Assembly: GCA_023382935.1 (NCBI GenBank)
Contig: JAHDXL010000008.1
Coordinates: 1-64,000, forward strand
From: Phycisphaerales bacterium
Lineage (GTDB): Bacteria; Planctomycetota; Phycisphaerae; Phycisphaerales; UBA1924
DNA length: 64,000 nt
Reading direction: 5' to 3'
A model generated the notes under the pieces. The model was not told the origin of the DNA, made no database searches, and saw only the letters and a list, made by a program, of their open reading frames with translations. Shown here piece after piece: positions 1-64,000 of this stretch. Each line of letters starts with the position of its first letter. The first letter of the stretch is position 1. A program made the translations under genes and the position numbers.

Positions 1-79
1 CGACACCTGGCTCTTGGATCCCGTTGACCTGAACGAGGACGGCGCGGCCGACTCCTTTTTCGTGCGAGCCCGACCCCTC

Positions 80-96
80 ACCGGCTGGAAGCCGGT
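80..96. repeat. REP-like palindrome
   Basis: A perfect 7-bp inverted repeat (ACCGGCT / AGCCGGT) with a 3-base loop GGA. A near-copy in the opposite orientation lies at 53674-53691, also in a non-coding gap. Short GC-rich palindromes of this kind are typical of REP/BIME-like elements. That class is inferred; only two copies are visible here. Confidence 0.4.
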
Positions 97-122
97 CCCG
101 CTGTTCGGCGAGACTTCCAACG

Positions 123-154
123 AAAGGAGCCGCCCCGGGTGGGACGGCTCCTTT
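123..154. terminator. Strong bidirectional hairpin
   Basis: A perfect 10-bp stem, AAAGGAGCCG at 123-132 and CGGCTCCTTT at 145-154, encloses a 12-base loop. The stem ends in A's on one side and T's on the other, so it could act as an intrinsic terminator in both directions. It would end a gene entering from the left edge and back up termination of the trigger factor gene from the right. Bases 1-122 hold no complete gene. One plus frame is open there, but it runs antisense through the trigger factor gene, so I do not call it. Confidence 0.5.
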
Positions 155-183
155 GAGGTCTTCATCAGGATTTCGGGTCGTGT

Positions 184-203
184 CATGGCCATGCAAGGCC
201 ATG
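184..203. repeat. Inverted repeat, 7-bp stem
   Basis: CATGGCC at 184-190 and GGCCATG at 197-203 form a perfect inverted repeat around a 6-base loop, followed by a further overlapping GGCCATGG. It is one of four consecutive inverted repeats between 80 and 240. Function unknown. Confidence 0.35.
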
Positions 204-219
204 GCCATGGCGCCCTCAA

Positions 220-240
220 ATCGCTTCCGGAGGAAGCGAT
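220..240 (-). terminator. Candidate terminator of tig
   Basis: A perfect 9-bp stem, ATCGCTTCC at 220-228 and GGAAGCGAT at 232-240, has a 3-base loop. It starts about 25 bases past the trigger factor stop codon, read on the minus strand, and is followed by a short T run (TTTG). This is the expected place and shape for a terminator, although the T tract is weak. Confidence 0.45.
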
Positions 241-265
241 CCACCCCGGCGTGAGCCACTCCGCC

Positions 266-1636
266 TCAGGCGGTTGCTTCTTCCTTCATGATCTTGTTGA
301 ACTCCTCGGGCGACATCTCTTCGATCTCGGCCTTGGAGACGATCGCGTCCAGCGTCTTGTGTTCGCGGATCTGCTGGTAGATCTGCTGCACCTGACGGTT
401 CTGGATCAGTTCCTGACGCAACTTCTCCGGGCGCTGCCCGCGCTCGATGGCCATCTGCGCGATGCGACCGTTGATCTCGGCCTCTTCGACGCGGATGTCC
501 AACTGGTCGGCGGCCTTGGAGAGGATGAAGAAGAGTTTGAGTTCGCGGGCCGCCGCCTCGCCCGAGGCAGCGCGGAGTTCGGCGATGTGCTCTTCGATCT
601 TCTGCGGATCGACGCCGCGGTACATCAGTTCCATGCGGCGGCGGTAGAGCAGGCGGGCCGACTGCGCGGCGGTGAGGCGCTCGGGCAGGGCGATGTGGAC
701 GTGGTCCATGAGGTACTTGGCCACCTGCTGGCGCATGACGGTGGCCTGCTGGATGAGGGCGCGCTCGTTGAGACGGCTGCGGACCATCTCGCGGAGTTGG
801 TCCTCGCTGCCCAGGCCGAAGCGGGCGACCACGTCACCCAACTGGGCCGGGAGGATGCGGTCGACGCGATCGACCTTGAAGGTGATGGTCAGGTCGGCGC
901 CGCGGACGGCCTCGACCTCGTGCTGCTCGGGGCCCCTGGTCTTGATGGTGGCGGTGTCGCCGGGCCTGGGCAGGCCGAGTTGCTTCTCGAAGTCCTCGAC
1001 CATGACGCCGAGGATCATGCCCCTGCCCTCCCGGTCCTTGGGCGGAACCTGGACGACGGCGCCCTCGATGTTGTGGATCTCGGTGCCGTCGGCGGTGGTC
1101 ATGACGCCGTGGCCGGTGAGGTAGTCGCCGTTCTCGGGGCTCTGGCGCTCTTCGAGTTCGCCTTCGTTGATGAGGATCTTCTCGATCTCGCCGGAGACCA
1201 TGGCGTCGGTGACCTCGGGGATGGGCTTGCGCACCTTGAGGCCTTCGAGTTTGGGCAGGTCAAACTCGGGCATGACCTCAACTTCGACGCTGAAGGCAAA
1301 GGGCTTGCCGTCCTCGACCTGAAGCGATTCGAGTTCGCTGGAGAAGGGTTCTCCGATGACTTTCAACTTGTGCTCTTCCACGGCCTGCTGGAAGGCGCCG
1401 GCCACCAACTGGCTCTTGGCCTCGTTGCGGACGGCCTCGCCGAAACGCTTCTCGACCAGTCGGCGCGGGGCGCGGCCCTTGCGGAAGCCGGGCAGTTGAG
1501 CCTCGACGGCCAGCATGTCCAGCGAGCCGGTGAGTTTCTCCGCCACGACGTCGGCGGGGATCTCAAAGTGGAGTTTTTTGCGGCTGGGGCCGGCGTCTTC
1601 GATGCGGACGTTGGAGGGGATGGTTGCTTCTGCCAT
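266..1636 (-). CDS. tig: Trigger factor (ribosome-associated chaperone)
   Basis: A 456-residue ribosome-bound chaperone that meets nascent chains at the exit tunnel. The ribosome-docking signature is visible near residues 50-57 (GFRKGRAP), in the N-terminal domain that begins MAEATIPSN. The middle part, about 155-250, sits where the FKBP-type prolyl isomerase domain lies in E. coli but is divergent, so isomerase activity is uncertain. The C-terminal helical arm is rich in Glu, Arg and Gln, as usual. The frame is open upstream to 1771, but the ATG at 1636 gives the canonical N-terminus. Unlike many bacteria, no clpP or clpX follows. The next gene upstream is an unrelated TPR protein, 253 bases away. 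Confidence 0.93.
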   Translation of the reverse strand: MAEATIPSNVRIEDAGPSRKKLHFEIPADVVAEKLTGSLDMLAVEAQLPGFRKGRAPRRLVEKRFGEAVRNEAKSQLVAGAFQQAVEEHKLKVIGEPFSSELESLQVEDGKPFAFSVEVEVMPEFDLPKLEGLKVRKPIPEVTDAMVSGEIEKILINEGELEERQSPENGDYLTGHGVMTTADGTEIHNIEGAVVQVPPKDREGRGMILGVMVEDFEKQLGLPRPGDTATIKTRGPEQHEVEAVRGADLTITFKVDRVDRILPAQLGDVVARFGLGSEDQLREMVRSRLNERALIQQATVMRQQVAKYLMDHVHIALPERLTAAQSARLLYRRRMELMYRGVDPQKIEEHIAELRAASGEAAARELKLFFILSKAADQLDIRVEEAEINGRIAQMAIERGQRPEKLRQELIQNRQVQQIYQQIREHKTLDAIVSKAEIEEMSPEEFNKIMKEEATA

Positions 1637-1889
1637 GACAATCTCCGCGCGTTGTGTGGTGCGCTGCGCCAGGACGCGCCCCCGACCCGCAGCGACAAGC
1701 CGGGTAGTGTACCCCCGCGTCATGGCCGGGGCGGCCGGGGCGGTCCCTGCGTGTGGCCGCACGGGAATCACATCGTGCAGCGGGCGACGGGCCTGCGTGG
1801 ATCGTCCGACTCGACCCGGGGAATCGGGCCACGCCCGACGTCCCCGCGGGGCGAAGGATCAGGGCAATCGATCGATCCGGAGAGTGCCG

Positions 1890-3029
1890 TCAGCCGCCCG
1901 GGTTCTCGGTCCTGGAGAGGCGCTCGATGACTCGGTCGGCCCCTTCCAGCCCCGCGGCGCGGGCGCGAGTGGCCAGTTCGAGGGCGCGGGCGCGTTGCCC
2001 GACGCGTTCGGCCCAGAGAGCCGCGTCGAGCACGATTTCGGGATCGGAGGCGCCCCAGGCCAGGGCCTCTTCGTAGCGGGCCAGGGCCTGCTCGGGTTGG
2101 CGGAGCAGTCCGAACGACTCGCCGGCCAGTTGCAGACACAAGCGGGAGTAGCGGTCTTCGACCTTCAAGGCATCGAGCGAGGCCAGGGCCTGCTCGGCCT
2201 GGGCCAGGCGGTTGAAGGCGCGGGCCTGCAGGTGTCGCCAGGCGATCTCGGTCGGTTGAAGGGCCACCGCCTTCTCGATGTGCTGGGTCGCCAGACGTGG
2301 CTCACTCTGGCGCAAGGCGATCTCGGCCAGCATGCCCCAGGCGTTGGCCAGGTCGGGGTCGAGCGAGACGGCCACGGCGGCGTGGGCCTTGGCCTGGTCC
2401 AGTTCCTCGCGCACCAGCAGAACCTGCGCAAGGTTGAGCGGGTAGGAAGCGTTGGATCGGTCCGCCTGCTGGGCGGCGTTGAAGTGGGCGATGGCCGCGT
2501 CGAGGTCGCCGAGCGAGCGGGCCATGGAGCCGGCGGCAAACTCGAGTTCGGGCGATCGAGGGCCGATTTCCAGGGCCCTGAGTTGCGAGTCGTAGGCCTC
2601 GCGGATCAGGGCTTGCGTGTCGGAGTCGGGGATGGACTGCCTGGAGTCGGGATAGGCCAGTCGGATGAGCAGATCGGCGCGGGCGAGGTGGAGCATCTGA
2701 TCGCGTGGGAAGCGCGCGACCGCCTGGTCGAGGATGGTGCGGGCCTTGTCCAGTTGCTCGGCCTGTACGGCGGCCTGCACGGACGTGAGGATGGCTTCGA
2801 CGGCCCGGAGCGTCGCCATCTCGGAGGTGTTTCCAGACGTGGCGGCCGGACGCGCGGAGCGCGGGAACAAGACCGGCCCGAGGCGAGCCGCGGCGACGGC
2901 GTACGCGCCCGCGAGCAGGAGCGCGGCGACGAGGAGGATTGGCGTGCGCGGAAGCGCAGAGCCGCGGCGGCAAGGGCTCGTCGGCAGGTCGAGGGCACGC
3001 GGGCACGGGCGGGGGCGGAGGCCGAACAT
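1890..3029 (-). CDS. Membrane-anchored TPR protein
   Basis: A 379-residue protein with an Arg/Pro-rich N-terminus, one hydrophobic segment at about 30-48, and then mostly helical tetratricopeptide-like repeats to the end. A clear repeat reads ATQHIEKAVALQPTEIAWRH, followed by another helix pair. It is probably held in the inner membrane with the repeats outside, acting as a protein-interaction scaffold. No enzymatic motif is seen. It is divergent from valS, sharing the 100-base gap 3030-3129. The partner is unknown; TPR proteins of this type are abundant in planctomycetes. The TPR assignment rests on repeat spacing and the typical A/L/Y positions seen by eye. Confidence 0.75.
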   Translation of the reverse strand: MFGLRPRPCPRALDLPTSPCRRGSALPRTPILLVAALLLAGAYAVAAARLGPVLFPRSARPAATSGNTSEMATLRAVEAILTSVQAAVQAEQLDKARTILDQAVARFPRDQMLHLARADLLIRLAYPDSRQSIPDSDTQALIREAYDSQLRALEIGPRSPELEFAAGSMARSLGDLDAAIAHFNAAQQADRSNASYPLNLAQVLLVREELDQAKAHAAVAVSLDPDLANAWGMLAEIALRQSEPRLATQHIEKAVALQPTEIAWRHLQARAFNRLAQAEQALASLDALKVEDRYSRLCLQLAGESFGLLRQPEQALARYEEALAWGASDPEIVLDAALWAERVGQRARALELATRARAAGLEGADRVIERLSRTENPGG

Positions 3030-3129
3030 GCCCAGACTCTATCGGATCGCGTAAACTCATTTCCCGAAGGGGTGTTCCCGGCTCGGCGAGTCGGGTTCAC
3101 GGAGGTTTTGACGCAGAAAGTGCAAACAG

Positions 3130-6100
3130 ATGCCAAGTGAAGGGTTGAGCAAGGCGTATCGACCGGAAGAGCATGAGGGGCGGATCTGGCAGCGCTGGAT
3201 CGACGCCGACGCCTTTCACGCCGACCCGAGCCGCGTGATTTCAGGCCAGGCGAAGCCTTATTGCATTTTGATTCCGCCTCCAAACGTGACGGCGGCGTTG
3301 CACCTGGGGCATGCGTTGAACAACACGCTGCAGGATGTGCTGGTGCGAGCACACCGGATGATGGGCTTCGAGACGCTGTGGATGCCCGGGACGGACCACG
3401 CGGGCATCGCGACGCAGACGGTGGTGGACAAGCGATTGCAGGCCGAGGGCAAGCCGGGCATTGCGCAGTTGCGAGGTCTGGACGGCGGGCGCGAGCAGTT
3501 CATCGAGAAGGTGCAGGCCTTCAAGGACGAATACGAGGGGCGGATCACCGACCAGTTGAAGGCGATGGGTTGTTCGTGCGACTGGAGGCGCCAGCGTTTC
3601 ACGATGGACCCGGTGTGCGCGCGGGCGGTGCGCGAGGCGTTTTTCCGGCTTTTTCAGGCGGGGCTGATCGAGCGCGGCAAGCGGCTGGTGAACTGGGATC
3701 CGGTGTCGCAGACGGCGCTGGCCGACGACGAGGTGGAGATGAAGGAAGTGGATGGCGCGTTCTATTACATGCGCTATCCGCTGGTGCACCCGCCGGTCAA
3801 CGCGCAGGATCTGATGGACGCCCAGGAGGTGACTTGGTCGGAACTGGCGGCCAAGGGTTATCCCGGTGCGCACGAGATGCCGGAGGAAGAGCCGGCGTGG
3901 GTGACCGTGGCGACGACGCGGCCGGAGACGTATCTGGGTGATACGGCCGTGGCGGTGAACCCGAAGGATCCGCGTGCGCGTGCACTGGCCGGGCTGAAGG
4001 TGCAGTTGCCGATCGTCGGGCGGATCATCCCGATCATCGAGGATGAGTACGTGGTGCTTCCGCTGCGCTATCCGTGGGAGACCGAAGAACAGGCCGAAAT
4101 GCGGCGCGACGACGATGAGCCGATCGACGCCAAGGCGCTCTTTGCGACTGGGTTTCTGAAGGTGACGCCGGCGCACGATCCAAACGACTGGGAGATCGGG
4201 CGTCGGCACGGGCTGGATGTGATCAACGTGATGGCGCCCGACGGGTCGATCAGCGATGATTACGGGTGGAACGCCGCGGCGCGGCGCGAGGAAGGGCACA
4301 TCTTCTTTGGCAAGTCGCGTGAAGAGGCCCGCAAACTGGTGGTCAAGGAGTTCAAGGCCAGGCGGTTGCTCGAGCAGGTCAAGCCGCACCGGCACTCGGT
4401 GGGGCACAGTTATCGCAGCCACGCGATGATCGAGCCGTACCTGAGCGACCAGTGGTACGTGAAGGTGACCGATGACCGGCTGCGCGGCCGGGCGCAGCGG
4501 GCGTTGCGGGTTGATCAGCGAAGCGAGGAGAGTCTGCGCGCGTGGCCGGAGAGCAGGCCGAAAGTTGGCGCGTCGAGTGCAGATTCTGGCGAGGCCTCCA
4601 TGTCGTTCTACCCCGCTCGCTACGCCAGGACGTACGAATCGTGGCACGACAACCTGCGCGACTGGTGCATCAGCCGGCAGTTGTGGTGGGGACATCGGAT
4701 TCCAGTGTGGAGTAACTCGGCATTTCCACTCGGACCCGATCAGGCGAGGTTGGACTCACGGGCATGGGGCGTCCCCGTGAAGATCCCGGGATTGTCCGAC
4801 GCGGAACAGGCTCGCTGTGCTCTCCAAGTTGAGCCGGGGCCCGGTGCGCTTGTTGTGCATGTGGCCGTCCCTCCTGAGGTTCCAGAAATCGAGAAAAAGT
4901 TGGAGCAAGCGGGCTTCGTCCAGGATCCCGACGTGCTTGACACATGGTTCTCTTCAGCCCTGTGGCCTCTGTCGACGATGGGCTGGCCCGATGCGGACGC
5001 TGCGGCGAGTGACACTGGCATCGACGACTTTCCCGCGTTGCTCGATGCCTTCAACCCGACCAGCGTGCTGTGCACGGCGCGCGAGATCATCACGCTGTGG
5101 GTCAGCCGCATGGTGATGTTCAACCGGTTCTTCCTGGGTACCAGCGGTTCCGGCCCGGTCCCGTTCAAAGACGTCTTCATCCACGCCATGATCCAGGACG
5201 GCGAGGGACGCAAGATGTCCAAGTCGCTGGGCAATGGCGTCGATCCGCTCGACATCATCCACACGCACGGGGCCGACGCGATGCGGTTCACGCTCGTGCA
5301 GATGACCACGCAGACGCAGGACGTGCGGATGCCCGTGGAGCGCGACGAACGGACGGGCAAGAACACCAGTCCGAAGTTCGACATCGGGCGCAACTTCTGC
5401 AACAAGTTGTGGAACGCTGCGAGGTTTGCGCTGAGCAACCTGCCCGAACCGGGAATCGGAGCCCACGGCGCAGGCGAGGGCGTGGGCATCGAGCCCACGT
5501 CGCTCTCTCTTGCCGATCGCTGGATGCTTGCGCGCCTGGCCGAGGCGACCGAGCAGGCGACGCAGGCGATCGCGGGCTATCAGTTCAACGTCTACGCGCA
5601 GGCGATGTACGACCTGCTGTGGCGTGACTTCTGCGACTGGTATCTGGAAGCGATCAAGCCGACGGTGAAGAGCAGCCCGGCGCAGCAGGCCTGCCTGCGG
5701 GCCGTGCTGGATGCGATACTGCGCCTGTTGCACCCGATCGCGCCGTTCATTTCCGAGGCCATTTACGAGAAGGTGCGCGAGATCGCGCTGCCGCCGATTG
5801 CCGGGCTGGATCTGGCGCCGGGCAGGAAGGGCGTGCTGGCGACGGCGGGCTGGCCTCGGGTCGATGCGTGCCTGCGCGACGCGGCGGCGGTCGAGCAGTT
5901 CGAGCGTGTGCGCACGCTGGTCAGTTCCATTCGCGAAGTGCGCGCCCAGCACCAGGTGCAGCCGAAGCGGACCATCACGCTTCACGCCGATGCGGGCCTG
6001 CTCGGGCAGATCGGCCCGGCGCGCGCGCTGGTCGAGACGCTCGCCGGCGTGGCGATGGGTGATGGCTCTCCCGACGGCGTGTCGGCGGCCTTCGCGTTCG

Positions 6101-6342
6101 ATCAGCGGGAATATCGGCTGAGCAACCTGGCCGAAGCAGTTGATGCCGGGGCCGAGCGCGAGCGCCTGTCGCGTGAACTCGACGCGCTCGACAGGTCCAT
6201 CTTCGCGCTGGAGAAGCGGCTTCAGAATCCCGGCTACACGGAGAAGGCGCCCGCCCACCTCGTGCAGCAGACGCGCGACGAACTGTCGCAGAAGCAGCGC
6301 GATCGCGAGGCGCTGATGGCTGCGATGGAGAAGGGGCATTGA
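3130..6342 (+). CDS. valS: Valyl-tRNA synthetase
   Basis: A class I aminoacyl-tRNA synthetase that charges tRNA-Val with valine. The 1070-residue length is above the usual 880-950. The HIGH-type motif HLGH is at 58-61, after IPPPNVTAA, and KMSKS at 695-699. The editing (CP1) domain with TTRPETYLGDTAVAVNP lies between, and DWCISRQLWWGHRIP and DVLDTWFSSALWPLSTMGWP are intact. The C-terminus is the coiled-coil tRNA-binding arm. Extra residues lie on both sides of the WWGHRIP block, roughly codons 455-490 and 525-590, which accounts for the length. The ATG at 3130 gives a normal N-terminus. The next gene overlaps its stop codon. Confidence 0.96.
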   Translation: MPSEGLSKAYRPEEHEGRIWQRWIDADAFHADPSRVISGQAKPYCILIPPPNVTAALHLGHALNNTLQDVLVRAHRMMGFETLWMPGTDHAGIATQTVVDKRLQAEGKPGIAQLRGLDGGREQFIEKVQAFKDEYEGRITDQLKAMGCSCDWRRQRFTMDPVCARAVREAFFRLFQAGLIERGKRLVNWDPVSQTALADDEVEMKEVDGAFYYMRYPLVHPPVNAQDLMDAQEVTWSELAAKGYPGAHEMPEEEPAWVTVATTRPETYLGDTAVAVNPKDPRARALAGLKVQLPIVGRIIPIIEDEYVVLPLRYPWETEEQAEMRRDDDEPIDAKALFATGFLKVTPAHDPNDWEIGRRHGLDVINVMAPDGSISDDYGWNAAARREEGHIFFGKSREEARKLVVKEFKARRLLEQVKPHRHSVGHSYRSHAMIEPYLSDQWYVKVTDDRLRGRAQRALRVDQRSEESLRAWPESRPKVGASSADSGEASMSFYPARYARTYESWHDNLRDWCISRQLWWGHRIPVWSNSAFPLGPDQARLDSRAWGVPVKIPGLSDAEQARCALQVEPGPGALVVHVAVPPEVPEIEKKLEQAGFVQDPDVLDTWFSSALWPLSTMGWPDADAAASDTGIDDFPALLDAFNPTSVLCTAREIITLWVSRMVMFNRFFLGTSGSGPVPFKDVFIHAMIQDGEGRKMSKSLGNGVDPLDIIHTHGADAMRFTLVQMTTQTQDVRMPVERDERTGKNTSPKFDIGRNFCNKLWNAARFALSNLPEPGIGAHGAGEGVGIEPTSLSLADRWMLARLAEATEQATQAIAGYQFNVYAQAMYDLLWRDFCDWYLEAIKPTVKSSPAQQACLRAVLDAILRLLHPIAPFISEAIYEKVREIALPPIAGLDLAPGRKGVLATAGWPRVDACLRDAAAVEQFERVRTLVSSIREVRAQHQVQPKRTITLHADAGLLGQIGPARALVETLAGVAMGDGSPDGVSAAFAFDQREYRLSNLAEAVDAGAERERLSRELDALDRSIFALEKRLQNPGYTEKAPAHLVQQTRDELSQKQRDREALMAAMEKGH

Positions 6343-7262
6343 GAGCGCGGGCGCTCGCATGCGTGTGCACGGCTGCGCTGGCGCTGGTGGCGTGCCGCGG
6401 GCGCGATTCGCTGCGCCATGTCTCCCATTCGCTGGTGCGATTTGAGAGCGGCTGGTCGGGTGGCGGGGTCGACGGGCGGTTGTACGTCACGCCGCGTGTG
6501 CGGCTGTTCACCAATGTCAGCAGCCGGTCGCTTCGCACTCGGCTTCCGATCGTGCTGGAGCACACCATCAGCGGGTTTTCGCGGTTCTGGCCCGGGCCGC
6601 CCCCCGACGTGGAGATCGAGGTTGTGGTGTACGACTCGTTCGAGCAGTGGCGCCAGGCGGTGGAGGTTCGTTTCGGTGTCCAGCCGGGCGAAGGGCTGGG
6701 GCGCGGAGCGGCCACGTCGCGCGGCGTGAGTCTGCTGCACGACATTGGCGAGGAGGGGACGCTGCGGCTGGCCGCTCACGAAGTCTGGCATGCCTACGCG
6801 CAGCGCGTGCTGGTGCGTCCGCTGCCGGTTGCGATTGACGAAGCCATCGCATGTGCGGTCGAAGGCATGCGGTGGGAAGCCGCCGTTCCGACGCTGTCCT
6901 ACGGCTCGAACCCGGCACGGGCTGTTCACCTGCGGCGGCTGCTCGAGGAGGGTCGGCTGGGCACGCTGGCGGCGCACATGGGAGACGGGCCACACGAGAT
7001 GAGCGACGACGCAGCGCGGCTCGATGACTATTACGCGCGCGCGTGGTGCCTGGGGGTGATGCTGCTGGACTCGAATGACGTGCGACTCGACCACGGGTTC
7101 GAGCGACTGGTCACCGACGCGCGTATGGGCAGGCGATCGCTCGAAGGTGCTGGATCGGGAGGTGCCCTGCTCGAACAACTCGGCGTGCGCTATTTCGAGC
7201 AGCGCCCGGAGGACTTGGAGATTCTCTGGCAGCGCACGGCTCACAGGCTCGCAGGCGGGTGA
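6339..7262 (+). CDS. Lipoprotein with HExxH metallopeptidase-like motif
   Basis: A 307-residue protein starting at a TTG that overlaps the valS stop codon (TTGA); a GTG at 6363 is an alternative. The N-terminus is a lipoprotein signal (two Arg, hydrophobic stretch, LVAC) with the lipidated Cys at 19. Residues 147-151 read HEVWH, followed about 17 residues later by a DEAIA segment whose Glu168 could be the third zinc ligand. This is the layout of gluzincin peptidases (peptidase MA-like families). It is probably a membrane-anchored zinc hydrolase facing the periplasm. The rest is unrecognised. The overlap suggests co-transcription with valS, but no functional link is evident. Confidence 0.6.
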   Translation: MRARALACVCTAALALVACRGRDSLRHVSHSLVRFESGWSGGGVDGRLYVTPRVRLFTNVSSRSLRTRLPIVLEHTISGFSRFWPGPPPDVEIEVVVYDSFEQWRQAVEVRFGVQPGEGLGRGAATSRGVSLLHDIGEEGTLRLAAHEVWHAYAQRVLVRPLPVAIDEAIACAVEGMRWEAAVPTLSYGSNPARAVHLRRLLEEGRLGTLAAHMGDGPHEMSDDAARLDDYYARAWCLGVMLLDSNDVRLDHGFERLVTDARMGRRSLEGAGSGGALLEQLGVRYFEQRPEDLEILWQRTAHRLAGG

Positions 7263-7282
7263 GGCGAATAGGGCGACCCGGG

Positions 7283-9352
7283 TTATGGGCGGGCGGCTGC
7301 GATGCCCTTGCCGGAGGTCGCGTCCGGCGGGACTCCCATGTACCGAAGGGCGCGCTCCACGACTCGGCGGACGACCGGGCCCGCGACAGCCGAGCCATAG
7401 GCACGCTGGATGCGCACCAGTTCCGGCGACGGGTCGTCGATGATGACGAGCACGACCAGGCGCGGGTCGTCGAAGGGGGCGCCCGCGATGAAACTCGAGT
7501 TGTATTGTCGCTCGAAGTAACCCTTGGCGTACTTGGGGCGACGGAAGCCGGGCGGTGGCGTGACGGCAATCTTGGCCGTGCCTGACTTGCCGAACATCTG
7601 ATACGTCACCGGCACGTCTTCCTTGTTGCGAAGCAGTCGCATCTGGTCCATGCGTTCGACCACGCCCACGATGGCGCGACGCACTTCCAGGGCAGTCTTT
7701 GGCTCGAAGACGCGCTCGTGCATCCCGGCCAGCGGCTCTTCGGGGTCGAAAGCGGTCAGACGCAACGATGGGATGGTGCCGGCCAGTTCGCCGTTGCGGG
7801 CAAAGGCGGAGAAGGCGCGGACCATTTGCACGGGGGTGACGCCGACCTCGTAGCCGATGGCGACGGAAGTCTGGGTGTATTCGGTCCAGTCGCGCGGACT
7901 GGTGACCAATCCACCCGTCTCGCCGCGGAAGCCCAGTTCCGTGCGCTGCCCAAAGCCCAGGCGGCGGATGAGCGAGGCGGTCTGCTGGTGCGATACGCGC
8001 TCGGCGGCCTTGGACATGCCGATGTTGGAGGAGTACAGCAGAACCTCGGGCCAGGTGAGTTGGGCGCGCTTGGTGACGTCCGCCAGGGCCCGGCCGTAGG
8101 GTGTGCGATAGTTGGAGGGGTCGAAGGAGATGACCTCGCCATCGGGCAGTTTGCCGCTCTGGCGGGCGAGCGCCCAGACGAACGGCTTGAAGGTCGAGCC
8201 GGGCTCGTAGACATCTTCCACACAGCGGTTGCGTCCGAGCGACGGATCGACCGCTCGAGCCGGGTCGGGGTGGATCACGCGGTATCGCGGCCAGGTGGAT
8301 CGGTCGGGGTTGACGGCCGGAGTCTCCTTCGCGTCCTTGGGCACCCACGGGAAGGGAACCGCGTTGATGTCGTCGCGGACGTAATCGACCATGGCCAGCA
8401 GTTCGCCCGTGCGCGGGTCGATGATCACGATGCGTCCGCCGGCCGCGTCGGCCTCGTGGACGCCGCGGATCAGTTCCTCGCTGGCAATGCGCTGGATTTC
8501 GAGGTCGACCGCAAGGCGTACGTCGTCTCCGCGCGTGGGGCTGACCCAGTCGCCTCGACCGACCCAGAGCGGGCGGCCGAAGGCGTCGCGCACGTAACGC
8601 ATGTGCCCCGGTTCGCCGGAGAGGCGCGTTTCGAGCATCTGTTCGGCGCCGAGCAGGCCGACATGCCCGAAGCCCACCTTGCCGACCACCGATGAGGCCA
8701 GCGTTCCACCGGGATAGGCACGCATCGGCTGCGTCTCAATGGTCACACCTGGAATACGGGCGGCCAGCACGCGGTCGGCCCGCTCGCGATCCAGCGGCGG
8801 GTCGACCGGGAGGTAGCGAATGAGCGGCGGGGGCTTGCCCGCCTGCTCAGCCCAGGCGGTGACTTCGCCGCTCTGCGAACCTGCCTGAGCCTGACGGGTT
8901 CGCAGTCGGCTTGCAAGCGTGGCAATCAGGCCCCTGGGCGTTTCCGATTCCTGACTCACGCCGTTCCACTCGTTGAGCACGGCCTGCCGAACGTCGTTCT
9001 CGGCCTGGGCGAGCACGACGCGCTGCCCCACCACGCCGGGATTGAGGCCGGAGGCCTCGGCGAGTTTGACAATCGCCTCGTCGGCTGGATCGGGGAACGT
9101 CACGGGATCCACGATGATTCGATAGGAGAAGCAGGTCGTCGAGAGCACGCGCCCCCGACGGTCGAGCAGGTCGCCGCGCAGGGGCTGAATTTTTCGATTC
9201 GAGGCCCGCTCGCTCAGAAACGGACGCAGCGGTTGGGGCGGGCTGGTCTGCAGCGTGACGATGCGGGCGGCGACGACCATCAGCATGGCGGTGAAAAAGC
9301 CTGCCACCATCAGGCCGATGACAAACTCGCGGCTCCAGGCACGCGGGTTCAC
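7283..9352 (-). CDS. ftsI: Penicillin-binding protein, FtsI/PBP2-like transpeptidase
   Basis: A class B penicillin-binding protein that cross-links septal peptidoglycan. All three active-site motifs are present: SxxK (STFK, Ser386-Lys389), SxN (SSN, 441-443) and KSG (589-591), in that order. One transmembrane segment lies near residues 10-32, followed by the PBP dimerisation region (RGDLLDRRGRVLS). I chose the GTG at 9352 because it gives a GTGA overlap with the stop of the upstream ftsL-like gene; the frame stays open to a GTG at 9379. Length 689 residues. It lies in a minus-strand division cluster. It shows that this planctomycete lineage keeps a conventional septal transpeptidase. Confidence 0.93.
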   Translation of the reverse strand: MNPRAWSREFVIGLMVAGFFTAMLMVVAARIVTLQTSPPQPLRPFLSERASNRKIQPLRGDLLDRRGRVLSTTCFSYRIIVDPVTFPDPADEAIVKLAEASGLNPGVVGQRVVLAQAENDVRQAVLNEWNGVSQESETPRGLIATLASRLRTRQAQAGSQSGEVTAWAEQAGKPPPLIRYLPVDPPLDRERADRVLAARIPGVTIETQPMRAYPGGTLASSVVGKVGFGHVGLLGAEQMLETRLSGEPGHMRYVRDAFGRPLWVGRGDWVSPTRGDDVRLAVDLEIQRIASEELIRGVHEADAAGGRIVIIDPRTGELLAMVDYVRDDINAVPFPWVPKDAKETPAVNPDRSTWPRYRVIHPDPARAVDPSLGRNRCVEDVYEPGSTFKPFVWALARQSGKLPDGEVISFDPSNYRTPYGRALADVTKRAQLTWPEVLLYSSNIGMSKAAERVSHQQTASLIRRLGFGQRTELGFRGETGGLVTSPRDWTEYTQTSVAIGYEVGVTPVQMVRAFSAFARNGELAGTIPSLRLTAFDPEEPLAGMHERVFEPKTALEVRRAIVGVVERMDQMRLLRNKEDVPVTYQMFGKSGTAKIAVTPPPGFRRPKYAKGYFERQYNSSFIAGAPFDDPRLVVLVIIDDPSPELVRIQRAYGSAVAGPVVRRVVERALRYMGVPPDATSGKGIAAARP

Positions 9353-9663
9353 GGTTGACGCTCCGGCAGACGGACCCACGGGTCCACAGGCCCCTCGTCA
9401 GGCAGCGTGAGCCAGCCGGCCTCAGCAGCGTCGATCAGGTCGGGAAGATCTGGCGAGTGGGCGAGCATGTTGCGCACGCCGTCGGGCGTGATGCGCTTGG
9501 CGATCTCGGCCCGCAGCAGGAGCAGCCTTTCATCGTGACGCCAAATGCGCAACTGGGCGTCGGCCAGTTCATGGACGGCCTGAAGCCGGGCCTGGCGCAT
9601 CGAGAGCAGCCCACACGCGGTGAGCCCGATGGCGATGATGATGGCCAGCAACTTCCAGAACAA
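9349..9663 (-). CDS. FtsL/DivIC-like cell-division protein
   Basis: A 104-residue protein with one N-terminal hydrophobic segment (about 3-20) and then a charged helix suited to a coiled coil (RLQAVHELADAQLRIWRHDE). That is the architecture of the bitopic division proteins FtsL/DivIC, which hold FtsI at the septum. Sequence conservation in this family is low, so the call depends on size, topology and position between rsmH and ftsI. The start is TTG at 9663, preceded by an AGAGGG ribosome site; no in-frame ATG exists upstream. The stop overlaps the ftsI GTG by four bases, which implies translational coupling. Confidence 0.7.
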   Translation of the reverse strand: MFWKLLAIIIAIGLTACGLLSMRQARLQAVHELADAQLRIWRHDERLLLLRAEIAKRITPDGVRNMLAHSPDLPDLIDAAEAGWLTLPDEGPVDPWVRLPERQP

Positions 9664-9673
9664 TCCGACCCTC

Positions 9674-10558
9674 TCAGGCGGCCGGCAGGACCAACTTCAA
9701 ACCTTCATAGATCTCGTCCGGGTTGGAGATCTTGTCCTGGTTGAGTTTGAGGATCTCGGCCATGCGATTCTTGGATCCCAGTTCGCGCTGGGCGATCTGC
9801 GAAAGGGTGTCGTTCGCCTTGACGACATAGGTCCGCTGGGGGGCGTGCTTTGTGTCAGTGCGAGGCTTCTGTTCGGGCTTGCCCTCCGGCCTTTCCTGGG
9901 CGCGGGCTGGCGTGCTCGATGGTTGGGCCGTGCCGGGGGAGAGTGGGATCTTCAGCGTCACACCGGCGTTGACCCCGCCCTCGGCGGAGACCAGCCCCGG
10001 GTTGAGTTTCTGGATCTCGCGCCAGCGTTCATCGGAGCCGAGGTAGCGGCGTGCGAGCCCGGCCACGGTTTCCCCCTTCTGAACCAAGTGCTGGGCATAG
10101 GTCGGCGTGGAGGGCGTGACCCGGATCGGACGTTCGTCGGGAACGGGCACGAAGCCGGGAAGGGGAGGGGCGTCATTTCTCCGCCCGCCGGGCTGCTCGT
10201 TGTTCGGGCGCCCAAGCCCCTGCACGATTTCGAGAGGCTTGACTTCTTCTTGTCGCGGCGTCTGGGGTTCAGGGGAAGGATTGCCGGCCAGAGTGCTTGC
10301 CGGGAGTGTGTCGGCCGAGCCCGTCTCGCTGGGCGGAGTCTGGTTCGTTGGCTGCAGATCGGGCGTCCGGTCGATCGGCTGAGCCGAGCGGGGAGACGGA
10401 ACCACGAAGGGCTCGGGGTCGGCCAGAGGCAGGTTGAAAGACAGTGTCTCGAGCGGCTCGTTGAGCGAAGCCGGCGAGAGGTGGTCGGAGATCAGGATCC
10501 CGACCACAAGGACGAGTGAAAAGCCGACGATCAGTGCGAGTTTGTGTTCACGGGTCAC
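9674..10558 (-). CDS. Membrane-anchored protein with two LysM domains
   Basis: A 294-residue protein with a single N-terminal membrane segment (about 7-24), a long Pro-rich linker (about 40-150), and two LysM peptidoglycan-binding modules at about 154-205 and 243-293. Each has the typical xVxxGDTLxxIAxxxxG pattern. GTG at 10558 follows an AGGA ribosome site at a spacing of about 9; the frame is open further upstream but would put 36 unlikely residues before the membrane segment. It sits between rsmH and the ftsL-like gene, where most bacteria have nothing. It probably binds cell-wall glycan during division or envelope maintenance. No catalytic domain is seen. Confidence 0.85.
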   Translation of the reverse strand: MTREHKLALIVGFSLVLVVGILISDHLSPASLNEPLETLSFNLPLADPEPFVVPSPRSAQPIDRTPDLQPTNQTPPSETGSADTLPASTLAGNPSPEPQTPRQEEVKPLEIVQGLGRPNNEQPGGRRNDAPPLPGFVPVPDERPIRVTPSTPTYAQHLVQKGETVAGLARRYLGSDERWREIQKLNPGLVSAEGGVNAGVTLKIPLSPGTAQPSSTPARAQERPEGKPEQKPRTDTKHAPQRTYVVKANDTLSQIAQRELGSKNRMAEILKLNQDKISNPDEIYEGLKLVLPAA

Positions 10559-10662
10559 GAATGAGCATCCTTGCTTCCATGACGCTTGCGGAAATCCCCA
10601 CTCCGGCTCGATTGCCGTCCTGGCGCACGTTCCGGAAACGACGCTCGAGCACGGTCGTCCCC

Positions 10663-11580
10663 TCACAACAACTCGAGCGCTCTGAGTCTAGCAGATCGAG
10701 ACCGCGCGTTGCGCGCAATCTCGCCTTCTGATGCAAAAACCGGCTTGCGGTGGATAAGACGTGCTCTCTCCGACGACGCGAGTTGAGCGAACGCCTGTTT
10801 CACCGGACGGTCCTCCAGGCTGTGGAACGAGATGATCGCGACGCGCGCCCCCGCCGACAGCCATTCGTGCGACTCAGACTGGCGGACGATGGCGGCAAGC
10901 AGCGACTCAAGATTCCCGATCTCGTCGTTCACCGCGATGCGCAGCGCCTGGAAAGTCCGCGTGGCTGCATGAATCGGACCCCGACGCGCCGCCGGCGGAT
11001 ACGCCTGCTCGACAACCGATGCCAGTCTGCCTGTGGTGGACATCGGCTGTTTTTGCCGCTCCTCCACAATGGTCCGCGCAATCCGTCTCGAAAGCCGGTC
11101 CTCTCCATACCGGAAGATCAGGTCGGCCAGTTCACGCTCGGGCAGTTGGGCGATCAGGTCGGCGGCCGTCACCGGCCCGGATGGGTCCAGCCGCATGTCC
11201 AGAGGGCCATCCTGACGAAAACTGAACCCGCGCTGCGGGTCATCCATCTGGTTGGAGGCAAACCCCAAGTCGGCCAGCAGTAGATCGCCCGTGATGCCTC
11301 TTTGAGCCAGTTCACGCTCCACCCAGGCAAAACTGCGGTGGATGGGAACGACCCGAGCCGGATCGCCCAGTGCGACGCCAACCGTTTCGGTTGCCCGGGC
11401 CAAGTTGCCCGCGTCGAGGTCAAAGAGCACGACGCGGCCGGAAGGTCCGAGTCGCTGGGCGATGCGGGAAGAGTGCCCCCCAAGTCCGGCGGTGCAATCG
11501 ACGAGCGTTTGTCCGGGCTTTGGATCCAGCGCTGCGAGCACTTCATCCATCAGGACGGGGATGTGGGCAGACTCAGACAC
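10663..11580 (-). CDS. rsmH: 16S rRNA (cytosine-1402-N4)-methyltransferase
   Basis: RsmH (MraW) transfers a methyl group from S-adenosylmethionine to N4 of C1402 in the ribosomal P site. The 305-residue length is typical. The N-terminal HIPVLMDEVLAAL block and the SAM-binding motif VDCTAGLGGHS (27-37) are clear. Other family blocks, DLLLADLGFASNQMDDPQRG and AIISFHSLEDRPVK, are also present. It is usually the first or second gene of the division/cell-wall cluster, and here it heads the run LysM, ftsL-like, ftsI on the minus strand. No mraZ precedes it; a cytochrome gene lies there on the same strand. Confidence 0.95.
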   Translation of the reverse strand: MSESAHIPVLMDEVLAALDPKPGQTLVDCTAGLGGHSSRIAQRLGPSGRVVLFDLDAGNLARATETVGVALGDPARVVPIHRSFAWVERELAQRGITGDLLLADLGFASNQMDDPQRGFSFRQDGPLDMRLDPSGPVTAADLIAQLPERELADLIFRYGEDRLSRRIARTIVEERQKQPMSTTGRLASVVEQAYPPAARRGPIHAATRTFQALRIAVNDEIGNLESLLAAIVRQSESHEWLSAGARVAIISFHSLEDRPVKQAFAQLASSERARLIHRKPVFASEGEIARNARSRSARLRALELL

Positions 11581-11605
11581 GTCGTGCTCTTCGGGGTTTC
11601 ATCGA

Positions 11606-12028
11606 TCAGGGCGGAGTGGTCGGTTGCGTGGCGGCGGGAGTGGCCTCCGTCGCCGTCGGGCCTGGAAGCGAGTGGATGTACGCGATGATGTCGCGGACGT
11701 CGTCCTCGGTCATGTTCAGTCGTCCACCCTTGGGGGGCATGGCCGGGCGGTCGGCGGTGGCGGGCCTGCCCTGAACGATGAGGTCAATGACCCTCCGCTC
11801 GTCGCTCTGGTTGAAGAGGGTGCTGGTCTTCAGGTCGGCACCGAGAAAGTGGACTCCCCGGGCGGCCACGCCGTGGCACTGGGCGCACACCTGCATGTAG
11901 AGCATGCGCCCCTTCTCGGGCGAAGGCTGGCGTGGTGCGGGAGCGGCGGGCTTGTTCTCTTCGCAGGCGGAGAGCCCCGCGAGAAGGGAAAACAGGACAA
12001 CGAGCACCATGGAAAACCGAATGAGCAT
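11606..12028 (-). CDS. c-type cytochrome lipoprotein
   Basis: A 140-residue monohaem cytochrome c. The N-terminus is a lipoprotein signal ending in LSAC, with Cys22 as the lipid site. The haem motif CAQCH is at 48-52 and the probable axial Met is Met97, in RPAMPPKGG. The spacing fits a class I small cytochrome c, and the C-terminal helix DVRDIIAYIHSL is typical. It probably shuttles electrons at the periplasmic face of the membrane; its partner oxidase is not in the window. I chose the ATG at 12028, since the upstream extension lacks signal-peptide character. It is divergent from the AIM24-family gene with 63 bases between. Confidence 0.88.
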   Translation of the reverse strand: MLIRFSMVLVVLFSLLAGLSACEENKPAAPAPRQPSPEKGRMLYMQVCAQCHGVAARGVHFLGADLKTSTLFNQSDERRVIDLIVQGRPATADRPAMPPKGGRLNMTEDDVRDIIAYIHSLPGPTATEATPAATQPTTPP

Positions 12029-12091
12029 GATGTCCAAGAATAGACGCGAGCCCCCGGGGGGATTCGCGGGCCAGCACAACGGAGCAAGCAC

Positions 12092-12889
12092 ATGAGCGCG
12101 GACGTGATTGACTATCAGATCATCGGGGACGACCTGCAGGCGGTCATCATCACACTGGACCCCGGCGAGGCTGTGGTCGGCGAAGCGGGCGCGATGATGT
12201 ACCTGGAAGAAGGCGTGGAGATGGCAACGTCACTGTCGATGAAGAAGGACTCGGGCGGGATCATGGGTCGGCTGTTTGAGGCAGGCAAGCGCATGATCAC
12301 GGGCGAATCGTTCTTCATCACGATCTTCGCGAACGAGAGTTCGCGGCGTCGAGATTGCGCGTTTGCGGCACCGTATCCGGGGCATGTGGTGCCGCTCGAA
12401 CTGGGCGAGTTCGGCGGCGAGGTGCTCTGCCAGAAGGACTCGTTCCTCTGCGCCGCGCACGGGGTCGAGGTGGGCATCGCCTTCACCAAGCGATTTGGGG
12501 CCGGGCTGTTTGGCGGCGAGGGTTTTATCCTGCAGCGTCTGCACGCGCCGGATGGGCGTGGACTGGCGTTCTGCCACGCCGGCGGCACCATCGTGAAGCG
12601 GACACTCGGTCCCGGCGAAACGCTCAAGGTCGACACCGGGTGCATCGTCGCGTTTGAGAAGTCGGTGGACTACAGCATCGAGTTGGTCAAGGGGATCAAG
12701 AACAAGTTGTTCGGTGGCGAGGGGTTCTTCTATGCCCGCCTGCGCGGGCCTGGGACGGTGTGGCTTCAGACGCTCCCGTTCAGTCGACTGGCCAACCGCA
12801 TCATCGCGGCCGCGCCCTCGCACGGCGGAAAGCGCGTGGGCGAGGGCTCGGTGCTGGGCGGTGTGTTCAACATGATCGACGGCGACTGA
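12092..12889 (+). CDS. AIM24-family protein (TIGR00266-like)
   Basis: A 265-residue protein with the beta-rich AIM24/TIGR00266 pattern: a Gly-rich opening around YQIIGDDLQAVIITLDPGEA, the block GEAGAMMYLEEGVEM, repeated GGEGF elements in the second half, and PFSRLANRI near the C-terminus. The family fold is a double-stranded beta-helix-like sandwich. Its biochemical role in bacteria is unknown; the mitochondrial relative affects inner-membrane organisation. There is no signal peptide, so it is probably cytosolic or membrane-associated. ATG at 12092. No operon partner downstream. Confidence 0.87.
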   Translation: MSADVIDYQIIGDDLQAVIITLDPGEAVVGEAGAMMYLEEGVEMATSLSMKKDSGGIMGRLFEAGKRMITGESFFITIFANESSRRRDCAFAAPYPGHVVPLELGEFGGEVLCQKDSFLCAAHGVEVGIAFTKRFGAGLFGGEGFILQRLHAPDGRGLAFCHAGGTIVKRTLGPGETLKVDTGCIVAFEKSVDYSIELVKGIKNKLFGGEGFFYARLRGPGTVWLQTLPFSRLANRIIAAAPSHGGKRVGEGSVLGGVFNMIDGD

Positions 12890-12933
12890 GCGTGCGTGCT
12901 CGGGGTGGGGGGTGGGAGATTGAACAAACGAAC

Positions 12934-12961
12934 ACCGGAGCCTGACCGTCATCACTCCGGT
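12934..12961. terminator. Hairpin between convergent genes
   Basis: ACCGGAG at 12934-12940 and CTCCGGT at 12955-12961 form a 7-bp stem with a 14-base loop. It lies between the end of the AIM24-family gene and the end of the flotillin gene, which converge. There is no T tract, so termination here is only a suggestion. Confidence 0.25.
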
Positions 12962-13015
12962 CCAGACTCCGGGGGGTCGCTTGATCGCGGCGTGTGAAAC
13001 CGGCGCGGCCCGCTC

Positions 13016-14632
13016 CTACTGCTTTGAGCCGTCTCCGCCGTGAGGCGAGTGGTCGGAATCGCGCAACCTGCCCAAGGCCCCGGGCAGTTCGACGCCGGCC
13101 TGGTTGGCTAGTTCGTGGACGGCCGGAAGCGAGCCAATCAATCCGCTCAGGAAGTCCGCGGTCGCCCCGCGCGTGCCGCCCTTGCCTTCGACCTGCGAGT
13201 TGCCTCGTCCGCTGTCCCAGACCGTGATCCTGTCGATCTTGAGGTTCTGGATGGCCTTGACCTGCTCTGCGACGAGGCTGGGCAACTGCTCGATCATCAG
13301 CAGAGTCGGCGCGACCTGCGGATTCTCGGCGCAGGCCTCGACGAGTTTGCGATAGCCCTCGGCCTTGGCTTCGAGTACCTTCTGAATGCCCTCGGCCTCG
13401 GCGAGGTACTTGGCCAAGATCGCGTCGGCCTGACCGCGGGCTTCGCGACGCTGTCTCTCGGCCTCGGCTTCGGCCTGAATCTCGATTCGCTTTTTCTCAA
13501 TCTCCTGCGGTGCCAGTTCTGTCTTCGCCAGGCGAGCCAACTCCTCCTCACGCTGAGCCAGGTAGATCTTCTGCCGCGCCTCGGCCTGCGCCACGTCGGC
13601 GCGGCGGCTGGCTTCGGCCCGGATCTCGGCCAACTTGGCGTTGGATTCGGCGACCTTGGCCGAACTTTCGTTCTCGCCCGACACCGCCAATGCTTCGGCC
13701 GACGCGACCTGGATGCGCTGCTCCTGCTCGGCACGCTTGGTGGCGGCGATAGTCTCCGCCTTGCGCTCGGCCGTCGCGATCTCGAGGTCACGCTTGGCCT
13801 GCACTTCACCCCGCACCGCCTCGGCCTCGTAGGCGGCAATTGCGATGCGCTTCTTCTGCTCGGCTTCCTTCTGCCCCTGTTCCGACAGCGCCTTCTCCTG
13901 CGCCACCCGGACGTTCTGCTCGCGCACCGCGGCTGCCTGGCCGATGGCACCCTCACGATCCTGCTCAGCCACTTCAACCTTGGCGCGATTGATCGCCTCG
14001 GCTGCTGCCCGCTGCCCGATCGCCACGATGTAGCCTGATTCGTCGGTGATGTCGCGGATGTTGACGTTGATCAGTTCCAGGCCGATCTTGTTGATCTCCT
14101 GCGTCACGTTCTCGTTGATCAGACTCATGAACTTCTCGCGGTCCTTGTTGATCTCTTCGATCGACAGGGTCGCGATCACCAGGCGCAACTGCCCGAGGAT
14201 GATGTCTTGAGCCTGCTCACGAATGGCCTGCCCGCCCAGCCCGAGCAGGCGTTCGGCGGCGTTGGACATGAGCACGGGCGACTTCGAGATGCCCACCGTG
14301 AAGGTGGACGGCACGTTGACGCGGATATTGTTCAGGGATAGCGCGCCTTCCAGCGGAATCTCGATGACCAGTGGCTCCAGGCTCATGTAGGCGTAGTCCT
14401 GGAAGATGGGCCACACGAACTGCCCGCCGCCGTGGAAGCACCGGGCTGACTGCTTGCCGGCGCGTCCCCAGATCACCAGGATTCGGTTGGACGGGCACCG
14501 CTTGAAGCGGGCCGCGTAGAACATGATCAGGCACAGCAGGACAAAGAGAACGACGACGACCGAGACGATGATGACGACGCCGGCCCTTGATGCCGATTGC
14601 GCAAGCAGAAGCATTTGATCCACGACTGACAT
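13016..14632 (-). CDS. Flotillin-family (SPFH) membrane protein
   Basis: Flotillins scaffold ordered membrane microdomains. An N-terminal membrane segment (about 16-40) is followed by the SPFH/PHB domain (RILVIWGRAGKQSARCFHGG onward) and a long Ala/Glu/Arg coiled coil from about residue 220 to 430, with AEAEAERQRREARGQADAI typical of flotillins. A Gly-rich tail ends the protein. An upstream in-frame ATG at 14650 and a GTG nine bases past 14632 are alternative starts. An AGAGGA sits directly before 14632, which would favour the downstream GTG. The preceding gene encodes an NfeD-like protein, 41 bases away: the standard NfeD-flotillin pair. Confidence 0.9.
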   Translation of the reverse strand: MSVVDQMLLLAQSASRAGVVIIVSVVVVLFVLLCLIMFYAARFKRCPSNRILVIWGRAGKQSARCFHGGGQFVWPIFQDYAYMSLEPLVIEIPLEGALSLNNIRVNVPSTFTVGISKSPVLMSNAAERLLGLGGQAIREQAQDIILGQLRLVIATLSIEEINKDREKFMSLINENVTQEINKIGLELINVNIRDITDESGYIVAIGQRAAAEAINRAKVEVAEQDREGAIGQAAAVREQNVRVAQEKALSEQGQKEAEQKKRIAIAAYEAEAVRGEVQAKRDLEIATAERKAETIAATKRAEQEQRIQVASAEALAVSGENESSAKVAESNAKLAEIRAEASRRADVAQAEARQKIYLAQREEELARLAKTELAPQEIEKKRIEIQAEAEAERQRREARGQADAILAKYLAEAEGIQKVLEAKAEGYRKLVEACAENPQVAPTLLMIEQLPSLVAEQVKAIQNLKIDRITVWDSGRGNSQVEGKGGTRGATADFLSGLIGSLPAVHELANQAGVELPGALGRLRDSDHSPHGGDGSKQ

Positions 14633-14673
14633 TCCTCTCTCGGGCCCCATCGTGCCCGCCGCGTGTTCCCTGT

Positions 14674-15246
14674 TCAGGCCGGTTCGACGACCACGGTGCC
14701 CGTGGCCGAATCGACTTGGATGATCCGCACCATGGTGTTGGTGCCGATCAGTTCAGCGCCGGTCTGCCGGGCGCTGATTTCATGCTGGGTGTTGTTGACG
14801 ACCAGGGTGACGCGCCCCACGCCCGCGCCGGCGGGCGGAATGGCGATGTACACCGGGGCTTCGCGCCCGACCGTGGCGCTCAGATCAAGGTTGCCGCTGG
14901 ACTGGAGTTTCATCACCTGGCGCGTCAGCGTGATGACCATCCACGCCACGCCGAAGCCGCCTGCCAGTCCCGCCAGCGACGAGGACAGGAAGGGCAGGTC
15001 AAGGGCTCGATGGGCGGCCAGCCCGATCCAGCCGAAGCCGACGAAGAAGGCCGAGACGGTCTCCAGGCTGAGCCAGCGGGCCTCGGCGCCGGGATTGTCT
15101 GCCGCGGTCGCGCCGCCCCCGTCCAGATCGGCGTCAAAGTCGCCCCCAAGGTGTCCCAGCGCCAACTGAAGCAGCAGATATCCGGTTCCCAGCAGCGCCG
15201 GGCCCGTGAACCACGGCGACATGCCTCCAAAGAGTGCTTCCATCAT
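14674..15246 (-). CDS. NfeD-like membrane protein (flotillin partner)
   Basis: A 190-residue protein with three hydrophobic segments (about 14-30, 62-80, 84-106) and a C-terminal beta-rich stretch (about 120-190) resembling the OB-fold of short NfeD/YuaF-type proteins. It lacks the N-terminal ClpP-like protease domain of long NfeD proteins. Such short forms are nearly always encoded next to a flotillin, as here, and are thought to act with it in the membrane. The first ATG of the pair ATGATG at 15246 is used. The assignment combines topology and neighbour; sequence similarity alone would be weak. Confidence 0.7.
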   Translation of the reverse strand: MMEALFGGMSPWFTGPALLGTGYLLLQLALGHLGGDFDADLDGGGATAADNPGAEARWLSLETVSAFFVGFGWIGLAAHRALDLPFLSSSLAGLAGGFGVAWMVITLTRQVMKLQSSGNLDLSATVGREAPVYIAIPPAGAGVGRVTLVVNNTQHEISARQTGAELIGTNTMVRIIQVDSATGTVVVEPA

Positions 15247-15468
15247 CGCTCGGTCTCCTGCCCGCCTCGCGCGCGATCATACATCATCACAACCCGGGCG
15301 TGTGCCGGGATGCTCGGAGCGGAAGCCTCAATTTCGCGCTGCACGGCCTTCATCCACACCCTTCGGCCCGCCGCTCGATTGGTTCTTCGGAACTGCCCAC
15401 CCGGCGTTTCGGGCCGGAATGGACGACCGGATGGTGCGATATGCTGCACGACAACTAGGAGACATTTC

Positions 15469-16944
15469 ATGCAGCGCTTCTCCGCAGGCCTTGTCTTGTC
15501 CCTCGCCTCCTCCGCCCTCGCTCAACCGGTGTTCGTCGATCGAACCGCTGACCTGGGGTTGACGCTCGACAACGGCGTCGCAGCGTGGGGCGACGTGAAC
15601 GACGACGGCTGGCCCGACCTGTGCAACGCCGGGGCCATCTGGATCAACCGTGAAGGCAAGTCGTTTGAGCGTGCCCCGGCCCCTACGACTGGGCTGCTGG
15701 CGGACATCGACGCCGACGGCGACGCCGACCTGGTTTGTTTCGCTCCCGTGGCGATCTTCCGCAACACGGCGGCTCCGCCCGGCGACGCGCCCAACTTCGA
15801 GCCTGTCGCGCTGCCGGAATTGCCCGCGACTTCCAGCGTGGGTGCGGCCGCAGCCGACTTCAACGCCGACGGCCTGCTCGATGTCTACATCGGCGGTTTC
15901 GAGGGAGGGAATCCGCAGGCGACGCTCCCCGACCTGCTGCTGCTCAGCAACGGGCTGGGCGGGTTCACGCTGGCCATGGATATCGTCGAGTTCCGCGCTC
16001 GCGGGGTGACGGCCTGCGACTTCGACGAAGACCATGACATCGACATCTACGTGTCCAACTACCGGCTTCAACCCAACGTGCTGTGGGTCAATGACGGGCA
16101 AGGAGGCATGAGCAACTGCGCTGCAGACTTCAACGTGCTGGCGACCAGCGAGGGTTTTCTCGGCGGGCACTCGATCGGCGCGTGCTTCGCCGACTTCGAC
16201 CGTGACGGCCATTTTGACCTCTTCGCGGGCAACTTCGCCCACGTCGATTCCCGCGGCGACCAGCCGAAGTCGCGCTTCCTGCGCAATCTCGGGCCGGAGC
16301 ATGCCTGGAAGTTTGACGACCTGCATGAGTGCGGAGTGTGGTATCAGGAGAGTTACGCCAGCCCGGCCGCGGGCGACTTCGACAACGACGGGCTCGTTGA
16401 CCTTTTGTTCACCACCGTGTACGCGGACGCGTCGTTCGGTCGGAAGAACTACCCGGTGCTCTATCGCAACCAGAGCACGAAGGAGGGCGGCTGGAAATTT
16501 GTGGACGTGACCGAGGGCTCGGGGCTTGAGCGCCTGCCGCCGACCTATCAGGCCGCGTGGGCCGACTTTGACCGCGACGGCGACCTTGACCTCGTCACCG
16601 CAGGTCGGCTCTTCGTCAATCAAGCGCCGGCCGATCGGCGGTGGATCGAAGTGCGACTGGTCGGCGACGCCGGCCCGGGCGGACGCCAGGCGGTGGGGGC
16701 GCAGGTGCGTCTGATCGGGTCAGACGACCACCGGCCCGCTCGACAGGTCGAGATTGGCACGGGCCAGGGCAACGCCAACAGCCCCTTTCTGCACTTCGGA
16801 CTCGGCGACTGCGGCGAAGAGGTTTCGATCGAGGTGGTGTGGCCCGACGGGAATCGGCAGGTGGAAGGCCCGCATCATCCGAATCAGTTGGTGACTATCA
16901 CCAGGAACAGCCGGCCCGAGTCGGCGGCATCATCGCGCGACTGA
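15469..16944 (+). CDS. Secreted FG-GAP/VCBS protein with ASPIC/UnbV domain
   Basis: A 491-residue exported protein. The signal peptide (about 1-19) ends in SSALAQ. Repeats with D-x-[DN]-x-DG loops follow (DVNDDGWPDL, DIDADGDADL, DFNADGLLD, DFDRDGHFDL, DFDNDGLVDL, DFDRDGDLDL), the FG-GAP/VCBS pattern that builds a calcium-binding beta-propeller. The C-terminal 90 residues (VGAQVRLIG ... VVWPDGNRQVEG) match the ASPIC/UnbV domain. The ATG at 15469 has an AGGAG ribosome site. The frame is open far upstream, but that part is antisense to the NfeD-like gene. It is convergent with rnc with no gap. Probably a cell-surface adhesion or polysaccharide-binding protein. Confidence 0.85.
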   Translation: MQRFSAGLVLSLASSALAQPVFVDRTADLGLTLDNGVAAWGDVNDDGWPDLCNAGAIWINREGKSFERAPAPTTGLLADIDADGDADLVCFAPVAIFRNTAAPPGDAPNFEPVALPELPATSSVGAAAADFNADGLLDVYIGGFEGGNPQATLPDLLLLSNGLGGFTLAMDIVEFRARGVTACDFDEDHDIDIYVSNYRLQPNVLWVNDGQGGMSNCAADFNVLATSEGFLGGHSIGACFADFDRDGHFDLFAGNFAHVDSRGDQPKSRFLRNLGPEHAWKFDDLHECGVWYQESYASPAAGDFDNDGLVDLLFTTVYADASFGRKNYPVLYRNQSTKEGGWKFVDVTEGSGLERLPPTYQAAWADFDRDGDLDLVTAGRLFVNQAPADRRWIEVRLVGDAGPGGRQAVGAQVRLIGSDDHRPARQVEIGTGQGNANSPFLHFGLGDCGEEVSIEVVWPDGNRQVEGPHHPNQLVTITRNSRPESAASSRD

Positions 16945-16945
16945 C

Positions 16946-17695
16946 TCACTTCTCGCCGTTGTCCAGGTCGCCCACCACCATCGGCTCGCCCGTTTCGTCG
17001 CGCTCGATGATGCCCAGTTCGCACAGGGCGTTCAGCGCGGCCTGCTGCTCAGCCTGTTTCTTCGACTGCCCCCAGGCGCACTCGAACCGGCGACCGTTTA
17101 ACTCCACCGCGATCTTGAACGCCTTGGCGTGGTCGGGGCCTTTTTCGTCGAGCACTCGGTAACTCGGCGTCATCTGGAGCGTCTGCTGGGCGTGCTGCTG
17201 GAGCACCGACTTGAAGTTCTGCTGGTGCCCGCTGCGGGCTGCACGGTCGATCAGCGACTCGACGATGGTCTCCACGAAGCGACGCGAGACCTCCGGCCCG
17301 CCGTCAAGGTGCAATGCGGCGATGATGGACTCGAGCACAGCCGCCGCGAGCGAAGGCGGCAGTTCCGGGTGAGTCTGCATGCCCTTGCCCATGTCCAGCA
17401 GTTCGTCAAGCCCGAGTTGTCGCGCCAGCCGCGCGCAGGTGCGCCGCGAGACCACAGTCGACTTGATCTTGGTCATCTCGCCTTCGAGCAGCGCAGGGTA
17501 TCGCGTGAAGATCATCTCGCAGACCACCTGGCCGAGGATGGCGTCGCCGAGGAACTCGAGCCGCTCGTTCGACTGGAGCCGACTCTCGGCCACGGAGGCG
17601 TGGGTGAGTGCCTGTTCGAGGATTGATCGGTCCAGAAACTGGTAGCCCAGGATTTCTTCAGCGCGCGACAAAACGGACTCGTCCATACCTGCCAT
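16946..17695 (-). CDS. rnc: Ribonuclease III
   Basis: A double-strand-specific endoribonuclease for rRNA and mRNA processing. It is 249 residues, with the N-terminal nuclease domain and a C-terminal dsRNA-binding domain (about 160-235). The signature NERLEFLGDAI is at 43-53, with the catalytic acids Glu47 and Asp51. In the second acidic motif the block reads SLAAAVLESIIAALHLDGG: the Glu (Glu122) is kept, but the Asp three residues earlier in most family members is Ala119. That Asp normally helps bind metal, so activity may be altered. The start could be Met1 or Met4. The 248-base gap 17696-17943 separates it from divergent rpmH. Confidence 0.93.
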   Translation of the reverse strand: MAGMDESVLSRAEEILGYQFLDRSILEQALTHASVAESRLQSNERLEFLGDAILGQVVCEMIFTRYPALLEGEMTKIKSTVVSRRTCARLARQLGLDELLDMGKGMQTHPELPPSLAAAVLESIIAALHLDGGPEVSRRFVETIVESLIDRAARSGHQQNFKSVLQQHAQQTLQMTPSYRVLDEKGPDHAKAFKIAVELNGRRFECAWGQSKKQAEQQAALNALCELGIIERDETGEPMVVGDLDNGEK

Positions 17696-17943
17696 GCTCC
17701 GAACGCGGAATCACTCCCGAGTTCCGTAGGGGTCTCCGAAGAGACCTTGACAAGCGTTGGACGCGAGCGCTCCACACGCGACGCCGGTTTGGGTCGCCTG
17801 TCGAGCGGTCGCGGCCAAGACCTCCGGCCTGCACCGGAAGTTCCATCATTGCAGATCATCGGGTTCCGGGGCAAGAGGGTTGAGGGTGGAACGGAACCAA
17901 CTGAGGGGATAAGGTTCGGGCCCAACTCAGCCGAGAACCACCC

Positions 17944-18078
17944 ATGCATTACCCACACAAGACCAGCCGCATCAAGAAGGTCCGCAAGAGCGGCTTCCGC
18001 GCCCGCATGGCCACCAAGGGCGGCCGCAAGATCCTCAGCAATCGCCGCCGCATCGGTCGCCGGCTGACCAACGTCTAA
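17944..18078 (+). CDS. rpmH: 50S ribosomal protein L34 (bL34)
   Basis: A 44-codon gene encoding a very basic protein. After [12 protein letters not shown] come the L34 hallmark [15 protein letters not shown] and the C-terminal [11 protein letters not shown]. Length and motif order match bL34 exactly. In most bacteria rpmH is followed immediately by rnpA (RNase P protein) and lies near dnaA. Here neither follows; the next gene is an OPT transporter, 174 bases away. The ribosome site is weak: no clear GGAG within 12 bases upstream. Confidence 0.93.
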
Positions 18079-18252
18079 TCGCGCACCCACACGCCGGCGC
18101 CCCGCGCTCCCCGCGGGCGTAGTCCCGCGCTGGTCGAGTGGTCCCTCCGGGCCGAACACTTTTGATCGCAAACTCCGGTCTCCGGGTTGTGCGCCCTCGG
18201 GCAGACTCGGTAGTCTGTGGCTCCGCATCGATCACACGTGCGTGGAGCAATC

Positions 18253-20793
18253 ATGGACCCGGACCGACCAGATGCCTCTGATCGCAGCCCGCAGACCACG
18301 CCGCGCTATCGCGAAGTCACCGTGGCCGCGATGGTCTTCGGCGTCGCGTTTGGTCTGGTGATGAACGCCGCCATCACCTACGCGGGACTTAAGATCGGCT
18401 TTACCATCGGGGGCTCGGCCATCGCCGCGGTGCTCGGCTTTGGTGTGCTGCGCGGGTTGCTTCGGAAAGGCACCATTCTCGAAACCAACGTCGCGCAGAC
18501 GGTCGCCTCGGCTGTCAATACCTCGAATTCCGGCGTCATCTTCACGGTGCCGGTCCTGCTGCTCTTCGGCTACACGCTGGACTGGAAGAGCCTCGACTTC
18601 TGGCTCATCACGCTGGCCTGTGTCGCCGGCGCCATGCTTGGCACCGCGTTCATCATTCCGTTGCGCAAGCAGATGATCGACATTGAGCGGCTGCGCTTTC
18701 CCAGTGCCACGGGCGTGGCGACCATCCTCAAGTCGCCGGGCGCCGGCATCAGGAAGACCATCGTCCTCGTTGCCGGCATCGTCTCGGGCGCGCTGATCTA
18801 CCTTCCCGCCGGCCTGCCCGCCATCCGGCTGACCGTTCCTCTCGAGTCGATCGAGCACCTCGAGCAGAGGTCGGTGGCGGACCTGGCCGCCGTGGCGGCG
18901 GGTTCTTCCGCCGGGGCCATGCTGGCGATGGATGGGCTTGACAAGTTGGTGTACGCTGAGCGCGTCTCTCTCGCCGCCGCACAGACGACGCGCGATCTGG
19001 CATCGTGGATCAGGGCCGGGCGGGCGCCCGAAGACGTGGTGCAGCGGGCGGCGATCGCGGCCGAACGGCGAGCCCTGCGCGATCAACTCGACGAAAGGAT
19101 CGATCTGCTCGCGGTTCGCCCGGTCGACCCGGCGCTCAAGCCGCAGATCGCCGAACTGAAGTCTCGCTTGGCCGACGCCGAGCAGCGTTTGGCCGATTCC
19201 CCCGGCAAGGCCTACTCGCCCGAGGTGCTGCTGGCAGTGCATCGCATCGTGGCAGAGGGGCATTCCTGGGCCGAACTGGTCAACGTGGAACTCGGCTGGG
19301 CTTCCAGGCCACTGCCCGGCTACGCCGACCTGCAATGGCGGCTCGGTCGCGACGCGGGTCCGGGGCAATCGCTCGACGGGCGCATCGATCGCGATGCCAA
19401 CGGGCGGGCCGACTTGGCCCTGACCGACGATCGCTTGCACGCGGGGCGTCTGCTCGGCCTGCCCGATCAGTGGCAACTGATCTTTGCGATCGCACCCTTT
19501 GCGCTCGGGGCGGGGTTCATCACGGGCAGGCCGGGGCTGATGGTACTTGCCGGCGGCATTCTCGCGTACTTCGTCATCAATCCGTTCGTTTACTGGGCCG
19601 GATACCTGCCGCCCGGCACATCGGCGTACGCGGCGCCGCAGATGTCCTTCGAACTGTTCAACCGCCCGCTGGGCATCGGGCTGCTGCTGGGCGGGGCGAT
19701 CATGGGCGTGATGGCGGCGTTGCCAGCCATCGCGGCAGCGCTCAAGTCGATCGGCTCGGCCAAGGTCGGCGGACGCGAGGAACTGGGCCTGGCGCCGCTG
19801 GCAGTTGCCATTGTCGGCGCGGTCATCCTGCTCTTCTTTGCCGCCGACTTCACCGGGAACAAGCCGCTGAACGAGGGCGGACTGTGTCCGGTGACGCAGT
19901 CGGAAGTAACAGCCGAGGCCGAGCCGGCGCAATACAAGGGCTATCTCATCCACTTTGAAAGCCCGCAGGCGAGGCAGACCTGGGAAACCGACTGGTCGAG
20001 CGCCGCCAAGGACAAGTTCCTGGCTGCATACAACGCCAAGCCGGGATGGCTGGCCTCGCTCAGCCCGCACGCGCGGGCGCTGATCATCGCGGTGGTCGGC
20101 TGCGTGTGGATCTGGTTCACCGGGCTCATCATCGCCCAGTGCACGGGCATGACCGACTGGTCTCCCATTTCCGGCATGGCGCTGCTCACCGTCGTGCTGG
20201 TGCTGTTGATGGCCGGCACGGGCGCGGTGGTCGGCGCCGTGCTCATTGGCGCGGCCCTCTGCGTCGCGGTCACGCTGGCCGCCGACATGATGGCCGACCT
20301 CAAGACCGGGCACCTGGTCGGCGCCCGCCCGCGGCGGCAGCAGATCGCCGAGATGTCCGTCGTGTGGATCGGTCCGGTCGTGTGCATGTTCACCCTCGTC
20401 CTCATCGCGCAGGTGAACCTGAACCAGTACGGCGTGGCGATGGGCCCCGGCACACCCACGACCGCGCCGCAGGCCCAGGCGCTCCAGGCGGTCATCACCG
20501 GCGTGCAGGGAGGCATGATGCCCTACGCCCTCTACGGCGTCGGCGCGCTGCTCGGCGTGCTGCTCGGGCTCGGCTCCTTCGCCGGGTTGGGAGTGCTGGT
20601 CGGTCTATCCATGTACCTGCCGTTCTATTACATCTCCACCTACGGCATCGGATGTGTGACCAACATGGTGCTCGGCGCGATCAAGGGACGCCGCTTCTGC
20701 GAGGAGTGGGGCGTCCCCTTCGCGGCCGGCCTGATCGTCGGCGAGTCGATCCTCGCCCTGCTCATCAACGCCATCGTGCTCGCCACCGGCTGA
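18253..20793 (+). CDS. OPT-family oligopeptide transporter
   Basis: An 846-residue polytopic membrane protein. The N-terminal block, YAGLKIGFTIGGSAIAAVLGFG and then NTSNSGVIFTVPVLLLFG, is typical of the bacterial OPT superfamily, which takes up peptides or metal-chelate conjugates. About a dozen hydrophobic segments are visible. A large soluble stretch (about 215-400), rich in charged residues (EQRSVADLAAV, LDERIDLLAVRPVDPALKP), interrupts the membrane core, and a second soluble loop lies at about 545-605. These make it longer than the usual 650-700. ATG at 18253 follows GGAG by five bases. The next gene begins 10 bases after its stop and is probably co-transcribed. Confidence 0.88.
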   Translation: MDPDRPDASDRSPQTTPRYREVTVAAMVFGVAFGLVMNAAITYAGLKIGFTIGGSAIAAVLGFGVLRGLLRKGTILETNVAQTVASAVNTSNSGVIFTVPVLLLFGYTLDWKSLDFWLITLACVAGAMLGTAFIIPLRKQMIDIERLRFPSATGVATILKSPGAGIRKTIVLVAGIVSGALIYLPAGLPAIRLTVPLESIEHLEQRSVADLAAVAAGSSAGAMLAMDGLDKLVYAERVSLAAAQTTRDLASWIRAGRAPEDVVQRAAIAAERRALRDQLDERIDLLAVRPVDPALKPQIAELKSRLADAEQRLADSPGKAYSPEVLLAVHRIVAEGHSWAELVNVELGWASRPLPGYADLQWRLGRDAGPGQSLDGRIDRDANGRADLALTDDRLHAGRLLGLPDQWQLIFAIAPFALGAGFITGRPGLMVLAGGILAYFVINPFVYWAGYLPPGTSAYAAPQMSFELFNRPLGIGLLLGGAIMGVMAALPAIAAALKSIGSAKVGGREELGLAPLAVAIVGAVILLFFAADFTGNKPLNEGGLCPVTQSEVTAEAEPAQYKGYLIHFESPQARQTWETDWSSAAKDKFLAAYNAKPGWLASLSPHARALIIAVVGCVWIWFTGLIIAQCTGMTDWSPISGMALLTVVLVLLMAGTGAVVGAVLIGAALCVAVTLAADMMADLKTGHLVGARPRRQQIAEMSVVWIGPVVCMFTLVLIAQVNLNQYGVAMGPGTPTTAPQAQALQAVITGVQGGMMPYALYGVGALLGVLLGLGSFAGLGVLVGLSMYLPFYYISTYGIGCVTNMVLGAIKGRRFCEEWGVPFAAGLIVGESILALLINAIVLATG

Positions 20794-20803
20794 AAGGAAA
20801 GCC

Positions 20804-21580
20804 ATGCGACTGATCGGCAACATGCTGGTGTGGACCTGTCTGGCGATCGGACTGATCGCGGCGACTTCGTTCTATGCATGGCCTGTCGGCGCCGATGCGT
20901 CTGCCGACGCCCGCTTCGAGTTGGGGCGCGGCGACGACGGATCGCCGCGATTGGCTGAACTGCTGCGTGACGTGAAAACGAAGGATGGGCGGGTGGTCGT
21001 CAAGGCCGACGCGCCTCTCGATCCGCCGACGCTGGCGGTCATCCGAGCAGCAGGCGCCGGGCGCGTCATCATCAAGCATCCGGCCGGCGCCGTCGGCGTG
21101 TTGGTGGGCAACTGGACGGGCAAGTGGGTCTTCCTTCTTGCCATGGGAGGGCTGGTGACCGGGGCGCTATTCATTCGCAGCAGCGCCCGCAAGGCCGTCG
21201 AGCAGACCCAGGGCGTGCATACCTCCGCCCGTGCGGAGGATCTCGCACTGAAAATGCGAGATGAAGTGGGCGCGTTGCGGGCGAAGGTGCCCGGCTTGCC
21301 CGACGATGCTGCCCGCCTCCAGGCAATCCTTGAGCAACTCGGCGAGGTGCAGGCTGTGCTCGTCCCTGCGTTTGTCGAAACACGAGCGACGGTGGTGGCG
21401 CAGCGCGGAGTGGGGGGCTTCGCCCGCGTCATGGATCTCTTCGCCGCAGCGGAGCGGAAAATCAACCGTGCCTGGTCGGCCGCGGCCGACGGCGTGCTGC
21501 ACGAGTCTTTGACCGCCCTCGACCAGGCCGCAGTCGCCTGCGATCAACTGGTGCGGGGCGTGTCACCCGGTTCGGGCTGA
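20804..21580 (+). CDS. Membrane protein of unknown function
   Basis: A 258-residue protein with two hydrophobic segments (about 7-26 and 103-120) separated by a soluble region of about 75 residues, then a long helical, Ala/Glu/Arg-rich C-terminal half (about 125-255) that looks coiled-coil. AAAGGAAA precedes the ATG by three bases. It directly follows the OPT transporter gene, so it may assist or regulate that transporter; this is inference from position only. I do not recognise the family. Confidence 0.6.
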   Translation: MRLIGNMLVWTCLAIGLIAATSFYAWPVGADASADARFELGRGDDGSPRLAELLRDVKTKDGRVVVKADAPLDPPTLAVIRAAGAGRVIIKHPAGAVGVLVGNWTGKWVFLLAMGGLVTGALFIRSSARKAVEQTQGVHTSARAEDLALKMRDEVGALRAKVPGLPDDAARLQAILEQLGEVQAVLVPAFVETRATVVAQRGVGGFARVMDLFAAAERKINRAWSAAADGVLHESLTALDQAAVACDQLVRGVSPGSG

Positions 21581-21615
21581 CCGCGCCGGGTGCAAGGCTG
21601 AACCTAGACTTTCGC

Positions 21616-23127
21616 ATGAGCACCCACATCGCGATCGTGGCGTCGTTCGTCCTTGGTCTGGCCGCTTCTGCCTTCGGAACGCCGCCCGTGCCTGTTGATC
21701 CGTCTGACCGCGACGCTTCGAACCCGCGCAACGTCCGGTGGAGCGGGCCGGTGATCGAGTGGGTCGGCATCACGCCCCGCGCGCCGGTGCGCGAACTGGG
21801 TGACAAGCCCCGTGCTCCAGAAGCGGAAGAAGCCAAACTCGAGATTGTTTTGCGCAACGCCGGCGACGGGGACACGGGAATCATGCTCATCCTCGGGCTG
21901 CCCGGCCTTCCCGAGGGCCTTCCTGTCGCATCGTTGGCACCCGGCCAGCGACAGACCGTCGAGGTGGCGATGAAGACTGCCGCCATTCCCTATGGCAGGT
22001 CGCTCACGCTGGCCGGCGCGATCGATTCGCCCACGGACACGCCGGACGTGTACGACCAGTTCCCGATGCACGGACCCGACGCACATCGCATCGCGCTGGT
22101 TGCCAGCGAAGAGTCGTGGAAGGACGGCGACGAGCGATTCGGCTCGATGGTCCGTCGCTTCCGCAAGAGTCTGGAGGATCTGGAAGCCCTCTACGACGTG
22201 CAGGAAGTGCCCGGCATCCCGATGGGTGACGAATCGCGCCCGGTCATCACCGATCGTTTCCGCATCGAGCATGTGGAGACCTTTGACCCCGCGGCCGGCA
22301 CGCCTGCACTGTTCTCCCAACACCCCGAGTTCGACCTGGTGATCGCGGTGAACGAAGGCGGCCCGCTCTGCTGCTTCTGGCTCAATGACGGCGACAGCCT
22401 CAACTACCACTCGATCGGGCACAACTTCCTGAGCGATCGGGGCGGGGCCGAGAAGCGCGGCATCTGGTCGAACTGGGGCGAGCAGGCCCTGTGGCACGAG
22501 ATTTTCCACTATCGCGGCGTGCCCGACTTCTACATCTACAACGTGCCCGCCGGAAGCCTGCCCGGACGCTCGCCCGAGGGCTGGAAACTCGGCTCCTCAC
22601 CGAGCACGGCCTACCTCTCGCGGGAAATCATGAACGATACGTACACCGCGCCCGAGGTGTCCTGGCTCACCGCCACCATCGCCAACAGCAAGAAGGGCGC
22701 CGCGCGCGTCGGCGCGTGCGAGAACCCCGAGCAGCCGTTCGGGCACATGTGGCAGTGGGTTCCGAAGGAACTGACCATTCAGATCGAGCCGGGCGAGGAC
22801 GCGTCGGTCGAGGGTGTGCGCGTGTACCGCGCCAGGCCAGGGCAGGGACGCGACGGGCGAGTGCAGCGGATTACAGAGGACGCCGAGCCGATCGCGGCGT
22901 CCACGGGTTCGTCCGTGCTGCTCGAAGGCGACTACATGAACTCAAGGGCGCGGCGCAACGAGCGGGCGCTGTGGGTGCTGGTGGAGGCTGACGTGAGGGC
23001 CGGCGGCGCGATGGAGCGGCGGTGGACAATTCTGACGCTGCTCGAGTTGAACGAAGCCTTCGCCCGGGGGTCGAAAGAGGCGTGGATTTTCCGCGTCCAG
23101 GCTTCCGACCTGCGCAAGGCCGAGTGA
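21616..23127 (+). CDS. Secreted protein with HExxH motif
   Basis: A 503-residue exported protein. The signal peptide is at about 1-20 (ending ASAFG). Residues 294-298 read HEIFH within EQALWHEIFHYRGVPDFY, the zinc-metallopeptidase HExxH pattern. The surrounding region (LNYHSIGHNFLSDRGGAEKR) is His- and Gly-rich. The first 150 residues look like a beta domain and the last 120 also look beta-rich. It is probably a secreted zinc hydrolase of unknown substrate; I cannot name the family. The start ATG at 21616 lies 35 bases after the preceding gene on the same strand. Confidence 0.6.
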   Translation: MSTHIAIVASFVLGLAASAFGTPPVPVDPSDRDASNPRNVRWSGPVIEWVGITPRAPVRELGDKPRAPEAEEAKLEIVLRNAGDGDTGIMLILGLPGLPEGLPVASLAPGQRQTVEVAMKTAAIPYGRSLTLAGAIDSPTDTPDVYDQFPMHGPDAHRIALVASEESWKDGDERFGSMVRRFRKSLEDLEALYDVQEVPGIPMGDESRPVITDRFRIEHVETFDPAAGTPALFSQHPEFDLVIAVNEGGPLCCFWLNDGDSLNYHSIGHNFLSDRGGAEKRGIWSNWGEQALWHEIFHYRGVPDFYIYNVPAGSLPGRSPEGWKLGSSPSTAYLSREIMNDTYTAPEVSWLTATIANSKKGAARVGACENPEQPFGHMWQWVPKELTIQIEPGEDASVEGVRVYRARPGQGRDGRVQRITEDAEPIAASTGSSVLLEGDYMNSRARRNERALWVLVEADVRAGGAMERRWTILTLLELNEAFARGSKEAWIFRVQASDLRKAE

Positions 23128-23229
23128 TGTCGAGTCGGTTGAAAACAGGCGTTCACGCAACAATCACGGTTCGATCGGAACAGGTGTGGAACCGATCCCG
23201 TGCGGGCGTGCAAACAAGCCACCTGATCG

Positions 23230-24576
23230 TCAGGGACACGGGTTTCCAAGCAGCATGTCCATGACGCAGCGATCTTCCGAATTGACCACACCGTCGCCGT
23301 TCATGTCCGCACGCGGGTCGCGCGCATACCAGTAACTGGAGAAGAGGCGCTGGTCCAAGAACCCGACCTGCCCGTCGTCGTCAAAGTCGCCTAGGACGGG
23401 GTACGGAAGTGTGGTCATGGAGCGTCGCAGCAAACTCTTGTCGATCTCCTGGTCGATCCAGTATGCGTAGCAATCGACCACGCAGGGGGACTGGTTGAAA
23501 ACGAGAGAGTTCATGTAGCCTGAGATGACGGCCAGGGTGTTCTGCAGCGTCGGATCGACACCGTCCTCGACGAGGTATCGATTATCATCGCACGATGCCT
23601 GGTTGTAGATCTTGATGGACAGCAGCGGACAGATGCGGAAGTAGTTACCTTCGGCATCACGCACCGGCTCGTACACTGACCACAACAGCGGATCGACGTT
23701 GGCACAGCCGGAATCCGGATCCCACGGCGAGCCGCCGCACGACCCATACTCGATCTGCGGGCCTCGCGTGAGTGCCCGCACCGTCACGTTGATCATCCCA
23801 AGATAGCGGGCCGAGCAACTGCGGATGGGAGTGCCGCCCGAGCACGACTGCACCTGGTCGTTGGGCGACCAGCCGCTGAACACCACGGGGCAGAGGTAAT
23901 CGACGTTGCGCAGCCAGTCGCGCGGGTCGGCCGCCTTGAGTTTGAAGAAGGCTATCTTGCGAACGAGTTCAGCCGAGGAGTTCCCGTTGCGCCGCCCGCG
24001 AATGACGCCGAACAAGCCGATTTTCGAGCCAGGGAATCCACGTCGCGTCAGGTCGGCGCACTTTCCATACTGGGCCATGATTGCATCCACCAGAACGTGG
24101 CCGCTCATTCCCAGGACGGTCGTGTATCGGTAATGATCGAGCAGGTTATCAGGGTGGGCGACCAGTTGGTTGCCCTCGATGTCCATGATGATCATGCCAC
24201 TGAACGCACTTTCGGGCACATAGTTGTAATACTGCCCGCTGTCCGCGTCGTAACCGACCTGGTAGTCGTTGGGGAACCGCGAGGCCACGAAGTTGTTCAT
24301 GGCCTGCGACAACTGCTCATCGGTGCGCGTCAGGAAGTCTTCGAGCGAATACGACACATGGTCCGGCGTGCCTGCGGCGTAGACGCTTCCTCCGATGAGA
24401 AATGCATCGGTGCGAAGCAGCCCGTACATCTCGAGATTCTCCGAGAGCGGGATACCCTGCTGGGCGATCAGCACCGTCGAGCCCATCGCGCGCTTGGTGG
24501 TGTATTCGCATTGGGCGTGAGCACCGCCGGACAGAACCGCGGCCGACAGACTGGCCGCATACAAAGGCAAACGCAT
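23230..24576 (-). CDS. Secreted protein with C-terminal dockerin-like loops
   Basis: A 448-residue exported protein. The signal peptide (about 1-21) ends in GAHAQ, and GGAGGAGAG is an excellent ribosome site before the ATG at 24576. The body (22-390) is Cys- and Tyr-rich, with no family that I recognise. The last 55 residues hold two dockerin-type calcium loops, DFDDDGQVGFLDQ and DMNGDGVVNSEDR, the usual ending of planctomycete secreted proteins. The dockerin-like end may bind a cohesin-like partner or anchor the protein at the surface. It converges with the plus-strand gene ending at 23127. Confidence 0.72.
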   Translation of the reverse strand: MRLPLYAASLSAAVLSGGAHAQCEYTTKRAMGSTVLIAQQGIPLSENLEMYGLLRTDAFLIGGSVYAAGTPDHVSYSLEDFLTRTDEQLSQAMNNFVASRFPNDYQVGYDADSGQYYNYVPESAFSGMIIMDIEGNQLVAHPDNLLDHYRYTTVLGMSGHVLVDAIMAQYGKCADLTRRGFPGSKIGLFGVIRGRRNGNSSAELVRKIAFFKLKAADPRDWLRNVDYLCPVVFSGWSPNDQVQSCSGGTPIRSCSARYLGMINVTVRALTRGPQIEYGSCGGSPWDPDSGCANVDPLLWSVYEPVRDAEGNYFRICPLLSIKIYNQASCDDNRYLVEDGVDPTLQNTLAVISGYMNSLVFNQSPCVVDCYAYWIDQEIDKSLLRRSMTTLPYPVLGDFDDDGQVGFLDQRLFSSYWYARDPRADMNGDGVVNSEDRCVMDMLLGNPCP

Positions 24577-24708
24577 CTCAGGCTCTCCTCCGGGCTTTTT
24601 CCCTGCAATACATCTGTGCTCTGGGAGATATGAGGGGGTCATGCTAACGCAAACAGAGGTTTGTGTCCAGAGGCCTTGAATCGGGGGGGCTGGTCGCCCA
24701 GATTTCAA

Positions 24709-26199
24709 TCAACGGCTCTTCTTGCGTCGCTCCTTGACTTTCGGCTGCCGCGCCACCGTCGATCCCTTGCCCGCAAACGCGCCGAGCCCGGGCAACATGT
24801 CCGCCATCGTGCCCGATCGCTGCAATTGCTTGACCGCATCGACCTTCGCCCGTGCGTTCATCCCGGCCATCTGCCTGGTCAACTTGCTGATGGCCTCGAA
24901 CTGCTTGACCAGGCCGCCCACTTCTTCGACCTTCGTGCCGCTTCCCCCGGCGACGCGTCGACGACGCGACGGGTTGATCATCGCCGGCTTGCGCCGTTCC
25001 TCCGGCGTCATCGAGTGGATCATCGCCTCGGTTCGATCCAACTGTCCCTCGTCGATGTGCGCATCCTTGAGCATCGGGCCCAGCCCCGGCAGCAGCCCGA
25101 GCAACTGCTTCATCGGGCCCATCCGCCGCATCGTCCGCAACTGCTTGAGGAAGTCGTCCAGCGTCATCTCACCCCTGGCCATCTTGGCTTCGAGTTCGGC
25201 AGCCTCTTCCTCGCTCACCTCCTGCTGGGCCTTCTCGACCAGGCTGACCACGTCGCCCATGCCCAGCACGCGTCCGGCCATGCGCTCGGCGTGAAACTCC
25301 TCGATCGCCTCCAGTTTCTCACCCACCCCGATGAACCGGATCTTCGCGCCCGTCACTTCCTTGACCGACAGCGCCGCGCCACCGCGGGTGTCTGAGTCAA
25401 ACTTGGTCAGGATGATCCCGTCGACCTCCAGTTTCTCGTGAAAGGCCTTGGCGCTGTTCACCGCGTCCTGCCCGGTCATCGCGTCGACCACCAGGAACAC
25501 ATGGTGCGGGCTGAGCGCCCGTTGCACGGAGCGCAGTTCTCCCATCAGTTCATCATTGACGTGCAGCCGCCCGGCCGTGTCGAGGATGAGCACCTCGACC
25601 CCCAGCCTCCGCGCCTCCTTCAGCGCGTTCTGACACACGCTGACCGCGACACCGACCGCCTTCCCGTAGGCGGCGCACTTGTCGGGTTCTCCGTAGAAGT
25701 GAACGCCGGCGCTGCCCGGAAGTTCGTCACGCACCTGGGCGGCCACGGTCTGCAACTGCTCCACGGCCGCGGGGCGCTGCAGGTCGGCCGCCGCCACCAT
25801 CACCGACCTCCCCCGTTTCTTTAGATAGGCCGCCAGTTTGCCGCAGGTGGTGGTCTTTCCGGAGCCTTGGAGCCCACACATCATCACGACGGTGGGTCCT
25901 TGGCTGATCTTCATGATCCCCGCGGGCTCCTCGCCTCCGCCGAGCAGGTCCACCAGCCGCCTGTGGACGATGCCGATCATCTCCTGCCCGGGCTTGAGGC
26001 TCTTGGTGACCTCCTGCCCCAGCGCGTCCTTGACGACCTGGTCGCAGAAGCGGTCGACGACGGCGCGATGCACGTCGGCCTCGAGTAGGGCCGTGCGCAC
26101 CTCCTCCATCGCCTCGCGGACGTTGGACTCGGAAATGGTCCCCTGACCGGAAAGCCTACGGAAGACCCCGTGAAACCCTTCGCTGATGCGTTCGAACAT
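24709..26199 (-). CDS. ffh: Signal recognition particle protein Ffh
   Basis: The SRP GTPase that binds signal sequences of nascent membrane proteins and 4.5S RNA. The protein is 496 residues. The N domain is at 1-95 and the G domain holds the P-loop GLQGSGKTT at 109-117, followed by DLQRPAAVEQL, DTAGR and TKFD. The C-terminal M domain is Met-rich (MGPMKQLLGLLPGLGPM) with the RNA-contact motif SRRRRVAGGSGT. The frame is open to 26358, but the ATG at 26199 starts the canonical MFERISEGF. The 4.5S RNA gene was not seen nearby. It is divergent from the epimerase gene. Confidence 0.96.
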   Translation of the reverse strand: MFERISEGFHGVFRRLSGQGTISESNVREAMEEVRTALLEADVHRAVVDRFCDQVVKDALGQEVTKSLKPGQEMIGIVHRRLVDLLGGGEEPAGIMKISQGPTVVMMCGLQGSGKTTTCGKLAAYLKKRGRSVMVAAADLQRPAAVEQLQTVAAQVRDELPGSAGVHFYGEPDKCAAYGKAVGVAVSVCQNALKEARRLGVEVLILDTAGRLHVNDELMGELRSVQRALSPHHVFLVVDAMTGQDAVNSAKAFHEKLEVDGIILTKFDSDTRGGAALSVKEVTGAKIRFIGVGEKLEAIEEFHAERMAGRVLGMGDVVSLVEKAQQEVSEEEAAELEAKMARGEMTLDDFLKQLRTMRRMGPMKQLLGLLPGLGPMLKDAHIDEGQLDRTEAMIHSMTPEERRKPAMINPSRRRRVAGGSGTKVEEVGGLVKQFEAISKLTRQMAGMNARAKVDAVKQLQRSGTMADMLPGLGAFAGKGSTVARQPKVKERRKKSR

Positions 26200-26351
26200 G
26201 ACGTCCCTCGGCCTTGGCCGGGGCTTGACCGCAGGACAATAGGCCATTCGACGCCGCCTCCGGCCTGTCGATGGACCCGGCAGCGCGACTGCCCCACACA
26301 TTGGGGATGACTTGCCTGCCGCTCCGAAGGGTGGGCCTCGGCGCGACAAGA

Positions 26352-26380
26352 TTGACAAACCGGCCGCCCGGATCTAGCCT
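26352..26380 (+). promoter_or_regulatory. Putative sigma-70-type promoter of the epimerase gene
   Basis: A perfect -35 box TTGACA at 26352-26357 is followed, after 17 bases, by TAGCCT at 26375-26380 as a weak -10. It lies 37 bases before the GTG start at 26417, which would leave a short leader. The -10 matches the consensus at only three of six positions, so the call is tentative. Confidence 0.45.
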
Positions 26381-26416
26381 CGAACTTCATTCCCACCGAC
26401 ACCTGGAGGGTTTTCC

Positions 26417-27421
26417 GTGGACATCGCCGGGAAAAAGGTCATGGTCATTGGCGGCGCCGGGCTCGTCGGCAGCCACGTCGTCGACGAGTTGCTCAAGACC
26501 GACGTCCGTGAGGTTGTCATCTACGACAACTTCTTCCGCGGCTCCTACGACAACCTCTCCGAGGCTCTGACCGACCCGCGCGTGACCATCTCGCCCCACG
26601 GTGGCGACATCCTTCACACCGACATCCTCAACCGGGCGATGGAGGGCGTTGACGGCGTGTTTCACCTGGCTGCTCTGTGGATCCTCCAGTGCCACGAGTA
26701 CCCCGAGACCGCCTTCGAGGTCAACGTCCGTGGCACCTTCAACGTCATCATGGCCGCCATCCGCAACAAGGTGAAGCGCGTGGTCTACTCCTCGTCGGCA
26801 TCGGTCTACGGCGACGCGGTCGAACTCCCGATGACCGAGGACCACCCCTACAACAACGACACCTTCTACGGCGCCAGCAAGATCGCCGGCGAGCACTTCT
26901 TCAAGAGCCTCGGAAAGCGCTACGGGCTCGACTGGGTCGGGCTGCGCTACATGAATGTCTATGGGCCGCGACAGGATTACAAGGGCGCCTACATCGCCGT
27001 CATGCACAAGATCCTCGACCGCATCGAGCGCGGGCAGAGCCCCGTGGTTTTTGGCGACGGCAGCCAGCAGTACGACTTTGTTCACGTCAGCGACGTGGCC
27101 CGCGCCAACGTGCTGGCGATGCAGTCCAGCGTGGGCGGTAGAAACTACAACGTCGGACGCGGCATCGGCACGAGTATCAAGGATCTGACTGAACTGCTGC
27201 TCAGCCTCACCGGAAGCGACCTTCCGATCAAGTATGAGCCGGCGGGCCTGACCTTCGTGACCAATCGCATCGGGTGCCCCAAGGCGGCCGAACGCGACCT
27301 CGGCTTCCGCTGGACGGTGGGCCTGGAAGAAGGCATGCGGAGTTTGATCGAGTGGCGCCGCAGCCACGAAGAGGCTCTGCAGGCCAGGCAACGGGCCACA
27401 GGCGGCATCTTGGCTTCGTGA
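26417..27421 (+). CDS. NAD-dependent epimerase/dehydratase (UDP-sugar type)
   Basis: An extended short-chain dehydrogenase of 334 residues. The nucleotide-binding GGAGLVG is at 12-18, the Ser triad around 126-128 (YSSSASVYG), and the catalytic Tyr151-xxx-Lys155 (YGASK). This is the pattern of UDP-glucose/UDP-glucuronate epimerases and related NDP-sugar dehydratases; the exact sugar cannot be read. GTG at 26417 follows a GGAGGG site. It is the first gene of a plus-strand run with asnB and the ABC-like gene, so it may supply an activated sugar to a glycan pathway. Confidence 0.9.
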   Translation: MDIAGKKVMVIGGAGLVGSHVVDELLKTDVREVVIYDNFFRGSYDNLSEALTDPRVTISPHGGDILHTDILNRAMEGVDGVFHLAALWILQCHEYPETAFEVNVRGTFNVIMAAIRNKVKRVVYSSSASVYGDAVELPMTEDHPYNNDTFYGASKIAGEHFFKSLGKRYGLDWVGLRYMNVYGPRQDYKGAYIAVMHKILDRIERGQSPVVFGDGSQQYDFVHVSDVARANVLAMQSSVGGRNYNVGRGIGTSIKDLTELLLSLTGSDLPIKYEPAGLTFVTNRIGCPKAAERDLGFRWTVGLEEGMRSLIEWRRSHEEALQARQRATGGILAS

Positions 27422-27473
27422 GATCCGGGCTTCCTGATGCGTCGGCCGCCCGGGCGCGGGCGAAGGAGGCTAC

Positions 27474-29543
27474 ATGTGCGGCATCGCGGGCATCGTGAGC
27501 CTTTGCGGCAAGCCGGTTGATCCCAACACGCCCAAGCGGATGTGCGACCAGATCGCCCACCGCGGGCCGGACGACGCCGGGTACGTTTTCTTTCACCACG
27601 GGCGCGCACCCTCGGGCCAAGGATCGAGTTGGCTGCGCTTCTGCGATGCCAAGTTCCGGCACATCAACGAGCATTTGCCGGTGTTCGGGGGAGAGTATTC
27701 ACGCACGGAACTGCGAGAGCACGACTTCACCGTGGCGTTTGGGCACCGGCGGCTTTCGATCCTCGACCTTTCCCCCGCCGGGCACCAGCCGATGTGCTCG
27801 CCCGACCGCCTGCTGTGGGTGGCCCACAACGGCGAGATCTACAACTTTCCGCAGTTGCGCCGCGACCTCGAACAGCGCGGGTACAAGTTCCGCACCCGCA
27901 CCGACACCGAGGTCATCCTCGCCCTGTGGGAGGAGTTCGGCGACGCGGCGCTCCCCATGCTCGACGGCATGTTCGCCTTTGCCATCTACGACCGCCGTGA
28001 CAACACGCTGACGCTCGCCCGCGACCGTTTCGGCGTCAAGCCTGTCTACTACGCCCTCGTGGACGGCATGCTCATCTTCGCCAGCGAGCCCAAGGCCCTG
28101 TTCGCCAGCCGCCTCCTCGACGCCCGGTTCGACGCTGAAACGCTGGTCGAGTACATGACGTTCCAGAACACCTTCACGCGGCAGACGATCTGGCGGGGCG
28201 TCCAGATCCTCCAGCCGGGCGAGACGCTCCGCGTCAAGCCGGGTGCCGACTTCCAGCCGATCCTGCGGCGCTATCACGCGCCTGGCGCCGAGTTGGAGCG
28301 TGCCGCCTGCGATTCGGAAGAAGCCGCCCGGCGTGTGGCCGAAGCGTTCGGGCAGGCCGTGCGCCGGCAACTCATCGCCGACGTACCTGTGGGCAGTTAT
28401 CTCTCCGGCGGTATGGACTCGGGCTCGATCGTCGCGGTCGCGGGCAAGGAAATCGCACGCCTGCACACCTTCACCGGCGGGTTTGACCTGACCAATGTGA
28501 ACGGGATCGAGCAGGGCTTCGACGAGCGCCGCATGGCCGAGCAACTCAGCCACCTGCTCCAGACCGAGCACTACGACGTGGTGCTGCACGCGGGCGACAT
28601 GCCGGCTGCGATGGAGCGTCTGACCTGGCACATGGATGACCCGCGCGTGGGCATGTGTCACCAGAATTGGTACGTGGCCAAACTGGCCAGCCGTTTTGTC
28701 AAGGTGTGCCTGGCAGGAACGGGAGGCGACGAGTTGTTCGCCGGATATCCGTGGCGCTATCGCCCGGCCTTCCAGTATCAGGATGCCCGCTCGTTCGACG
28801 ATGCGATGTTCGCGTCGTGGTGCCGCCTGCTTCCGGCTGGCGAACTGGAAACGCTCTTCAGCCCCGACCTGCGTTCGCTCGCCGGCGTGCCCCGGCAGCG
28901 ATTCGACGAGGTCATGGGCCACGCGCCCACGTGGTTCGACGGCGCACCGGCGTGCGAGAACTTGGTCCACCGCGCCCTCTACTTCGAGGCCGCCACTTTT
29001 CTGCACGGACTACTCGTGACGGACGACCACATTTCGATGGCGCACAGCCTCGAGACGCGCGTGCCATTCCTTGACAACACGCTGGCCGACCTGGCCTGGC
29101 GACTGCCCCCGAGCATCAAACTGCGCATGGACGGGCTGCGTGACTGCTGCGGCTCGACTTTCGTCGACTCGGCCGACGGCAAGCACGTGCTGCGCCGGGC
29201 GATGGAACGCTACCTGCCCGCCGAGTTCGTCTACAACCGCAAGCAGGGCTTCAGCCCGCCCGACGAAAACTGGTATCGTGGCCCGTCGATGGATTACATC
29301 AAGAGCATCCTGCTCGACCCGCAGACGCTGGCGCGTCCGTGGTTCGACCGGGCCGTCGTCACCGGCAAGTTGAACGAGCACTTCGAGGGCAGGCGAAACC
29401 ACCGCCTGCTCATCTGGTCGCTCCTGAGCATCGAGTGGATCCAGCGGCACTACACCGACGGGCCTTCGGCCGCGCCCGAGCATCAGATGCGTGAGGCTCG
29501 ACCGGGAATCACCACCGGCGAGCCGGTCGAACCAGCGGTATGA
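27474..29543 (+). CDS. asnB: Asparagine synthase (glutamine-hydrolysing)
   Basis: Converts aspartate, glutamine and ATP to asparagine, or in some clusters amidates another substrate. The N-terminal nucleophile Cys2 (MCGIAGIVS) opens the glutaminase domain. HRGPDD, RRLSILDLSPAGHQPM and NGEIYNFPQLR are present. The synthetase domain holds the PP-loop SGGMDS at 311-316. Length is 689 residues, longer than the 550-650 common type. AGGAGG precedes the ATG. The stop overlaps the next start (ATGA at 29540). Clustering with an epimerase and an exporter-like gene resembles sugar or capsule loci, so the true substrate may not be free aspartate. Confidence 0.9.
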   Translation: MCGIAGIVSLCGKPVDPNTPKRMCDQIAHRGPDDAGYVFFHHGRAPSGQGSSWLRFCDAKFRHINEHLPVFGGEYSRTELREHDFTVAFGHRRLSILDLSPAGHQPMCSPDRLLWVAHNGEIYNFPQLRRDLEQRGYKFRTRTDTEVILALWEEFGDAALPMLDGMFAFAIYDRRDNTLTLARDRFGVKPVYYALVDGMLIFASEPKALFASRLLDARFDAETLVEYMTFQNTFTRQTIWRGVQILQPGETLRVKPGADFQPILRRYHAPGAELERAACDSEEAARRVAEAFGQAVRRQLIADVPVGSYLSGGMDSGSIVAVAGKEIARLHTFTGGFDLTNVNGIEQGFDERRMAEQLSHLLQTEHYDVVLHAGDMPAAMERLTWHMDDPRVGMCHQNWYVAKLASRFVKVCLAGTGGDELFAGYPWRYRPAFQYQDARSFDDAMFASWCRLLPAGELETLFSPDLRSLAGVPRQRFDEVMGHAPTWFDGAPACENLVHRALYFEAATFLHGLLVTDDHISMAHSLETRVPFLDNTLADLAWRLPPSIKLRMDGLRDCCGSTFVDSADGKHVLRRAMERYLPAEFVYNRKQGFSPPDENWYRGPSMDYIKSILLDPQTLARPWFDRAVVTGKLNEHFEGRRNHRLLIWSLLSIEWIQRHYTDGPSAAPEHQMREARPGITTGEPVEPAV

Positions 29544-31330
29544 GCGAACGGGCGATGGAAGGACGGTCCGTCGGTCGGCAGCGCGTCTCGCGCGGCCTGC
29601 GGGCGATGCGCCTCTTCGCACGCCTCTTCTGGTACGCCATCCGTGATCGAAAGATCGATCTGATCGTCGTCGTAGTATTCGGACTTGTCGGCGCCGCCGC
29701 ACAGATTGGCGCCGTCGCCGCACTGCTCGAGTTTCTGCGCATGCTCACGCAGGACAAGGATGGACACGCGCTTCGCTGGCACGGGCTGACGCTCGCGCCC
29801 GGGCTGGGGGGGCTGATGCTTGTCGCCGGCGTGCTGGCGGGCCTGCTCACCGTCGCCGCGCTTTCGAGTTACTTCTCAACACGAAGGGCCCGCGCCATCG
29901 GGCGCGCCACCGCGGAGGGCTCGATCCTCCGCCTTTTCGGGCTGCTTGTCACGGCCCGGCGTCTGCCCGAGGGCCTGGATGACCAGGCGCCCCGATGGCT
30001 TGGTGTCCGCGCCAGCCGGCTCATGGGGCTGGCGGTCGAAACGGCCGTCAAACTCATCGAACCCTCGGCCCAACTTGCAGTTCTGCTCTCCGCTCTCATC
30101 TACCTGGACGCACGCACCACTTCATTGCTGGTGCCGGCCATCATGGTGCCCGCCATCATCCTCCTGCGTTTCAACCGCTGCGTGCGCGAATCCTCCCGGA
30201 CGTTCTATGACGAAGCCTCGGTGGCCTTCAACTCGGCCATCGGACGCGCCATGGGCACCATCGACCAGCACCGCTTCGAGTCCGAACTCATCGAGCAGGC
30301 CATCGTCGTCGGCTTTCGGCGCGCGCCCGGAACACTGACCTTCTTCGACACCTACGACGACATCGTCCTTGCGTCGCAGAGGTCGGTCCTCATCACATCC
30401 CTCTCGCGACCCATTCTCCTCGTTCTCGGGCTGCTCCTGCTTGGGACATCGGTGACTTCGGGCCGCTCGGACTGGCCGGACGTGGTCGCCTATATCGTCC
30501 TCCTGCTCCAGGCGGTGGCACGCGGCGAATCGATCATTGCTCAGATTTCCATGCTCAACCGGGCTTACACCCAGGTCGAGCCCTACATGCGCCTCGACGA
30601 GCACGTCCGCGCCGAGCCGCGCCAAGTGACCGCTCAAGCCGACGCATTCCCGGCTTTCCGAATCGAAGGCCAGCGCATCGACGCTCTGCCCGGTTCACCC
30701 GTGCTGCTCTACACCGGTCGTCCGGTGGGTCGTCACTCCCTCTGGCGCCTCGTCAACACCCTCCTGCCCAATGTGGAGGAAGGCGGTTCGTCGTTGGTTT
30801 CGGCGTGGCTGGTCGGACGACGGTACTGCCCTGCGGGTGCCACCTTCGCACAACTGGCCACGGGAGAGCCGGACCCATCGCCCGCCCGATGCGAGCGCCT
30901 CAAAGAACTCGCCCGGCTCATCGGCGCCGGTGACAACCTCGATTCGCTGCTTGCACGCCCGATCGAGCACTCCTGCTGGGACGACTTCACTCCATCCCAG
31001 CGCGCCCTGCTTCAGGTTGGGCCTGCCATCTTCGCCCGTCCGCGCGTTCTTCTGCTCGACGTGGTCGTCATCAACCAGTGGCCGACCGACACGGCCCGCA
31101 CGCTGCTGTCGGCGCTCAATTCCACGGCCGTCTTCGTCGTTGCCCCTGACTATCGAAGCGGATGCATCCACGCGACCTCGACCCTGGTCGTGCATGACGA
31201 TCGTGTCGTGTGGGGCGGTTCGACGTCCGACTGGGTGAAGAGCCCGCTGCGCGAGCGACTGCGGGCCGAGGCCGCCCGCATGAGCCAGCGCGAGCCCGCT
31301 GACGCGCTTGACCCCGACCCCACGGAATAA
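29540..31330 (+). CDS. ABC exporter-like protein with degenerate ATPase domain
   Basis: A 596-residue protein built like a half-size ABC exporter: hydrophobic segments at about 40-65, 88-110, 178-208 and 285-325, then a domain from about 350 where a nucleotide-binding domain belongs. The ATPase motifs are present only as remnants. The P-loop position reads GRPVGRHS (393-400), with His399 for the Lys. The LSGGQ position reads FTPSQ (483-487). Walker B VLLLD (503-507) is kept, but the next residue is Val508 instead of catalytic Glu. The switch-His position reads APD. Hydrolysis is therefore unlikely. ATGA coupling to asnB suggests a role in that operon. Confidence 0.72.
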   Translation: MSERAMEGRSVGRQRVSRGLRAMRLFARLFWYAIRDRKIDLIVVVVFGLVGAAAQIGAVAALLEFLRMLTQDKDGHALRWHGLTLAPGLGGLMLVAGVLAGLLTVAALSSYFSTRRARAIGRATAEGSILRLFGLLVTARRLPEGLDDQAPRWLGVRASRLMGLAVETAVKLIEPSAQLAVLLSALIYLDARTTSLLVPAIMVPAIILLRFNRCVRESSRTFYDEASVAFNSAIGRAMGTIDQHRFESELIEQAIVVGFRRAPGTLTFFDTYDDIVLASQRSVLITSLSRPILLVLGLLLLGTSVTSGRSDWPDVVAYIVLLLQAVARGESIIAQISMLNRAYTQVEPYMRLDEHVRAEPRQVTAQADAFPAFRIEGQRIDALPGSPVLLYTGRPVGRHSLWRLVNTLLPNVEEGGSSLVSAWLVGRRYCPAGATFAQLATGEPDPSPARCERLKELARLIGAGDNLDSLLARPIEHSCWDDFTPSQRALLQVGPAIFARPRVLLLDVVVINQWPTDTARTLLSALNSTAVFVVAPDYRSGCIHATSTLVVHDDRVVWGGSTSDWVKSPLRERLRAEAARMSQREPADALDPDPTE

Positions 31331-31340
31331 TCTCCGGGCC

Positions 31341-31781
31341 ATGCGCTACCTTGCCATCGATCTGGGCGACAAGCGGACCGGTGTGGCCTTGGGCGACGCG
31401 ATCACCGGCATCGCCTCTCCGGTGGAGACGCTGGAAATCCCGATCGATCGTCGCACGGGCGACGATCTGCTCGCCGCCCTGCTCAAGGTCATCGTCCGGG
31501 AACTCGGCCCGCCCGGTTCGGGTGGAGAGATTGTCGTCGGGCTTCCGCTCAACATGGATGGCTCCGAAGGCCCCCGTGCCAAAATCGTGCAGAGTTTCGC
31601 GCAGCGACTGGCCGCCGCTTCCGCCCGTGCCGTCCACCTGCACGACGAGCGCCTCAGTTCCATCGATGCCGACAAGCGCATGGCGCGAACCGGACTGACC
31701 CACGGGCAGAAGAAGAAGCGGCGCGACGCCCTGGCTGCGGCCGCCATCCTCCGCAGTTTCCTGGCCGATCGAGCCGAATAA
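31341..31781 (+). CDS. ruvX: Putative pre-16S rRNA nuclease / Holliday junction resolvase YqgF
   Basis: A 146-residue YqgF/RuvX-family nuclease with an RNase H-like fold. The N-terminal motif MRYLAIDLGDKRTGVALGD holds the first catalytic Asp (Asp7). IVVGLPLNMDGSEGP and the late DERLSSIDAD and DALAAAAIL blocks are typical. Family members process the 5' end of pre-16S rRNA in E. coli. The start at 31341 gives a normal N-terminus; the open frame extends upstream to 31308, overlapping the ABC-like gene. The gap to the ABC-like stop is 10 bases, so it is probably in the same transcript, although the function is unrelated. Confidence 0.9.
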   Translation: MRYLAIDLGDKRTGVALGDAITGIASPVETLEIPIDRRTGDDLLAALLKVIVRELGPPGSGGEIVVGLPLNMDGSEGPRAKIVQSFAQRLAAASARAVHLHDERLSSIDADKRMARTGLTHGQKKKRRDALAAAAILRSFLADRAE

Positions 31782-31843
31782 CCTGTCAGGACCGCCGGTT
31801 CAATCAGCGGTCTGCCTCGGACGCACCGTGCGAAAGGATTCCG

Positions 31844-32761
31844 ATGGGCCTGCTGCTCGCCATCCTCGTGTGCCTTGTGACAAGTTCGTTGCGCGCGATC
31901 GAGCAGCCCCCCGACGACGCGCTGACGACCGAGATCCGGGTCGAGCCGCGGGAGACAAAGCCCGACCAGCCTGTCGGAAACTTCGCCAACGCGGGCGAAC
32001 TGCTGGCAGCGCTCGAAAGGGCCGATCGAGACATCCGCGCCTTCTCTTCGCAGATCCGCTACACGCGCCTGTTCGAGATCGAGAACGACATCCAGACGCG
32101 CATCGGGCGGCTGTACTTCCGCACCGATCCGCCCTCTGACGCGGCCTCTGAAAAACCCACTCCTCGGCGGCGCTGGGTCGCCGTCCGCTTCGATCAGTTC
32201 ATCGCCGGGCAGCGCAGCGACCGGCAGGAGAAACTCTGGGTGTTCGACGGACAGTGGCTGGTGGAAAAGGACCCGGTCGAGAAGCAGTTCATCAAGCGCC
32301 GCATGGTGCGCCCCGGGCAGGTGTTTGATCCGCTCCGCGTCGGCGAAGGCCCCTTCTTCGTGCCGGTCGGTCAGCGCCGCGAGGATATGGAACTCTACTT
32401 CACCGCGGCGCTCCGCCCCGCCAGTGAGGGCCTCGAAGACGTCTACGACCCCCAGCGCGACCAGGTGCTCAAGACCCTGGCGGCCAAACTCGATGGACTG
32501 ATCCAACTCGAACTGACGCCGAGGCCCAACATGAAGCAGGTCGAAGACTTCGCGCTCATCCGCATCTGGTACGACCCCGGGACGTTGCTTCCCCGTGCTT
32601 CATTCGCTGTTGATCAACTTGGCAACGTCGACGTCTTCGAACTCTTCGCCATCGACGTCAATGAGGGCAAGGCCCCGCTGCCCGAGGGAGTCTTCAGCGT
32701 CGATCCGCCTTTGCCCGGCGAGGGCTACCACGTCGAAATCGTCGACGAGACCCAGCCATGA
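31844..32761 (+). CDS. Secreted LolA-like protein
   Basis: A 305-residue protein with an N-terminal signal (about 1-18). The pattern of long beta strands with hydrophobic/aromatic alternation (LWVFDGQWLVEKDPVEKQF, FALIRIWYDPGTLLPRASF) and a C-terminal FSVDPPLPGEGYHVEIVD resembles the LolA/LppX lipoprotein-carrier fold, found in many planctomycete exported proteins. Similarity is structural and approximate. A periplasmic role in carrying or sensing a lipid is likely, but no partner is proven. The ATGA overlap with the next gene (32758) implies joint translation with the TPR/peptidase-MA-like protein. Confidence 0.62.
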   Translation: MGLLLAILVCLVTSSLRAIEQPPDDALTTEIRVEPRETKPDQPVGNFANAGELLAALERADRDIRAFSSQIRYTRLFEIENDIQTRIGRLYFRTDPPSDAASEKPTPRRRWVAVRFDQFIAGQRSDRQEKLWVFDGQWLVEKDPVEKQFIKRRMVRPGQVFDPLRVGEGPFFVPVGQRREDMELYFTAALRPASEGLEDVYDPQRDQVLKTLAAKLDGLIQLELTPRPNMKQVEDFALIRIWYDPGTLLPRASFAVDQLGNVDVFELFAIDVNEGKAPLPEGVFSVDPPLPGEGYHVEIVDETQP

Positions 32762-35370
32762 GGCGACCAATCGCGGCGATTCTCGTCTCGCTCTGCGGGC
32801 TGGCCGGGCTTGCCTGGGCGCAGGACGTGCCGCTCTCCCCGGCCGTCGAACAGCGTCTGGGAGCCGCCTTCCTCAGCGATGAAGAACGCAAGTGTTTGCG
32901 CGTTTTCCACGGGCTGTGGGAAGACGCCGATCTGGACACGCCCGCGCGCCGCGCCGAGGCAGCGCTGTGCGCAGGGGCAATCGATCACCGCTGGCTGCAC
33001 GATGCCGAGGCTCCGTTGCTCGATCGTGCCGAGGCTGCGCTCCTTCGCGGCGAACTGAATGAGGCGCTCGAGTTGCTTGCGGGAGAGACTTCGATCCGGG
33101 GCATCCGCCTGCGTGCCGATGCTCTCGCGGGACTGGGCCGATTCGCCGACGCTGACGCGGCTCTTGATTCCCTGGTCGAGGTCATGTTCACGCAGCAACT
33201 CGACGCCCTGCAACTGGTCGAGGGCGCGCGCGGGCTGCTGCTGCGCATGCAGATCCGGGGCCCGGCCAGAGGTGATGGCACCGACTACCGACAGGTTCTC
33301 TCGCTGATCAACAAGGCCCGCGACGAGATGGACCGCCTCGCCTGGCCCGTGCGTCTGGCCGAGGCCGAGTTGCTGCACTCCCGCCACAACGCCGATCAGG
33401 CCGCTGCCGCCGCCATCGAGACCCTCTCGCTCAACCCGCGCTGCGTGCGGGCCTGGTCACTGCTCGGCGAGTTAAAGGTCGGCGGCTTCGACTTCGACGG
33501 CGCCGAACAGGTCGCCGCGCAGATGGACAAGATCGCCGGCGCGTTCGACGCCATTTCTGCCGATGCGCAGGTCATCCGCGTGCGATCACTGCTGCGACAG
33601 CGCGAGGCCGAACTGGCCGCCGAGCCGCTTGAACGGCTGTTCGGCGCCTATCCGATGCACCGCGAGGGACTGGCGCTCAGCGCGGCCGTCGCGGCCGGGT
33701 GCTTCGACGACGCGCGCACCAGCGCACTTCTTGCGCAGTTCGATGAACTCTCGCCCGCGCACCCGCTGGCTCTGTACCAGGTCGGGCGCGTGCAGTCGGA
33801 AACGCGGCAGTATGAGGCGGCCGCTTCAAGCCTCGAAGCAGCCCACCAGCGCATGCCCAATTGGTCGGCCCCGCTGATCGAACTGGGACTGATGGAAATG
33901 CAGTCGGGGCATGACGACCTCGCGCTGGATGCCCTCAGACGCGCCATGGCTCTCGACCCCTTCAACGCCCGCGCCGCCAACAGCATGCGCCTGATCGAGC
34001 AACTGGCGGGCTTTGCCCGCTTTGAGAGTGAGCACTTCATTGTCAGGTACCGTCCGGGTGTCGACGAGGTGCTGGCCCGCGAGATGCCCGCCGTACTCGA
34101 GCGCATCCACGCCCGCGTGTGCGGGAACGCCGCCGGAGGCATCGACCACGAGCCATCTCGCAAGACCGTCATCGAACTCATGCCCACGCACGAGGCCTTC
34201 GCCGTGCGTATCACCGGCATGCCCAACATCCACACCATGGCCGCCTCGACCGGGCCCGTGATCGCGATGGAGTCGCCGCGCGAGGGCGCCGGCTCGCAGA
34301 TCGGCTCATACGACTGGGCCCGCGTGGTCCAGCACGAATACACGCACACGGTCACGCTCTCGCGCACGAGGAACCGCATCGCCCACTGGATGACCGAGGC
34401 CGCCGCTGTCCATCTCGAAGACTCCCCGCGCGACGCAGATACATGGAAACTGCTCGCACACGCCTTCAGGAACGACGCCCTGTTCGACTTGGACGAGATC
34501 AACTTCGCATTCGTGCGACCGAAGAAGCCCACCGACCGATCGCAGGCCTATGCCCAGGGTCACTGGATGTACGAGTTCATCATCGAGCGCTTCGGCCCGC
34601 GCGCCCCGCTCGATCTGATGGATCGCGCCGCCGAGGGCGTGCCGCCCGACCGGGCTTTCCAGGCCGTGCTCGGGCTCGACCATGCGCAGTTCCTCGCCGC
34701 TTTCAAACTCTGGGCCGCGCAGCAACTGCGATCGGCCGGCCTGCTGCTGCCGGAAGGCACGCCCAAACTGTCGGAGTTGCTCGAACCCTGGGCGAGCAGT
34801 TGGGCCGCCGCCGGAGCCGCGCCCGATGCGACTGCTCGCCTCGAAGCCCTGCACGCGATCGAGCGGAACTACCCCGACCAGCCGGAAGTGCTCGAAGCCA
34901 TCATTCTCGAACTGTCCCGGCAGGCCGACGGCGAGCCGACCGAAGAACTGCTCCCGTTGCTCGAACGCTACGCCGGCCTGTGCCCGGTTGACGACCTGCC
35001 GCACCGCCTGCTGGCGCGGTGGTACCTGACGCGGGCGGATCGCGCCGAACAACTCGGGGCCATTCCACACCTCGAGTTCCTCGACGCCCGCGACACCACC
35101 GGTGCCTCGTTCGCCGCGCAGTTGGCCGAGTTATACCTGCGATCGGGCGACTTCGAGCGGGCTTGGCTCAAGGCCGAGCGGGCGACCACCGTTGCACCAT
35201 TCGATGCGGGTCTGCGCGAACAGGCCGCCCGCGCCGCGCTCATGCTCAAGGACTACGGCACTGCGGAGCGCCACATCGAAGCGCTGACCGTGCTCGAACC
35301 CGACCGCGAGCAGCATCGCAAGCGCCTCGATGCCGTCCGGGCCATGCGAGCGTCCAACTCAGGCGGCTGA
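32758..35370 (+). CDS. Secreted TPR protein with peptidase-MA-like HExxH domain
   Basis: An 870-residue exported protein. The signal peptide is at about 1-22 (ending LAWAQ). TPR-like helical repeats run from about 75 to 400 and again from about 690 to 870. Between them, residues 526-530 read HEYTH, followed by NRIAHWMTEAAAVHLED, which supplies the downstream Glu expected of the gluzincin peptidase MA-like family. It is a likely secreted zinc protease with protein-binding repeats on both sides; the substrate is unknown. It is coupled to the LolA-like gene by ATGA and converges with plsC, overlapping its 3' end by 12 bases. Confidence 0.7.
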   Translation: MRRPIAAILVSLCGLAGLAWAQDVPLSPAVEQRLGAAFLSDEERKCLRVFHGLWEDADLDTPARRAEAALCAGAIDHRWLHDAEAPLLDRAEAALLRGELNEALELLAGETSIRGIRLRADALAGLGRFADADAALDSLVEVMFTQQLDALQLVEGARGLLLRMQIRGPARGDGTDYRQVLSLINKARDEMDRLAWPVRLAEAELLHSRHNADQAAAAAIETLSLNPRCVRAWSLLGELKVGGFDFDGAEQVAAQMDKIAGAFDAISADAQVIRVRSLLRQREAELAAEPLERLFGAYPMHREGLALSAAVAAGCFDDARTSALLAQFDELSPAHPLALYQVGRVQSETRQYEAAASSLEAAHQRMPNWSAPLIELGLMEMQSGHDDLALDALRRAMALDPFNARAANSMRLIEQLAGFARFESEHFIVRYRPGVDEVLAREMPAVLERIHARVCGNAAGGIDHEPSRKTVIELMPTHEAFAVRITGMPNIHTMAASTGPVIAMESPREGAGSQIGSYDWARVVQHEYTHTVTLSRTRNRIAHWMTEAAAVHLEDSPRDADTWKLLAHAFRNDALFDLDEINFAFVRPKKPTDRSQAYAQGHWMYEFIIERFGPRAPLDLMDRAAEGVPPDRAFQAVLGLDHAQFLAAFKLWAAQQLRSAGLLLPEGTPKLSELLEPWASSWAAAGAAPDATARLEALHAIERNYPDQPEVLEAIILELSRQADGEPTEELLPLLERYAGLCPVDDLPHRLLARWYLTRADRAEQLGAIPHLEFLDARDTTGASFAAQLAELYLRSGDFERAWLKAERATTVAPFDAGLREQAARAALMLKDYGTAERHIEALTVLEPDREQHRKRLDAVRAMRASNSGG

Positions 35371-36138
35371 AAGTTCATCCGGAGGCAGGCGCCGCGCCGA
35401 GCGAGGGGGCTTGCCGGCCGTGGCATCCACCACCGCTGGAGTGTCGTTGCGCTCCCAGCCCGTCCAGGTGAGAAAGTGCTCGCGGATCTGCTCGGCAATA
35501 TCAGCCGGCGAGCCCACGAAATCGCGCAGGATCGGTCCGAACGTGATCCGCGAGCGGCTCGACCGCCACAGACTCGCCCACGCCGGATCTACCTGTGGCG
35601 TGCCTTCCACCAGCACCGGCAGCACTGATGCCCCGGTGCTCCGCACCAGCGCCCCCAGCCCGGGGTAAAACGGGAGAATGTGCCGCACCGGCCGCTCGAT
35701 GCCGCCTTCCGGGAAAATACCCACCACCCCCCCATTGCGCAGGTGCCGCATCGCCTGTCTCAGCCCGATGGCTTCGCTCCCCGGCTTTCCCACGAAGATC
35801 ACGTCCTGCCACTTCCAGAACCACTCCAGCGCCGGGGCACGCATGTCCTCGGCCATCACCCAGCGCGCCGCGAACGGCAACTCCGCCTGGATCAGCAGGG
35901 GATCGACGCCGGAAGTGTGGTTGGCGACGACAATGAGCGGTCCAGGGCGGCGCTCGTTCGGAATATGATCCCTCCCGTGGACTTCGAGATGGTGAACCAG
36001 TTTCACGTAGGCTCTCCCAAGGCGGTAGAGGACGCCCGTCTCGAAATCGCCTCTGGGGTTGTCGAGCAGCCAGCGCGTGAAATAACCCGCCACAACAAGG
36101 GAAGCCAGAGCCAGGACTATGACGAGTGTGATCTGCAA
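35359..36138 (-). CDS. plsC: 1-acyl-glycerol-3-phosphate acyltransferase family
   Basis: A 259-residue integral-membrane acyltransferase of the PlsC type, which makes phosphatidate from lysophosphatidate. The catalytic HX4D motif is NHTSGVD (His74, Asp79) and the substrate motif is FPEGG at 142-146. An N-terminal hydrophobic helix is at about 3-20. The only in-frame start near the N-terminus is TTG at 36138. The C-terminal codons overlap the convergent TPR/peptidase gene. The symbol denotes the family; other acyltransferases of the same fold, such as aminoacyl-lipid or hopanoid enzymes, are not excluded. Confidence 0.85.
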   Translation of the reverse strand: MQITLVIVLALASLVVAGYFTRWLLDNPRGDFETGVLYRLGRAYVKLVHHLEVHGRDHIPNERRPGPLIVVANHTSGVDPLLIQAELPFAARWVMAEDMRAPALEWFWKWQDVIFVGKPGSEAIGLRQAMRHLRNGGVVGIFPEGGIERPVRHILPFYPGLGALVRSTGASVLPVLVEGTPQVDPAWASLWRSSRSRITFGPILRDFVGSPADIAEQIREHFLTWTGWERNDTPAVVDATAGKPPRSARRLPPDELSAA

Positions 36139-36220
36139 TGTGGGCGTATGTTAGCGTCTACCAATGCCGCCGGGCCAATTCTGCAACGCCTTTCCTTCAC
36201 AGGGGCTTGGAGTATTTGAG

Positions 36221-37618
36221 GTGAGTGACCTGTGGAACCAGGCTCGCGCCAGTGCGCGGCAGAACGTCGAGCCGCTGGCGCTGCGCATGCGCCCGCGCAC
36301 GCTGGACGAACTGGTGGGTCAGACGCACATCGTCGGCCAGGGCAAACTGCTGCGCCGCATGATCCAGGCCGACGCAATCACCTCGCTCATCCTCCACGGT
36401 CCGCCCGGAACGGGCAAAACGACGCTGGCCGAGGTCATCGCCAACGCGACCCGGCGGCGATTCGTGCGCGAGAATGCCGCATCGGTGGGAGTCAAGCGCA
36501 TCCGCGAGATCATCGACGATGCAACCGGCGTGCTCGAATCGAGCGGGGTGCGCACCATCCTGTTCCTCGACGAAATACACCGCTTTTCCAAGAGCCAGCA
36601 GGACGTGCTGCTCGGCGACGTGGAGCGCGGGCTCATCACCCTCATCGGCGCCACCACGGAGAACCCCCTTTTCGCCGTGAACAGCGCGCTCATCAGCCGA
36701 AGTACGCTGTTTCGCCTGGAGCCGCTGAGCGAGGATGAGATCATCTTGGTGCTCCGCCGGGCGATCGCCGATCGTGAGCGGGGGTATGGAAACCTGCCCA
36801 TCGAGGCCGACGCCGCGGCCCTGCGCGTCTGGGCGGTCAAGAGCGAGGGCGATGCACGACGGGCGCTGTCGGCCTTGGAAGTCGCGGTCGAGTCGATGCA
36901 GCGACAGAAGAAGGACCCGAGAGGAAACCAGGGCTCCGGCGCGTGCATCCCGCTTGTCATTGACCAGCGCCTGGCCGAGGAATCGATCCAGCAAAAGATC
37001 GCGGCGTACGGCGACGATGGGCATTACGACGCCGCCAGCGCGATGATCAAGAGCATCCGCGGGTCCGACCCGGATGCAGCGGTCTACTGGGTGGCGCGGA
37101 TGCTCGAAGCAGGGGAAGATCCCCGATTCATTGCGCGCCGCCTGGCCATTCTGGCCAGCGAAGACATCGGCAACGCCGACCCCCGCGCCATCATGATCGC
37201 TCAGGCGGCTTGGGATCTGGTCGAGCGCATCGGCATGCCCGAGGCCCGGATCACGCTCGGACAGTGTGCGACCTACCTGGCCTGTGCGCCAAAAAGCAAC
37301 GCTGCCTACTTGGCCATTGAAAGCGCCCTGGCCGACGTGCAGGATGGGCGCGTGCTGCCCGTACCGATGTACCTGCGCGACCCCAACTCCTCACCCACCG
37401 CCGGCGCCAGCGGCAGAAGTGTGCGCATGCGCGAACGCGAGGGCGAGAAATACAAGTACAGCCACGACGCCGAGGAGGGCCTGACCGGGCAGGACTACCT
37501 GGGCGTCGAGAAGCGGTACTACAAGCCGACAGATCACGGGAGTGAGAAGGTGCTCAAGGACCGCCTGGAGGAGATTCGGCGGCTGCGGGCGCTGCGCCGG
37601 GGAGAGAAGAGTGACTGA
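36221..37618 (+). CDS. rarA: Replication-associated recombination protein A (RarA/MgsA)
   Basis: An AAA+ ATPase that acts at stalled replication forks. It has 465 residues from the GTG at 36221, which follows a GGAG site by eight bases. Walker A GPPGTGKTT is at 60-68, Walker B LFLDEIHRF at 114-122, then sensor 1 ATTENPLF. The C-terminal half (DGHYDAASAMIKSIRGSDPDAAVYWVARMLEAG) is the RarA-specific helical domain, with the tail EKYKYSHDAEEGLTGQDY. It overlaps the next gene by eight bases, forming an operon with 5-formyl-THF cyclo-ligase and the L,D-transpeptidase. Confidence 0.95.
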   Translation: MSDLWNQARASARQNVEPLALRMRPRTLDELVGQTHIVGQGKLLRRMIQADAITSLILHGPPGTGKTTLAEVIANATRRRFVRENAASVGVKRIREIIDDATGVLESSGVRTILFLDEIHRFSKSQQDVLLGDVERGLITLIGATTENPLFAVNSALISRSTLFRLEPLSEDEIILVLRRAIADRERGYGNLPIEADAAALRVWAVKSEGDARRALSALEVAVESMQRQKKDPRGNQGSGACIPLVIDQRLAEESIQQKIAAYGDDGHYDAASAMIKSIRGSDPDAAVYWVARMLEAGEDPRFIARRLAILASEDIGNADPRAIMIAQAAWDLVERIGMPEARITLGQCATYLACAPKSNAAYLAIESALADVQDGRVLPVPMYLRDPNSSPTAGASGRSVRMREREGEKYKYSHDAEEGLTGQDYLGVEKRYYKPTDHGSEKVLKDRLEEIRRLRALRRGEKSD

Positions 37619-38192
37619 CCCGGGCACGAAGCAGCAGGTGCGGGCCCGATTCCGGGCCGAGGGAGCGCTGCCCGACGATGCCGAGGCGTCGGAGCGCATC
37701 ACGGCAACGCTGCTGGACCTGCCCGAGGTGGCCTCGTCGCATGCGGTGATGGGGTATTTGGCAATCGCCGGCGAGCCCAGCGTCGACCCAGTTCTTGAGG
37801 CTCTGTTGGCGCGCGGCGTCTGCGTGGGCGTGCCGATGGTGGACTGGGAAAAGGGGTCAATGGAAGGGGGGGTTTTGGGTGGGTTCGACCGGCTTGAGTG
37901 CCGGCGACATGGCGTCCGCGAACCTGCAGCCGGAACGCGCATCCTGCCGATTGAGGAATGGCGCGTCGTGCTCGTGCCCGGCGTGGCTTTTGACCTGCGC
38001 GGCGGCAGACTGGGCCGGGGTGGGGGCTTCTATGATCGTTTCCTGGCAAGACTCGGTAGGCAGACCGTCCGCGTGGGGGTCGGATTCGAACGCCGCGTGC
38101 TAGAGCGCCTGCCGATCGAACCGTGGGACCAGTTGGTTGATGTGCTCGTGACGGAACAAGCGGTGCGGCGCTTCGAGCGTTCGCCCGGGTGA
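37611..38192 (+). CDS. 5-formyltetrahydrofolate cyclo-ligase
   Basis: Recycles 5-formyl-THF to 5,10-methenyl-THF using ATP. It has 193 residues starting at GTG 37611, inside the end of rarA, with a GGAGAG site. The family signature GRGGGFYD is at 135-142, after VLVPGVAFDLRGGRLG, and the ATP/folate region PMVDWEKGSMEG sits near 75-86. The preceding open frame reaches further upstream, but it would overlap rarA by 77 bases and lacks a ribosome site. Its stop overlaps a GTG of the next frame, so tight coupling is likely. Confidence 0.88.
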   Translation: MTDPGTKQQVRARFRAEGALPDDAEASERITATLLDLPEVASSHAVMGYLAIAGEPSVDPVLEALLARGVCVGVPMVDWEKGSMEGGVLGGFDRLECRRHGVREPAAGTRILPIEEWRVVLVPGVAFDLRGGRLGRGGGFYDRFLARLGRQTVRVGVGFERRVLERLPIEPWDQLVDVLVTEQAVRRFERSPG

Positions 38193-38203
38193 GGAAAGCA
38201 AGC

Positions 38204-39601
38204 ATGGCTCTGCCTTCGCAATCGGGTCGTCCGACAACCACCGCCGGGAGGATTTACTCATCGCGCCGCAAGCACCGACACCCGCAGGGCGGGCTGCCCG
38301 TGCTCTTGGGCGGGGCAGCCGCCTTGGGCCTGGCGATTTACGGGCTGCTATGGGTGTTCGGAGTCTTCGGTGGCGAGGGCAAGCCGGAGTCTGGCCCGGG
38401 CTCGAACAAGATCGTCGAGGCGGGCGACCCGCGCGATCATGAACTGCGCCAACTCGGCGACCCGCTGGGGTTGGCACGCCAGACCAGCCGCACGGGCACT
38501 TCGGGTGCAGGTGCGGGAGACTCCGGATCGCGGGAGACATCGCCTCCCCCGACCCCGCCGCGTGAAATCGTGCAGGGTGTCCCAACCGGGTCGGGTGCGC
38601 GTCCCGTGCTGCTGACCGACGAGTCGGGGCAGTCCGCTCCGCGGCGCAACGTGCTGCGTGAAGGGATCGAGCAGTCGGTCAATGGGGGTGACCTGAACCA
38701 GTCGGGGACCGTCCGACCGACGGGCGACGAAGTTCTGGCGACCGACGGGCACCGCCCGATCGTGCCGGGGAACACCAGCCCGGTTCCAGCCGGCGGCGTC
38801 GACTCCGCTTCGGCAAGCGCCGGTGTTCCGGCGCGGGTGATTGAGGCCGACCAGTTGCTGGCCCGGGGCGACAAGGTGGGGGCCCGGCGGCTGCTCAACG
38901 AGGCGCTGCGTGACACGACGCTGCGCGAGCCCGACCGCGAGACCATCCGGACGAAGATTGCCACCTTGAATCAGGATCTGGTGTTCAGTTCGAAGGTGAC
39001 GCCCGGCGACCCGCTGGTCGAGGTGTACGAGATTCAGAGCGGCGACCGGTTGGCGAAGATTTCGGACCGGCGTGAACTGGCCACTCACTGGAAACTGATT
39101 CAGCGCGTCAACGGGCTGAAGGATCCCGGGCGCATCCAGGTGGGGCAGAAACTCAAACTGGTGCGCGGGCCTTTCCACGCCGTCGTCCACAAGAGCGCGT
39201 TCCGGATGGACATTTTCCACGGGCAGCCGGGCGCGCCCGAGACCTGGACGTACATTCGCTCGTTCAACGTGGGACTGGGCGAAAAGGACGGCACCCCGAC
39301 CGGAACCTTCATCGTGGGGCGCAACTCGAAGGTCGAAAACCCGGCCTGGGTGAATCCGCGGAACTCGCTGGAGAAGTACGGCAAGGACGATCCCCTGAAT
39401 CCCATCGGTGAGTTCTGGCTGGGGCTGGAGGGTCAGGGCGCCGCGGCCGCGCACCGGGGCTACGGCATCCACGGCACCATCGAGCCGGACAGCATCGGCA
39501 AGCAGATGTCGATGGGCTGCGTGCGACTACTGCCCGATGACATCGCGCTGGTGTACGAACTGCTCGAGGGCGGAATCAGCGTGGTGCAGATCGTGCCCTG
39601 A
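38204..39601 (+). CDS. LysM and L,D-transpeptidase (YkuD) protein
   Basis: A 465-residue membrane-anchored cell-wall enzyme. A basic N-terminus and one membrane segment (about 31-53) are followed by a Pro/Gly-rich linker, a LysM module at about 272-318 (YEIQSGDRLAKIS) and a YkuD domain from about 322. The catalytic motif is present: GYGIHGT, then SMGCVRL, with Cys439. L,D-transpeptidases form 3-3 peptidoglycan cross-links or attach proteins. The start is chosen at ATG 38204 (GAGGAAA site); GTG at 38189 overlapping the previous stop is an alternative. This supports a peptidoglycan wall in this lineage, as does FtsI at 7283. Confidence 0.9.
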   Translation: MALPSQSGRPTTTAGRIYSSRRKHRHPQGGLPVLLGGAAALGLAIYGLLWVFGVFGGEGKPESGPGSNKIVEAGDPRDHELRQLGDPLGLARQTSRTGTSGAGAGDSGSRETSPPPTPPREIVQGVPTGSGARPVLLTDESGQSAPRRNVLREGIEQSVNGGDLNQSGTVRPTGDEVLATDGHRPIVPGNTSPVPAGGVDSASASAGVPARVIEADQLLARGDKVGARRLLNEALRDTTLREPDRETIRTKIATLNQDLVFSSKVTPGDPLVEVYEIQSGDRLAKISDRRELATHWKLIQRVNGLKDPGRIQVGQKLKLVRGPFHAVVHKSAFRMDIFHGQPGAPETWTYIRSFNVGLGEKDGTPTGTFIVGRNSKVENPAWVNPRNSLEKYGKDDPLNPIGEFWLGLEGQGAAAAHRGYGIHGTIEPDSIGKQMSMGCVRLLPDDIALVYELLEGGISVVQIVP

Positions 39602-39618
39602 CCGGCGTCGGGAGCATG

Positions 39619-40359
39619 TCATTCCGGTGTGGGGACGGTCGCATCGCTCAGAGCGGCCGCCAACGCCGCGTGCACCGCCTGCCTTCGATTCAAGACGAAA
39701 AGGAGCGAGAGGACGCGATGGCGCCCCTGTTCGTCGGTCCATCTGACTGAGCCAGCGCCGCGTGTGGACAGGCGGACGGGCCCGCGCAGGCTGAACTCCT
39801 GTCGGCGTGGGCCGCGCGAGCCGAACAGGGGATAGCGGAGGATCTCGAGCCGTCCCGGGGTGAAGCGCACGTAGGTGGGCAGGCGGTGCAGGTACAGGGC
39901 AGGCACGGCAACGACTGTGACAGTCGCCGACAGCAGCCAAATCGATTCGGTGGTGATGGATGACTGGACGAGCAGATATGCCAATGCCCAGGGCCAGCCG
40001 AAGTTGACGGGCAGGGTCGGATCGAGGTAACGGGCATCGGACAGGATGGCGCGGAACTGTTCAGGCTCGAAGGAGTCAGGGGTGATGCGACGGAGGTTGT
40101 CCACCTGATCGGGCCAGCAGGCCACTTGCACGCGGTACCGGTCGTCGGCTTGGTAGGGCAGCGCACCGGGGTTTGCGCCGCGGCGATAGGAGCGGGCGAA
40201 GTGTGCGATCCGGTTCCAGGCGAGGAGGCCGAACAGGAACGTCCCTGCTGACCAGGGGATGACGGGTGAAACCACTCCGGAGAAGCGCTGCACGAACGAG
40301 AGGACGAGGAGGAGAATCAGGACGGAGCCGGCCAGGACGATGGCAAGGTCGGTGAACAT
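39619..40359 (-). CDS. Integral membrane protein of unknown function
   Basis: A roughly 246-residue protein with hydrophobic segments at about 5-22 and 34-50 and two more near residues 125-165, then a C-terminal soluble region with Trp and Arg. No known motif is visible. The ATG at 40359 starts immediately before the first membrane segment but has no ribosome site; the frame stays open to a GTG at 40470, which would add 37 Ser/Pro-rich residues. It is divergent from gyrB, so the promoter of one of them lies in 40360-40559. Confidence 0.5.
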   Translation of the reverse strand: MFTDLAIVLAGSVLILLLVLSFVQRFSGVVSPVIPWSAGTFLFGLLAWNRIAHFARSYRRGANPGALPYQADDRYRVQVACWPDQVDNLRRITPDSFEPEQFRAILSDARYLDPTLPVNFGWPWALAYLLVQSSITTESIWLLSATVTVVAVPALYLHRLPTYVRFTPGRLEILRYPLFGSRGPRRQEFSLRGPVRLSTRGAGSVRWTDEQGRHRVLSLLFVLNRRQAVHAALAAALSDATVPTPE

Positions 40360-40481
40360 GAGCGTGCCAGCGGCGCTGGCGTTGGCGTGCCCGCCGAGGC
40401 AGAAGTGGGCCCCGGGAAACGGCGGGGGAGAGGCGGTTTCTGATGAGTTTGATGGGGGAGAATGGCGCACGCGGGCGCTAG

Positions 40482-43226
<2,745 letters not shown>

Positions 43227-43249
43227 ACAGAGTCCGAGAACTCGCCCGG

Positions 43250-43272
43250 AGCGGCGTGCCCTCCGCGCCGCT
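43250..43272 (+). terminator. Candidate terminator of gyrB
   Basis: AGCGGCG at 43250-43256 and CGCCGCT at 43266-43272 form a perfect 7-bp GC-rich stem with a 9-base loop, 24 bases past the gyrB stop. The stem is followed by ATTTCC. Only a short T run follows, so an intrinsic terminator is plausible but not certain. Confidence 0.42.
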
Positions 43273-43405
43273 ATTTCCGTGTGTGCCGGTCGGGCGATGT
43301 CGGACGCGCGATTGATCCCAAACCGTGTCGGCGCCCAGCGGGGGCCCCAAGGTCGGTCTGCTTCGTGTCGATGCATGGGGACAGTTGCCTAAGGAGTTGT
43401 TGCAG

Positions 43406-44557
43406 ATGGCACGAATCGAACGGCACACCAGCCGCGTGTCAAGCGCGGGCCGGCTGAACACGCTGGGGGCTCAGGGCCGCGGACTGGACGCCCTGCTCGA
43501 TGAACTGGACAAGGCCAACGAAGGGCGTACATCGACCAATCGCACACATGTGCGGTGGCCATTCCGGCATGTTTCGATTCAGGCTCTGCTCACGCAGCCC
43601 GACGGGGGCGAAGTGCGCCTGTCGCTGGCGTGCCGCAACCTGTCGGTGGGTGGCATGAGCGTGCTGCACAACTCGTTTCTGCATCCGGGTACGGTGGTGG
43701 TGGTAGATCTGCCTCGCGCCACGCACGGAGTGACGAAGACCAGGGGCAGAATCGTGCGTTGTGCGCACGTGCGAGGCACGATCCACGAAATTGGGATCAA
43801 GTTCGATGACCTGATCAACCTGCGCGAGTTCAAGCAGTCAGACCCGTTCGAGGCCGCGCTGGCGTTCGAGAACGTGCGTCCGCAGGACCTGACGGGCACG
43901 ATTCTCCACATCGATCCTTCGCAGATTGACCGGCAGATCGTTCGGCACGCGCTCCGCGATTCGGCATTGTCGATTCGTGGGTGCGAGTCGGTGGACGAAG
44001 CCCTTCCCTTCATCGAGCGTGGGTGCGACCTGATCCTATGCGAGTTCAATTTGGTCACACAGGATGCGCCCACGCTGGCGCTGAGCCTGCGTGCGGACGG
44101 ATACCTGCAGCCGATCATCGTGGTCAGCGGCAACCGGTCTCCCGCCGCCATGGAAATGATCCGGCGCAGCCCGATCGACGTGTTCCTGGACAAGCCGGTG
44201 AACAGCGTCCAGTTACTCAGCGCCATTGCCGAGTTCCTGGCGCCCGACAGCCGTCGCCAGGAGCAGAAGCCTGCAGATATGCCAGGGGATCTCAAGGACC
44301 TGGCCCAGGCGTTTGCGAGCACACTGGGCGACGCGGCCGACCGTCTCGAGCAATGCATGCAAGCGCACGATCAGGATGAAGTGTTCCGAATGGCCACCGA
44401 CCTGAAGGGAACGGCCCTTTCACTGGGCTTCACCAAGGTAGGGAACATTGCCGGCGAGGTGTCCGACGCTCTCGGGCAAGGACAGCCGCTGGAGACAGTG
44501 GGGCGCATCGTCCGCAAACTCGTGATGGCGTGTCGGCAGTCGCGACACGCCGCCTGA
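43406..44557 (+). CDS. PilZ protein with degenerate receiver and HPt-like modules
   Basis: A 383-residue cytosolic protein with three modules. PilZ (about 40-135) has both c-di-GMP contacts: RTHVR (46-50, the RxxxR motif) and NLSVGG (78-83, the NxSxxG motif). The receiver-like region (about 160-280) keeps the Lys of the FLDKPV loop (Lys263), but its phospho-acceptor position reads CEFNL, with Glu213 replacing Asp. The C-terminal helix has the HPt-like frame MATDLKGTA, with Thr331 in place of the phosphorylated His. AAGGAG precedes the ATG at 43406. It probably integrates c-di-GMP with protein partners rather than phosphate transfer. Confidence 0.75.
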   Translation: MARIERHTSRVSSAGRLNTLGAQGRGLDALLDELDKANEGRTSTNRTHVRWPFRHVSIQALLTQPDGGEVRLSLACRNLSVGGMSVLHNSFLHPGTVVVVDLPRATHGVTKTRGRIVRCAHVRGTIHEIGIKFDDLINLREFKQSDPFEAALAFENVRPQDLTGTILHIDPSQIDRQIVRHALRDSALSIRGCESVDEALPFIERGCDLILCEFNLVTQDAPTLALSLRADGYLQPIIVVSGNRSPAAMEMIRRSPIDVFLDKPVNSVQLLSAIAEFLAPDSRRQEQKPADMPGDLKDLAQAFASTLGDAADRLEQCMQAHDQDEVFRMATDLKGTALSLGFTKVGNIAGEVSDALGQGQPLETVGRIVRKLVMACRQSRHAA

Positions 44558-44580
44558 GCGGGCTGCGGGTACAGTCGGGC

Positions 44581-45438
44581 ATGTCGCCCGAGGCCTCACA
44601 CCTGATCGCGCAGACGCTCGGGCAGATCCCATCGAGGCTTTCGCGCCTGCACGGCGGGTGCGTGGCCGAGGTCTATCTGGCCGAACTCCCCGGCCGGCCT
44701 CCGATGGTGGTCAAGGTCGATCGGGGGCCTTGTCCGATGCTCGATCGCGAGGGTTTCATGCTGCGCCTGCTGCGAGAGCGCACCTGCCTGCCCGTACCCG
44801 AGGTGATCGCGTGCACCCCGGACGTACTGGCGATGGAATATGTGGAGCACCACGGCGCCATCAGTGACGCCGGACGTGAGCAACTGGCGCAACTGGTCGC
44901 CAGATTGCACGCGGTCTCCGGACCCCGATACGGGCTTGAGCGCGACACGCTCATTGGCCCGCTCGATCAGCCCAACGGGTGGTCGGACGACTGGGCGGTG
45001 TTTTTCGCCGAGAAGCGGGTACGGCACTTTGCACGTCATGCACACCGGGTTGGGCAGTTGCCTGAGAACCTGCTCGCTCGCTGCGAGAGTTTGTCCGACG
45101 GCATGGGCGATCTGCTCGGGCATGGCGAAGGCCCGTGCCTGATCCACGGCGACCTCTGGGCGGGCAACGTGCTCTGGAAGGATGGGCGGGTCGCGGGGAT
45201 CATCGATCCGGCGGTCTACTACGCCGAGCGTGAAGTCGAACTGGCGTTCATGGATCTCTTCGGCTTGTTCGGGCGGGGTTTCTGGGAGGCCTATCACAGG
45301 TGCCGCCCCATCCGCAAAGGCTTCTTCGAATGTCGGATTCACGCGTACAAGGTCTTCCCATTGCTCGTCCATGTGGCGCTGTTTGGGCGCGGATACCTGG
45401 CACCTCTGGCGGAGGAACTCGATGCGTGCGGGTTTTGA
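44581..45438 (+). CDS. Fructosamine-3-kinase-like protein
   Basis: A 285-residue member of the fructosamine/ketosamine kinase family, which phosphorylates sugar-amine adducts on proteins so that they decay. The conserved opening GGCVAEVYLAELPGRPPMVVK carries the ATP-binding Lys, and HGDLWAGN, followed by GIIDPAVYYAEREVELAFMDLFG, is the Brenner catalytic block. Family members are 280-300 residues, as here. The ATG at 44581 gives a normal start; the frame is open to 44530 inside the PilZ gene. Enzymatic substrate in this organism unknown. tRNA-His follows on the opposite strand. Confidence 0.87.
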   Translation: MSPEASHLIAQTLGQIPSRLSRLHGGCVAEVYLAELPGRPPMVVKVDRGPCPMLDREGFMLRLLRERTCLPVPEVIACTPDVLAMEYVEHHGAISDAGREQLAQLVARLHAVSGPRYGLERDTLIGPLDQPNGWSDDWAVFFAEKRVRHFARHAHRVGQLPENLLARCESLSDGMGDLLGHGEGPCLIHGDLWAGNVLWKDGRVAGIIDPAVYYAEREVELAFMDLFGLFGRGFWEAYHRCRPIRKGFFECRIHAYKVFPLLVHVALFGRGYLAPLAEELDACGF

Positions 45439-45447
45439 AAGGGGAAG

Positions 45448-45522
45448 GGTGATCGACGGGATTCGAACCCGCGGCCTCCTGGACCACAACCAGGTGCTCT
45501 AACCGGCTGAGCTACGATCACC
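45448..45522 (-). tRNA. tRNA-His (GTG anticodon)
   Basis: Read on the minus strand, all four cloverleaf arms are clear: acceptor GTGATCG pairs with CGATCAC, the D arm is GCTC/GAGC, the anticodon stem CCTGG/CCAGG holds loop TTGTGGT with anticodon GTG, and the T arm is GCGGG/CCCGT with TTCGAAT. An extra G at position -1 pairs with C73, the His-tRNA identity feature, encoded here in the genome. No CCA is encoded. Confidence 0.97.
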
Positions 45523-45645
45523 AACGTGCGGAATTCTCCGTCGGGTAGGGTACGAGCGTCTGGCGCTCCGGGTCAATCGCCGGTCTGTTCTTGGCCGATA
45601 GTGCGTCTAGGATCCCCACCAACCGACAACCCGGAGTTCATCCCC

Positions 45646-47241
45646 ATGGCCATGCAACTTGATACCCGGCTCGACCTTTCCCGCGAGCATGCGCTGGTGA
45701 ATCTCTCGACGGCCGAACTGGTCGAACGTGCGCTGAGAGCGGGCGAGGGCACGCTGGCGGCCAACGGGGCTTTGGTGTGCGGGACGGGTTCGAGAACCGG
45801 TCGCAGCCCGGCGGACAAGTTGCTGAGCGACGATCCGGGAGTGCATGACAAGATCTGGTGGGGAACGGTGAACAAGCCGTTGGAGCGGGGGAAGTTTGAC
45901 CGCGCGGTCGAGATTGCCACCGAGTATCTCAACGGACTCGATCGGACGTACGTGTTTGAGGGCTTCGCTGGAGCCGATGTGCAGCACCGTCTGGGCGTGC
46001 GGGTGGTGTCGGGCATGGCCTGGCACTCACTGTTTGCACAGACCCTGTTTATCGAGCCAGGGTCCGCGGCCGACGCGGGGGACGGATCGTGGCGGCATGA
46101 TTGGACGATCCTGGCGGCGGGCAAGCGCGAACTGACTGGCGTCGAGCAGGCCGAACTGGGGCTCAAGAGCCCGGTGCTCATTGCGCAGTCGCTCGAGCGG
46201 CGAGTGGTGGTGATCCTGGGCACGCAGTATGCCGGGGAGATCAAGAAGAGCATCTTTTATGCGATGAACTATGACATGCCCGAGCAGGGCGTGTTCCCCA
46301 TGCACTGCTCGTGCAACGTCGACCGCAGGGATCCGAGCAACGTCGCCTTGTTCTTCGGGCTTTCGGGGACGGGCAAGACAACGCTGTCAGCCGACCCGAA
46401 CCGCGCGTTGATCGGCGACGACGAGCACGGATGGGGTCCGGGTGGCATTTTCAACTTCGAGGGCGGGTGCTACGCCAAGTGCATCCGGCTCAGCCGCGAG
46501 GGAGAGCCGCAGATCTGGGATGCGATTCGTTTCGGCAGCGTGCTCGAGAACGTGGTCATCAACCCCCGGACGCGCGTGCCGGACTATGACGACGGCTCGC
46601 TGACCGAAAACACGCGCGTGACCTACCCGGTGGATTACATTCCCGGCGCGATCATTCCGAGCGTGTGTGCGCATGCCAAGAATGTGATCTTTCTGACCGC
46701 CGATGCATTCGGGGTCTTGCCGCCGGTCAGCCGCCTGACGCCCAAGCAGGCGATGTACTACTTCATCAACGGGTACACATCGAAACTGGCCGGGACGGAG
46801 GCGGGGGTGACCGAGCCGCAGCCGAATTTCAGTCCGTGCTTTGGTGGGCCGTTCCTCCCGAGGAGGCCGAGCGAGTACGCTGCGATGCTGGCCGATCGCA
46901 TCGAGGAGCACTCTGCCAACGTGTGGCTGCTCAACACGGGCTGGACGGGCGGGCCCTACGGGGTCGGGCATCGCTTCTCGCTCAAGTACACGCGACTGAT
47001 GGTGTCGGAAATCCTCGCGGGCAAACTCGGGCACGCCGACTTCGAGACCGACGACGTATTCGGGCTGCACATTCCGCGCCAGGTGGACGGCGTGCCCAAC
47101 GACATGCTGCACCCTCGCAGTACGTGGAAGGACAAGAAGGCCTATCACGAACAAGCGGTCAAACTGGCCGGGCTGTTCCGGGCCAACGCCGCCAAGTTCG
47201 AGATTCCTGCCGACGTGCTGGCGGCCGGACCGAAGGGGTGA
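45646..47241 (+). CDS. pckA: Phosphoenolpyruvate carboxykinase (ATP)
   Basis: Interconverts oxaloacetate plus ATP with phosphoenolpyruvate plus CO2, the entry step of gluconeogenesis. It has 531 residues. The kinase P-loop FGLSGTGKTT is at about 237-246, preceded by the metal/substrate segment IKKSIFYAMNYDMPEQGVFPMHCS; GDDEHGWG, FNFEGGCYAK and GYTSKLAGTE are typical of the ATP-dependent class. The ATG at 45646 follows GGAG by about nine bases; a second ATG at 45652 is possible. The gene stands alone on its strand. Confidence 0.96.
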   Translation: MAMQLDTRLDLSREHALVNLSTAELVERALRAGEGTLAANGALVCGTGSRTGRSPADKLLSDDPGVHDKIWWGTVNKPLERGKFDRAVEIATEYLNGLDRTYVFEGFAGADVQHRLGVRVVSGMAWHSLFAQTLFIEPGSAADAGDGSWRHDWTILAAGKRELTGVEQAELGLKSPVLIAQSLERRVVVILGTQYAGEIKKSIFYAMNYDMPEQGVFPMHCSCNVDRRDPSNVALFFGLSGTGKTTLSADPNRALIGDDEHGWGPGGIFNFEGGCYAKCIRLSREGEPQIWDAIRFGSVLENVVINPRTRVPDYDDGSLTENTRVTYPVDYIPGAIIPSVCAHAKNVIFLTADAFGVLPPVSRLTPKQAMYYFINGYTSKLAGTEAGVTEPQPNFSPCFGGPFLPRRPSEYAAMLADRIEEHSANVWLLNTGWTGGPYGVGHRFSLKYTRLMVSEILAGKLGHADFETDDVFGLHIPRQVDGVPNDMLHPRSTWKDKKAYHEQAVKLAGLFRANAAKFEIPADVLAAGPKG

Positions 47242-47337
47242 GGTATCGCGCCTGGGGAGCCGCACTACGCTTGCCAGCGACGTCGCGGTTGGGAGCGGCG
47301 GCCCCGACTTCATTTGCTTCGCATGTGACGTTTGTGC

Positions 47338-49050
47338 TCAAGGCATAGTCGGCGTTGGCGCGTGCGAAACCGGAATGTTGACCCGCGTGTACGTCGCCAG
47401 CATGCTGGCCAGATCATTCCGGTCGACGTCGCAGTCCCCGTCGATGTCGTAGATCTCCTGTCCCGGCTGAATGTGTCCTCCGGCGGTGGCAACCATGATG
47501 TGCAAGGCCTCAGCGATTTCGGCCGGGTCGATCATGCCATTGGCGTTGGCATCGCCGAGTCGGTGGGGCGGATAGATGGTCCAGACACGATCGACGGGGT
47601 AGCCGGTCAGGACGCGGTAGACGTTTGAGTTGGGCCAGCGCACCTCGATCCGCTCGGTGGGTGCTCCGAGGTTGCCGATGCCGAAGTGGAGGAGGCGCTC
47701 GTTGTCGCTTCGGTAGTTGGCCCCGGCGAAGAGTTCACGCATCTGCGTCAGCCCCAGGTGGGTGACGCGAGCCTGCGCGCCGATGGCGTCGACATTGGCA
47801 CCGATGCCGACAAGTTTGAGTTTGAGCCAGTGGCGATTGTCGCCTTCGTTGTTGATGTAGAGTCGGAAGCGCTGGAGGCTGGTGGCCACGCCAAGGTCGA
47901 GGTCGCCATCCATGTCCACGTCGGCAATCGCGCAGACGTAGGAGAACCCGCTGAGTGCGACGCCCATCGCGACGCTGACATCTTCAAACGGGAACGATCC
48001 GGGGTTTCGGAACAACCTGTTGGGCGTGTTGTCGACGTGGGCGATGAACAGGTCTTCCGTGCGATCGTTGTTGTAGTCAAAGAACACGCAGCCCCAGCCG
48101 ACCTGGAAGCACTCGACGCCCGCGGCAGCGGCCTGCTCGCTGAACACGCCGCTCGCGTCGCCCATGAGCAGTTTGTGACCGAACTGGACGTTGGTCAGGA
48201 ACATGTCCTGATACCCGTTGTAGTCGATGTCAGCGATGGCGATGCCCATGCAGTCGATGTGGGCGGCTGCGTTGGCCTGCTCGGTCACTTCCGTGAACGT
48301 TCCGCCGTCATTGCGAAAGAGGCGGTTGATGAGTTCGGAGCCGCTGCCCTTGTCAGTACCCAGGTACAGGTCGGAATCCGAGTCGTTGTCGTAGTCGATG
48401 AACGTGGCCAGCAAAGTCGGGTCGTCGGGCGCCTGCACGCCCAGCGCGGCTGCAACATCAGTGAAGGTGCCATCGCCGTTATTGCGAAACAACTTGTTCT
48501 GGATGGTTTCAGCGTTTGTACCGGTGCGGTAGGAAACGTAGAGATCGAGCCACCCGTCGCCGTCATAGTCGCCCCAGTTGGCGCCGGACGCGGCGCCGTC
48601 AAAGGAGAGCCCGGCAGCAACGGTGACGTTGGTGAAAATGAAGTTGCCCTCGTTGCGGTAGAGCAGGTTGGTAAAACCCTGCCAACGGGTGAAGAAGATG
48701 TCCTGATCGCCGTCGGCGTCGTAGTCTGCCAGGCAGACCGCGCCCATGTTGGTGCTGGCGGCGATACCGCTGCCGACGGTGCGGTCCGTGAAGTGCCCGG
48801 AGCCGTTGTTCTGGTAGAGGGCGATCTTGCCGTTGGTGGCGCCGGTGAGGATGAGGTCGGGATCCCCGTCGTTGTCCAGATCAGCGAACGCGATGCCGGT
48901 GCCCCACTGCGTGAAGTTGGTGCCCAGGGTGTAGTTCACTCCGCGGGCCACCGCTTGGTCGACGAATGGCTCCTCGTTGGCCGAAACCCAGGGGACTATG
49001 CAACTCACCCCTGCTGCGAAGACGACACAGCGCACCCGATGCGCGTCCAT
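47338..49050 (-). CDS. Secreted FG-GAP/UnbV protein with dockerin-like end
   Basis: A 570-residue exported protein. The signal peptide is at about 1-24 (ending WVSAN). At least seven FG-GAP/VCBS calcium loops follow (for example DLDNDGDPD, DYDADGDQD, DVDMDGDLDL). The UnbV/ASPIC block is at about 395-480 (IGAQARVTHLG ... IEVRWPNSNVY). It ends with two dockerin-like loops, DANANGMIDPAEI and DIDGDCDVDRND. It shares the propeller-plus-UnbV plan with the gene at 15469, which has no dockerin loops. It is divergent from tpiA. Probably surface-located. Confidence 0.85.
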   Translation of the reverse strand: MDAHRVRCVVFAAGVSCIVPWVSANEEPFVDQAVARGVNYTLGTNFTQWGTGIAFADLDNDGDPDLILTGATNGKIALYQNNGSGHFTDRTVGSGIAASTNMGAVCLADYDADGDQDIFFTRWQGFTNLLYRNEGNFIFTNVTVAAGLSFDGAASGANWGDYDGDGWLDLYVSYRTGTNAETIQNKLFRNNGDGTFTDVAAALGVQAPDDPTLLATFIDYDNDSDSDLYLGTDKGSGSELINRLFRNDGGTFTEVTEQANAAAHIDCMGIAIADIDYNGYQDMFLTNVQFGHKLLMGDASGVFSEQAAAAGVECFQVGWGCVFFDYNNDRTEDLFIAHVDNTPNRLFRNPGSFPFEDVSVAMGVALSGFSYVCAIADVDMDGDLDLGVATSLQRFRLYINNEGDNRHWLKLKLVGIGANVDAIGAQARVTHLGLTQMRELFAGANYRSDNERLLHFGIGNLGAPTERIEVRWPNSNVYRVLTGYPVDRVWTIYPPHRLGDANANGMIDPAEIAEALHIMVATAGGHIQPGQEIYDIDGDCDVDRNDLASMLATYTRVNIPVSHAPTPTMP

Positions 49051-49131
49051 GACTGACTCCTTGCGAAACCGAGGGCGGCGCGAATCCGGGCCCCCCGCCC
49101 GGCAGGATCGGCCCCTACACTACCAAACCGC

Positions 49132-49159
49132 GGCGCGGGTGCCAAGTTTTTCCCGCGCC
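49132..49159. repeat. GC-rich hairpin in divergent promoter region
   Basis: GGCGCGGG at 49132-49139 and CCCGCGCC at 49152-49159 form a perfect 8-bp stem with a 12-base loop rich in T. It lies between the divergent FG-GAP/UnbV and tpiA genes, about 95 bases before the tpiA start. It might be an operator or a leader hairpin; nothing more can be said. Confidence 0.3.
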
Positions 49160-49252
49160 CTTGCCCGCGAAGGTGCTTCCCTCGTGTCTGGTCAGGCGGG
49201 GAGTCCCCGGGGGTGCTACGGTTCGCTTTCTCCCCGTTCACAAGGCCGAGGA

Positions 49253-50044
49253 ATGAAAAACCGCAAGCCGTTCGTTGGTGGCAACTGGAAGATGAATACC
49301 GGGCTGCTGTCCGCTGGAGCGCTGGCCCGAGGCGTGGCCGGAGACTTGGCCGATCGACCGCCGGTCGATGTGGCCATCTTTCCCCCCTTTCCATATTTGC
49401 TCAGCGTGGCGTCGATCCTGCGGGAGCGCGGCGCGGGCATCCTGCTGGGTGCCCAGGATCTCTATCATCGACCAAACGGAGCCTTTACAGGCGAAGTCTC
49501 GGCGGAGATGCTCCGCGACTGCGGCGTCAAGACCGTCCTCGTCGGGCACTCGGAACGCCGACACGTGATCGGCGAAACCGACGAACTCATCAATGCCAAG
49601 GTGACCCACGCGCTGGACTCGGGGCTCGAGGTCGTTTTGTGCGTGGGCGAAACGCTCGAACAGCGTCAGGCTGGTCAGACCGATGAGGTGAACAAGCGTC
49701 AGGTGACCCTGGGGCTGGATGGCATCGGGCTGGAGCAAATGCTGCAGGTGGTGATCGCGTACGAGCCCGTGTGGGCCATCGGCACCGGGCACACTTCGAC
49801 GCCGCACGATGCCCAGGACGCGCACCAGAAAATCCGTGCTGTGCTGCGGTCGTTGTTCGATGCCGAAGTGGCTTCGAGCACGCGCATCGTGTACGGGGGA
49901 TCGGTTAAGTCGAGCAATGCGGCCGACCTGTTCGCGCAACCGGACATCGACGGCGGATTGATCGGGGGCGCCTCGCTCGACGCCCTCGAGTTTGTCAAGA
50001 TCGTGCGGGCCACATGCCCGGATTCGGCCCGTCGGGCCAGGTAA
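49253..50044 (+). CDS. tpiA: Triosephosphate isomerase
   Basis: Interconverts dihydroxyacetone phosphate and glyceraldehyde-3-phosphate in glycolysis. It has 263 residues with all active-site elements: NWKMN with Lys13, VGHSERR with the electrophilic His, AYEPVWAIGTG with the catalytic Glu, and YGGSVKSSNA near the phosphate. The true start is the ATG at 49253; the open frame runs further back through an unlikely N-terminus. The stop TAA shares its last base with an ATG of the secG frame. TpiA followed by secG is a widespread pairing. Confidence 0.97.
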   Translation: MKNRKPFVGGNWKMNTGLLSAGALARGVAGDLADRPPVDVAIFPPFPYLLSVASILRERGAGILLGAQDLYHRPNGAFTGEVSAEMLRDCGVKTVLVGHSERRHVIGETDELINAKVTHALDSGLEVVLCVGETLEQRQAGQTDEVNKRQVTLGLDGIGLEQMLQVVIAYEPVWAIGTGHTSTPHDAQDAHQKIRAVLRSLFDAEVASSTRIVYGGSVKSSNAADLFAQPDIDGGLIGGASLDALEFVKIVRATCPDSARRAR

Positions 50045-50085
50045 TGCCCGCCGACCCGGATCGGTCGGCAAGGAGTTTCAAGGAA

Positions 50086-50586
50086 ATGGTTCTGACGCTG
50101 GGAATCAGTCAGGTCATCGCGGCGCTGCTCATCGCGCTGTTCCTCTGCGTGTGCGTGCTGCTCATCCTGATCGTGCTCATCCAGAGGCCCCAGGGGGGCG
50201 GCTTGAGCGGCGCCTTTGGGGCGGGGGGCGGGTCGGGTCAGACGGCCTTCGGCGCCAAGACCGGCGACGCGCTGACTTTCGCCACCATCGGCATGTTCAT
50301 CGTCTACCTCGGTCTGGCGATCGGGCTCCAGTTCGCCGCTCGCCCCGGCGCGGGGCCGGCACCGGCTGCCATCACCTCCGGGGGCGGTGCGGGTGCTCCG
50401 GCGCCGTCCGAGAGCAACGCAGAGGGATCGGGCAATCAGCCCGAGATGCCACCGTCGCAGCCGCCGGCGGGCGCTCCGGGTTCCGGCGATGCCGGGCAGC
50501 CTGCGCCGGGTGATCTGCCTTCCGGCGACACGCCAAGCAGTGGTGACGGTCAGACCGGGCCCGCGGACAACGGCACGGGCGGCTGA
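50086..50586 (+). CDS. secG: Protein-export membrane protein SecG
   Basis: An accessory subunit of the SecYEG channel. The first 75 residues carry two hydrophobic segments (about 8-27 and 59-76) flanking IQRPQGGGLSGAFGAGGG, the family hallmark. The remaining 90 residues form a Pro/Gly/Ala/Ser-rich low-complexity tail, longer than in typical SecG of 75-110 residues. ATG at 50086 begins the conserved part; an ATG at 50044 overlapping the tpiA stop (TAATG) would add 14 residues and is equally possible. It is in an operon with tpiA and probably yicC, which starts 14 bases later. Confidence 0.9.
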   Translation: MVLTLGISQVIAALLIALFLCVCVLLILIVLIQRPQGGGLSGAFGAGGGSGQTAFGAKTGDALTFATIGMFIVYLGLAIGLQFAARPGAGPAPAAITSGGGAGAPAPSESNAEGSGNQPEMPPSQPPAGAPGSGDAGQPAPGDLPSGDTPSSGDGQTGPADNGTGG

Positions 50587-50600
50587 GCAGAGGAGGCCGC

Positions 50601-51491
50601 GTGATTCGCAGCATGACCGGATTCGGCGATGCCTCGGCCCATGAGCAGGGGACGCACTACTTCGCCGAGGTGCGAGCGCTCAACAACAAGTACTTCAAGG
50701 CCGTGCTGCGCCTGCCCGATGCGCTCCAGCCGCTCGAAGCGGAGTTGGAGTCGATCCTGCGGCATGTGCTGCACCGCGGCACGATCACGCTCTCGGTGTC
50801 GGTGTCCGATGAGTCGGCCGACGCGGCGCTGGAGATCAACCACGGGGCGTTGCAGCGATATGTCGATCAGTTGTTGCAGTCGCCAGCGGTGGCCAAGGGA
50901 ACCGTCAGTCTCGATCTGGCGGCCCTGCTGACGCTGCCCGGCGTGCTCCAGCCGCGGTCGGACGAGGAGGAACGGCTGCAACGGGCCCGGGGGGCGCTGC
51001 GTGCGCTGGTCGAGCGTTGCTGCGAGGCGTTGATCGACCGGCGCCGGCGTGAGGGCGAGGCTCTGGCCAGTGAGTTGCAGTCGCTGCTGGCCGTGATCAG
51101 CGATCGGCTGGAGCGGATCGACGCGCGGGCGGGCGAGGTCGTGGCCGAGTACGAGAAACGTCTCAAGGCCCGCGTGGAGTTGTTGTTGCAGGATGCCGAA
51201 CTGGTGGCCGAGCCGCCGGACCTGATCCGCGAGATCGCGGTGTATGCGGAAAAGACGGACATCCGCGAAGAAGTGACGCGGCTGCGCGAGCATCTGCGGC
51301 ACTTCGAGGATCTGCTGGTGGGCGATGACGCGACGCCGGTGGGGCGCACGCTCGATTTTCTCGCGCAGGAGATGCTCCGTGAGGCCAACACGATGGCGAG
51401 CAAGAGCCCCAACGCGGAGATGGCCCGGCTGATCGTCGACATCAAGGGTGCGATCGACCGGATCAAGGAGCAGGTGCAAAACGTCGAGTGA
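50601..51491 (+). CDS. YicC-family endoribonuclease
   Basis: A 296-residue YicC/YloC-type protein. The family opening MIRSMTGFGDASAHEQG is followed by VEVRALNNKYFK-like RALNNKYFKAVLRLPD, and the C-terminus holds the DUF1732-type block KSPNAEMARLIVDIKGAIDRIKEQVQNVE. Relatives are RNases involved in RNA decay and stress. GTG at 50601 has a GAGGAGG ribosome site. In many bacteria yicC precedes gmk; here the next gene is a phosphotransferase. Confidence 0.9.
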   Translation: MIRSMTGFGDASAHEQGTHYFAEVRALNNKYFKAVLRLPDALQPLEAELESILRHVLHRGTITLSVSVSDESADAALEINHGALQRYVDQLLQSPAVAKGTVSLDLAALLTLPGVLQPRSDEEERLQRARGALRALVERCCEALIDRRRREGEALASELQSLLAVISDRLERIDARAGEVVAEYEKRLKARVELLLQDAELVAEPPDLIREIAVYAEKTDIREEVTRLREHLRHFEDLLVGDDATPVGRTLDFLAQEMLREANTMASKSPNAEMARLIVDIKGAIDRIKEQVQNVE

Positions 51492-51513
51492 AATCCGAGG
51501 TGAGGGGTCTTCG

Positions 51514-52611
51514 ATGGACCAGCCCCGCACATCTCCCAGGCACGAGCCGCTCGACCTCGCATCGACCACGCGGGTCGAGCCTGGGCGGTTCACCCCCCGT
51601 GAAATCGCGGATGTGTGCTCGCATTTTGAACTCGGGCAGATCACCTCCATCCGCGAGTTCACCCGTGGCTCGCCTCAGGCTCCCAAACTGGTCATCGACT
51701 CGGCGCGGGGGCGATTCCTGCTCAAGCGCCGCAGCCCGCGCACCAGCGATCCGTTTCGCGTCGCGTTTGTGCACGGCGTCCAGTTGTTCCTCAATGCACG
51801 GGGCTTCCCGACGCCGCGCATCATCGGCACGCGCGGCGACAACAACTCGATGCTCCAGCGTGAGGGCATGGTCTACGAGATGTTCCAGTTCATCGAGGGC
51901 GAGCCTTACACGGCGCGGGACGCCGAGGTGGCCGACGCGGCTCGCACCATGGCGCACCTGCATGCCCTCATCGTCGACCACACACCGACCTGGGTGATGC
52001 CGCAGCCGCCCGGGCGCGTCGGCGTCGATCTGGATCTGGCCATGCAGATCATCGAGTCACGACATCCCGCCTGTGGCCCGGTGTTGCACCAACTGGCGCC
52101 GGCGGTGGAGCAGGCCCGCCGCTACCTGGACTTCAGCGGGCTCTCGCATCGCGACGTTCGCATCATCCACGGCGACTGGCATCCAGGCAACCTGATCTTC
52201 CGCGACCAGAGCGTCGTGGCGGTCCTTGATTTTGATTCAGCCAAGTACGCTCCGCCAATCCTCGAACTGGCCAATGGGCTTCTGCAGTATTCGATGACAC
52301 GGTTTGGTCGCGACCCGGCACGCTGGCCGCACGAGCCGGATGAAGAGCGTCTGCAGATCTTCTGGAGGAGTTACCTGGCCGGCGCCGGTGCTTGGGTCGA
52401 CGCCGCTTCGGATGCTGAACTGGTGCCGTGGCTCATGATCGAGTTGCTGGTGGCCGAGGCCGTCCGACCGATCCTGGAATCCGGACGCTTCGGGACTCTG
52501 GACGCGGAGACCTGCCTGAGGATGATTGCCCGCAAGTGTCTGTGGCTGCGCGATCAGGCCTCTTCGCTGCGAGATCGTCTCGTGGTAGAATCCCCGCATG
52601 ATCGCCCGTGA
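51514..52611 (+). CDS. APH/homoserine-kinase-type phosphotransferase
   Basis: A 365-residue protein kinase-like-fold phosphotransferase. The catalytic block HGDWHPGN is at 219-226, followed by AVLDFDSAKYAPPILELANG, where the Asp of the DFD pair binds metal. Around residue 40-55 the segment LVIDSARGRFLLKRR carries the ATP-binding Lys. This is the aminoglycoside-phosphotransferase/CotS/homoserine-kinase-II superfamily; nothing shows antibiotic resistance, and small-molecule substrates are more likely. GAGGGG precedes the ATG at 51514. It overlaps the following PDZ gene by 14 bases. Confidence 0.82.
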   Translation: MDQPRTSPRHEPLDLASTTRVEPGRFTPREIADVCSHFELGQITSIREFTRGSPQAPKLVIDSARGRFLLKRRSPRTSDPFRVAFVHGVQLFLNARGFPTPRIIGTRGDNNSMLQREGMVYEMFQFIEGEPYTARDAEVADAARTMAHLHALIVDHTPTWVMPQPPGRVGVDLDLAMQIIESRHPACGPVLHQLAPAVEQARRYLDFSGLSHRDVRIIHGDWHPGNLIFRDQSVVAVLDFDSAKYAPPILELANGLLQYSMTRFGRDPARWPHEPDEERLQIFWRSYLAGAGAWVDAASDAELVPWLMIELLVAEAVRPILESGRFGTLDAETCLRMIARKCLWLRDQASSLRDRLVVESPHDRP

Positions 52612-53653
52612 AGCCCTCTTGGTGAAGGCGCTCGTCGCGGCCGCTTCCGTCGGCTCGGCTGCGCCGTTGGATGTCAAGGCGGAATTGGCCCGGCTTGATT
52701 CGCCCGTTCTTGCTGAGCGCGATGCCGCGGAAGTCGCTCTGGCCAACTCGTCCGATTTTCAACTCCAGGATCTGGAGGCCCTGGCCAGGCGGGTGGATCT
52801 CTCGCCCGAGCAGCGTCTGCGCCTACGCCAAGTCGGCAGGCAGTTGTTCAAGTCCCGAGCGCTGCCGGGGCTGGGAGTGCAGTTCGGCGGCTTCGGCACC
52901 GACGGCGTGATCATTCAGGAGACCATCCCGGGCTTCCCGGCTGCGGGTGTTTTCCAGCCCTTCGACGTGATTCGCGCCCTGAACGGGCAGCCTGTGACGA
53001 CGCAGGACGATCTGCGCTGGCTCATTCTCTCGCAGGACGTGGACGACACGCTCGAGATCGAATACGCCCGCAACGGGCTGATCGCGGTGGTCCAGTGCAG
53101 GCTGGGCAAATTCTCCGACCTGCCCAACGCCGTGCGCCCGTCCGACGTGGACATGGCCCGTGCCTTCGCCCTCCGCTGGGAGCGCCGGGTCGGGCCGTCG
53201 ACCTCGGGCGAGTTGATCATCGGATCCGACATCAGCGTCGACCAGTGGGCGCAGGCCGCAGGCGCACGCGCGGGCGGGGCGCGCCCCTGGCCCCTCCCGC
53301 GGGAGTCCGGCTCGCGCATCGTCGGATTCGGCGGACAGCCACGCACTTCGCTCGTTTCACATCAGGCCTTCGTTGAGCCGGCGTTGCTGCTCGATGAGAC
53401 GTTCGGCTCGCGCGAGATCAACTCGACGGTGGCCGACGTGGTTGAGCGCATTCGCACGCTCACCCGCCAGCGGGCTCTGCTCGACGAGCGAGCCCAGACG
53501 CTCGAACGCCACGCGGACACCGCAGGCAACCCGGACCAGCGCGACCAGTTCCGCTCCATGCGCGATGGAACCCTCCGCGAAATCATCGAGGTTGACGTGC
53601 AGTTGGAAGCGATGCGTGAAGTCCTGCGCCAACTGCGCGAGACCGGTCGCTGA
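52598..53653 (+). CDS. Secreted PDZ-domain protein
   Basis: A 351-residue protein with a short hydrophobic N-terminus (about 7-22). A PDZ domain is visible at about 90-170: GLGVQFGGFGTDGVIIQE starts it, GFPAAGVFQPFDVIRALNG is the typical second half, then LEIEYARNG. The rest has alpha-helical character (about 270-345). No protease domain is seen, so it is an adaptor rather than an HtrA-type enzyme. It is co-transcribed with the upstream kinase-like gene through an overlap, without an obvious functional link. A REP-like palindrome lies just past its stop. Confidence 0.7.
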   Translation: MIAREALLVKALVAAASVGSAAPLDVKAELARLDSPVLAERDAAEVALANSSDFQLQDLEALARRVDLSPEQRLRLRQVGRQLFKSRALPGLGVQFGGFGTDGVIIQETIPGFPAAGVFQPFDVIRALNGQPVTTQDDLRWLILSQDVDDTLEIEYARNGLIAVVQCRLGKFSDLPNAVRPSDVDMARAFALRWERRVGPSTSGELIIGSDISVDQWAQAAGARAGGARPWPLPRESGSRIVGFGGQPRTSLVSHQAFVEPALLLDETFGSREINSTVADVVERIRTLTRQRALLDERAQTLERHADTAGNPDQRDQFRSMRDGTLREIIEVDVQLEAMREVLRQLRETGR

Positions 53654-53673
53654 TGCGCGCCGGCACCGCGGCG

Positions 53674-53691
53674 ACCGGCTTTCCAGCCGAT
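53674..53691. repeat. REP-like palindrome, near-copy of 80-96
   Basis: This 18-base sequence matches the reverse complement of 80-96 except for one inserted T and one A for G. It also folds (CGGCT / AGCCG). It lies in the gap between two convergent gene ends, a common place for REP-type elements. Confidence 0.35.
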
Positions 53692-53741
53692 TGTCAACGA
53701 GAGGCTCCCTCATTGCGCCGGCTTACTTTGGGCTTTGCCAT

Positions 53742-55130
53742 TTACGGCTCGTTCCCCAGCCGCTCGACGATCGACGCCAGTTGAACCGCCAGATCACCCA
53801 GTCGCGCGTGGAAGCGCTGCACCATTCCGTCCTGCACCCACAGCCCCGCCGGCTGCGAGGTGGCGAACAGTTGCACCTGCAACGAGGCCCCGCCTCCCGT
53901 CACACGCGCGTCAAGCGGCGCGACGTCCGCGGGCGTGTTTCCCAGCGCTACCTCGTCGGCCGGTCGCTGGGCGAGGAGCCGACACAGCGATTCGATGGCT
54001 TCCGAATCTCCAGGCAGGAGCGCCTGGCCCCGGAATGCCCAACCCGTCCCGAATCGCTCCAGGCGCACCCGCCGGGCGCCCAGCGCCAACTCCACTCGCT
54101 GAAACGATCCCGGTAGCGCCGAGGTGCTGGTTCTCGCGATGAGCGGCTCGGGATGCGTCGTCAGGCGGTTGAGCGACTCGGTCGCGACCGCAACCACCAC
54201 CGGCCCCGCCAACGCCTGGGTCGATCCATCGGCCCCTATGACCGTCCACTCGACCAGTCCGTAGACCGATTGCCCGGACAGGTCCGTCGGCCCGCCCACC
54301 GTCATCACTTGGCGCACCAGGCGCATATCCTGTCCGCCTTCTCGCCCGATGCGCAGATCGTGCTCGGCCTCGACGCGCGCCAGGGGTTGCGAGAATCCCG
54401 CTCGCTCATCGCTGATCGCCATCTCGTCGATGAAGCGACTGGCCAGCAGCCCCGACACATTCTTTGCGAACTCGCCCGCCTGCTCCGGCTCGGCCGGCAC
54501 CGGCACCGGATCCAGCAGTGTCCAGCGACCTTCGCGCCGTGCCAGCGAGAGTGAGCGGTCGCCGGCCGAGACGAACACCCGCGAAGGCCCGACTCCCGGC
54601 GAGAGCATCGCGTGCTCGTCGCGCCAGGCCATCAGCCCGGTGCGGACGAAGGCGTCGAACAGAGCGGCGTCGGTCAATCCGGTCGCTCGCCTTGCCCCTG
54701 ACTCGATCTGCACGCCGATTTTGCCCGCAATAGGCCGATCGGAGAATCTCACGGTATGCACCTGCCCATCGATCGTCCGCAGCGTCAGGGTCGCACTGGC
54801 CAACTCGACCGATTCTCCCTTTTCCAGCGGCGTGGTCGCCAGCACGCGCAAGGCTGCGCGCACACGCGATTCCTCAGCCGGCCAAGACTGGTCGGGCCCC
54901 CCCTGCCCCCACCGCACAACCCAGATGGGGGAGCCGAACCAGGTGTCGCGCTCGACCCACGCGCGGCGTCCATGCGCAGCGACCTCCAGCCGATCCACCT
55001 GGGCCGGATCGAACGCCAGAAGCGGTGTGGGCTGGGCGCCCGGCACTCGCGTGAACAGGTCGATGCCCACCCACAGTCCGAGCATGACCAGGGCAAAGCC
55101 GACGGCGATCAGGACGCTACGCTCCGACAT
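53742..55130 (-). CDS. Membrane-anchored DUF4340-like protein
   Basis: A 462-residue protein with an N-terminal membrane helix at about 5-26 (SVLIAVGFALVMLGLWVGID) and a beta-rich body. Segments such as VDRLEVAAHGRRAWVERD, WPAEESRVRAALRVLATTPL and AFVRTGLMAWRDEHAMLSPG fit the DUF4340 family, proteins often linked to gliding-type ABC transporters. No such transporter is adjacent here, so it may act alone. The ATG at 55130 is chosen for its membrane helix; a longer open frame upstream runs antisense to the hydrolase gene. The function is not known. Confidence 0.6.
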   Translation of the reverse strand: MSERSVLIAVGFALVMLGLWVGIDLFTRVPGAQPTPLLAFDPAQVDRLEVAAHGRRAWVERDTWFGSPIWVVRWGQGGPDQSWPAEESRVRAALRVLATTPLEKGESVELASATLTLRTIDGQVHTVRFSDRPIAGKIGVQIESGARRATGLTDAALFDAFVRTGLMAWRDEHAMLSPGVGPSRVFVSAGDRSLSLARREGRWTLLDPVPVPAEPEQAGEFAKNVSGLLASRFIDEMAISDERAGFSQPLARVEAEHDLRIGREGGQDMRLVRQVMTVGGPTDLSGQSVYGLVEWTVIGADGSTQALAGPVVVAVATESLNRLTTHPEPLIARTSTSALPGSFQRVELALGARRVRLERFGTGWAFRGQALLPGDSEAIESLCRLLAQRPADEVALGNTPADVAPLDARVTGGGASLQVQLFATSQPAGLWVQDGMVQRFHARLGDLAVQLASIVERLGNEP

Positions 55131-55172
55131 CGCGGCGATTCTAAGCAGAGCATTGAGCCCAACGGAGTCAGC

Positions 55173-55850
55173 ATGCCCAACCGACCGCTCATCGGCATCA
55201 CGACCGACGTCATCGTGCACGAGGGCCGCCTGCGCTCGGCGCTTTACCCCTCGTATGCCCGTGCGCTGGTCCAGGCCGGCGCCGTGCCCGTGCTCCTGAC
55301 CCAGGAAGTCGACAGCATTCCGGGGCTGAGCGAGCGACTGGATGGCTTCCTCTTCAGCGGCGGCGACGATCCGCGCACTGAAGAGTTCGGGCAGCCGACT
55401 GACCCGCGCGCGAAGCCCATGCATCCGGATCGGCAGCGCTTCGAGGTGAGTCTGCTGCGTGCGCTGAGGCGCGATCGGCCCGAGGTTCCGGTGCTGGGGG
55501 TGTGCCTAGGTATGCAGTTGATGTCGCTGGTCGCGGGCGGGCGGCTCGACCAGCACCTGCCCTCCACGCTGCCGAGCGCCGGCGAGCACTGGGACAAGAT
55601 GCACGAGATCATGCCCGAAACCGGGTGTGGACTGGGCACGGGCGCCGTGCACAGCCGGCACAAGCAGGCGGTGGCTGATGCTGGTGCATTGTGTGTGCTG
55701 GCGCGCGCGCGCGACGGGGTGATTGAAGCGGTGGGGGATCGTGCGCGCGAGTTTTATGTGGGGGTGCAATGGCATCCCGAGCGCACCGAGGACGCGGAAA
55801 ACGGGTCCGGGTTGCTACGCCGCTTCGTGCGCGCTGCAACTCGGAGTTGA
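55173..55850 (+). CDS. Class I glutamine amidotransferase-like hydrolase (PuuD-type)
   Basis: A 225-residue peptidase-C26-type enzyme with the catalytic triad Cys111 in GVCLGMQ, and His201 and Glu203 in QWHPE. The N-terminus PLIGITTDVIVHE matches the gamma-glutamyl hydrolase/PuuD family, and FLFSGGDDPRTEEF is the substrate loop. PuuD cleaves gamma-glutamyl-GABA in putrescine degradation; other gamma-glutamyl amides are possible. GGAG precedes the ATG at 55173. It is divergent from the DUF4340-like gene, 42 bases apart. Confidence 0.87.
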   Translation: MPNRPLIGITTDVIVHEGRLRSALYPSYARALVQAGAVPVLLTQEVDSIPGLSERLDGFLFSGGDDPRTEEFGQPTDPRAKPMHPDRQRFEVSLLRALRRDRPEVPVLGVCLGMQLMSLVAGGRLDQHLPSTLPSAGEHWDKMHEIMPETGCGLGTGAVHSRHKQAVADAGALCVLARARDGVIEAVGDRAREFYVGVQWHPERTEDAENGSGLLRRFVRAATRS

Positions 55851-56296
55851 GGTGCGGAACAGAAAGTTGCGGGCTTTGCGCACGATTCTGCGTGAACTCG
55901 GTGCTCTTGCTGAGTCGTCTCGCGGCATTTGTGGTGGTGGCACAGAGTCGACGACCCATGTGGCCAATCGCTCGAACATCCATGATATTGGAATCATTCT
56001 CATAGCGGAGTTTTGTCTAGGGATATTACCGAATGTGAGGAACATTCTTCCTGCGCCAGTGCTGTCCGTGCGTTGGTTGTCATGATGCCATGCTCCATCG
56101 GTCCTGAAAGACGGGCCAATGGGAACCACACGTGGCGCGGAAGATCGCAACCCTTGCTTGGACTCCTGCCCTTATGGCAGGAGAAGAGGCGCGGGTGTGC
56201 AAGGAGGATTCCGGGGCGGGCTGCTCGGTGGGTCAGGCGCGGCGCTGCTGGTATCGCGCGGATATGGCCGCGCAGAGTCGGGGGAGGGAGTCGAAA
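55851..56296. other. 446-base gap with no convincing gene
   Basis: Between the hydrolase stop and the start at 56297. The part around 55970-56050 is less GC-rich than its surroundings, which would suit a promoter, but no clean -10/-35 pair was found. A stem-loop lies at 56163-56183. The frame of the next gene is open from 56132, but its extra 55 residues look non-coding and the signal peptide starts at 56297. Confidence 0.5.
56163..56183. repeat. Stem-loop in leader of secreted-protein gene
   Basis: CTCCTGCC at 56163-56170 and GGCAGGAG at 56176-56183 form a perfect 8-bp stem with loop CTTAT. It lies 114 bases before the start at 56297, so it could be part of a 5' leader. Confidence 0.35.
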
Positions 56297-56902
56297 ATGC
56301 GGCAAAGGGGTCTTTGCTTCCTCCTCGCCTGCTCAACCTGGGCTAGCGCGGACGTCACGCTCGAGTTCCGCCCGGAAGCGGCAGTGGTACCGGTGGGTCA
56401 GTCGGCACGGGTCGGGCTCTATGCGACTTGGGATGGCCACGCCTACGGGCGGACCATCTCGGCGGTCGAACTGGTCTTTGCCTGGGATCAGCCACGCCTC
56501 CGCCTGCTCGGGCTGGACCCTGCGGGCGCGGTCCCTCTTCTCACGTCCGGCTTCCCGAGCGTTGGCTCGGGCGGGCTGAATGAGACCTCGCCACCGGCCG
56601 ATGGCAACGGCCTGTACCGGGCGTTGGCGATGCTGGGCATGCCCATCGACACCACTGAAGGCGCTCTGTTGACGACATTCGTGTTCCGTGCCTGGTCTCC
56701 CGCGGGCGAGGCGCCGGTGAGCATGTTGATCAGTGCCGGCTCACCGGTGGTGCACACGCGCGTGTACGACGGGGTCGTCCCGAATGCCGACGCCACCGGT
56801 GCGTTGATCGGAACTTCGATTTGCATCGTGCCCGCGCCGGGCGTGGGCGTGTGTCTGTTGCTGCCGGGGCTCCTGTTGATGGGCGGGCCCCGTCGGCGGT
56901 AG
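56297..56902 (+). CDS. Secreted cohesin-like protein with PEP-CTERM-like tail
   Basis: A 201-residue exported protein. The signal peptide (about 1-18) ends in WASAD. The body (about 19-170) looks like a cohesin-type beta sandwich. The last 24 residues read VPAPG, a hydrophobic stretch CLLLPGLLLM, then RRR: the layout of PEP-CTERM-type surface-sorting signals. It is closely paralogous to the protein at 60034; conserved stretches include GLNE and LLTTFVF (LVTTFLF in the paralog). GGAGGGAG precedes the ATG at 56297. It is probably exported and anchored at the surface. No exosortase gene is in the window. Confidence 0.72.
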   Translation: MRQRGLCFLLACSTWASADVTLEFRPEAAVVPVGQSARVGLYATWDGHAYGRTISAVELVFAWDQPRLRLLGLDPAGAVPLLTSGFPSVGSGGLNETSPPADGNGLYRALAMLGMPIDTTEGALLTTFVFRAWSPAGEAPVSMLISAGSPVVHTRVYDGVVPNADATGALIGTSICIVPAPGVGVCLLLPGLLLMGGPRRR

Positions 56903-56963
56903 TGAGGATGGAGCGTCCTTGCCACGGGCGTGGGGACGCGGAAGCCCATTTCGTCGTGCCGCT

Positions 56964-56985
56964 CTCCCAGCCGCCGGCTGGGGAG
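56964..56985. terminator. Hairpin between secreted-protein genes
   Basis: CTCCCAGCC at 56964-56972 faces GGCTGGGGAG at 56976-56985; the core CCCAGCC/GGCTGGG is a perfect 7-bp stem with loop GCC and one bulged G outside. It lies between the end of the 56297 gene and the start at 57019. No T tract follows. Confidence 0.35.
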
Positions 56986-57018
56986 GCGGTCAAACCGTCT
57001 CGATTTGGGAGGATCACC

Positions 57019-59913
57019 ATGCAGAAGAGGAAATTGCGTCTGGTTCAGAGCGTGTGCGCCGCCACGCTGGCCGCTTGCGCAGGGCAGGCTTTCGCCCAGG
57101 TCAACGTTGATCCGACGAAAGCCAATGGCGACTTCATCTCCGGTTCCGGCATTCCCGGCAACAACTTCCAGTCTCACCAGGAAGATGTGTCTGTCTTCAT
57201 GAAAGCCCGCGCCCGCGTCGGCGGAGACCCCCTGGCCCTCAACGGCAACACCGCCATCGTGCTCACCGGACTGGCGCCGGGTCATCCGACGGCCTCGTGG
57301 TGGTCCTTTGACTTCCAGTTCACGCCGCGACTGACCGATGTCGTCAACGGGCAGAACTACCTGCTCACCCTGTTCGTGGACGTCAATCCGACCGCCGGCA
57401 CCAACTTCAAGGTCGTCTCGAATCCCTTCTTCGACGCCGACGTCGATCCGTCGAACAGTTGGGACGAGAATGACGGGTACTTCGTGAACCCCGGCGGTGG
57501 CGCCTGGTCGACCAACGACATCGATTACGTCTTCAGCCAGTCCTGGCGGGCCGACTTCGGGTTCCTCAACGGGTCGATTCTGCCTGCAGGTGACTACGAA
57601 CTGAAATTCACGGCCATGCCGATGGGCGGTCCGAAAGACGGCAGCACCGTCGCCGTGTCGCAGCACGTCCGCGTGCTCGACGCCAGCGTCGCCTCGCTGA
57701 CGCTCGACGCGCAGGACGCCTGCCTGGATGACTCAGAGACGCAAGTCATCGTCGAGATCAACCTCGCCAACGCGCAGGACGTCATCGTCGGCGGACAGTA
57801 CTTCCTGTCCTACGACAAGACCAAACTTGACTTCGTGTCGGCTGACGCGGGCGATGCGCCCTTCACCACCGAGATCTTCGAACTGGTCAATGAGGGGACG
57901 GGCGAGATCACCTATTCGACCGGCGACCTCTCGGGCACGGGCACGAGCGCCGCCACGACCATGGCGCGCCTCACGTTCGAAGTGCTCGGCGACTTCTGCG
58001 CCCAGGACGACCTGGTCACCTTCCGCACCGGCGTTCTGCCGACGCGCCTGACCGACGACTCCGGTGCCGACATCCAGCCCAACCTGGTGAACCTGCACAT
58101 CGTCACGCACGACAGCGTGGCGCCGGTCGTCACCCCGCCGCCCGATTTGTCGCTCTACGCCGACGCGGGCACCTGCTCGGCCGTGATCGACGGGGTCGAG
58201 AACTTCGAGGCTCCGATCGCCACCGGCCCGACCCAGGCGCCCGGTGTGTGGTACACGGACCGCTATCCGCCGGCGGCCTTCGAGAGTTCCGGCGGCCTTC
58301 TGCGCATCGGTATCGACGATTCTGACTCGCAGGCCAACCGTCCCGGCGCGTACAGCAGCGCCTTCTACAACACGCAGGGGCGCAAGTACGACGTGAACCT
58401 GCCCGTCGGCACTAAGTGGTCCGGCAAGTTGTACATCCCCAGTGACTGGGGGACCGACGCGCGGCGCTCGGACATCTGGGCGACCACGTTTGGCAGCCAG
58501 AATGCCATTTCCGGCTATCCGATCCTCGGCTTCGTGTGCAACGATCCGTCCGATCCGATCAACCCCGATCCCGTCAGCCCGTCGCCGCGTTTCCGCTGGT
58601 ACACGCAGGACACGGACCAGAACCCGTCCAACGGGTACACGGCCGATTGGGTGGACCTCGGCCTGCCCTCGGGATTCTCGTACAACCGCTGGTGGACGCT
58701 GGAGATCGAGATGACCAGCGGGGCGTTCATCGCGCGCGTGATCGACGACACCAACGCCGTCGTGCTGACCTACACCGACATTCTCACCTTCGGAAGCGTC
58801 CGCGCCGGCAACATCATCATGCAGGCCTACAACTTCGGCGAGGACTACGACGCACTGTGGGACGACATCACCATCGGGCCCGAGGGCGCCATCGCCACCG
58901 ACAACTGCTCTGACGTGCTCGTCACCTACTCCCGTCCCGACGGGCTGAGCATGACCGATCCGTTCCCGGTCGGCACGACGCCGGTCACCTGGTCGGCCGC
59001 CGACGCCTGCGGCAACACCACCACCGCCACGCAGTACGTCACCGTGGATGGCAACAGCCTGCTCGACGTGGCCGTGGAACTCCAGGGCGTGGTGAACGCC
59101 GGGCCGTTCGATCGGTGTATCACATTTGAACTGACGCCCGTGAGCGGGCCGGTGGTCACGGTTTCGGAGACCATGACCTTCAACGGCGGCATCGCGGTCG
59201 GGCTGATCGAGGTGCCGTGCGGGACGTACACCTGCATCACCGCCCGCGACGGGCTGCACACCCTGCGCAGCACCGACTCGGACGACTTCCTCGTGTCCGG
59301 CACCTACTTCGTCTCCGACTTCAGGGGCGGGGATGAACTGATCGGCGGCAACCTGAACGCCGACACCTACATCGACATTCTTGACTTCGGCATTCTCGTC
59401 GGGCAGTTCGGGCAGACGGTCGGGGCCGGCGCGCCGTGCGGCACGGTCGGTCCGCACGCCGACATCACCGGCGACGGCTCGGTCACCACGGGTGACTTCA
59501 CCTTCGTGCAGATCAACTTCCTCAAGTTCAACGAGGCCCTGTGCACCGCCCCGATGCCTTGGGCCGGCGCCGCGCGCTCCACCGACGTGGGCGAGCCGGT
59601 GGCACGCCCAGTCACCAGCATCTCGGTCGAAGAACTGCGTCGCCTCGGGCTGGAAGACCTCGTCGCTGCCGATCTCAACGAGGACGGCATGCTCGACACC
59701 GCCGACCTGGCCGAGTTCATGATGGGTGCTCGTCCAAACCATCTGGCCGACGTGGACGGCAGCGGGCGGGTGGACTTCTTCGACGCCCAGCAGGTCATCG
59801 CGCACATGAACGAGCGCATCGGCCTGCCCTATGACATGAACGGCGACGGCTGGGTCACCATCGAGGACTTGCAGTTCGTCATCAACCGCCTCGGCATGAC
59901 GTTCGGCCACTGA
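57019..59913 (+). CDS. Large secreted multidomain protein with dockerin-like loops
   Basis: A 964-residue exported protein. The signal peptide is at 1-25 (ending GQAFAQ). Residues 25-222 form an unrecognised beta domain. About 223-365 is cohesin-like (VGGQYFLSYDKTKLDFVSAD is the typical strand pair). An HYR-like domain begins at about 368 (PPPDLSLYADAGTCSAV) but is interrupted by about 230 residues (394-625) resembling a concanavalin/lectin-type beta domain, resuming as TDNCSDVLVTYS to about 676. From about 774 come five dockerin-type calcium loops (for example NLNADTYIDILDF, DITGDGSVTTGDF, DMNGDGWVTIEDL). GGGAGGA precedes the ATG at 57019. A surface role is inferred. Confidence 0.85.
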   Translation: MQKRKLRLVQSVCAATLAACAGQAFAQVNVDPTKANGDFISGSGIPGNNFQSHQEDVSVFMKARARVGGDPLALNGNTAIVLTGLAPGHPTASWWSFDFQFTPRLTDVVNGQNYLLTLFVDVNPTAGTNFKVVSNPFFDADVDPSNSWDENDGYFVNPGGGAWSTNDIDYVFSQSWRADFGFLNGSILPAGDYELKFTAMPMGGPKDGSTVAVSQHVRVLDASVASLTLDAQDACLDDSETQVIVEINLANAQDVIVGGQYFLSYDKTKLDFVSADAGDAPFTTEIFELVNEGTGEITYSTGDLSGTGTSAATTMARLTFEVLGDFCAQDDLVTFRTGVLPTRLTDDSGADIQPNLVNLHIVTHDSVAPVVTPPPDLSLYADAGTCSAVIDGVENFEAPIATGPTQAPGVWYTDRYPPAAFESSGGLLRIGIDDSDSQANRPGAYSSAFYNTQGRKYDVNLPVGTKWSGKLYIPSDWGTDARRSDIWATTFGSQNAISGYPILGFVCNDPSDPINPDPVSPSPRFRWYTQDTDQNPSNGYTADWVDLGLPSGFSYNRWWTLEIEMTSGAFIARVIDDTNAVVLTYTDILTFGSVRAGNIIMQAYNFGEDYDALWDDITIGPEGAIATDNCSDVLVTYSRPDGLSMTDPFPVGTTPVTWSAADACGNTTTATQYVTVDGNSLLDVAVELQGVVNAGPFDRCITFELTPVSGPVVTVSETMTFNGGIAVGLIEVPCGTYTCITARDGLHTLRSTDSDDFLVSGTYFVSDFRGGDELIGGNLNADTYIDILDFGILVGQFGQTVGAGAPCGTVGPHADITGDGSVTTGDFTFVQINFLKFNEALCTAPMPWAGAARSTDVGEPVARPVTSISVEELRRLGLEDLVAADLNEDGMLDTADLAEFMMGARPNHLADVDGSGRVDFFDAQQVIAHMNERIGLPYDMNGDGWVTIEDLQFVINRLGMTFGH

Positions 59914-59940
59914 CGCCGCTCGTGGAGCCTCCTCTTGGGA

Positions 59941-59978
59941 GGAAGGGGCCAATCACCCCTTCCCCCGTTTGCGTTTTT
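59941..59978 (+). terminator. Intrinsic terminator of the large secreted protein gene
   Basis: GGAAGGGG at 59941-59948 and CCCCTTCC at 59956-59963 form a perfect 8-bp stem with a 7-base loop CCAATCA. It is followed by GTTTGCGTTTTT, with T5 at the end. It lies 28 bases past the stop at 59913 and before the next start at 60034. This is the best terminator in the window. Confidence 0.68.
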
Positions 59979-60033
59979 CGGTGTCCCAAACCTTGTGCGG
60001 GCTGACTGGGCCCGTGTGGCGGGGGTGCATGCG

Positions 60034-60924
60034 ATGAGACGTTGGCGCCGACTCTGGCAGTGGGAAACAGCATTCGCGGCCGCGGCGATCAGCGGCGTCG
60101 CACAGGCTGACATCCATCTCGAACTGCGGGTCAGTTCGCCGGTGGTGTACCTGGGTGACCAGTTTGTCGTCGGTCTGTATGCCGTTTCCGATCATCCCAT
60201 GCTGAATCAGACCTTCAGCGCGATGGAAGTCGTGCTTGCGTGGGAGACCGCATCCGTGCAACTGGTGCAGTTGCTCGGCAATGGCGATGTCAACCTGATC
60301 ATCGAGGGCTTCCCCGTCACCGGCTCACACGGGCTGAATGAGGTCGAGCCGCCGCAGGACGGCGACGGACTCTACATCGCCTGGGCCCAGCCCGGTGTGC
60401 CTGCGGTCGCCACGCCGAGCGGCACACTGGTCACGACGTTTCTGTTCGACGCGCTGGTCGTCGATCCCGCGGCCCAGATCACCATCCTTGAATCCGGCGG
60501 CAGCCCCGAGATCGACACCATAGTTTTCAGCGGCAGCATTCCCAATCTCTCCATCACCGGCACACTCACCGGCGTGGCGGTGCAGATCCGCCCCATTCCC
60601 TGCGGCCCGGCCGACCTGAACGAAGACGGCGTGCTCGACTTCTTTGACGTGCAGATGTTCCTGCAGGGCTTCTCCGACCAGGACTCCATCTCCGACTTTG
60701 CCACGCCCTTCGGAACGTTCGACTTCTTCGACGTGCAGGCCTATCTCCAGTTGTTTTCCGACGGCTGTGTTCCGCCGACCTCGCGCAAACTGGGCCCCGT
60801 GGCACTGGAAATGCTGTATGGCGACCCCTTCGCGGTCGTGCTGGGTGATTCGCACGCTGAAGAGTTTTCGGCCCGCCTGTGGTACGGGTGCAAGTCCGCT
60901 TCCACGTACCGTCCCACGTCCTAG
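60034..60924 (+). CDS. Secreted cohesin-like protein with dockerin-like loops
   Basis: A 296-residue exported protein. The signal peptide is at about 1-25 (Arg-rich start, ending VAQAD). Residues 26-188 are a cohesin-like domain paralogous to the 56297 protein, sharing GFP...GLNE and LVTTFLF. At 193-248 two calcium-loop regions follow: DLNEDGVLDFFDVQMFLQ, and then GTFDFFDVQAYLQLF, which lacks the first Asp-rich loop. A 48-residue tail after this looks unrelated to the family and may be a late frameshift or an added extension. The terminator at 59941 lies just before it, so it needs its own promoter. Confidence 0.7.
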   Translation: MRRWRRLWQWETAFAAAAISGVAQADIHLELRVSSPVVYLGDQFVVGLYAVSDHPMLNQTFSAMEVVLAWETASVQLVQLLGNGDVNLIIEGFPVTGSHGLNEVEPPQDGDGLYIAWAQPGVPAVATPSGTLVTTFLFDALVVDPAAQITILESGGSPEIDTIVFSGSIPNLSITGTLTGVAVQIRPIPCGPADLNEDGVLDFFDVQMFLQGFSDQDSISDFATPFGTFDFFDVQAYLQLFSDGCVPPTSRKLGPVALEMLYGDPFAVVLGDSHAEEFSARLWYGCKSASTYRPTS

Positions 60925-61358
60925 TCCAACGGATTGTCGAATCACCCGGCGCGGCTCGTGCGATCGGTGGCCTTGACCACCTCGCGTCCGGTCGATGCAT
61001 CGACCTCGTTCGAGATGCACCAGGGCTCCGGGGCCTGCGACGCCGGGCCCGCAGCCGCCCACACGCGGGTACGCGATGAAATGCTTCACACCCGCCGCGG
61101 GTGGTGCCGGCGGCGATTCGCCGCACCCGGAGACCCGAGCGATGGAGGTCAGGGTGGACAGGGCGCCCCCTGCGGCACGGCTGGTACTGCTGGAAGTTCA
61201 GGCATCGCCAATGATGGCGGCGTTGGGGCGAGCAGGGATCTGGCCAACCCCTGCTCCCAGCGGGGGCCCCAGCCCTGATCCCCCCGGCATGCTGTTCGCG
61301 TAAACACGCGAGGTTAGGGCGCGGGCGTTCAAGGTGAACCGCGCTTTCGGCGCGGCGG
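60925..61358. other. 434-base gap with no supported gene
   Basis: Several short open frames exist here on both strands, but none has a ribosome site, signal peptide or known motif. Two hairpins are visible near the metF end: TCGCGT/ACGCGA around 61275-61293 and CCGCGC/GCGCGG at 61339-61355. The latter could terminate metF on the minus strand, though no T tract follows. Confidence 0.45.
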
Positions 61359-62276
61359 TCACTGTTGCAACGCCCGCGAGTCTTGGACGCCCAGCGTGCG
61401 GTAGATCTCGCGCGTCGCCGTCGACTTGTTCAACGTGTACAGGTGGATGCCCGCCACGTCGTGGTCGAGCAGGTCGCGGCACTGTTCGGTGGCCCAGTGC
61501 ACGCCGACGCGCCGCACGTTCTCCGGTCTGCCGTCGGTTCGCCCCAGCGCGCGCAGCAGCGGGGCGGGGTAGCGGGCCCCCAGTGCCAGTTCGGCCATGC
61601 GCTTCATGCCGGGCATCGACGTGATCGGCATGATCCCCGCGATGATCGGCACGTGGATCCCCGCCAGCCGGCACCGGTCGCGGAAGTCGTAGAAGTCACG
61701 GTTCTCGAAGAACAACTGCGTGACGATGTAGTCGGCCCCGGCGTCAACCTTCGCCTTCAGGTAGTCAATCTCCAGCAGGCGGTTGGGTGTCTGCGGGTGC
61801 CCCTCCGGAAACCCGGCCACCCCGATGCCGAAACCGCGCCGATCCGGGTGCCCGCCCGACTCGCCGAACTTTTGAATGTACGACACCAGCCCGGCCGCGT
61901 AGCGGAAGGCGTCCTTCTCCGGGTCGTAGTTCCCCATGTCCCGCGGTACGTCGCCCCGCAGCGCCAGGATGTTGCTGATCCCGTGCTCGGCGTACCGCCG
62001 CAGAATCTGCTCGATATCGGACTGCGTCTGGCAGACGCAGGTCAGGTGGGGCACCGGATCCAGCCCGGTTTCCTCGCTGATCCGCACCACGAGATTCCGC
62101 GTCAGTTCCCGCGTCGATCCGCCCGCCCCATAGGTCACCGACACAAACGTCGGCTTCAACTGCTCCAATTCGGCGATGTTCTCGAACAGTTCACCGGCCG
62201 CCGATTCATCCCGCGGAGGGAAGAACTCGAACGAGAACGTGGTGCGGACCTTGCTGAAGATGTCGCGGATGTGCAT
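61359..62276 (-). CDS. metF: 5,10-methylenetetrahydrofolate reductase
   Basis: Reduces 5,10-methylene-THF to 5-methyl-THF with FAD for methionine synthesis. It has 305 residues. FSFEFFPPRDESAAGELFENI is the N-terminal signature. VSVTYGAGGSTRE, ILALRGDVPRD and TQLFFENRDFYDF match the FAD- and folate-binding blocks, and VPIIAGIMPITSMPGMKRM is the late conserved stretch. The ATG at 62276 gives the canonical start; the open frame extends upstream to 62645 antisense to the pseudopilin gene. No strong ribosome site is visible. It is divergent from the pseudopilin gene. Confidence 0.95.
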   Translation of the reverse strand: MHIRDIFSKVRTTFSFEFFPPRDESAAGELFENIAELEQLKPTFVSVTYGAGGSTRELTRNLVVRISEETGLDPVPHLTCVCQTQSDIEQILRRYAEHGISNILALRGDVPRDMGNYDPEKDAFRYAAGLVSYIQKFGESGGHPDRRGFGIGVAGFPEGHPQTPNRLLEIDYLKAKVDAGADYIVTQLFFENRDFYDFRDRCRLAGIHVPIIAGIMPITSMPGMKRMAELALGARYPAPLLRALGRTDGRPENVRRVGVHWATEQCRDLLDHDVAGIHLYTLNKSTATREIYRTLGVQDSRALQQ

Positions 62277-62357
62277 GAAATGCCGAAGGCTTGGGGAACG
62301 CGGTTGGGTGAGCCGCAGTATATGCTGAGGCTGGGCGACCTCTGGGAGCAATCGCGT

Positions 62358-63305
62358 ATGGGCATTCGGGCGCTGATCGGAGGCCTTCGGGCCGGACGCG
62401 GGTTCACCCTCATCGAACTGCTCGTGGTCACCGCCATCATTGCCCTGCTCATCGGCATCCTGCTGCCCGCGCTGGCCGCCGCCCGCGAGTCCGGCCGCAC
62501 CATCGTCTGCGCCAGCCGCATGCGCCAGGTCGCCGCCGGCTGGCAGATCTACGCCAACGAGAACCACGACATCTCCGTTCCCGCCCAGCCGGGACGATAC
62601 TTTCCGGAGGAACTCAACCTCTACGACGTCGGCAACGGGCTGCACTATCGCCCGCGCTGGTTCGTGCTACTCGGGGCGGCCGGCGGCTTCTACGCCTACT
62701 CGCAGCCCTCCACCGACGTCTCGGACGAGCACTCCCTGCCCGTCGACGGCTCCGACGTGTTCCTCTGCCCCAACGCCGCCGACTGGATCAGCACCCGCAA
62801 CTACGGCTACGGGTACAACCACCAGTTCCTAGGCAATACCCGCTTTCGCCGCAATGATGACCCCTCCAGCGGGCTGATCCGATTTCCGGTCAGGGCCAGT
62901 TCGCTCGACGCCTCGATCACTGTCATGGCGGCCGACTCGCTCGGCACCGCCGCCGGCAAGCCCGCCGCGCTGCGCACGCCCAACCGCGCCGACGGCTCGC
63001 GCGACCCGCAACTGCTGGCCGAGGGCGGGCACGGCTACGCCCTCGATCCGCCTCGCATGACCACCAGTTGCGACTACGCCGACATCCGCAGCCGCTCGCC
63101 CGAGCACCGCTCCGGCCCGCACGAGCGCCACCGCGGAAAGGCCAACTTCTCCTGGTGCGACGGGCATGTGAGCACCGAGTCCGCGACGGATGTTGGTTAC
63201 GTGAAGCGCGGTGACGGCTCGTTCGAGGCCATCACGGATCAGGCGACCAACGCCAGGTTCAGCGGCCGGGGCATCGACCTCGATCCGCCGAGCGTGCTGG
63301 ACTGA
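62358..63305 (+). CDS. Prepilin-like protein (N-methylation motif, H-x9-DG)
   Basis: A 315-residue type II-secretion/type IV-pilin-like pseudopilin. The prepilin peptidase site is G15-F16 with Glu20 (RGFTLIELLVV), followed by the hydrophobic helix to about residue 37. The C-terminal domain includes the motif H-x9-DG (starting at His258: HRGKANFSWCDG), typical of the DUF1559-type pseudopilins expanded in planctomycetes. GGGAG precedes the ATG at 62358. No prepilin peptidase or other pilus genes are adjacent, so the machinery must be elsewhere. Confidence 0.9.
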   Translation: MGIRALIGGLRAGRGFTLIELLVVTAIIALLIGILLPALAAARESGRTIVCASRMRQVAAGWQIYANENHDISVPAQPGRYFPEELNLYDVGNGLHYRPRWFVLLGAAGGFYAYSQPSTDVSDEHSLPVDGSDVFLCPNAADWISTRNYGYGYNHQFLGNTRFRRNDDPSSGLIRFPVRASSLDASITVMAADSLGTAAGKPAALRTPNRADGSRDPQLLAEGGHGYALDPPRMTTSCDYADIRSRSPEHRSGPHERHRGKANFSWCDGHVSTESATDVGYVKRGDGSFEAITDQATNARFSGRGIDLDPPSVLD

Positions 63306-63327
63306 GTTCGGCGTCGCATGAATGAAC

Positions 63328-63873
63328 TCATGGACGAGCCACGCCCGTCAGGAAGCGGTCAAAGGCGTCGCGGCCTGCCTGCGCATGTCGATTCGACCTG
63401 AGCACGAGCAACGCGGCCACGCCCAGCGATGCCGCGGTGATCGCGTTTCGCGTCAGGATCGAGGGCCAGTCCGCTGTCGGCGCCGACAACATCCCGCACC
63501 CGCAGGAAGTCGCCTCGGGCGGCGGCTTGGCGGCGAGCAGGCCCGCGTACACGGCAAAGCCCAGGAACATCACGGCCTGCGCGAGGAACACCGGCGCCAG
63601 CGACCGCGGGCCGGTCAGAAGGACGACTGACAGACCGATGGCTCCGAGCCCGAGTTCGATGCAGGCCAGCGCCACGCCTGCCGGCCCAGCCCACGACTGC
63701 CCGATCAGGCCGTGCGACACGACGATCCGCTCGAACTGTCCGATGTCCGACCACTTCTCCACGCCTGAATACAGGAAAAGCAGCGAAACTGCGATTGCGA
63801 TGAACATCAGGATTGCTCGCAGCACCGACGCCCGCCTCGGCGCATCGGCACCGCGTTCGGCGACGGCTGGCAT
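63328..63873 (-). CDS. DoxX/MauE-like membrane protein
   Basis: A 181-residue protein with four hydrophobic segments at about 18-38, 60-86, 92-112 and 140-158. A Cys-containing loop (TSCGCGM) lies between the third and fourth. This matches the MauE/DoxX superfamily of four-helix membrane proteins linked to redox or thiol chemistry. I use the ATG at 63873, which overlaps the upstream stop as TGATG; a GTG directly before it is possible. It is co-translated with the truncated gene at the right edge. Confidence 0.65.
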   Translation of the reverse strand: MPAVAERGADAPRRASVLRAILMFIAIAVSLLFLYSGVEKWSDIGQFERIVVSHGLIGQSWAGPAGVALACIELGLGAIGLSVVLLTGPRSLAPVFLAQAVMFLGFAVYAGLLAAKPPPEATSCGCGMLSAPTADWPSILTRNAITAASLGVAALLVLRSNRHAQAGRDAFDRFLTGVARP

Positions 63874-64000
63874 CACTTGCCCATCCTCGCGCGGAAGAGC
63901 GCGATGAGCCCGATCGCAACGACGATGATCCCGCTGATGATCAGAGGCCAGCCGGCGCGGCTCAGGCGATGCTGAACATACGGGATTGGTGTGCCGGGGT
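63873..64000 (-). CDS. C-terminal end of truncated membrane protein
   Basis: Reading minus from the right edge, 41 in-frame codons end with a stop at 63875-63873. The last residues hold one hydrophobic segment (WPLIISGIIVVAIGLIALF) followed by a basic tail RARMGK, a typical positive-inside end of a membrane protein. Its 5' part lies outside the window, so the function is unknown. The TGATG overlap couples it to the DoxX/MauE-like gene. Confidence 0.7.
   Translation of the reverse strand, partial: PGTPIPYVQHRLSRAGWPLIISGIIVVAIGLIALFRARMGK

Follow-up and report, generated by a model that had tools for sequence, protein, structure and literature searches.

In a window of 64,000 nucleotides (the whole stretch of DNA analysed) from a planctomycete-type bacterium, three adjacent genes encode a giant dockerin-bearing protein, P0002, flanked by two paralogous small proteins, P0001 and P0003, which share one domain and end differently. 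Across related bacteria the small member of this set keeps its body and swaps the tail by which it is probably held on the cell surface, and it is nearly always a neighbour of the same large partner or fused to it. Our preferred reading, to which we give a probability of roughly 0.4, is that a tail-anchored cohesin-like protein holds the dockerin of the giant, in the manner of the ScaE, ScaB and ScaC proteins of Ruminococcus flavefaciens. The three genes would then form a single set whose products are secreted and probably bound to the cell surface. An export signal, a single cohesin-like domain and a retention tail at the C-terminus would make up the small protein, this tail being a PEP-CTERM sorting signal processed by the genome's own exosortase in P0001, a GC-type dockerin in P0003 and other modules in relatives. 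P0002 would be a multi-domain scaffold or adhesin with a cohesin of its own and C-terminal dockerins. Once anchored, the small protein would hold the giant through calcium-dependent binding of its cohesin-like domain to the giant's dockerin-type C-terminus, as ScaE holds ScaB, and P0003 would take the part of a ScaC-type adaptor.

Organization of the locus

The features of the locus are as follows.

56297..56902 (+): P0001, 201 residues, with signal-peptide-like start, cohesin-like domain and PEP-CTERM-like tail
56348-56839 (+): cohesin-like domain of P0001
about 56828-56899 (+): PEP-CTERM-like tail of P0001
57019..59913 (+): P0002, the giant partner, 964 residues; in order, signal peptide, unknown N-terminal domain, cohesin, insertion-split HYR and conserved C-terminal module with dockerin loops
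57721..58176 (+): cohesin of P0002, the sole Pfam cohesin detected in the genome
58963..59742 (+): P0002 copy of the giants' conserved C-terminal module, with RCITFEL / CITARDxLHTLR beta region and dockerin-like loops
59746..59892 (+): Dockerin_1 of P0002, with two canonical calcium loops
60034..60924 (+): P0003, 296 residues, with signal-peptide-like start, cohesin-like domain, GC-type dockerin and remnant tail
60106-60600 (+): cohesin-like domain of P0003
60601..60768 (+): GC-type dockerin of P0003 (residues 190-245)
60769..60921 (+): 51 residues of P0003, the start of a hydrolase-like C-terminal region otherwise lost (GDSH motif)
60922..60924 (+): TAG stop of P0003; TAC in the relative L061
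60925..61093 (+): remnant of the P0003 gene beyond the stop, with the junction of a 943-bp deletion near 61049

All evidence presented here derives from sequence; signal-peptide and PEP calls are motif-based, and the signal peptide of P0002 was judged by eye. The first-pass annotation of this DNA had proposed that the two small proteins are paralogues over about 150 residues. Protein alignment confirmed their relatedness far beyond chance and over a slightly longer stretch, with 44% identity across 172 residues (E 5e-39). All three genes are under purifying selection, with dN/dS values of 0.20, 0.17 and 0.15 for P0001, P0002 and P0003. The neighbour genes scanned in the window were mostly housekeeping or unrelated and gave no functional hint. 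A dockerin-type protein (PF00404, borderline) adjoins the SRP54 gene at 23233-24708 (-).

The giant had been described as carrying cohesin-like and dockerin-like parts, and Pfam indeed detected in P0002 a Cohesin (PF00963, 26 bits against a curated cut-off of 24.1) as well as Dockerin_1 in two places (E 2.8e-15); its HYR stayed under the cut-off (E 0.0088). In the giant of relative L112, HYR, Cohesin and Dockerin_1 all pass or meet their Pfam cut-offs. Across the giants, Pfam matched the cohesin in 23 of 44, and the profile of the family matched solved cohesins with E 1.7e-7.

Nature of the shared domain

The domain shared by P0001 and P0003 was unmatched in both by the Pfam scan, and only two of 40 small domains reached Pfam Cohesin, weakly (best E 3.8e-4). 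The cohesin-like nature attributed to it at first sight was nevertheless supported by profile comparison: the small-domain profile matched the giant-cohesin profile with a score of 44.9 over 90 columns (E 7.7e-7), while the score fell to about 12 with reversed profiles and reached 18.0 at most in 60 column shuffles. The first 28 PDB matches of a poor model of P0003 (six sequences, pLDDT 37.5) were cohesins, none of them below E 0.001, a fold search that counts as a supporting hint only. Prediction for P0002 was likewise of low confidence (four sequences, pLDDT 28.5), and for this reason no fold or complex claim is based on either model. We call the small domain cohesin-like, as its profile points to a remote relative of cohesins that is mostly missed by Pfam.

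Linkage of small and giant genes in relatives

Within the order, 36 of 400 genomes gave a match to a profile of the shared domain; when 392 genomes from across the phylum were sampled, matches came from the window genome and two others. Many of the genomes compared are fragmented metagenome assemblies. With a giant-type gene defined by the presence of the cohesin or of the conserved C-terminal module, 41 of the 47 non-fused small ORFs had such a gene within 1 kb in the regions fetched, on the same strand in 39 of these 41 pairs, and five further small copies were fused with the giant in one chain. Among the six unlinked small ORFs are L098 and L099, whose frames break off at contig ends and resemble truncated fusions, and one at L095, an antisense frame that is probably spurious. 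In each of two distant genomes of the phylum, a pair of small genes likewise lies next to a giant gene. Only one Pfam cohesin is detectable in the window genome, so the adjacency of small and giant genes is not a by-product of abundance. The local three-gene set seen at first pass is thus real, and its arrangement is conserved across many genomes as well.

Hardly any locus lacks the cohesin-like domain on the small protein or a dockerin-type C-terminus on the giant. It is because these two features persist in nearly every relative that we propose them as the binding pair. Against this ScaE-like model, the C-terminal dockerin of the giants may serve only retention, like some 100 other dockerins of the genome, and the set is missing from most genomes of the order.

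The one-chain fusions at L095, L096, L097, L105 and L106 are made of the small domain, MopE-like metal-binding repeats, the cohesin and the C-terminal module of the giant; the repeats of the L097 fusion match PF11617.

Exchange of tails on the small protein

The C-terminus of P0001, IVPAPGVGVCLLLPGLLLMGGPRRR, reads by motif as VPAPG followed by hydrophobic residues and PRRR. Even at E 10, PF07589 did not match this tail, which has VPAP in place of the near-invariant Pro-Glu-Pro of PEP-CTERM. The readable PEP-CTERM tails of the window genome are, however, mostly of this PAP variant followed by RRRR (VPAPG...RRRR), its PEP-CTERM proteins ending in [VI]P(A/T/S)P..hydrophobic..RRRR. P0001 and five relatives have the motif, the hydrophobic stretch and the basic C-terminal cluster of these members. 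The window genome encodes an exosortase (PF09721, E 1.1e-44), as do, with it included, 34 of the 36 genomes having the shared domain. That tail type might be tied to the presence of an exosortase was rejected, nearly all of these genomes having one.

Tail classes were assigned by eye; counted by row, the small proteins carry a PEP-CTERM-like tail in six cases, a GC-dockerin in seven, a classical dockerin pair in 22 and a fusion in seven, the rest having other ends. P0001 and P0003 belong to the same starred set, whose nine rows comprise seven with a GC-dockerin and two with a PEP tail. On the tree, starred branches force at least three changes for the PEP tail and one for the GC-dockerin. Genome G111 holds a second pair of this kind, PEP-tailed L119 and dockerin-tailed L093, on different contigs. 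The different ends noted earlier for P0001 and P0003 are truly different, although the dockerin of P0003, taken then as its end, is followed by 51 residues.

The exchange of dockerin and PEP-CTERM on one conserved domain suggests a comparable job for both tails and offers a small, well-defined pair on which to examine this. Families in which homologous ectodomains carry different C-terminal sorting tails have been reported for GlyGly-CTERM, LPXTG and PEP-CTERM (PMC3237569); here, in contrast, one of the alternatives is a dockerin, a folded module with calcium loops that lacks the tripartite build of sortase-type tails. Our literature search found no paper on exchange between dockerin and PEP-CTERM, nor on dockerin with PEP-CTERM in Planctomycetes. 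An exosortase-anchored cohesin-dockerin scaffold on a planctomycete-type cell, in which the PEP-tailed cohesin-like protein captures the dockerin of the giant and the sorting tail can be traded for a dockerin, seems to us unlikely; if true, it would make dockerins an alternative device for surface retention.

A third C-terminal end of about 96 residues (WVxSTxLKYR...) was observed on the small protein at L059:10490-10777 and L060:6996-7283, that of L059 being Pfam-negative.

GC-type dockerins and their possible partners

In the window genome about 103 GC-dockerins stand against one Pfam cohesin. The 26 locus-less genomes sampled have 6 to 150 GC-dockerins each, and in 25 of them Pfam cohesin was absent at E 0.001. 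The locus as a general receptor for GC-dockerins was rejected, since locus-less genomes may be this rich in them and almost never have a detectable cohesin. As GC-dockerin-rich genomes often show no recognisable cohesin, their receptor may be a divergent cohesin, for example the small domain, or something else. Planctomycete-type genomes can hold 100 GC-type dockerins or more.

These same numbers favor another explanation, by which dockerin tails are generic retention or sorting modules, and the cohesin-like domains serve adhesion by binding something other than dockerins. Small and giant protein would then be partners in a matrix or in adhesion, with no contact between cohesin and dockerin, and the tails would swap because their job is identical. 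The alternation of PEP-CTERM and dockerin on a single ectodomain also speaks for it, as does the NCBIfam name of the family, dockerin-anchored. What such a view does not account for is the repeated occurrence, beside dockerins, of a true cohesin together with a second cohesin-like domain; we hold it, tentatively, for quite possible.

Nearest to the first-pass annotation is the idea that the GC-dockerin of P0003 binds the cohesin of P0002 and so docks the small protein onto the giant. The two modules are indeed adjacent, intact and under purifying selection, with a dN/dS of only 0.04 for the GC-dockerin when compared to the same-genus relative L061. However, the giants of L111, L118, L119 and L126 keep their cohesin where the small protein is PEP-tailed and free of dockerins, so binding of a dockerin tail is not the only reason for its presence. 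Together with the abundance of GC-dockerins where no cohesin was found, this weakened the proposed docking of the P0003 calcium loops into the cohesin of the set, and we consider it distinctly improbable.

Genome G218 (L118), of the family of the window genome, has the locus and two GC-dockerin hits, as compared to 70 to 120 in most locus-bearing relatives of the family.

Comparison with known systems

It had been stated that no described system was of exactly this form. The giant, however, matches the cohesin-HYR-dockerin adaptor of the 'planctosome', a hypothetical assembly of freshwater Nemodlikiaceae, class Phycisphaerae (PMC6461901). This adaptor of a non-cellulose cohesin-dockerin set resembles P0002 and its relatives in its signal peptide, dockerin, HYR and cohesin (PMC6461901), the combination being present in P0002 with a sub-threshold HYR, and the three domains all being found in L112. 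The planctosome model lacks a counterpart of the small cohesin-like protein and its exchangeable tails, and its anchor is a lamin-tail protein (PMC6461901). Neither dockerin-bearing peptidases of planctosome type nor a lamin-tail anchoring protein was found at the locus. We regard the set as a variant close to the hypothetical planctosome.

The ScaE-like model rests on the following parallel. In R. flavefaciens, ScaE is a single cohesin with an LPXTG tail that binds the dockerin of ScaB, ScaC is a small adaptor with cohesin and dockerin, and ScaB is a larger cohesin-bearing scaffold with a C-terminal dockerin (PMC2930009). ScaE, ScaC and ScaB are encoded in one cluster (PMC2930009) and recall P0001, P0003 and P0002, respectively, a likeness that is architectural only. 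In our set, PEP-CTERM and exosortase stand in for LPXTG and sortase, the small domain is mostly missed by Pfam, the giant P0002 has one cohesin, and there is no link to cellulose. The set does not qualify as a cellulosome, defined by a scaffoldin with several cohesins and by dockerin-bearing cellulases, since the genome has one Pfam cohesin.

P0003 also belongs with the GC-type dockerin domain-anchored proteins (NCBIfam NF041540), scoring 36.3 bits over the curated cut-off of 29. It departs from this family in the 51 residues after its dockerin, as does L061 with a whole hydrolase-like region.

The P0003 dockerin and truncation of the gene

The dockerin of P0003 is not at the extreme C-terminus, 51 residues following it, compared to about 430 in L061. 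The small proteins of relatives usually stop at the dockerin, and those of L114, L116, L117 and L120 end at or just past a GC-dockerin. In L061 (genome G146, of the window's genus), the P0003 orthologue extends beyond the dockerin into a hydrolase-like region of 428 residues. DNA alignment of the window with L061 showed TAG at 60922-60924 for TAC, followed by the 943-bp deletion near 61049. With two lesions present, one sequencing error is an unlikely cause, though a faulty assembly is conceivable. Directly past the stop, the sequence had a dN/dS of 0.11, and loss of the hydrolase-like part thus looks recent. The swapped end of P0003 is real, but its exact terminus is an apparent accident of truncation.

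These lesions, and the retention of the set in just 36 of 400 genomes, would also fit a reading in which there are only shuffled domains and a neighbourhood kept by descent, P0003 being a decaying gene with no present function. However, small and giant genes are repeatedly linked or fused, in several families as well as in remote members of the phylum, and P0003 is conserved up to its dockerin, where relatives usually end. We consider this reading highly improbable.

The hydrolase-like part of L061 had no match in Pfam or PDB, and its putative SGNH nature is read from the GDSH/GDSW motif and its relatives. Distant relatives of the lost part contain a GDS motif, several of them with their own GC-type dockerin at the C-terminus; L138, L139, L141 and L144 are stand-alone proteins of this kind. 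The L061 record bears the title Cyanobacteria bacterium CYA N2_1, a label that looks wrong since G146 is assigned to the genus of the window genome.
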